Part shown: positions 1 through 27,249 of the stretch, one piece after another
How the letters are laid out: each line of letters opens with the position of its first letter
How positions within the stretch are numbered: position 1 is the stretch's first letter
DNA from: Candidatus Poribacteria bacterium
GTDB lineage: Bacteria; Abyssobacteria; SURF-5
Length of the DNA stretch: 27,249 bases
Reading direction: 5' to 3'
Assembly (NCBI GenBank): GCA_016215705.1
Contig: JACRIR010000096.1
Location: 1-27,249, forward strand
The notes under the pieces: generated by a model
The model's input: only the letters and a program-made list of their open reading frames with translations
Database searches by the model: none
What the model was told of the DNA's origin: nothing
Program-made: the position numbers and the translations under genes

Positions 1-96
1 GGGTTAATTGATTCAGTAGAAAGGGATAGATTCTTCTTCTTTGAGATGACTCCTTTGCTTTCCCCTAACGCTTGATAACATGCGCATCAGAGAAGC

Positions 97-197
97 GGGG
101 ATTCTGCAGCGCAATCAAGAGTGTAGACGCGACCCCTTTGTTTTGAAAAGAGGGGGTTCTGCAGCAGAATCAATATGTAGGCCTGACCCCTGCGTTT
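97..197. repeat. Two imperfect direct repeats of about 46 bp
   Basis: Copy 1 spans about 97-144 and copy 2 about 152-197. Each starts with GGGG(A/G)TTCTGCAGC, continues with AATCAA-like sequence and GTAG, and ends with GACCCC and a T-rich tail. The run TTCTGCAGCAGAA in copy 2 is itself a palindrome. No gene covers this stretch. The pair looks like short mobile or REP-type sequence, but this is inference; the copies were aligned by eye. Confidence 0.6.
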
Positions 198-222
198 TCT
201 TGTTGTAGGTATCAGTTCTCCG

Positions 223-1374
223 TCACCATTCAATGGATATTCTGTATATTGCCCACTGCGAGTCTGGCTCTGGTTGCGAAGTGTTCCTCACTCCACATAC
301 AAGGTCAGTGTCCGATATCCAATCGAAGCATTCCAAAGACTCCCCGTCCTTGGAAATCCAAAATAGACGCCTTGTCTCGATTTCGTAAACGCCAATGACT
401 TTTCGAGCAGACTCCGAGCCATTCATACAAGTTTCGAACGCCAAATACTTGCTGCTCGGTGACCACTTTGCCTCAAGTATGCGCTGCGAAGTTGCGTAGA
501 CTTGCAGTGGAAGTCCCTTGATACTTGACATCGAGAGACCCTCTTTGCGGTGGTCGGTATCCCAGGGATCGCCAATCGAGTACGAGTACATAAAGAGGTA
601 TTTGTTCGGAGACCATTCCACAGAGTTAGGATAGACCCTTTTTTCCACCTTCCACAGGGTCTTGCGATAGCCGGGTCTGGCTAAATCAAATTCTCTCAGC
701 TCAGTTCGGTTTCCCCGTCGTGAAAAATACCGGACGGAATCGCCGTCCCTTCCGAATGCGACGCCCAAGAGCCTCGCATCGGGAATGGGAAAGTGCTGAA
801 GATTGTCGGACCGCAAATAACTAAGCAAATAAATCCCGGCACCTTTAAGCACTGACCTGCCGGGACTATAGTTGGCGAAACCCTGCAAAAGCATTGCATC
901 GCTCTGAGTGGATAGGTCATAATCAACCACATAAAAGCCCTCAGGGCTGATAGGTTCGATGCTCCCCGTTTCAGTGTCAAAAGAATACAGCATGCGGAAT
1001 TCGACAGGATTTGTTTGGCCTTTCAGGACATACTTCAAGAAGTAAACTTTCCGTGAGCCTTCCGGCCACTTACAATCTCGCGATGTCCAAAAAGCCTCGG
1101 TGAAGGTGACCTCCTTTTCAACGCTTGTCTCTCCTTGGAGATCCATAACAATGAACGACCCTCGCGCTGAATTCGGATCACCGCCCTCGGGTGGCTTCGC
1201 TCGGCTGCCGAAAACCTTCCCACTGTATCTTGAGTATTTGAGAGACATGATCTGTTGACCCGAGTAAGGAGTGATCGGTTTTGCCTCAAAATGCTTCACC
1301 CGCTCCCCAAACAGAAAGCCTCCATGGACGCTAATCAACAATGGAACGAGAACTATCAAAACTGCCTTTTTCAT
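223..1374 (-). CDS. Secreted TolB-like beta-propeller protein, unknown function
   Basis: The product is 383 residues. It begins with a typical Sec signal peptide (MKKAVLIVLVPLLISVHGG, then FLFGERV) and has no lipobox cysteine, so a soluble exported protein is expected. Recurrent blade-like motifs such as VEWSPNKYLFMYSYS, AKWSPSSKYLAFETC and FDWISDTDLVCGV resemble the WSPDG..LAF repeats of TolB/WD40-like beta-propellers. No catalytic motif is visible. The ATG overlaps the stop of the upstream RHS gene (ATGA), so the two are probably cotranscribed and translationally coupled. That is the position an immunity or processing partner of an RHS tip would occupy, but a seven-bladed exported protein is not a classical immunity protein. 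It could also be an unrelated periplasmic binding propeller. The fold assignment is moderately sure; the role is unknown. Confidence 0.75.
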   Translation of the reverse strand: MKKAVLIVLVPLLISVHGGFLFGERVKHFEAKPITPYSGQQIMSLKYSRYSGKVFGSRAKPPEGGDPNSARGSFIVMDLQGETSVEKEVTFTEAFWTSRDCKWPEGSRKVYFLKYVLKGQTNPVEFRMLYSFDTETGSIEPISPEGFYVVDYDLSTQSDAMLLQGFANYSPGRSVLKGAGIYLLSYLRSDNLQHFPIPDARLLGVAFGRDGDSVRYFSRRGNRTELREFDLARPGYRKTLWKVEKRVYPNSVEWSPNKYLFMYSYSIGDPWDTDHRKEGLSMSSIKGLPLQVYATSQRILEAKWSPSSKYLAFETCMNGSESARKVIGVYEIETRRLFWISKDGESLECFDWISDTDLVCGVRNTSQPEPDSQWAIYRISIEW

Positions 1375-4061
1375 ATAGAATACCCGCTCCCAACGAGGTC
1401 ATCCGTATCGTCGGTTTCTCCAGTTGTGCATCCAATCAGGCAGCCATGTTCACAGCTTAGATAGAGATTCAATGCAGTGTACGTCATGATCGCACAGCAG
1501 CAAGCGTAGCAGGTGTCAAAGGGAGTTTCGCCACATACGGGTGTACACTCCCGTCTTATAATTGTAAGATCATCGTTAGTCATGCAGATAAGCCTGGAAA
1601 TTGTTCTGAGAAGCTGCAATGCCTGGTTTATGTTTCCTTGCCTTAGTAAGTCGTATATCCTTCCCATCGTCTCCTTCACGATCAATCTGGTTTCTGGATC
1701 CTTCAGTGGGTCGCAGTCCTCGGATTTCATCCCCATTGGATCAATCATCATGATTGGCATGTTTCTAACGTAAATATACAAGTTACTATCAGAAATAGGG
1801 TCTCTGCTCAGAAACCTTCCAATTGCGGGGTCGTAGTACCTCGCCCGATAGTAGTATAGGCCGCTATCATAGTCGTACTCTCTGCCTGTGTACGTAAAGG
1901 GATTGGAAAGAATGCCCGATTGTGAGACGATTCTGCCGTAGGCCAAGTAATCATAACTTTGCACGACAGTTTGATCTGAATCTGTCATCTTGTAAATGCT
2001 TCTGAGGACATCTGAATGGTACCAATACATCCGCCCACCTTGATACATACTTACGGGCTGGTCCGTCCCTAAACTCTGGACATAACTCGTTACGAGGCTA
2101 TTCCCTCCATCATATTCCGTGACTAAGTTGTGTCCATCATAGACATATCGGCTCATGTTACCGCTCCGGTCGCGCTTCTCAATCCTTCTGCCGAGGGGAT
2201 CATACTTGTATGCAGAGTAAGTCTCATCGGGATAATCTATCCGCGTGATCTTGTTCTCACAGTCAAAAGTGTATGTCGTGTCATTCGTTTCGTTCTCGGT
2301 CTTCTTGGTCAGGTTGCCGTTCTTGTCGTAGGTGAAGGTGATGCTGTCGTAGGATGCAAGTTGGTTGTTGGTATTGTAAGAGTAGTCTGAGTAATCGGTG
2401 TCGATCGTTCTGTTACCCACGCCGTCGTAGCTGAAAGTTTCAAGCGTCTCGGTGGTTGGCTCAAGCTGGTAGACCTCAGTTATTTCGTAGACGTTGTCGT
2501 AGGTGTATTTGAGCGCTTGCGCGGTCACCGCGCTTCCGGCGGTTGTGCGTTTGGTCCGGTTTTCCGTCTTATCATGCTCGTATGTGAAACTGGACAGCAC
2601 GCTGTCATCGGATTTTTTGTTTGCCAACAGCGTCAACCGATTCGCCTCGTCATACGAATACGCAGCCTTCGTTCCGTTGCCGTAAGTCCGGAGCGTGAGT
2701 CTCCCGCCGTCGTCATAATAATAGTTTGTGGCGTTGTTGTAGACATCCGTGATGCTCGCCACTTGATTGATGAGCGTATACGTATACGCATTTGCGATGT
2801 CATCCGGACCGGTCATAGCTGTCCGGTTGCCGACTGGATCGTAGGCATAGGCGATGGTCTTGCTTGGATTCGACTCGATTTGCTGGGTTGTGCTGGTCAT
2901 ATGATAGAGGTTATCGTAGTCAAACGTGACCGCGCTATCGCTGTCCGTGGCCGATGTCATGTTACCTATTTTATCATAAGCAAACGTGGCTGTGCCACTC
3001 CCGGGATACGTTTTCTGCGTCAAGTGGTTCAGAGCGTCATAGGCGTATTGTATTTGAGCGCCGTTGCAGTCGGTCTTGAGGGTCAGGTTCCCGTTGGCGT
3101 CATACGCGAATGTTTCGTAGTCGTTGTTGGGATACGTTATCCTTGTGACGGCGCTTCCAGTTCCGCCACATCCGCAGCCCACACCGAATTCGTACGCGAA
3201 GTACGTGGGGTTGTTCCTCGCATCCGTCATCCGCGTCATGTTGCCTATCTGGTCATACGCGAAGTTCGTCTGCTGATTGAGCGCGTCGGTCACCCGCGTC
3301 ACTTTACCGCGCCAATCGAACTCATATACCGTGTCTTTGCCTTCCTGATCAGTCACCTTTGTGCGGTTGCCGATGCGGTCGTACTCATACGTCACGTAGT
3401 TATCGAGGTGATCAGTTATCTTCGTGAGCCGGTTTATCGCGTCATACTCGAAAGTGGTCGTGTTGTTGTTGCCGTCCGTCGCCGACGTGCGGTTGCCATT
3501 GGCGTCGTATGCATACGCAGTTACATTGTTCTCGGCATCAGCCACCGCCGTGAGTTGCCCGTAGTCATCATACCCGTAATACGTCGTGTTATTGTTCGCG
3601 TCCGTCGCCAACGTGCGATTGCCTATGCCGTCATAGGCGTAGTTGGTCTCATTTTCCGATTCATCCGCGGCCCGCGTCAGGTTGCCATTGGCGTCGTAAT
3701 AGTAATACGTTTGCCGGTTGAGCGGGTCGAGAACGCTTTCCACCTGCCCGAAGCTGTTATGCGTATAGTCCGTAATGATGTTTCCCGGCTTTGTCTCGCG
3801 CGTCATGTTGTAACTGTCGTCGTACTCGTAGTAGAAATTGTGCCCGCGACCGTCAGTCATGCGGGTCTTGTTGCCGTTGGCGTCGAAGAAGTAATAAGTG
3901 TTTATCCCGTTCATGTCGGTCTTCTGGGTCACCCGGTAATTCGCGTCGTAGTAGTACGAACTCGTCCGTCCCCTGGCGTCCGTATAATCCGTCTGGCTCG
4001 ACGAGGGATAAGCAATGGTGTCATATGTCGAGTCGGGATACGTCACCCTGGCGCATTTCAT
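1371..4061 (-). CDS. RHS/YD-repeat protein with cysteine-rich C-terminal tip; probably 5'-truncated
   Basis: The product is 896 residues with about 28 YD repeats (YDANGNLT, YDRIGNRT and similar) filling residues ~1-650. A conserved RHS core region follows (GREYDYDSGLYYYRARYYDP, then GRFLSRDPI and NLYIYVRNMP) ending at DPMG near residue 777. The last ~119 residues form a separate tip with 11 cysteines, including ECTPVC, CYACCC and CEHGCLIGC. I do not recognise this tip. In RHS proteins the C-terminal tip is usually the variable effector domain. No signal peptide, PAAR or other N-terminal module is present, and the first ATG has no ribosome binding site. The frame stays open 19 codons upstream and reads RHS-like sequence (GYQWVYYYPPYS) to a TGA at 4119-4121. 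This looks like the remnant of a longer gene, or one with an undetected start. Full-length RHS proteins are generally much longer. Confidence 0.85.
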   Translation of the reverse strand: MKCARVTYPDSTYDTIAYPSSSQTDYTDARGRTSSYYYDANYRVTQKTDMNGINTYYFFDANGNKTRMTDGRGHNFYYEYDDSYNMTRETKPGNIITDYTHNSFGQVESVLDPLNRQTYYYYDANGNLTRAADESENETNYAYDGIGNRTLATDANNNTTYYGYDDYGQLTAVADAENNVTAYAYDANGNRTSATDGNNNTTTFEYDAINRLTKITDHLDNYVTYEYDRIGNRTKVTDQEGKDTVYEFDWRGKVTRVTDALNQQTNFAYDQIGNMTRMTDARNNPTYFAYEFGVGCGCGGTGSAVTRITYPNNDYETFAYDANGNLTLKTDCNGAQIQYAYDALNHLTQKTYPGSGTATFAYDKIGNMTSATDSDSAVTFDYDNLYHMTSTTQQIESNPSKTIAYAYDPVGNRTAMTGPDDIANAYTYTLINQVASITDVYNNATNYYYDDGGRLTLRTYGNGTKAAYSYDEANRLTLLANKKSDDSVLSSFTYEHDKTENRTKRTTAGSAVTAQALKYTYDNVYEITEVYQLEPTTETLETFSYDGVGNRTIDTDYSDYSYNTNNQLASYDSITFTYDKNGNLTKKTENETNDTTYTFDCENKITRIDYPDETYSAYKYDPLGRRIEKRDRSGNMSRYVYDGHNLVTEYDGGNSLVTSYVQSLGTDQPVSMYQGGRMYWYHSDVLRSIYKMTDSDQTVVQSYDYLAYGRIVSQSGILSNPFTYTGREYDYDSGLYYYRARYYDPAIGRFLSRDPISDSNLYIYVRNMPIMMIDPMGMKSEDCDPLKDPETRLIVKETMGRIYDLLRQGNINQALQLLRTISRLICMTNDDLTIIRRECTPVCGETPFDTCYACCCAIMTYTALNLYLSCEHGCLIGCTTGETDDTDDLVGSGYSI

Positions 4062-4226
4062 GCTGTAGGGCGGATAGTAGTAGACCCACTGGTAGCCGTC
4101 ACGCCGTCGAGGCTCGATTCAGACCGACAACCAGTATCAGAAGGAGATTAGAGTCCCCTTTTTCGGCGCAATATCTCGATAGGAATTCAGGGGGCACAAT
4201 AGATTGATATCCACCGGGGCGACGTT
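4059..4226 (-). other. Degenerate 5' region of the RHS gene
   Basis: Upstream of the RHS ATG the same frame encodes 19 RHS-like residues before an in-frame TGA (4119-4121), with a second in-frame TGA five codons further up. No Shine-Dalgarno sequence precedes the ATG. No RHS-like coding was recognised in the other two frames further upstream. This suggests the ancestral coding region was broken around 4120. Confidence 0.5.
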
Positions 4227-5249
4227 TTATGGCTCCGGGTTCGACGTGATCGGGTCTGTAACGAGCTCCGAGTTAGGCTTCAGGAAATGTTCCTCGAAGT
4301 GGCGCCACTCGGAGTCGTCCATTTCCCATTCGCAATAGAGGGAGACGCCTTCGTAGGTTTCGGGAATGGAATAATATCGGTCGAGACCGGCATGCACTCC
4401 GAGGAGCGCGTTCTCAAGGTTTTCGATTTTGGGATTGTGGTAGCCGCTGTCGGCATCGTGGTACGTGGGGAGGCCGAGAAGAATCTTTGCGCCCTTGCTC
4501 CAACCGATTGTTTTGCGCGTCCATTCGGCCATGAGATTGCGGTAGAGTTTCTTGTTGGGCAAAGCGGTATCGTACATCATGACGGCAATCAGGTCGCATC
4601 GCGCCGCGACCTCTTTGTAGTATCCTTTGTTCCAATGAACGTCGGGATAGGGATGCAATAGGGTGGATGGAGGATAGGCGGCGATCGAGAGAGTCCTGCC
4701 TTGGGGCATTTGTCGGCGCACCTCTTCGAGGAGAGCGAGAAATGGCTGGTTTCCCGACCGCATCGGCTCGATGTTTATGTGGATTCCGGAAGCAGCGGGA
4801 TACTCGCGCAGAAACTTTCCGATGGATTTGGCGAAGTTCTCGCGCCAGGCAGGATTATTGAGGAAGACCTGTTTGCCTTCAATGCCGCCGACCCACGGCA
4901 TGACCTTGAACCGGCTGAAGACTCCGAAGAACCGGCGTGCCTGCTCCGGATCAATAAATGAAAGGTCTCCCTCCGTTGAAGTGGGCGCCATGTGCGGGAA
5001 TATATATAGGATGTGGCGCTCGCGCAGCGAAGCCGCAAGCGTTTCCAGGTTTTTGAGGCTCCGAAAATATTGTATTTGAACCTCTTTCCCATTGCGCGAA
5101 AACCAACTGTCGTCGCCAAGCCATCCGTGCTGAAGCCAAATTCCGTTGCGAAGCCGATCGTTATGGCCGTCGCGCACGTCCTTCCCCGGCTCCCATATTC
5201 TGTAGCCGACCAATAAGAGGACGAGCAGAACGATTGAGGCGGAGAACAT
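4227..5249 (-). CDS. Membrane-anchored GH18-like TIM-barrel protein with altered catalytic motif
   Basis: The chosen ATG at 5249 gives 340 residues beginning MFSASIVLLVLLLVGYRIW, a one-helix membrane anchor with the rest predicted outside the cytoplasm. A TTG 44 codons upstream would extend the frame, but that extension is low-complexity (repeated TTTGGATTTTGGAT-type DNA) and has no ribosome binding site, so it is probably spacer. The body resembles the GH18 chitinase-like barrel: a strand SGIHINIEP where the family has DGxDxDxE, then LIAVMMYDTA, ILLGLPTYHD and a late strand VSLYCEWEMDDSEW. The glutamate at the proton-donor position is kept, but the two inner aspartates are His and Asn. It may be a divergent glycosidase acting on amino sugars, or a non-catalytic binder. 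It lies 166 bp upstream of the RHS frame on the same strand. Confidence 0.7.
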   Translation of the reverse strand: MFSASIVLLVLLLVGYRIWEPGKDVRDGHNDRLRNGIWLQHGWLGDDSWFSRNGKEVQIQYFRSLKNLETLAASLRERHILYIFPHMAPTSTEGDLSFIDPEQARRFFGVFSRFKVMPWVGGIEGKQVFLNNPAWRENFAKSIGKFLREYPAASGIHINIEPMRSGNQPFLALLEEVRRQMPQGRTLSIAAYPPSTLLHPYPDVHWNKGYYKEVAARCDLIAVMMYDTALPNKKLYRNLMAEWTRKTIGWSKGAKILLGLPTYHDADSGYHNPKIENLENALLGVHAGLDRYYSIPETYEGVSLYCEWEMDDSEWRHFEEHFLKPNSELVTDPITSNPEP

Positions 5250-5445
5250 TCCCCACAGGGGGTCGAGAGGCCTGGGGAATTTTGGATTTTGGATCCCCGA
5301 TCGGAGTCGAGGACATTTTTCGGATTTCGGATTGGAAGAAGCCAAATCGTCACTCCGTAGGGTCAATGGGCCGTGACCCAAAGGGGGAAAAGAGTCGTTT
5401 TCATTTTACGGTATCGCACCCTCGATTGCAAGCATATTTATGTTC

Positions 5446-5636
5446 AAGGGTGTGCGACATAACAATTGGTCAAGGCAATAGAATTCTTGTAGGGGGCACG
5501 GCGCGCCGTGCCCCTACAAAAGTGCAGCAGACGCATTTGCAGTCGCATTATGAATCGCTTGGCAGTAGTATTCGCTACGAAAATACGACGCGAACGGAAG
5601 AAGTTATCATTAACCACCTTTCATGTCGCACACCCT
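5446..5636. mobile_element. Possible small inverted-repeat element (MITE-like)
   Basis: AGGGTGTGCGACAT near 5447-5460 reappears as its reverse complement ATGTCGCACACCCT at about 5623-5636. TATGTTCAA flanks both copies on the same strand. The ~190 bp enclosed has no gene and includes the palindrome at 5488-5519. Short terminal inverted repeats around a non-coding core are the pattern of a non-autonomous element. No target-site duplication was established. Confidence 0.35.
5488..5519. repeat. Dispersed palindromic repeat, copy 1
   Basis: This near-perfect palindrome reads TTGTAGGGGGCACGGCG on the left arm and its complement on the right, with one extra G. The same palindrome without the extra G occurs at 11823-11850. 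It can form a long hairpin in either strand. Confidence 0.8.
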
Positions 5637-5735
5637 ATGTTCAAGTGACGTTTTGGGTGCGGCTGTTCGCTACGCTTGTGGTGTCACTCATGCATCGGGT
5701 TTTCTTGAATTGATATTATGGATTTTATGGATATC

Positions 5736-5764
5736 TTGCATTTTTGTTTTGAGTATGGTATCAT
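5736..5764 (+). promoter_or_regulatory. Sigma-70-like promoter
   Basis: TTGCAT (5736-5741) and TATCAT (5759-5764) are separated by exactly 17 bp in an AT-rich patch. It would direct transcription rightwards from about 5771 through the short frame at 5763-5948, possibly on toward the cytochrome operon about 530 bp away. It is followed by a small dyad (GGAAACC and GGTTTCC around 5779-5795). Confidence 0.4.
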
Positions 5765-5948
5765 GTGTTCCCGAAGTGGGAAACCTCGGTTTCCGCTGGC
5801 TTTCATGCAGGTTGCTGATCTAATTTGTTTGGGTGAAATAGCCAATGCGATGGGGTATTTCGCGCCTGTGCGGGCCTGCGCCATCAACATCCTGCGAATT
5901 GTTCAAGAGCATCGGTTTGACGATTTCTTGCGGGTTTCAAACAAGTGA
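5763..5948 (+). pseudogene. Short open frame, possibly the tail of a transposase
   Basis: The frame codes for about 61 residues from ATG 5763; a start at the later ATG would give 47. Its end (VRACAINILRIVQEHRFDDF) loosely resembles the C-terminal helix of some DDE transposases of the type xLRNLAINLLR. The resemblance is from memory and weak. No ribosome binding site is clear, and the first ATG lies inside the promoter -10. Treat it as a possible remnant. Confidence 0.18.
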
Positions 5949-6073
5949 TGTTCAGAATGTCGCCGTTTCGCCGTTTCACACGCGGGAAATGTGCAAATAA
6001 TCGGGAATTCATGTATCATGTTTGATATGGGTGGGAGATGGGCGTACCCGGCGAAGGGGCATGTGTGGGAGTA

Positions 6074-6117
6074 GCAACGTGCACGTTGCCGGACTTAAGC
6101 AGTGGCACAAAAGATGC
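6074..6117 (+). promoter_or_regulatory. Candidate sigma-54 (-24/-12) promoter with adjacent 16-bp palindrome
   Basis: TGGCAC at 6103-6108 and TGCA from 6115 place GG (6104-6105) and GC (6116-6117) exactly 10 bp apart, as required for a sigma-54 promoter. The -12 part is ATGCA rather than the consensus TTGCA. A perfect palindrome GCAACGTGCACGTTGC lies just upstream at 6074-6089. The start codon of the pentaheme cytochrome is about 180 bp downstream, which would mean a long leader. A sigma-54-dependent regulator is encoded at 15416-16762. One match in a kilobase can be chance. Confidence 0.35.
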
Positions 6118-6298
6118 ACTGATAAGCGCTTGCCGGCTTGGGAGTATTATTCGGAAGAGCGAGAGTATGGTTGTGGTTGCCGGATTGAACGGATATATCC
6201 TCATTCCCTTGTCCCTGTAAAGAAACGCGAAAACCACCCCGTGTAGATTCGGGGACAGGGGGAGATTTTCCGCCTTTCATAAGGTTTCAGAAATCATT

Positions 6299-6940
6299 AT
6301 GGGACTAGTGCGAGCTTCAAAGATCGGTAGAAACTCTGCCGTTGTTCTGGCGTTGTTTTTGGCCAGTTTGGTGACTTTCCATTTTCTTGGACGGAAAGTC
6401 TTGCCCCGCTTGATGTACACGACGCATGCCCAGCCGGTTGATTTCAACCATGTGTTTCATGGAGGCGACGTGGGTGTCACGTGTGACACCTGTCACTTCT
6501 TTTACGAAAACGGCAACTGGTCCGGCATTCCGACGCTGGAGGTTTGCGCCGGCTGTCACAGTGACGTGGTCGGTGAGTCAGCCGCCGAGAAGAAGTTTGT
6601 GAACGAGTATGTCAAGAAGAATCGGGAGGTTCCGTGGGGCCTGTACTTCCGGCAGCCTCAATGTGTCTCATTTTCGCATTCGTCTCACGTGAGAAGGGCG
6701 AAGCTTGCGTGCGAGACATGCCACGGTCCGCAGGGGTTATCCAAACGGCCCAAGAAATACATGACCAACTGGATCACCAAATACACGTATGTCGTCTATG
6801 ACAACAATGCCGCCCCGAACGGTTCTTCCGCTGTGAACGGCGAAAACAAAGACGTGTGGGGAACCATGACCATGAACCAGTGCGCGAATTGTCACCGGGC
6901 TCGAGGCACAAGCACTGCGTGTTTTATTTGTCATAAATGA
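6299..6940 (+). CDS. Membrane-anchored pentaheme cytochrome c, QrcA-like subunit
   Basis: The 213-residue product has an uncleaved N-terminal helix (residues ~13-32, AVVLALFLASLVTFHFLG) and a periplasmic part with five CxxCH heme motifs: CDTCH (62-66), CAGCH (83-87), CETCH (138-142), CANCH (195-199) and CFICH (208-212). Histidines in FNHVFH and FSHSSHV are likely distal ligands. It opens a tight operon with a molybdopterin-family protein, a four-cluster Fe-S protein and an NrfD-type membrane protein, the order of the Qrc menaquinone reductase. There it would accept electrons from periplasmic cytochromes. The described Qrc cytochrome has six hemes; here five motifs are visible. The pentaheme ActA of alternative complex III is a related alternative. 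Only AAGG at 6281, rather far from the ATG, resembles a ribosome binding site. Confidence 0.85.
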   Translation: MGLVRASKIGRNSAVVLALFLASLVTFHFLGRKVLPRLMYTTHAQPVDFNHVFHGGDVGVTCDTCHFFYENGNWSGIPTLEVCAGCHSDVVGESAAEKKFVNEYVKKNREVPWGLYFRQPQCVSFSHSSHVRRAKLACETCHGPQGLSKRPKKYMTNWITKYTYVVYDNNAAPNGSSAVNGENKDVWGTMTMNQCANCHRARGTSTACFICHK

Positions 6941-6967
6941 ACGACCAGAAGAAATAATAACAAGAAA

Positions 6968-9358
6968 ATGAACATTGACCGCAGAAAATTCGTCAAGGCT
7001 CTGGCGCTTGCCGGCGGAGGCGCCGTGGGACTGATCACCTCACCGCTGCCGTGGCAAGTCATCCGGGACCTTGCCCGATGGACGCAGAACTGGCCATGGG
7101 TTCCTGTGCCCGCGCAAGGGAAACCATCGCAAGAGAAAACCATTTGCGGGATGTGTGAAGGCGGCTGCGGACTGAATGTCAGGAAAGTCGGCCGTCGGCT
7201 GGTGCGCATCGAGGGAGACAGGAATCACCCTGTCAACCGCGGCTCGGTTTGCCCGCTCGGGACAGCGGGTTTGCAGTCGCTTTATGGGCCATCGCGAATC
7301 AAAGAGCCCTTGAAGCGGGAAGGCGCAAGAGGAAGCGGGAAGTGGAAGCCCGTTTCCTGGGAAGAAGCGATAGGGGAAGTGGCCGGAAGAATCAAGGCGC
7401 TTCACGAGACGAAGGAATCGCACAGTCTTGCCTGCATCACCAGCAGTTCCGAAAGCACGGTAAACCAGCTTTTTGAGCGTTTCCTCCAGACAGTGGGCTC
7501 GCGCAACTACGCAAGAGTCAACACAGGAAAGGATCTCCGCAACATAGCGCTCAAGGTCATGCAGGGTGTCGACGGCAACATGGCCTATGATTTTGAGAAT
7601 GCCAACCTGATCTTGAGCTTCGGTTGTTCGTTGTTGGAAGGATGGGGCACTTGCGGGAGAATGTACCGGACGTTCTCCGAGTGGTCTGCCGACGGTCGAA
7701 GCCATGCAGAGATTATTCAGGTTGAACCCAATCTTTCGATGACGGCGTCAAAAGCGTCCCAATGGGTACCGATTGCGCCCGGCACGGAGGCCGCGCTGGC
7801 GCTCGGAATCGCGCACGTGCTGATTAGAGACGGCCTTTACGACGAGGAGTTCGTCGAGGAGCATTGTTTCGGTTTTGATGATTGGAAAGGCGCCGACGGA
7901 AAGCAGCATAGCGGTTTCAAGTCCGAAGTTCTGGCGAATTACTCGCCCTCTTCGGTGGAACAGATTACAAAGGCGCCCGCAAAGATGATTGAGGAAGTCG
8001 CCCGGAGATTCGGTGAGAGCGAATCTGCGCTCGCTGTATGCGGAAAGGGCGATGGGGACTTTTTCGTTGACCTCTATGAGGTAATGTCAATACACAGCCT
8101 CAACGCTCTGAAAGGCAACATAAACAAGCAGGGCGGAGTGCTTGTCAAGCCCGATGCGCCGGTTGCGCCACTTCCTTCTCCCATTATGGATGAGGAGGCG
8201 CAGAGGGGGTATGCGGTTGAGAGACTCGATGGAGCGGGAAGCGCAAAATATCCCTTTACACGGCATTTGCCGGGAAACCTCAAGGCCGACAAGATCAAGG
8301 TGTTGTTCATACACGAGGCCAACCCATGGTACACGCTGCCGAACCAGCAGACGGCGCAAGAGATTTTCGAGAAAGTTCCCTACATAGTCAGCTTCTCTCC
8401 TTACATGGATGAGAGCGCAGCCAGGGCCGATCTGGTACTTCCTCTTCCGACCCGTTTCGAGAGGTGGGATGACAAGGTTGCGGCTCCCGAGCTGCAATAC
8501 GCAGTCTATAATTTGACAAAGCCCATCATTGAGCCGCTGTACCCGACAAAAAATGCCGGGGACATTCTTATTGAACTGGCGCGGCAGATAGGCGGAAGCA
8601 TTGCGGAATCTTTCCCGTGGGCCGACATGCATGAATTGCTCAAGATGAGGGCGGAGGGCCTGTATGACGCCAATACGGGAATGATAAACTCTTCGGAGGC
8701 CGTCGCCTCGACAGACGAGAGCCGCATTTCCGGCGTGTCCTTGTCGGCAAACTACTCATCTTTCTCCTCGATGTGGGAGAAGCTCCTCGAAAACAGTTGT
8801 TGGTTTAAGCCGGGATACGAATACGGCGCGCCGGAAAGGATTCTGAGAACTCCGAGCGGCAAGTTCGAGTTCTACAGTCAGCGGGTGCAGGAAGCGTTCC
8901 AGTTTGAAGAAGATGTCAAGTGCATGCCTCACTATGCCGAGCCTGCCGCGAATCCGGAGGGCTTCAATCTGATAATCATGCCGGAGAACATGCTTGTCAT
9001 GTCTGACAACGGGAGGGGCACGCCGCCATTCCTGATAAAGCAGTTGGATGATCACGTGCTGCGAGGCAACGACCTCTTTGTTCAGGTAAACCCGATAACT
9101 GCGATGTACCAGGGCTTGCGAGACGGGGACAGCGTAATGCTCGAGTCGCCCCGGGGAAAGGTCAAAGTCAAGTTGCACGCTTTCGAGGGAATTCGCGAGG
9201 GCGTGGCGCTGATACCTTTGGGGTTTGGTCATACTGCCTTCGATGAGTTCATTCGCGGCAAAGGCGTGAACGCGCAACAGATAATGACGTGCCGGGAGGA
9301 CTCTCTCACCGGTCTGCCAATCTGCTGGAGAACGCCGGGAAGAATCCGGAAAGCATGA
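6968..9358 (+). CDS. Tat-exported molybdopterin-oxidoreductase-family protein, QrcB-like subunit
   Basis: The 796-residue product begins with a twin-arginine signal (DRRKFVKALALAGGG). A complete [4Fe-4S] motif follows: C60, C63, C67 and C95 (ICGMCEGGCG, then VCPLG). The long body has family features such as WVPIAPGTEAALALG and LVLPLPTRFERWDD, and a C-terminal beta-barrel of the molydopterin dinucleotide-binding type (~655-790). Two points argue against a Mo enzyme: the residue after CP is Leu where catalytic members usually have Lys or Arg, and no Cys, Ser or Asp is obvious at the metal-ligand region (YARVNTGKDLRNIALK). The Qrc large subunit is known as a family member without molybdenum, which fits. 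It starts 27 bp after the cytochrome gene and ends 7 bp before the Fe-S gene. Thiosulfate or polysulfide reductase is a less likely alternative. Confidence 0.85.
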   Translation: MNIDRRKFVKALALAGGGAVGLITSPLPWQVIRDLARWTQNWPWVPVPAQGKPSQEKTICGMCEGGCGLNVRKVGRRLVRIEGDRNHPVNRGSVCPLGTAGLQSLYGPSRIKEPLKREGARGSGKWKPVSWEEAIGEVAGRIKALHETKESHSLACITSSSESTVNQLFERFLQTVGSRNYARVNTGKDLRNIALKVMQGVDGNMAYDFENANLILSFGCSLLEGWGTCGRMYRTFSEWSADGRSHAEIIQVEPNLSMTASKASQWVPIAPGTEAALALGIAHVLIRDGLYDEEFVEEHCFGFDDWKGADGKQHSGFKSEVLANYSPSSVEQITKAPAKMIEEVARRFGESESALAVCGKGDGDFFVDLYEVMSIHSLNALKGNINKQGGVLVKPDAPVAPLPSPIMDEEAQRGYAVERLDGAGSAKYPFTRHLPGNLKADKIKVLFIHEANPWYTLPNQQTAQEIFEKVPYIVSFSPYMDESAARADLVLPLPTRFERWDDKVAAPELQYAVYNLTKPIIEPLYPTKNAGDILIELARQIGGSIAESFPWADMHELLKMRAEGLYDANTGMINSSEAVASTDESRISGVSLSANYSSFSSMWEKLLENSCWFKPGYEYGAPERILRTPSGKFEFYSQRVQEAFQFEEDVKCMPHYAEPAANPEGFNLIIMPENMLVMSDNGRGTPPFLIKQLDDHVLRGNDLFVQVNPITAMYQGLRDGDSVMLESPRGKVKVKLHAFEGIREGVALIPLGFGHTAFDEFIRGKGVNAQQIMTCREDSLTGLPICWRTPGRIRKA

Positions 9359-9365
9359 GGCTGTC

Positions 9366-10139
9366 ATGAAGAATGAATCATCCCGACCTGGCGTGCGATA
9401 CGCGATGGTCATTGACCTCGACAGATGCACCGGATGCGGCAACTGCGCGGTCGCCTGTCACATGGAGAACAACGTTTCGTTTCGGGTGGATGAGAGCGAC
9501 AAGTCGCGCAACATGGCGTGGCTTCGGATTTACAGGGTGACCAATGGAGAAGAATATCCCAACATCCGCGTCGCTCATTTTCCCCGGCCGTGCATGCAGT
9601 GTGACCGGCATACGCCGTGCGTGTCGGTCTGTCCTGCGAGCGCCACGAACTATGACGAGCACACGGGGCTCGTTGATCAGATAAATACTCGCTGTATCGG
9701 CTGCCGTTATTGCATGGCGGCGTGCCCGTATATGGTGCGTTGCTTCAACTGGTGGGACCCTGTCTGGCCCGCCGATATGGTGAAATATCTCAATCCCGAC
9801 GTCGCCCCCCGGATGCGGGGCGTCGTGGAGAAGTGCACGTTCTGTTCACACCGCTACACCAAAGCGAAAAACAAAGCTCATAATGAAGGCAGGAGTTATC
9901 TGGAAGAGGGCGAGTACGTGCCCGCTTGTGTCGAAGCATGCCCGTTGGGCGCTATGACTTTCGGCAACATGAATGATCCCGAGCATAAGATCGCCGGCCT
10001 CGTCAAGAGTCCGCGCGCGTTCAGGCTTCTGGAGAAACTGCACACGGAACCCAAAGTGTACTACTTGAGCTCGCAGGAATGGATCAGGCGATGGGCGGAT
10101 AACTATGCGCTGGATGTAAGACATTCGGGTGTGTCATGA
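9366..10139 (+). CDS. Four-cluster iron-sulfur subunit, QrcC-like
   Basis: The 257-residue protein belongs to the DmsB/PsrB/NrfC ferredoxin-like family. Four cysteine groups are visible: CTGCGNCAVAC (21-31), CMQCDRHTPCVSVC (76-89), CIGCRYCMAAC (110-120), and a split group CTFC (157-160) with CVEAC (188-192). The 16 cysteines would hold four clusters and wire the large periplasmic subunit to the membrane subunit. There is no signal peptide, so it is probably co-exported by the Tat signal of its partner. GAGG sits 5 bp before the ATG, made from the upstream stop region. The last four bases overlap the next gene (ATGA). Confidence 0.9.
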   Translation: MKNESSRPGVRYAMVIDLDRCTGCGNCAVACHMENNVSFRVDESDKSRNMAWLRIYRVTNGEEYPNIRVAHFPRPCMQCDRHTPCVSVCPASATNYDEHTGLVDQINTRCIGCRYCMAACPYMVRCFNWWDPVWPADMVKYLNPDVAPRMRGVVEKCTFCSHRYTKAKNKAHNEGRSYLEEGEYVPACVEACPLGAMTFGNMNDPEHKIAGLVKSPRAFRLLEKLHTEPKVYYLSSQEWIRRWADNYALDVRHSGVS

Positions 10140-11374
10140 GTTCGGCTAACGAATTACCACAACTTGAGCGATGCTCGAATAAGAAGTTCCTTCTGTGGAT
10201 TTCTTTTTGGGCGTTGCTGCTGCTATGGGGATTGTTCGGGGCATTCCTTTGTCTGTTCAAGGGTTTGAACCAGACAGGCATGAATAACTATTTTGTCTTC
10301 GGACTGTGGATTACGGTCGATCTGGCCGTTATCGGCCTCGGCGCAGGCGCGTTTTTCAGTGGTTTTCTGTTTTACGTGCTCAAGGTTGATTACCTCAAGG
10401 AGTTGATAGGGGCAGCCGTTGTGATCGGTTTTATCTGCTACAGCGGGGCGGTAGGAATGCTGACAATAGACATAGGGCAGCCTTTGCGCGGCTATTTCAG
10501 TTTCTGGCATGCCAACGTGCATTCCATGCTGACCGAGGTGATCTTTTGCATAACCACTTACCTGTTTGTGCTGACCATCGAATTCGTCCCTCTCATAACA
10601 GAGAATAAGACGATTCGCGAAATCGCGTTCCTGAGGTATTTTGGCGAGAATCTGCACGGCATAATGGTCGTATTTGCGCTGGTTGGCACGTTCTTGTCGT
10701 TCTTCCACCAGGGGTCTCTCGGCGGGATGTTCGGAGTGCTTTTTGCCCGTCCGTTTTCTTACCGCTCGGGCATAGCGATCTGGCCATGGACATTTTTCCT
10801 CTCGATTCTGTCGGCCATCGCTGCGGGCCCCTCGCTAACGACATTGGTGGTCTGGACGACGCAGAAACTGACGGGCCGCCGCCTGGTGAGCAGGTCCACG
10901 CTATCGAGGCTTGCGAAACTGTCGGCAATTCTGCTGGTAGTCTATCTGGTTCTGAAGGCGGCTGATACAATCTACTGGGCTAATGTGACGGCGCCAAGTA
11001 TGGGATTCAAGTTCACAAGTTTCTATCGGCCTCCGTATGGCATGTGGCTGCTGTTCTGCGAATTCTACTTGTTCGGGCTGGTGCCGGCGATCATTCTATT
11101 GATACCAAAAGCGCGCGACACCGATTTCTGGCTGGTAATCGGCTGCCTGTTCACTTGCGCCGGGATAGTAATCAACCGTTTCTCGCTGGCTATTCAGACG
11201 TCAGCAATTCCGGTGCTGCCCTTCGAAAGATTTATGATTTATCATCCGACGTGGCAGGAATGGTCCATCGTGGGCGCTATCATTGGCTACGGCGTGATTG
11301 TGTTCTCGCTGGCGTATCGATACTTGCACTTGTTTCCGCGTGAACATGAGCTGAATGGATCAAATATTTCTTAG
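10136..11374 (+). CDS. NrfD/PsrC-family integral membrane subunit, QrcD-like
   Basis: The 412-residue protein is very hydrophobic with about ten membrane helices, starting at LWISFWALLLLWGLFGAFLC. Motifs such as GMLTIDIGQPLRGYFSFWH and SFFHQGSLGGMFG are typical of the NrfD/PsrC/ActC/QrcD group, which binds the quinone near the periplasmic face. In a Qrc-like complex it would reduce menaquinone with electrons from the Fe-S and cytochrome subunits. Its start overlaps the stop of the Fe-S gene by 4 bp, and the next gene starts 17 bp after its stop. Length fits the ten-helix branch rather than the eight-helix PsrC branch. Confidence 0.9.
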   Translation: MSSANELPQLERCSNKKFLLWISFWALLLLWGLFGAFLCLFKGLNQTGMNNYFVFGLWITVDLAVIGLGAGAFFSGFLFYVLKVDYLKELIGAAVVIGFICYSGAVGMLTIDIGQPLRGYFSFWHANVHSMLTEVIFCITTYLFVLTIEFVPLITENKTIREIAFLRYFGENLHGIMVVFALVGTFLSFFHQGSLGGMFGVLFARPFSYRSGIAIWPWTFFLSILSAIAAGPSLTTLVVWTTQKLTGRRLVSRSTLSRLAKLSAILLVVYLVLKAADTIYWANVTAPSMGFKFTSFYRPPYGMWLLFCEFYLFGLVPAIILLIPKARDTDFWLVIGCLFTCAGIVINRFSLAIQTSAIPVLPFERFMIYHPTWQEWSIVGAIIGYGVIVFSLAYRYLHLFPREHELNGSNIS

Positions 11375-11391
11375 GATGGGAGCGTCTACAT

Positions 11392-11601
11392 ATGTGGCCA
11401 ACCATATTTGAATTCAACTGGGACACCGGCCATATGATTTTTCTCGGAGTCTTTTACTCCGTGCTGATTGTCATAGCCACTGCGCTGGTGTATGTGTCCG
11501 CGCGATCAATCATCGAGACATTCAACGGCCATGAAGACGGTCATCATTCCGGCGCCGGCGCTGTGCCCGAAACGAGTGAAGAAATCGCCGGGAGCGACTA
11601 G
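11392..11601 (+). CDS. Small one-helix membrane protein, possible fifth subunit of the Qrc-like complex
   Basis: The 69-residue product has one membrane helix (residues ~16-38, MIFLGVFYSVLIVIATALVYVSA), a short N-terminal segment with FEFNWDTGH, and an acidic, His-rich C-terminal tail (HEDGHHSGAGA, then EEIAGSD). A purine-rich GGATGGGAG lies 10-18 bp before the ATG, a usable ribosome binding site. It begins 17 bp after the NrfD-family gene, so it is almost certainly in the same transcript. The described QrcABCD complex has four subunits, so this may be an accessory or assembly subunit comparable to small subunits of other respiratory complexes. I do not recognise a named family. Confidence 0.75.
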   Translation: MWPTIFEFNWDTGHMIFLGVFYSVLIVIATALVYVSARSIIETFNGHEDGHHSGAGAVPETSEEIAGSD

Positions 11602-11772
11602 GAGAGCGCTACTTAATTCTTATTGCAAAGCCCCTCTTTGAAAAAGGGGGACAAAGGGGAATTAAAGAAGTCGCGAAAGTCCTTGGGAACAAGAGTTCTA
11701 AATCCCCCGTTCCGCCCTTTGCAAAGGGGGAAACGTCGCCGAATCGATGCTATGTTATCTAAGAAACGTCAT
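11602..11772. repeat. About 165 bp repeat, copy 1, downstream of the Qrc-like operon
   Basis: Starting right after the stop codon of the 69-residue gene, this stretch shares long blocks with 13003-13170, notably AGTCCTTGGGAACAAGAGTT, TTGCAAAGGGGG, AACGTCGCC and ATGCTATGTTAT. It contains two stem-forming segments (CCCCTCTTTGAAAAAGGGGG and CCCTTTGCAAAGGG). It may act as a 3' end processing or termination region, although no U-tract follows. Edges are approximate. Confidence 0.8.
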
Positions 11773-11822
11773 GTTAGTATCATGTCATGACAAGATGTTT
11801 GGGTATTGACGCGCGGTTCTTC

Positions 11823-11850
11823 GTAGGGGCACGGCGCGCCGTGCCCCTAC
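11823..11850. repeat. Dispersed palindromic repeat, copy 2
   Basis: This is a perfect 28-bp palindrome, left arm GTAGGGGCACGGCG, matching the near-perfect one at 5488-5519. It lies 88 bp upstream of the octaheme cytochrome start, so it would be in or next to that gene's leader. Confidence 0.85.
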
Positions 11851-11937
11851 AAGTACCAATCTGATACTAGAAGCGGAATGTGCAATTCCCTCTTCAGGCA
11901 ACCGAGCAAGTATGCTGGATATAAGGAGGTTTTCGTA

Positions 11938-12999
11938 ATGCGCCGCAAAAAGTGGGTTGGTTCGGGTCTTGCAGGACTCGTGATTGTCGGTATTCTTTCC
12001 GTCGCATTCGCGGCAGAGAAGGAACCGGCGAAAACAGACAAGCAGGGCAAGGAATGCGTTTATGTCGGCGTCAAGAAATGCGCATTCTGTCATGTCCGCC
12101 TCGATAATTCGCTCAGGACGTGGGTTATCACCAAGCACTCGCACGCGCGCGAGGTTTTACGGAGTCCCGAGGCCAAGAAATTCTCCCGCTCTCCGGATGA
12201 AGACCCCAAGTGTCTCAAGTGTCACATGACCGGCATGGCATCGGACCCCCTCCACTTTGGGAGTGTTCTCGACGATGAAACAACGCAGCAATTCCAGGGA
12301 GTTCAGTGCGAGATGTGTCATGGACCCGGCCAATTGTACAAGGGCGAGATGGCCAGGGCTTTGCCGGAGGGTCATGAACTGGACGAGCAGGAGTGCACGC
12401 GCAGAGGATTGGTAATTCCCAACGAGAAAACATGCCGCAAATGTCACAACGAAGAATGCCCGGTATTTCATGGTTTCGACTTTGAAAAGGCCGTCAAGCT
12501 GATTAAGCACAGCAAGCAGCAGCCAAAGTGCCAGTATATCGGCCAGGAGAAATGCACGTTCTGTCATGTGAAGGCCGATGAAACCGCCGGGACATGGGTT
12601 ATCCTGAAACATGTCAATTCGTTCTCGATTCTCAAGACCGACCTGGCCAAGAAGTTCTCAAAGGACCCCGTTCACGACGAGAAATGCCTCGAATGCCATT
12701 CTACGGGGTTGAATGCGCCGGGTGGCTACAAGATGGATGATCCGGCAAGCAAGAAACTGGAAGGCGTGCAATGTGAAATGTGCCACGGCTGGGGCTACAG
12801 CTACGTCGAAACGATGGCCAAGGCCAAGGTCCTCGACGTGTACGGCGTCAAAGATGACTGTGTCCGCCACGGGCTTGTGCTTCCGACTGAGCAGACATGC
12901 CGTAAATGCCACAACGAGCGCTGTCCGGTGTTCACAGGCTTCGATTTCGAAGCCAGTCTCAAACAACTCCAACACGGAGACGCTTTCAAGAAACATTAG
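11938..12999 (+). CDS. Periplasmic octaheme cytochrome c (two tetraheme c554-like halves)
   Basis: The start at 11938 is preceded by an excellent AAGGAGGT and gives 353 residues with a Sec signal peptide (MRRKKWVGSGLAGLVIVGIL, then SVAFAAE). The in-frame ATG 20 codons earlier lacks both. Eight CxxCH motifs are visible at C48, C92, C124, C166, C206, C250, C279 and C321. Residues ~41-190 and ~199-345 are clear copies: each runs Y(V/I)G..KC.FCHV, TWVI.KH, C..CH.TG, GVQCEMCHG, CRKCHNE.CPVF.GFDFE. The pattern resembles the cytochrome c554/c-prime family. The protein is probably a soluble electron carrier or a reductase, and being next to the Qrc-like operon makes it a candidate donor. No enzymatic signature beyond the heme motifs is visible. 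A ~165 bp repeat lies on each side of the gene. Confidence 0.9.
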   Translation: MRRKKWVGSGLAGLVIVGILSVAFAAEKEPAKTDKQGKECVYVGVKKCAFCHVRLDNSLRTWVITKHSHAREVLRSPEAKKFSRSPDEDPKCLKCHMTGMASDPLHFGSVLDDETTQQFQGVQCEMCHGPGQLYKGEMARALPEGHELDEQECTRRGLVIPNEKTCRKCHNEECPVFHGFDFEKAVKLIKHSKQQPKCQYIGQEKCTFCHVKADETAGTWVILKHVNSFSILKTDLAKKFSKDPVHDEKCLECHSTGLNAPGGYKMDDPASKKLEGVQCEMCHGWGYSYVETMAKAKVLDVYGVKDDCVRHGLVLPTEQTCRKCHNERCPVFTGFDFEASLKQLQHGDAFKKH

Positions 13000-13002
13000 T
13001 AG

Positions 13003-13170
13003 AGTGGTTCCTAGTTTTTGTTGCAAAGGCTCCCCCTTTAAAAAAGAGGGATTTAAGAAGTCGTAGAAGTCCTTGGGAACAAGAGTTTTAGATTCCCCCT
13101 TGCCTCCTTCTTTGCAAAGGGGGCGGAACGTCGCCAAATCAATGCTATGTTATTGCAGGAAACATCAGAC
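13003..13170. repeat. About 165 bp repeat, copy 2, downstream of the octaheme gene
   Basis: This is the second copy of the element at 11602-11772, again beginning just after a stop codon. The best conserved part is AGTCCTTGGGAACAAGAGTT and the following TTGCAAAGGGGG, AACGTCGCC and ATGCTATGTTAT blocks. The two copies are in direct orientation 1.4 kb apart and enclose only the octaheme gene and its leader. Confidence 0.8.
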
Positions 13171-13647
13171 AAGCGAGGAATCCATAGCGCGGCACAGCCG
13201 CGACTAACTAAACAGCGCAACATCGGGCGCGATGAATCGCGCCCTTACAATGTTTCTTCGTTCATGCATGGGGAGAATCGGGGACACGATGCGGCATTGT
13301 GTGCCCGATTTTCTTGATTCATGCCTGTAAGGGCGCAATTCATTGCGCCCTTGTGATCTATGTGCACGGAGTTTGCGCAAGAGATTGCGACAGGAATTCA
13401 AGAAAATAATACTGAACGTGCAGATCATTCTGATTCACGGTGATTGAGAACTCGAGGAGGTCTCTTTTTTCTCCGTTCTCCCCTTTGTCCTCCCTCCTCC
13501 TTTCTCTTTTCCTCATGGCGTATGTTCATATATCTCCCACTTCTTTGCGATTTCTGCGCATTTGCGGCGAAGTCTCGTTTGACTTAAGTTCAGAAAGCCA
13601 ATATAATTGTTTCCAGAGTAAATCGTTCGGAAAGGGTGACGAAAAGA
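13171..13647. repeat. Repeat-rich spacer with three palindromes
   Basis: No gene is convincing here. GGGCGCGATGAATCGCGCCC lies at about 13225-13244. A longer stem-loop lies at 13274-13312 (GAATCGGGGACACGATG and a near complement). AAGGGCGCAAT/ATTGCGCCCTT lies at about 13329-13352. The outer two also form an inverted pair through CCCTTACA and TGTAAGGG. The central one recurs at 23528-23571. The rest, including the T/C-rich run 13455-13515, shows nothing further. Confidence 0.7.
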
Positions 13648-14328
13648 GTGTTTGAGACGCTCAAAAAAGATATACAAGTAGTGTTCGAGCGCGACCCTGC
13701 TGCCCGGAGCACGCTCGAGATACTGTTCTGTTATCCCGGCTTCCATGCGATCCGATTCCACAGAGTCGCGCATTGGCTCTGGGAACGCCGAATGCGCTTC
13801 CTTGGCCGCCTCGTTTCGCACATATCGCGGTTTCTGACGGGTATCGAGATTCATCCCGGCGCCAAGATAGGCTCGGGTCTGTTTATCGACCACGGAATGG
13901 GAGTAGTCATCGGCGAAACTTCAGAGGTCGGAGAAAATGTGACCCTTTACCATGGGGTTACGCTCGGCGGCACGAGTTGGAAAAAGGAAAAACGGCATCC
14001 TACGGTTGGGAGCAACGTCATAGTCGGCGCGGGCGCGGCCGTGTTGGGCCCCATAACAGTCGGCGACAATGCCAGGATAGGCTCCGGCTCGGTTGTGGTC
14101 GAAGACGTGCCTCCGAACACAACGGTCGTGGGCATTCCGGGCAAAGTGGTTTATGGCAGGCGCAGCGAGAACGTCGCTCTGGTGAACCTCGAACACGGCA
14201 ATTTGCCCGACCCCACATCCGAGGCCATCCGCTGCCTCCTCGATATGATACACGACCTCCAGCGCGAGGTAAGAGAACTCAAGAAAGAGAAGCCCTCCGA
14301 AGTACGTTCCGATTCGCCACTTGGTTGA
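13648..14328 (+). CDS. cysE: Serine O-acetyltransferase
   Basis: It makes O-acetylserine from serine and acetyl-CoA, the first step of cysteine synthesis in the cytoplasm. The chosen GTG at 13648 gives 226 residues starting [19 protein letters not shown], the usual beginning of the short (EpsC-type) form. GGTGA lies 8 bp upstream, whereas the GTG 12 bp earlier has no such site. The C-terminal half is a left-handed beta-helix of hexapeptide repeats: [26 protein letters not shown] (active-site His), [11 protein letters not shown], then [15 protein letters not shown] and GIPGKVV. The gene stands alone on the plus strand, with no cysK visible nearby. Confidence 0.93.
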
Positions 14329-14550
14329 GACCGCCAGTAAAGAGGCGAAAGGCGAAAGGAACGAGGCGAAAAGGGGAATTCACTTCTGGGTTTTGGATCA
14401 CTGTCGTCCAAAACAAGAAACCTTAACCACGGAGGACGCGAAGGCGCGCAGAGGAAAACGAAGAGAAACCAATGCTCTCTGTAGTGCTCACGTTCAAGAT
14501 TGTAAATTGATGTCGTGATTTCCTAATGCCCTGCTGAGAGAACGAATGGG
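14329..14550. other. Spacer with a dispersed-repeat-like segment
   Basis: Between the converging cysE and VOC genes lies purine-rich DNA with GAGGCGAAAGGCGAAAGG near 14343 and a segment at about 14424-14460 (TTAACCACGGAGGACGCGAA and following). The latter resembles intergenic repeats of the CCACGGAGG..CGCAGAGG type found in many bacterial genomes. No terminator with a U-tract was found. Confidence 0.35.
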
Positions 14551-15165
14551 TCACCGCAACTTGAAAGCCGCTTCGGCGCCCGGTTTTTTCACTCCGTGAA
14601 ACAACTCGCTTCCGGCCCCGGGATAAACCTTGCGCTCCTGCGATGGCGTGTGTCGTTTTATTGCAGGCCACTTGTCATAAAGCGGCTCCGCCCCTTCCCT
14701 GGCGTTCTCACAAGGAACTGAATCGGCTATGGTTGGTTTTCTGCGGACGTCAACGCCCGGAACATTGTGACTGAACTCGATCGGAATGCCATTGGGATCG
14801 AAGGCGTATATCGAGTGGATGAAGCCGTGGTCAATCACATCCGACACATCGAATCCCGCCGCCGATAGTTTGTCCTTCAGTTCCCAAAGGTCATCTTCTG
14901 TTTCCACCCCAAAGGAGACATGGTCAAATACGAATGGTCCTTTGACGGGCTCGCCATGGTCTTTTTCCGCTACAGGTCGTATGTCGGGCCACTCGAAAAA
15001 GGCTATCAGATCGGTCTCGGAGATTTCGAAGAAGTAGTGCCTGTAGCCCGGTTTTCCCAACCCGGCGACCAGCCTCATGCCGAGCAGGTCGCGCCAGAAG
15101 CGAATTGTTTTGTCCATATTGCCTGTCGCCATTGCCAAATGGTTGACACCGTTATAACGGATCAT
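14551..15165 (-). CDS. VOC-family (glyoxalase/dioxygenase fold) metalloprotein
   Basis: The 204-residue protein has two beta-alpha-beta-beta-beta modules. The first starts VNHLAMATGNMDKTIRFWRD with H9; the second starts VFDHVSFGVE with H82. The late strand PNGIPIEFS gives E130, and E58 (AFFEWP) could complete an H-E-H-E metal site. The last ~60 residues are an extra tail (DVRRKPTIADSV onward). AAGGAG about 9 bp before the ATG supports this start. The family includes glyoxalase I, fosfomycin-resistance proteins and extradiol dioxygenases; substrate cannot be assigned. It stands alone between cysE and the two-component system. Confidence 0.85.
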   Translation of the reverse strand: MIRYNGVNHLAMATGNMDKTIRFWRDLLGMRLVAGLGKPGYRHYFFEISETDLIAFFEWPDIRPVAEKDHGEPVKGPFVFDHVSFGVETEDDLWELKDKLSAAGFDVSDVIDHGFIHSIYAFDPNGIPIEFSHNVPGVDVRRKPTIADSVPCENAREGAEPLYDKWPAIKRHTPSQERKVYPGAGSELFHGVKKPGAEAAFKLR

Positions 15166-15288
15166 GAGATGATCTCCTTGGAAAACGATTCCTGGTTCAG
15201 GGTTTCATATTGCATTATGAAGTATTCTTGGACTTTCCGCTAATGGACAGACCACTTCCTGAATTCCGTGGCATAATCATCGTCGCGT

Positions 15289-15306
15289 GTGCGAATGAAT
15301 TCGCAC
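15289..15306. repeat. Short palindrome, GAATTC-centred repeat type
   Basis: GTGCGAAT and ATTCGCAC surround GA, a perfect 8-bp stem. It resembles the other short palindromes of the window (13225, 13329) in having a GA or TC centre and GC-rich arms. The surrounding spacer 15166-15415 shows no convincing gene. Confidence 0.45.
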
Positions 15307-15415
15307 CTGCAGAATTGCGGGATGGTCTCTCAGGCCCGGTTCCTTGCGAAGACGAATGCAGGCGCCGATTTTTCCATTGCAGCATTACTCAGGAAACTCG
15401 TCATAAGGCGGGGGG

Positions 15416-16754
<1,339 letters not shown>

Positions 16755-16762
<8 letters not shown>

Positions 16763-18821
16763 TTGACAGGCGCTCCGTTTTCTGCGGCTGATATTTGGCA
16801 GGGCCGATGCCGAGCGAAATGATGCATGTCGCGCCGACGCCTTCCTTGCTCCGCAGCTCGATTGTGCCGCCGTGCATTTCTATGATATGCAGAGCGATAG
16901 GCAGACCGAGGCCGGTCCCTTTTTCTTTGTTGCTGTAAAACACCTCGAACACTTTGTCGAGGTCTTTCTCGGGGATTCCCGACCCTGTGTCCGAGATGTT
17001 AAGAATGACTTTCTTCTGCTTCGCGGAGGTGGAAACTTTCAGCTTGCCGCCGTCGGGCATCGCCTCGATGGAATTCTGAACAATATTGATGAGCGCCTGC
17101 TTCATTTTCTCCTTGTCGAGCGAAAGAAGCGGGAGATTCTCCATATATTCTCGCTCGACGCTGACCCCATTCTGCATCATGCGCGCGTGGAAAAGAGCGA
17201 AAACGTCGTCGAGAATTCGGTGAAGGTTATTCGGATGAAAATCGAGGTTCAGCGGTTTTGCGAAGAACAGGAACTCGGTAACCAGGTTGTCGAGGCGCGA
17301 CAGTTCCTCTCGAACGATATTTATCAATTGCTGCGACTCGGTCTCCGAGCTCCGCGAACCGTCGCGTATCCGCCTCTCGAGCAACAGCAACTGCAGGTTG
17401 ACGGAGTTCAGCGGATTGCGGATTTCGTGGGCGAGCCCTGCGGTGAAAGTGCCGATTGAGGCGAGTTTCTCGGTCTGCACAAGCTGCCTTTCGAGAATCC
17501 GTCTTTCGGTGACGTCGCGCAAGAAACTCTGACATACTTTCCGGCCGGAATATTCGATGAGGCTGGAGCTGATGTCGACCAGGGCGATAGAGCCGTCTTT
17601 CTTCAGCAAAGGCGCATCGTCGAAACTGCCTGAGCCGTCGGCCACCGTTTGGGCGAGCCTCTTATCAACCCGGGCGGCGTCGCGAGGATGGTGAATATCC
17701 CTCATGCGCATCCGAAGCAACTCGACGCGCGAATAACCGGTCAATTCTTCCGCTTTGCGGTTGACATCGAGGAAGTGGCCGTCTGCAGGATCGATAATGA
17801 AAATAGCGTCGTTCGCGCCCTCGAATAGCGACAGATATTCATCGGCTTTCCTTTGGAAGCGAGTCCGGCTCTCAGCCAGTTCCTTCGCGCTGACCTCCAC
17901 CTTTTGCCTGAGCCTGCGGTTCACCAGCCAGCCGGCGAAGCCTGCGGCCGAAATCACTACTCCCACGACCCAAAACAAGAACCGCCTCAGGAGTGAGGTT
18001 TGGGCCCATCCCTTCCCGAACCATGTCTCAAAAATCCGGTCATACTCGCCGTCCTGCTTGATGGCGCTCAATGCCTTTTCGAACTCGGAAACCAGCCCCT
18101 GGTTCCCCTCCTGTACGGCGATGCAATAGCCGACCTGGTGAATCGGGGACCCCGCGATCTTAATATCCGAAAACCTGAGCTTGTTGGCCAGGTACTGGCC
18201 GGTGAGCTGGCTGCCCGCGAACGCCGTCACGTCTCCGCGCTCAAGCATCTTGAGCGCGCTCTCATACGTATCGTTTGTGACTATATGAACCCGCTTGCCC
18301 CTCTGGAGGACTTCTCCTATGAAATCGCCCGCGACGACTGCGACCGTCCTGCCCTCGAGGTCGACGATGCTGCTTATGTCTCTCCTGTCGCCGCGCACGA
18401 ATATGGCGTCGGCGATTGTGCATATCGGGCTCGTGAAATCGAACATATCGTCGCGCTCGATGCTGTAGGCGACGCCGAGAACACCATCAACCAGCCCGTC
18501 ATGCAGGGCGGCAAGCCCCTCGATCTTGCTCATTTGACGATACTCGATCTTCACCCCCATCTGCTTCGCCATCGCATCGAGGATATCGACATTGAATCCC
18601 TCGAACACGCCCTTAAGTGTATTGTAGTACTCATAGGGAGGATAGTTTGAGTGGGAGGCAATTACGAGAACCTTCTCACTTCTCGGAGGCGCTGACGCGC
18701 CCGGACGGGGTTCAGCGAGAGCCGCTGACGGCGAGTTGAGCGCCGGCAGTGAAAGAAGCAGGGCAATCGTCACGCACACGCGCGCGCATATAGTCGCGAA
18801 TCTATTGGTAAGAACAGACAT
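16755..18821 (-). CDS. Hybrid-sensor histidine kinase with periplasmic amino-acid-binding-type domain and PAS
   Basis: From ATG 18821 the product is 688 residues; a TTG lies one codon before, and neither has a strong ribosome binding site. (Numbers below count from that TTG.) The order is signal sequence (~10-37), periplasmic SBP_bac_3 domain (~50-272, starting VLVIASHSNYPPYEY with FTSPICTIADAIFV), one membrane helix (~282-302), PAS (~328-440), HisKA with H466 (GLAHEIRNPLNSV), and HATPase with N584 (NIVQNSIEAM), DTGSGIP (612-618) and GTGLGLPIAL. Such domains normally bind small polar ligands, so the kinase may sense an amino acid or related compound outside the membrane. It forms a coupled pair with the sigma-54 regulator. 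There is no receiver domain within the kinase. Confidence 0.93.
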
Positions 18822-19308
18822 CAACCTACACCGCTTTTATCATCAATGAGGCAGATCAGAAAGTGTCCGGCAACTCGTCGACAACTCGTATGTTCCGCGA
18901 TCAGATTCTTGCACTCCTCTGCCCACTGTGCACAGGGGGAAGGGGAAACTGTCGAGTGGATTCAAATGATTCCGTAAATCAATTGTATCACAGGCTTTCC
19001 GGCACAGTCAATCGTTATTGGCTGCTTTGGAGAGGCGCAGGAGAGACAGGCGTTACTTCGGGTTCCACATGCGCACCACCATTTGTTCAATGGTTATCTC
19101 CCGATTATCTTTCTCAATCCTTTTTACAACTGCAACCCGTCCCCCCTCAACACGAGGCGCTTGCCCTAAGAACTGTCATGATAAATCGTCTCTTCCGTGG
19201 AGCATCCCCAAGATTCCTCGCCCCGACGCAACACAACGACAGAAACGCGGGCGTCTGTTCATATGTTGGCTTTCGAGGGCGTTCGCGGCGGGGTAGTGCT
19301 TTTGTTGG
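18822..19308. other. About 490 bp spacer without recognisable gene
   Basis: This lies between the start of the kinase gene and the end of rpe, both minus strand. Short frames in it lack ribosome binding sites and family resemblance. No terminator, promoter or repeat was convincing. Confidence 0.5.
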
Positions 19309-19971
19309 TTAATTGCTGTTCGGGTCCGCAGGTTTGCCTCGGAGGGAAGCAATGGCTTCGGCGTAGTCGGATGCGCCGAAGACGGATGAGCCTGCAACGA
19401 GGATGTTGGCGCCGGCGCGGATGATTTTGGGAGCGTTCTCGCGTGTGACTCCGCCGTCGACCTGGATATCGACTTTGGCGCCGACAAGCTCGCGGACGTG
19501 CGCGATCTTCTTGAGCGCCTGCGGAATGAATTTCTGGCCGCTGAAGCCCGGGTTCACGGACATCACGAGCACCATGTCGAGGTCCTCGGCCATGTATTTA
19601 ATGGGATCAATCGGCGTCGACGGATTGAGCGCCGCGCCCGCCTTGACGCCTGAATCTTTGATCTGATGGATTACTTTGTGCAGGTGCGGACACGCCTCGA
19701 CGTGAATGGTCAGGATATCGGTCCCGACGGAAACGAAATCTTCTACATAGTCCTCGGGATTTTCGATCATGAGGTGCACGTCCAGCGGAATGGCAGCGAC
19801 AGATTTTATTGCGCCGACGATCGCGGGACCAAACGTTATGTTGGGCACAAAGTGGCCGTCCATGATATCGAGGTGAAGCATATCGGCGCCCGCTTTCTGG
19901 ACGGCTTCGACTTCCACTGCAAGGCGTGAGAAATCGGCTGATAGAATCGAAGGAGCAATGAGCACTTTCAC
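19309..19971 (-). CDS. rpe: Ribulose-phosphate 3-epimerase
   Basis: It interconverts ribulose 5-phosphate and xylulose 5-phosphate in the pentose phosphate pathway. The chosen GTG at 19971 gives 220 residues starting MKVLIAPSILSADFSRL, the normal start and length. GGAAAGGA lies about 7 bp upstream, while the upstream extension has no homologous character. Signature motifs are MLHLDIMDGHFVPNITFGP (~31-49, metal-binding His/Asp), DVHLMIENPEDYV, VLVMSVNPGFSGQKF and DIQVDGGVTRENA. The start overlaps the stop of the PASTA gene (GTGA), indicating coupled translation and a shared operon. Confidence 0.95.
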   Translation of the reverse strand: MKVLIAPSILSADFSRLAVEVEAVQKAGADMLHLDIMDGHFVPNITFGPAIVGAIKSVAAIPLDVHLMIENPEDYVEDFVSVGTDILTIHVEACPHLHKVIHQIKDSGVKAGAALNPSTPIDPIKYMAEDLDMVLVMSVNPGFSGQKFIPQALKKIAHVRELVGAKVDIQVDGGVTRENAPKIIRAGANILVAGSSVFGASDYAEAIASLRGKPADPNSN

Positions 19972-20948
19972 CGGAATGTCCTTTCCATGTCGAGCTTCCC
20001 GTCGAGATACACTCTCACTGTGCATTGATCGTTATAGGCAAAAGGCAACTCGATATTGGAGCCCGCCTCGGTAACTTCTTCGTAGATCGTTCGCGAGCCC
20101 TCCGCGTCTAAGACCTCGATGCGGACGGGTTTCGACCAGAAGCCGTACGGGACACTATACAAAAAGACAGTCGATTTTCGGTCCGGCTGTTCTTCCTTCG
20201 TCTGCAAGGCGCTTATCACCAAAGAGACAGTCGAGCCCTCGGCCACAAGCGAAGCAGGCGCAGGTTTCTGCTCGAGGACAGTGTCCCGCGGATGCTCAAG
20301 GTCTTTCCTTACCGCCATGTCGCCCAGTTTGAGACCCATCGCCTCGAGGACGACTTTTACCTTGTCGCGCTGAAGGCCGACGAGGTCGGGGAGTTTGTAT
20401 TCGCGCGAGGGCGGCCCAAGACTCAACAACATATCTACGGATGTTCCACGGCTGACTTCGCGGCCGGGCGGCGGCGTATGACTCACCACCACGTCTTTCT
20501 CGCTCTTGTTGTGTATCTTCGAGAAGCGACCCGCCCTGAGGTTCACCCGATTCAACTCGACGCGGGCCTCACGCAGAGACTTGCCGGCGAGATTCGGGAC
20601 GACCGTGGTGAGGCTTCCGAGGCTTATGGTGACGGAGATCGGCCTGCCCTCCTTCACTATCGTTCCCGGCGACGGGTCTTGCGACATGATGAAGTTCTCG
20701 GGGATGACGGCGTTATTGCGCGCGCCGACTTTCCTGAGCTCCAGACCGCGTTCGCTCAGCACATCGAGCGCCTCGGTGACGCTCTTGTTCACGACTTCGG
20801 GAACTGCAACCTCCTCGCCGTGTTTCACCGTTATGTTGAGGGCGATGAACCCGAAGAGCGCGGCCGACGCGAAGAAGACGCCCGTGCCCAGCATGAATTT
20901 TACGGGCCTGCTCTCAATGAGATGAACTTGATGATTTTGGATTGCCAT
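19968..20948 (-). CDS. Membrane protein with three PASTA domains and no kinase domain
   Basis: The 326-residue protein has a short cytoplasmic start, one membrane helix (~20-40, MLGTGVFFASAALFGFIALN), and three extracytoplasmic PASTA repeats (~47-111, 115-178, 184-247; for example VPEVVNKSVTEAL and LPDLVGLQRDKVKVVLEAMG). A separate C-terminal domain (~258-326, VFLYSVPYGFWSKPVRIEVL) follows. PASTA domains commonly bind peptidoglycan or muropeptides in PknB-type kinases and penicillin-binding proteins. Here neither is fused. The gene precedes rpe with a 4-bp overlap, an arrangement that recalls the kinase-rsgA-rpe neighbourhood of many bacteria. No good ribosome binding site precedes the ATG. 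Confidence 0.88.
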   Translation of the reverse strand: MAIQNHQVHLIESRPVKFMLGTGVFFASAALFGFIALNITVKHGEEVAVPEVVNKSVTEALDVLSERGLELRKVGARNNAVIPENFIMSQDPSPGTIVKEGRPISVTISLGSLTTVVPNLAGKSLREARVELNRVNLRAGRFSKIHNKSEKDVVVSHTPPPGREVSRGTSVDMLLSLGPPSREYKLPDLVGLQRDKVKVVLEAMGLKLGDMAVRKDLEHPRDTVLEQKPAPASLVAEGSTVSLVISALQTKEEQPDRKSTVFLYSVPYGFWSKPVRIEVLDAEGSRTIYEEVTEAGSNIELPFAYNDQCTVRVYLDGKLDMERTFR

Positions 20949-21140
20949 TTTATTGATTGAATCCGGTTCGTCCGCAGATTTCGCTGATTTTCACTGACTA
21001 AGAAGCCACGCTAGCCACCAAGTCGCCGAGACTCCAGGGACCTCCGGGAAGGAGATGTTCCCTTTTTGTTTTCGATTTCGCGGTGTCTTTGAGACTTCGT
21101 AGTGGACAACATCCGGTGTTTTCCACAGTTTGTCATTATA
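20949..21140. repeat. Spacer with degenerate dispersed repeats
   Basis: TTGAATCC and TCCGCAGATTTCGCTGATT around 20955-20990 match the stretch at 26248-26281 near the SRP RNA. GCCACCAAGTCGCCGAGAC (21015-21033) and CTTTGAGACTTCGTAGTGGA (21088-21107) look like opposite ends of another degenerate inverted segment. No gene is visible. Confidence 0.45.
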
Positions 21141-22496
21141 TTATACTCTTCTCATCTTCGCAATGAAAAAGCCGTCCATGTTCTCGTCGCCGGGCAGTAT
21201 TTGCGCAAACCTGCCGTCCCTGACGTATTTCCGCAGTTGCCCGGGAAATTCGGCTGACGCTTCAAACTCCGGATGGCGTCCCAAAAAGTCCTCAACAACC
21301 CCGGCGTTTTCCTTTCTCGTAATCGTGCAGGTGCAGTAGATGAGTGTCCCGCCCGGGCGAACACATTGAGCGGCGTTCTCAAGGATTTCTGATTGAAGCC
21401 GCGCGAGTCCCTCGATTTGCTCAGGACGCAACCGCCACTTGAGGTCCGGACGCCTCCTTATGACGCCAAGGCCGGAACACGGAACATCGGCGATGACCCG
21501 GTCCATTCCACCATAGCGCGGCGCCAGCGGGACAGTGGCGTCTTCTTTACGGGCCTCGATGATTGTAATTCCCAATCTTCGCGCGTTTTCTTCGATCAGC
21601 GCAATCTTGTGGTCATGGATATCGAGCGCATAGACTTTTCCCTCGTTGTGCATGAGAGCCGCGATATGGGTCGTTTTGCCGCCGGGTCCGGCGCATACGT
21701 CGAGCGCCTTTTGGCCGGGATGAGCATCGAGGCAATGAACTGCCAGCATCGAACTCGCGTCCTGCATATAGAGTAACCCGTCCTTCCAGACCTGAAGCGT
21801 TTGGAGGGCGGAAATCGAGTGCAACCGAATTCCTTCTTCGGTATACGGGAAAGTCACCGCGCCGACTCCCTCGCTTTCAAGTCTCTGAAGAACTTGCTCC
21901 CTCGTTGCCCGATTTATGTTCACCCGGGCAGTGAGCGGAGGGATAGCGTTGTTTTGCTTCATTATTTCGATTGCGGTTTCGCGTCCCCATTCTTCAGAGA
22001 GAAGCTCGACGAGCCAGCCGGGATGCGAATACTTTATCGAAAGGTTTGTGATTGAGTGCTCATCGAGCGCCCCCAGGGAATCGAGAATGGCCTCTTTGTG
22101 CGCGTTTCTGAGGACGGCATTGACAAGGCCAGCCGTTCCCTTGTGGCCGTACTTTTTCGCAAGTTTTACGGATTCATCGACCGCCGCAGATTTGGGAACT
22201 CTGTCGAGGAAGAGTATCTGAAACATTCCCATGCGGAGGATGTTGCGTATCCAGGGCGTCAGTTCTTCGAGCGGCGAATCGAAGAGTCTCTGCAACGCCC
22301 AGTCAATAGTCCCGCGATGCCTGAGCGTGCCGATGGCGAGCTGATACGTGAACGCGCGGTCGCGCCGCGAGAACTCTGTTTCCTCGAGCTGATACTCGAG
22401 AAGAAGCTTGGGAAACGAGAGCGCGGCCTCCGTTCTGCGGAGTATTTTGAGCGCGTACTCGCGAATTGGATCGACTTTTTGGACGCTTTGTTTCAT
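21141..22496 (-). CDS. rsmB: 16S rRNA (cytosine-967-C5)-methyltransferase
   Basis: It methylates C967 of 16S rRNA using S-adenosylmethionine. The 451 residues have a NusB-like RNA-binding N-terminal domain (~10-140) and a Rossmann methyltransferase domain: SAM motif DVCAGPGGKTTHIAA (266-280), ADVPCSGLGVIRRRPDLKWR (336-355, C340) and YCTCTITRKENAG (387-399, C390 as the expected catalytic cysteine). The ATG overlaps the stop of fmt (ATGA), the common fmt-rsmB pairing of bacteria. Confidence 0.95.
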   Translation of the reverse strand: MKQSVQKVDPIREYALKILRRTEAALSFPKLLLEYQLEETEFSRRDRAFTYQLAIGTLRHRGTIDWALQRLFDSPLEELTPWIRNILRMGMFQILFLDRVPKSAAVDESVKLAKKYGHKGTAGLVNAVLRNAHKEAILDSLGALDEHSITNLSIKYSHPGWLVELLSEEWGRETAIEIMKQNNAIPPLTARVNINRATREQVLQRLESEGVGAVTFPYTEEGIRLHSISALQTLQVWKDGLLYMQDASSMLAVHCLDAHPGQKALDVCAGPGGKTTHIAALMHNEGKVYALDIHDHKIALIEENARRLGITIIEARKEDATVPLAPRYGGMDRVIADVPCSGLGVIRRRPDLKWRLRPEQIEGLARLQSEILENAAQCVRPGGTLIYCTCTITRKENAGVVEDFLGRHPEFEASAEFPGQLRKYVRDGRFAQILPGDENMDGFFIAKMRRV

Positions 22497-23428
22497 TTTC
22501 CGAGCACGCCGCCTTCTTCCAGCGCGTGCCCGCGCAAATACTCCTCGACAGACATTCGTCTTCCGCCCTGCGGCTGTACTTCGAGCAACCGCACTGCGCC
22601 GGCCGCCGCCCGCACGAGGAGGAGGCCACGGGCCGACATTATGATTTCACCCGGCTCACCCCCTCGGGTTTGCTCATCCCACGGCCCCACCTTCCACACC
22701 TTGAGAGTCTCACCCCGGTACGTTGTCGCGCAACCGGGCCAAGGGTCGAGCGCACGCACAAGGTTGTGGATGGCTTCCGGAGACCGATTCCAATTGATGA
22801 TTTCGTCTTCCCTGGTGAGTTTCCGCGTGATGGTCGCTTTCGAGTCATCCTGTTTGCGAGGCGTCGCGCTACCCATTTCAAGAGCTCCGAGCGTCTCAAC
22901 CATCAAATCTGCTCCGGCCCCTGCAAGCGTATCGTGCATTGTGCCGAGGGTGTCATCATCGTGAATCACAACCTCCCGCTGCAGGAGTATGTCGCCGGTG
23001 TCCATGCCTTCGTCGAGGAGCATCGTGGTCACGCCCGTTATGTGGTCGCCCGCCATGATGGCCGACTGTATGGGCGTCGGTCCCCTGTACCTCGGCAAGA
23101 GTGACGGATGCAGATTGATGCATCCGCGCACCGGCAGATCGAGGAAGTCTCTCCTCAGGATTTGGCCGTAGGCGACGACCACGGCGGCGTCGGGATTCAG
23201 ATTTCTTATTTCCTCAATGACGAAGGCCGACGACGCCCTCTCGGGCTGCATCACGAGCAGGCCGTACTCGAGGGCGATTGTCTTTACGGGAGATGGTATG
23301 AGCTTCATGCCGCGGCCCTTCGGCCGGTCCGGTTGGGTGAGCGCCGCCAGTATCCGGTGGCGAGTTTGCGTGAGGAGCTTGAGGGTGGGAACCGCGAACT
23401 CGGGAGTGCCGAGAAACAGTATGTTCAC
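22493..23428 (-). CDS. fmt: Methionyl-tRNA formyltransferase
   Basis: It formylates initiator Met-tRNA with 10-formyl-tetrahydrofolate. The GTG at 23428 gives 311 residues starting MNILFLGTPEFAVPTLKLL, the family start; longer in-frame starts (ATG 23473, GTG 23485) add residues outside the usual domain. Catalytic residues are N105 and H107 (INLHPSLLPRYRGPTPIQ) and D143 (GMDTGD). The C-terminal OB-like domain follows (~205-311). GGTGA lies about 10 bp before the GTG. No def gene lies directly upstream. Confidence 0.95.
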   Translation of the reverse strand: MNILFLGTPEFAVPTLKLLTQTRHRILAALTQPDRPKGRGMKLIPSPVKTIALEYGLLVMQPERASSAFVIEEIRNLNPDAAVVVAYGQILRRDFLDLPVRGCINLHPSLLPRYRGPTPIQSAIMAGDHITGVTTMLLDEGMDTGDILLQREVVIHDDDTLGTMHDTLAGAGADLMVETLGALEMGSATPRKQDDSKATITRKLTREDEIINWNRSPEAIHNLVRALDPWPGCATTYRGETLKVWKVGPWDEQTRGGEPGEIIMSARGLLLVRAAAGAVRLLEVQPQGGRRMSVEEYLRGHALEEGGVLGK

Positions 23429-23679
23429 GTGAGCGCTTTCACCATTGCTCGCCTGAGCAAAGTCGTGTTGCATTGCAGCGGACACGAGAGGATTCCATCT
23501 GCCGCCTCTTCAGGAAGACGGCTGCTGCGAAAATTGGGGACACGATGCAGCGTCGTGTTCCCGAATTTTCGCCAACAGCCTCTCCAAAACGGAAAGATTG
23601 GTGTCCCCCTTTTGATAGATGGGGACATGGGGAATCCTTCAAGACGGGCTTTCATGACGGGAGTCCATGGAACCATGTG
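23429..23679. repeat. Spacer with a long palindrome and a CCCCC/GGGG stem
   Basis: A stem-loop at 23528-23571 has arms CGAAAATTGGGGACACGA and the near complement TCGTGTTCCCGAATTTTCG, with loop TGCAGCG. The same unit occurs at 13274-13312. Further on, GTCCCCCTTTTGATAGATGG and GGACATGGGG form another weak dyad (23602-23632). It lies between ybaB and fmt and could affect readthrough. Confidence 0.7.
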
Positions 23680-23997
23680 CTAGAACATGCCCGGAATCTT
23701 CAAGTTCATGCCGCCCGCAAGCTTCGACATTTCGGCGTTGGCAAGTTCTTCGGCCTTGCGCAGGGCCTCATTGACGGCAGCAAGGACAAGGTCTTGAAGC
23801 ATTTCTATATCATCGGGGTTGACGACTTCCTTGGATATCTCAAGCGACTGGATGTCGCGCTTGCCCGTCGCAACCACTTTTACCATTCCGCCGCCGGTCG
23901 AGGCTTCGACGGTCTTTGCAGCCAACTCCTCCTGTATTTTCGCCATTCTTTCCTGGAGTTGCCGCGCCTGCTTCATGATTTTGCCCATGTCCACCAT
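23680..23997 (-). CDS. ybaB: YbaB/EbfC-family nucleoid-associated protein
   Basis: The 105-residue protein has a coiled N-terminal helix ([20 protein letters not shown]), the family core [20 protein letters not shown] and [20 protein letters not shown], and a C-terminal helix ending in a Gly/Met-rich tail. Members form dimers and bind DNA in the cytoplasm. AAGGAG lies about 10 bp before the ATG. It follows dnaX by 83 bp, the classical dnaX-ybaB order; the usual next gene, recR, is absent here. Confidence 0.93.
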
Positions 23998-24080
23998 GTT
24001 GAGAAACTCCTTTTAGTAGATTGCCGCTTGACTGCAAGAATTCGCGTAATGGCGCTCATTTGGATTCTTGCAGCAAAACA

Positions 24081-25931
24081 CTACCCGCTCACGTAGACGG
24101 GCTTCCCTTTGAAAAGGTCGATCACCTTCTTCACAATCGGATTGTTCAGCGCCTTCTCCTTCCGCTCCTTAGTCGCCTCCTCGGCGCGTGTCGGCCTGAG
24201 GCCGTCGGGGATCATTTCCTTTGGCGCGGGCGGAGGCGGCATATTGGCTTCGTCGGATTCGAGGATCAGCTTGATCTTGAGCGGAGCGCCGACAATCGTT
24301 TTGAGTATTTCCTCCAGAAGCATCTTGATTTCTTTTCTTTCAAGATGTGTTTTATTGTAGCGACTCTTCGCGTCGAAACAGATTATGACCTGCTCATTCT
24401 CAACACCGCAGAAACGCCCGCTGCTGAGGAAAGAATAGGTGGACATGCTTTGCTCCCGGACTTCGTCCAGGAGTTGGCGCCAGAGCGTGAGCTGTGGTTT
24501 GTCGTCCTCCGCCGGCGGAGGCGCGGACTCCTCCTCGGGCTCTGTTTCAGGTTCTTCCGGCAGGTTTTGCCTTGGGGGATCGCCCTTCGGCGCGGCGCTT
24601 TCAGGCGGTTCCTCCTTGTGGTCCCCCTTATGCCCCCGCGCCGTCTTGTAACGGCTCGGCGGTTCCTTAACGCTCGTGGGCGGCGAGGGCGCGACAATTG
24701 ACGACTCCGCTGCCGGAGGAGCAGAGTCCGGAGGCGCAGCCTCTTCCTGCTTATTTTCAGAGACAGCCGTCTTCGAGGCGAATGAACCTTTCAACTTCTT
24801 TTCGAGGGCAGTCAGCTTCGAGAGCAAGTTATCGATGGATATCTCCGCCCCGACGTGCGCCATTCGCATGAGGAGCGTTTCGAGGGCCACGCGGGTTGAG
24901 GGCACCTGGCGAAAGCGGGTCTCGAGCTCGGACAAGTCCTGCACAATCCTGATCAAATCGGCCGGTTTGAAACGCCCAGCCACGTCTTTGAGGGCCGAAA
25001 AATCTTCCTCGGGTAGATCGATCAACTCTACGCCGCCTCCGAGACTTGCGACGAGGAGATTCCGGAAATAGAGCGTCAAGTCTTTGAGAAATTGCGCCAG
25101 GTCTTTTCCTCTCTCGACAATATCGTTGACGGTCTTGAGCAGGAAGAAGGTGTCACCCTCGCAGATAGCCACGGCGACTTGCTGATACACCTCAATTCCG
25201 ACAGTCCCGAGCATCGCGTAGACATCGGAGAGCGTTATCTCGGCCTCGCTGAACGAGACCAATTGGTCGAGGATGCTTAGCGCGTCGCGCATGCTGCCCT
25301 CGGCTGCTCGCGCAATCGCGAAGAGCGCGCGGTCGTCGATCCGTATCGTCTCGGCAGTCGTAATCTCCTTTAGTCGCGCAAATATCCGGCGGGAGGTGAT
25401 GCGCCTGAAATCGAACCGCTGACACCGCGAAAGCACGGTCATCGGAATCTTGTGGGCCTCGGTCGTCGCCATGATGAATTTGACGTGCGCAGGCGGCTCC
25501 TCGAGGGTCTTGAGGAAAGCGTTGAACGCGGCAGTCGAGAGCATGTGGACTTCGTCGATGATGTAAACTTTGAATCGGAGGTAGGCGGGCGCAATCCGGA
25601 CGTTCTCGCGGAGCATGCGAACGTCCTCGACGCTATTGTTCGACGCGCCGTCAATCTCGATCACGTCGATCGAGCGCGCCTCGGCGATCTCGCGGCAGGC
25701 GGCACATTCGCCGCATGGCTCTCCGTCGCTCGATTCAGGACAATTGAGCGCCTTGGCGAAGATGCGGGCCGTGCTAGTCTTGCCGATTCCGCGTGGGCCA
25801 ACGAACAGGTAAGCATGAGCGGTTCGACTTGAACGCATCGAGTTGAGGAGCGTAGTCGTGATGTGCTCCTGCCCGACGACATCCTTGAAGGCCTTTGGCC
25901 GCCATTTTCTGGCCAGAACGATGTAAGACAT
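24081..25931 (-). CDS. dnaX: DNA polymerase III subunits gamma/tau
   Basis: This is the clamp-loader ATPase of the replicase. The 616 residues begin MSYIVLARKWRPKAFKDVVG and include Walker A GPRGIGKTS (45-53), a four-cysteine zinc site (C64, C73, C76, C79), Walker B IIDEVHM (124-130), and sensor motifs ATTEAHKIP and SRCQRF (168-173). A Pro/Glu-rich linker (~390-480) precedes a C-terminal tau-like domain. I found no A-AAA-AAG slippery run in frame, so separate gamma production is not evident. It is the first protein gene after the SRP RNA, with AGGGA shortly before the ATG. Confidence 0.95.
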   Translation of the reverse strand: MSYIVLARKWRPKAFKDVVGQEHITTTLLNSMRSSRTAHAYLFVGPRGIGKTSTARIFAKALNCPESSDGEPCGECAACREIAEARSIDVIEIDGASNNSVEDVRMLRENVRIAPAYLRFKVYIIDEVHMLSTAAFNAFLKTLEEPPAHVKFIMATTEAHKIPMTVLSRCQRFDFRRITSRRIFARLKEITTAETIRIDDRALFAIARAAEGSMRDALSILDQLVSFSEAEITLSDVYAMLGTVGIEVYQQVAVAICEGDTFFLLKTVNDIVERGKDLAQFLKDLTLYFRNLLVASLGGGVELIDLPEEDFSALKDVAGRFKPADLIRIVQDLSELETRFRQVPSTRVALETLLMRMAHVGAEISIDNLLSKLTALEKKLKGSFASKTAVSENKQEEAAPPDSAPPAAESSIVAPSPPTSVKEPPSRYKTARGHKGDHKEEPPESAAPKGDPPRQNLPEEPETEPEEESAPPPAEDDKPQLTLWRQLLDEVREQSMSTYSFLSSGRFCGVENEQVIICFDAKSRYNKTHLERKEIKMLLEEILKTIVGAPLKIKLILESDEANMPPPPAPKEMIPDGLRPTRAEEATKERKEKALNNPIVKKVIDLFKGKPVYVSG

Positions 25932-25962
25932 TTTTCCCTGCTATTCCCACCCAAATTATTAA

Positions 25963-26234
25963 GGCTCGTGCACCCGCCCTCGATTTACTTCGCAGGCCGC
26001 TTGCCGGACCGCCGGCTCAGGCCAGGTAAATCTTCGGCACACCGGACGGTTGCTTACCGCTGCTCCCTTCCGGGCCTGACGGGGTTGGGCAATGTCCGGT
26101 TGCGAAGGACCCAACCATCAACACCGGCAAATCCGGGGCTACCACCTGTTCCGTGAAACCTCAAGCGGGAATTCGACCTCGCTGAAGCGGGTTGCGAGTA
26201 CAGGGCACCGCTAACTCCCCATCTAGCACGAGCC
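25963..26234 (-). ncRNA. ffs: Signal recognition particle RNA, long type with Alu domain
   Basis: The conserved apical core CAGGCCCGGAAGGGAGCAG lies at 26060-26078 (read on minus). Outer ends GGCTCGTGC (26234-26226) and GCACGAGCC (25971-25963) pair perfectly, closing a ~272 nt RNA. The 5' part has the Alu-type sequence GGGGAGTTAGCGGTGCCCTG (about 26219-26200), as in Bacillus-type long SRP RNA, rather than the ~110 nt form of E. coli. It scaffolds Ffh for co-translational membrane targeting. The 3' end is about 30 bp before dnaX on the same strand. Confidence 0.92.
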
Positions 26235-26247
26235 AAAAAAAAGCCTT

Positions 26248-26282
26248 TGAATCCGCAGATTTCGCGGATTCCCGCTGATTAG
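26248..26282. repeat. Dispersed repeat upstream of the SRP RNA
   Basis: TTGAATCCGCAGATTTCGCG, then GATTCCCGCTGATTA, is related to the copy at about 20955-20995. It contains a dyad (AATCCGC..GCGGATT). It overlaps the likely promoter region of the SRP RNA. Confidence 0.5.
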
Positions 26283-26304
26283 GATTTCAATAAGAGCTTG
26301 TCTA
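26276..26304 (-). promoter_or_regulatory. Weak candidate promoter for SRP RNA-dnaX
   Basis: On the minus strand TAGACA (26304-26299) and TAATCA (26281-26276) are 17 bp apart, about 40 bp before the mature SRP RNA end. Both hexamers are imperfect, and the -10 falls inside a dispersed repeat. Confidence 0.25.
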
Positions 26305-26333
26305 TCTGAGCGATGAACTCTTCTGGTCATCTG

Positions 26334-26663
26334 TCAAACGGCGATTCCCTCCCTCAGCACATTCTTCACTAATGGCGAGTGCCCTTCAGCGGTGTTCTCC
26401 AGTTCTTCCCTTGTGAAAACCACCGTTGTCACGACGACTCCCTCGTCAAATCCAGCTTCCCACGCGCAATGGCTGATATACTCACGAATCTCCGGAGTGC
26501 GCTGCTCCACCTCCACAAAAAGGTCCAGGTCGGACTCGGGCCCTGCGTTGCCTTTGGCGCGCGAACCAAACGCAAGAATCCTCCGAACCGGAACCCTCCG
26601 CTCCACCAATCTCTTGAAGGTTTCCGCTATCCTCAAGTCTCTTTCAAACACAGGGCTCCTCAC
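26334..26663 (-). CDS. MNT-type nucleotidyltransferase-domain protein, no HEPN partner seen
   Basis: The 109-residue protein has the minimal nucleotidyltransferase signature: RILAFGSRAKGNAGPESDLD (GSR at 33-35, acidic pair D45 and D47) followed by LFVEVE. Related proteins are antitoxins of HEPN-MNT pairs that AMPylate the toxin, but no HEPN gene is visible on either side. The first GTG (26663) overlaps the stop of a 25-codon frame (GTGA); a second GTG at 26651 has GAGGAG 4 bp upstream and would give 105 residues. Either start is possible. It may be an orphan antitoxin or an independent enzyme. Confidence 0.8.
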   Translation of the reverse strand: MRSPVFERDLRIAETFKRLVERRVPVRRILAFGSRAKGNAGPESDLDLFVEVEQRTPEIREYISHCAWEAGFDEGVVVTTVVFTREELENTAEGHSPLVKNVLREGIAV

Positions 26664-26737
26664 CGCTTACATGAGCGCAAAGGACTGCGGCAACCTGTAG
26701 ATTTCGATTCGTGCCATTCGTCACGAATTCGCGCCAT
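26660..26737 (-). CDS. Possible 25-residue leader peptide before the MNT gene
   Basis: An ATG at 26737, with purine-rich AAAGGAATCGGAAAAG just upstream, opens a 25-codon frame (MARIRDEWHESKS...) whose TGA overlaps the first GTG of the MNT gene. It may be a leader for coupled translation or the worn start of a lost partner gene. It resembles no family I know. Confidence 0.3.
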   Translation of the reverse strand: MARIRDEWHESKSTGCRSPLRSCKR

Positions 26738-26764
26738 AGCTTTTCCGATTCCTTTGTAATTCTT

Positions 26765-26860
26765 TGGCGGAGAGGGAGGGATTTGAACCCCCGAGGCGGG
26801 TTTTAGCCCACCTAGCCGATTTCGAGTCGGCCGCTTTCAACCGAGCTCAGCCACCTCTCC
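26765..26860 (-). tRNA. tRNA-Ser (anticodon CGA)
   Basis: The 96-nt sequence has acceptor arm GGAGAGG/CCTCTCC, D-arm TGGCTGAG, anticodon stem GCCGA/TCGGC with loop CTCGAAA (anticodon CGA at 26824-26822), a long class II variable arm (GTGGGCTAAAACCCGCC), T-arm GGGGGTTCAAATCCCTC, discriminator G and an encoded CCA. It reads UCG serine codons. Confidence 0.97.
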
Positions 26861-26866
26861 GTACGA

Positions 26867-26925
26867 GGGGAATCCCGGCATTCCCCAAGCTCGACACATT
26901 ATAGCATCTTTTCCAAAAGTTTCAA
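26867..26925 (-). promoter_or_regulatory. Promoter and leader of tRNA-Ser
   Basis: On the minus strand TTGAAA (26925-26920) and a perfect TATAAT (26903-26898) are 16 bp apart, predicting a start near 26891. The short leader contains a stem GGGGAAT/ATTCCCC (26886-26867) directly before the tRNA, probably removed during processing. Confidence 0.75.
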
Positions 26926-27109
26926 CCTGAGAATGAGACGAGAGGCGAAAGGGAACTCACAAGAGGGGGAACCCCGATTTTCCGGGTCGCCTTGAGAGGC
27001 GCGGTGAATCGCGCCCAATCTGCTCTTTGGCTGCGGCTGTTCGTTCTTTGGGCTTCGGGCCGGTGATCTTTCTTTCGCTTCGGGTCGGTGACCCTTTTCG
27101 GTTCAGTCG
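26926..27109. other. Spacer between ccsA and tRNA-Ser
   Basis: The sequence contains GAGGCGAAAGG as in the 14343 spacer, a GGCGCGGTGAATCGCGCCC fragment (about 26999-27017) of the GAATC-centred palindrome type, and two similar runs CTTCGGG(C/T)CGGTGA (about 27055 and 27079). No gene is visible. Confidence 0.4.
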
Positions 27110-27249
27110 TTATGCGTATGAGTGCAGCCCGCTGAGCAGGAAATTAACACCGAAATAGGTGAATACCACAGCAAGGAAGCCGAGGATCGAGCAGACCGCG
27201 TTAAAGAAATTGATGTCCTTTATGCCGAATCTGCCGGAGACGTACTTGA
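27110..27249 (-). CDS. ccsA: C-terminal end of CcsA/ResC-type cytochrome c biogenesis protein (partial)
   Basis: The last 45 codons, entering from beyond the window edge, read FNAVCSILGFLAVVFTYFGV, then NFLLSGLHSYA and TAA at 27110-27112. The ending TYFGVNFLLSGLHSYA is characteristic of CcsA/CcsB-type proteins of cytochrome c maturation System II, which deliver heme and attach it to CxxCH motifs. This fits the 13 heme motifs encoded elsewhere in the window. Only the final membrane helix is visible; the start lies outside. Confidence 0.85.
   Translation of the reverse strand, partial: KYVSGRFGIKDINFFNAVCSILGFLAVVFTYFGVNFLLSGLHSYA

What the first reader, a model, noticed from the sequence alone, without database searches (positions are those of the whole stretch)
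6299..11601. Qrc-like menaquinone reductase operon with a pentaheme cytochrome and an extra one-helix subunit
The sequence shows, in one tight run, cytochrome, molybdopterin-family protein, four-cluster Fe-S protein and NrfD-family protein, the order of QrcABCD. It differs from the described complex in two ways: five rather than six CxxCH motifs, and a 69-residue single-helix protein with an acidic His-rich tail 17 bp after the NrfD gene. The small gene may define a five-subunit variant.
Basis: partly seen in the sequence, partly recalled or inferred. Interest (0 to 1): 0.6.

Follow-up and report, generated by a model that had tools for sequence, protein, structure and literature searches.

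The report
Overlooked fifth gene of Qrc complex
The operon is a genuine Qrc menaquinone reductase, and the tiny one-helix protein behind it is not a local oddity: almost every genome searched that has this complex carries it, none searched without the complex does, and it looks like a missed fifth subunit of an energy-conserving enzyme of sulfate-reducing bacteria.

Summary
In detail: qrcA, B, C, D and a 69-aa one-helix gene lie at 6299-11601, with 5 CxxCH in QrcA and a 17-bp gap before the small gene. Membership in Qrc is well supported: NCBIfam equivalog cut-offs are passed by QrcA, B and D, and QrcC is at 397.5 of 400. Two parts of the interpretation change. (1) Five CxxCH motifs are no deviation: all 66 full-length homologues in 80 loci, plus Desulfovibrio-type ones, have five. 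(2) The small gene does not define a variant. Among 395 Desulfobacterota genomes, QrcD is in 80 and the small gene in 79 of those same 80 (in the last, qrcD ends 126 bp from a contig end); none of the 315 genomes without QrcD has it. In 40 it follows qrcD; in 39 it lies elsewhere, yet is still kept. A second phylum repeats the pattern, with the helix fused to a GcvH-like domain. dN/dS is about 0.05-0.25; no Pfam, NCBIfam or PDB match. I propose a fifth Qrc subunit ('QrcE'), N-terminus periplasmic, stabilising QrcD/QrcA near the menaquinone site. The Qrc association is strong; physical membership and role are inferred. Docking by structure prediction was inconclusive.

The parts
6299..6940 (+). 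qrcA: N-terminally anchored pentaheme cytochrome c (5 CxxCH)
   Evidence: NCBIfam NF041781 186.1 bits, cut-off 180; 5 CxxCH also in all other full-length QrcA
6968..9358 (+). qrcB: molybdopterin-oxidoreductase-like subunit with twin-arginine signal and an intact CxxCxxxC...C motif
   Evidence: NCBIfam NF041783 488.6 bits, cut-off 440; next best PhsA 295.9; Cys 60/63/67/95
9366..10139 (+). qrcC: four-cluster Fe-S subunit
   Evidence: NCBIfam NF041782 397.5 bits, cut-off 400; next best DsrO 161.6
10136..11374 (+). qrcD: NrfD/PsrC-family membrane subunit; the residues shown essential in D. vulgaris are kept (D62, Y102, S130, Y142)
   Evidence: NCBIfam NF041784 581.2 bits, cut-off 570; next best HmcC 87; residues by alignment of 116 QrcD against PMC13059093
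11392..11601 (+). 'qrcE' (name proposed here): 69-aa single-helix protein, candidate fifth Qrc subunit
   Evidence: profile A3 co-occurs with QrcD in 79 of 80 Qrc genomes and 0 of 315 others; no Pfam, NCBIfam or PDB family
11392..11448 (+). conserved N-terminal motif M-x-P-x-x-F-E-[FW]-x-W-[DN]-x-x-H-x-x-F-x-G (residues 1-19), predicted on the periplasmic face
   Evidence: alignment A3: M1, P3, E7, F17, G19 invariant in 31 sequences; K+R 0.16 per sequence here against 2.4 after the helix
11938..12999 (+). octaheme c554-family cytochrome (better start 11938, after AAGGAGG; the ORF list gives 11878); follows qrcE only in the Abyssobacteria 'type-a' operons
   Evidence: Pfam Cytochrome_C554; 8 CxxCH; homologues at the same place in G001 and G002 and in no other fetched locus

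Best explanation
The locus encodes a Qrc complex (TpIc3-type cytochrome c:menaquinone oxidoreductase) plus a fifth, single-span membrane subunit, here called QrcE. SHOWN by sequence: QrcABCD identity; QrcE homologues are kept wherever QrcD is kept, in at least two phyla besides this one, whether or not the gene sits next to qrcD; they evolve under purifying selection. INFERRED: QrcE sits in the membrane with its short N-terminus (P-x-x-F-E-[FW]-x-W-D-x-x-H) on the periplasmic side and its charged, His-rich tail in the cytoplasm. It would pack on QrcD and/or the QrcA anchor helix near the periplasmic menaquinone pocket, stabilising the joint between the QrcABC head and QrcD, or shaping that pocket, while electrons come from periplasmic cytochrome and protons come up the QrcD channel from the cytoplasm.
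For: Qrc identity: A, B, D over NCBIfam equivalog cut-offs and C 2.5 bits below; predicted QrcD fold nearest to ActC of alternative complex III. QrcE: after qrcD in 76 of 80 named loci; in 395 Desulfobacterota genomes QrcD in 80, QrcE in 79, all inside the 80, none in the 315 others (Fisher P about 1e-83 without correction for shared ancestry). 39 of the 79 are unlinked, found with a profile built from copies near qrcD, and the 20 fetched lie among genes of other functions with no other NrfD gene seen nearby. In the phylum of G006 QrcD is in 6 of 80 and QrcE in 5 of those 6, none elsewhere; the sixth has a truncated QrcD. QrcD tree: linked/unlinked/fused labels need 4 changes, so linkage was altered more than once while the gene was kept. 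dN/dS 0.04-0.24 in the pairs that could be computed, linked and unlinked. Each of the two qrc operons per Abyssobacteria genome has its own QrcE. Topology: positive residues after the helix, and fusion of a GcvH-like domain there.
Against: Purified D. vulgaris Qrc is described as four subunits on gels, and qrcABCD in trans restored growth (PMC13059093); but a 6-7 kDa protein is easily missed, and an unlinked chromosomal copy would still be present in such a strain (not verified for D. vulgaris by name). Structure prediction of QrcD with QrcE gave the helix pLDDT of roughly 36-56, so no docking is shown. The unlinked state in half the genomes allows an assembly factor instead of a subunit. One genome (G007) has QrcD and no QrcE found, but it is a 2.1-Mb MAG whose tree neighbour G142 has an unlinked copy.
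Confidence: 0.68

Rival explanations
1. QrcE is a dedicated assembly or stability factor for Qrc (inserting QrcD or QrcA, or delivering heme, Fe-S or metal through its His-rich tail), not a stoichiometric subunit.
For: Unlinked in 39 of 79 genomes; variable His-rich or acidic tails; four-subunit preparations are active (PMC13059093).
Against: The conserved part is the N-terminal motif and helix, not the tail; a single short helix has no evident binding or catalytic domain.
Confidence: 0.2
2. Five-subunit variant of Qrc restricted to this lineage.
For: The small gene follows qrcD in all six operons of the three genomes held.
Against: Same family across Desulfobacterota and a further phylum; the pentaheme QrcA is general.
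Confidence: 0.03
3. QrcE links Qrc to a cytoplasmic partner or regulates it; the helix is only an anchor.
For: In the Krumholzibacteriota-like phylum the helix is fused to a GcvH-like domain, presumably cytoplasmic.
Against: In nearly all other genomes the part after the helix is only about 10-40 residues and poorly conserved.
Confidence: 0.07
4. Chance companion: a conserved membrane microprotein unrelated to Qrc that shares its taxonomic distribution by ancestry.
For: Shared ancestry inflates co-occurrence counts; no biochemical data.
Against: Adjacent or fused in many lineages of at least three phyla, duplicated with the operon, and exclusive to Qrc genomes even when unlinked. None of 389 genomes without QrcD had it (315, 74).
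Confidence: 0.02

Closest known systems
QrcABCD of Desulfovibrio (Nitratidesulfovibrio) vulgaris
   Same: Gene order ABCD, family scores, essential QrcD residues, five CxxCH in Desulfovibrio-type QrcA
   Different: Described with four subunits; here a fifth gene is adjacent. Window QrcB keeps a four-Cys Fe-S motif that Desulfovibrio-type QrcB lack; the QrcD N100 equivalent is Gly92; the genome has two qrc operons and no dsrA over cut-off
Alternative complex III (ActABCDEF)
   Same: QrcD fold is nearest to ActC; pentaheme cytochrome, molybdopterin-like and Fe-S parts
   Different: B and C are separate genes here (ActB is a fusion, PMC6303296); the QrcE profile has no match among solved chains, ACIII included
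Unnamed 'novel protein family' next to qrcABCD in Blakebacterota and Orphanbacterota (PMC9727166)
   Same: An unannotated protein conserved beside qrcABCD, in FCB phyla; the GcvH-fused QrcE beside qrcD found here is a possible candidate
   Different: The paper gives no sequence in the text held, no function and no link to the Qrc of sulfate reducers; identity with QrcE not testable here
HmcD and other small proteins beside NrfD-family subunits
   Same: A small one-helix protein coded after an NrfD-family gene (from memory, a lead only)
   Different: No NCBIfam or Pfam match of any QrcE to such a family

Membership tests
Qrc (menaquinone reductase) | QrcA equivalog NF041781 | tested here: met
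   186.1 bits, cut-off 180
Qrc (menaquinone reductase) | QrcB equivalog NF041783 | tested here: met
   488.6 bits, cut-off 440
Qrc (menaquinone reductase) | QrcC equivalog NF041782 | tested here: inconclusive
   397.5 bits, cut-off 400; full length, next family 161.6
Qrc (menaquinone reductase) | QrcD equivalog NF041784 | tested here: met
   581.2 bits, cut-off 570; next family 87
Qrc (menaquinone reductase) | QrcD residues essential for menaquinone reduction in D. vulgaris (D70, Y110, S138, Y150) | tested here: met
   D62, Y102, S130, Y142; invariant in 116 QrcD; mutant data PMC13059093
Qrc (menaquinone reductase) | QrcB without redox cofactors | tested here: inconclusive
   An intact CxxCxxxC...C motif is present in the window and about 58 of 71 QrcB; whether a cluster binds needs biochemistry
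Qrc (menaquinone reductase) | Cytochrome c3:menaquinone oxidoreductase activity, electrogenic, H+/e- = 1 | not testable with these tools
   needs purified complex
Alternative complex III | Fused molybdopterin-like and Fe-S subunit (ActB) | tested here: not met
   separate qrcB and qrcC ORFs
Polysulfide/thiosulfate reductase (Psr/Phs) | Best family score for the catalytic subunit | tested here: not met
   PhsA 295.9 bits against cut-off 694; QrcB 488.6
QrcE family (proposed here) | Short one-helix protein with M-x-P...E...F-x-G motif, co-occurring with QrcD | tested here: met

The most novel reading that the evidence does not exclude
QrcE is an obligatory subunit of Qrc across phyla whose conserved periplasmic Glu, Trp and His close or tune the menaquinone site, so the published four-subunit account of how Qrc conserves energy is incomplete.
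Probability: 0.28. Interest if true: 0.8.

Novelty: new variant of a known kind. Interest (0 to 1): 0.62.

Why it matters
[quoted passage not shown] A gene that is present in practically every Qrc genome and in no other searched, but has no family entry in the libraries searched here and is unlinked in the Desulfovibrio-type genomes that resemble the model organisms, would explain how a subunit was missed. It can be tested at once with existing mutant libraries and preparations, and it should be included in structure work.

Tried and rejected
Five versus six hemes as a variant trait: rejected, five CxxCH is general. Small gene as a lineage trait: rejected. Known family for the small protein: none in Pfam, NCBIfam or PDB sequences. 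Docking by structure prediction: to bring QrcD and QrcE into one chain I used loci where the two genes share a frame and read the single stop as Gly (alignment A5, L030 first; this fused chain is an artificial device, not a claimed protein); the QrcE helix came out with pLDDT about 36-56, so nothing is concluded about its position. Second possible hit in G005 (L105, E 3e-4): it overlaps the opposite strand of a long ORF and is probably chance. Paper searches for 'QrcE' found only quasi-reference electrodes in the rows listed; the 2010 Qrc paper is not held; the G20 fitness paper defines Qrc as four genes, Dde_2932-2935.

Full report
What is there. NCBIfam calls the first four QrcA, QrcB, QrcC and QrcD: A, B and D pass the equivalog cut-offs, C misses by 2.5 bits, and the next best family is far behind for each. 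QrcD keeps the residues that were shown by mutation to be essential in D. vulgaris (D70, Y110, S138, Y150, here D62, Y102, S130, Y142), and the fold predicted for a QrcD from this family (L030, 58% identical to the window's) is nearest to ActC of alternative complex III. So this is a Qrc operon. No tree against ActC or PsrC was built; the score gaps and gene order served instead.

Where it is. The window's genome has 5.47 Mb in 270 contigs. Its nearest named relative is Candidatus Abyssobacteria SURF_17 (QrcD 84-85% identical). Only three genomes of this phylum are held, and each has two qrc operons. In the window's own genome the second operon is split at contig ends: C13 and C22 share an identical overlap inside qrcD. 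Every one of the six operons has its own small gene. dsrA does not reach the cut-off (37 of 393 bits), in line with the published SURF genomes, which have sat and aprAB but no dsrAB (PMC6121073).

Heme motifs. QrcA has five CxxCH in the window and in every full-length QrcA found: 66 in the named loci and 17 more loci including Desulfovibrio-type genomes, with some overlap between the sets. The literature states six hemes for QrcA (PMC8076601). I cannot resolve that difference, but it is not a feature of this window.

The small gene. A profile from the six Abyssobacteria proteins finds a short ORF at the 3' end of qrcD in 76 of 80 loci that were fetched with QrcD alone; one of them (L070) is on the opposite strand. 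The four without it are one contig end (L086) and L032, L035, L049. The genome of L032 has a copy on another contig. An alignment of 31 shows M1, P3, E7, F17 and G19 invariant, F6 and W10 nearly so.

Co-occurrence. In 395 genomes of the phylum of G003 (Desulfobacterota, judged from the names of the loci in it) QrcD is found in 80 and the small family in 79. The 79 are a subset of the 80; the odd one, G010, has qrcD 126 bp from a contig end. None of the 315 genomes without QrcD has it. In 40 genomes the gene follows qrcD by 14-440 bp measured between profile matches; in 39 it is elsewhere (a few of these lie on short contigs or beside truncated qrcD, so some may be assembly breaks). I fetched 20 of the unlinked ones: neighbours are YqeY-family, KsgA and MutS2-like genes in the Desulfovibrio-type genomes, and TatC, sugar-nucleotide and other genes elsewhere; no second NrfD-type complex was seen (neighbour names are from reading the translations, not from a family scan, and the organisms are unnamed, 'Desulfovibrio-type' being my reading of the sequences). 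The unlinked proteins keep a P-W-x(3,4)-H-x-x-F-F-like pattern and mostly a C-terminal His pair. dN/dS is 0.04-0.24 in the pairs with computable dS, for linked and unlinked copies alike. On a QrcD tree of 116 rows the states linked, unlinked and fused need four changes, so linkage was changed more than once while the gene was kept.

Second phylum. In the phylum of the Krumholzibacteriia MAG of L087, QrcD occurs in 6 of 80 genomes and the small family in 5 of those 6 and nowhere else; the sixth has a truncated QrcD. In four of them the small protein is the N-terminal helix of a 275-281-residue protein with a GcvH-like domain (Pfam GCV_H, E 4e-7 and 1e-8 for the two scanned); G409 has a similar but weaker case. 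The family lacks any Pfam, NCBIfam or PDB-sequence match. A 2022 paper reports an unnamed novel protein family beside qrcABCD in the FCB phyla Blakebacterota and Orphanbacterota (PMC9727166); it may be this family, but its sequence is not held.

How it may work. The first 14 residues hold on average 0.16 Lys/Arg and 2.0 Asp/Glu, and the 20 residues after the helix 2.4 Lys/Arg; with the GcvH fusion this suggests N-terminus outside, C-terminus inside. The invariant Pro, Glu, the Trp and the common Asp and His would then lie at the periplasmic membrane face, the side of the menaquinone pocket between QrcC and QrcD (PMC6303296). I favour a structural subunit at that place. This step is inference: the docking attempt was inconclusive. 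The published purifications show four bands and the complementation used qrcABCD only (PMC13059093), which neither shows nor excludes a 6-7 kDa unlinked subunit.

Other differences of the window's Qrc. QrcB keeps Cys 60, 63, 67 and 95, as do about 58 of 71 QrcB, whereas Desulfovibrio-type QrcB do not; so the 'cofactor-free QrcB' of D. vulgaris may not be general. QrcD has Gly92 where 113 of 116 have Asn (N100 of the proposed proton path); three rows, the window's among them, have Gly (the other two are most likely the Abyssobacteria L020 and L021, since A2 shows Gly there in all Abyssobacteria rows). An octaheme c554-family cytochrome follows the small gene in the type-a operon of all three Abyssobacteria genomes and in no other fetched locus.

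Noticed in passing
window 6968-9358 (QrcB residues 60, 63, 67, 95): QrcB keeps a complete CxxCxxxC...C Fe-S motif, as do about 58 of 71 QrcB; Desulfovibrio-type QrcB lack it, so the cofactor-free QrcB of the model organism may be a derived state.
   Followed up: partly
window 10136-11374 (QrcD Gly92): The Asn of the proposed proton path (N100 in D. vulgaris) is Gly in the window and two other QrcD of a set of 116, Asn in the remaining 113.
   Followed up: partly
window 11938-12999: Octaheme c554-family cytochrome (two tetraheme-like halves) behind qrcE, conserved in the type-a qrc operon of three Abyssobacteria genera only.
   Followed up: partly
L009 2565-7431, L010 and L002: A second qrc operon in the same genome, split across two contig ends with an identical overlap, with its own QrcE of 93 aa.
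   Followed up: yes
L087:1385-2212, L104, L207-L209: QrcE helix fused to a GcvH-like domain with a conserved Cys/His-rich linker, directly after qrcD, in a Krumholzibacteriota-like phylum.
   Followed up: partly
whole genome G000: No dsrA over cut-off although two Qrc complexes are present; what Qrc feeds in these organisms is open.
   Followed up: partly
window 11620-11720: A G-rich and C-rich inverted-repeat-like stretch between qrcE and the octaheme cytochrome gene; not analysed.
   Followed up: no
window 1371-4061 (-): Protein with RHS repeats beside a GH18-family gene (4227-5381, -), upstream of the operon.
   Followed up: no
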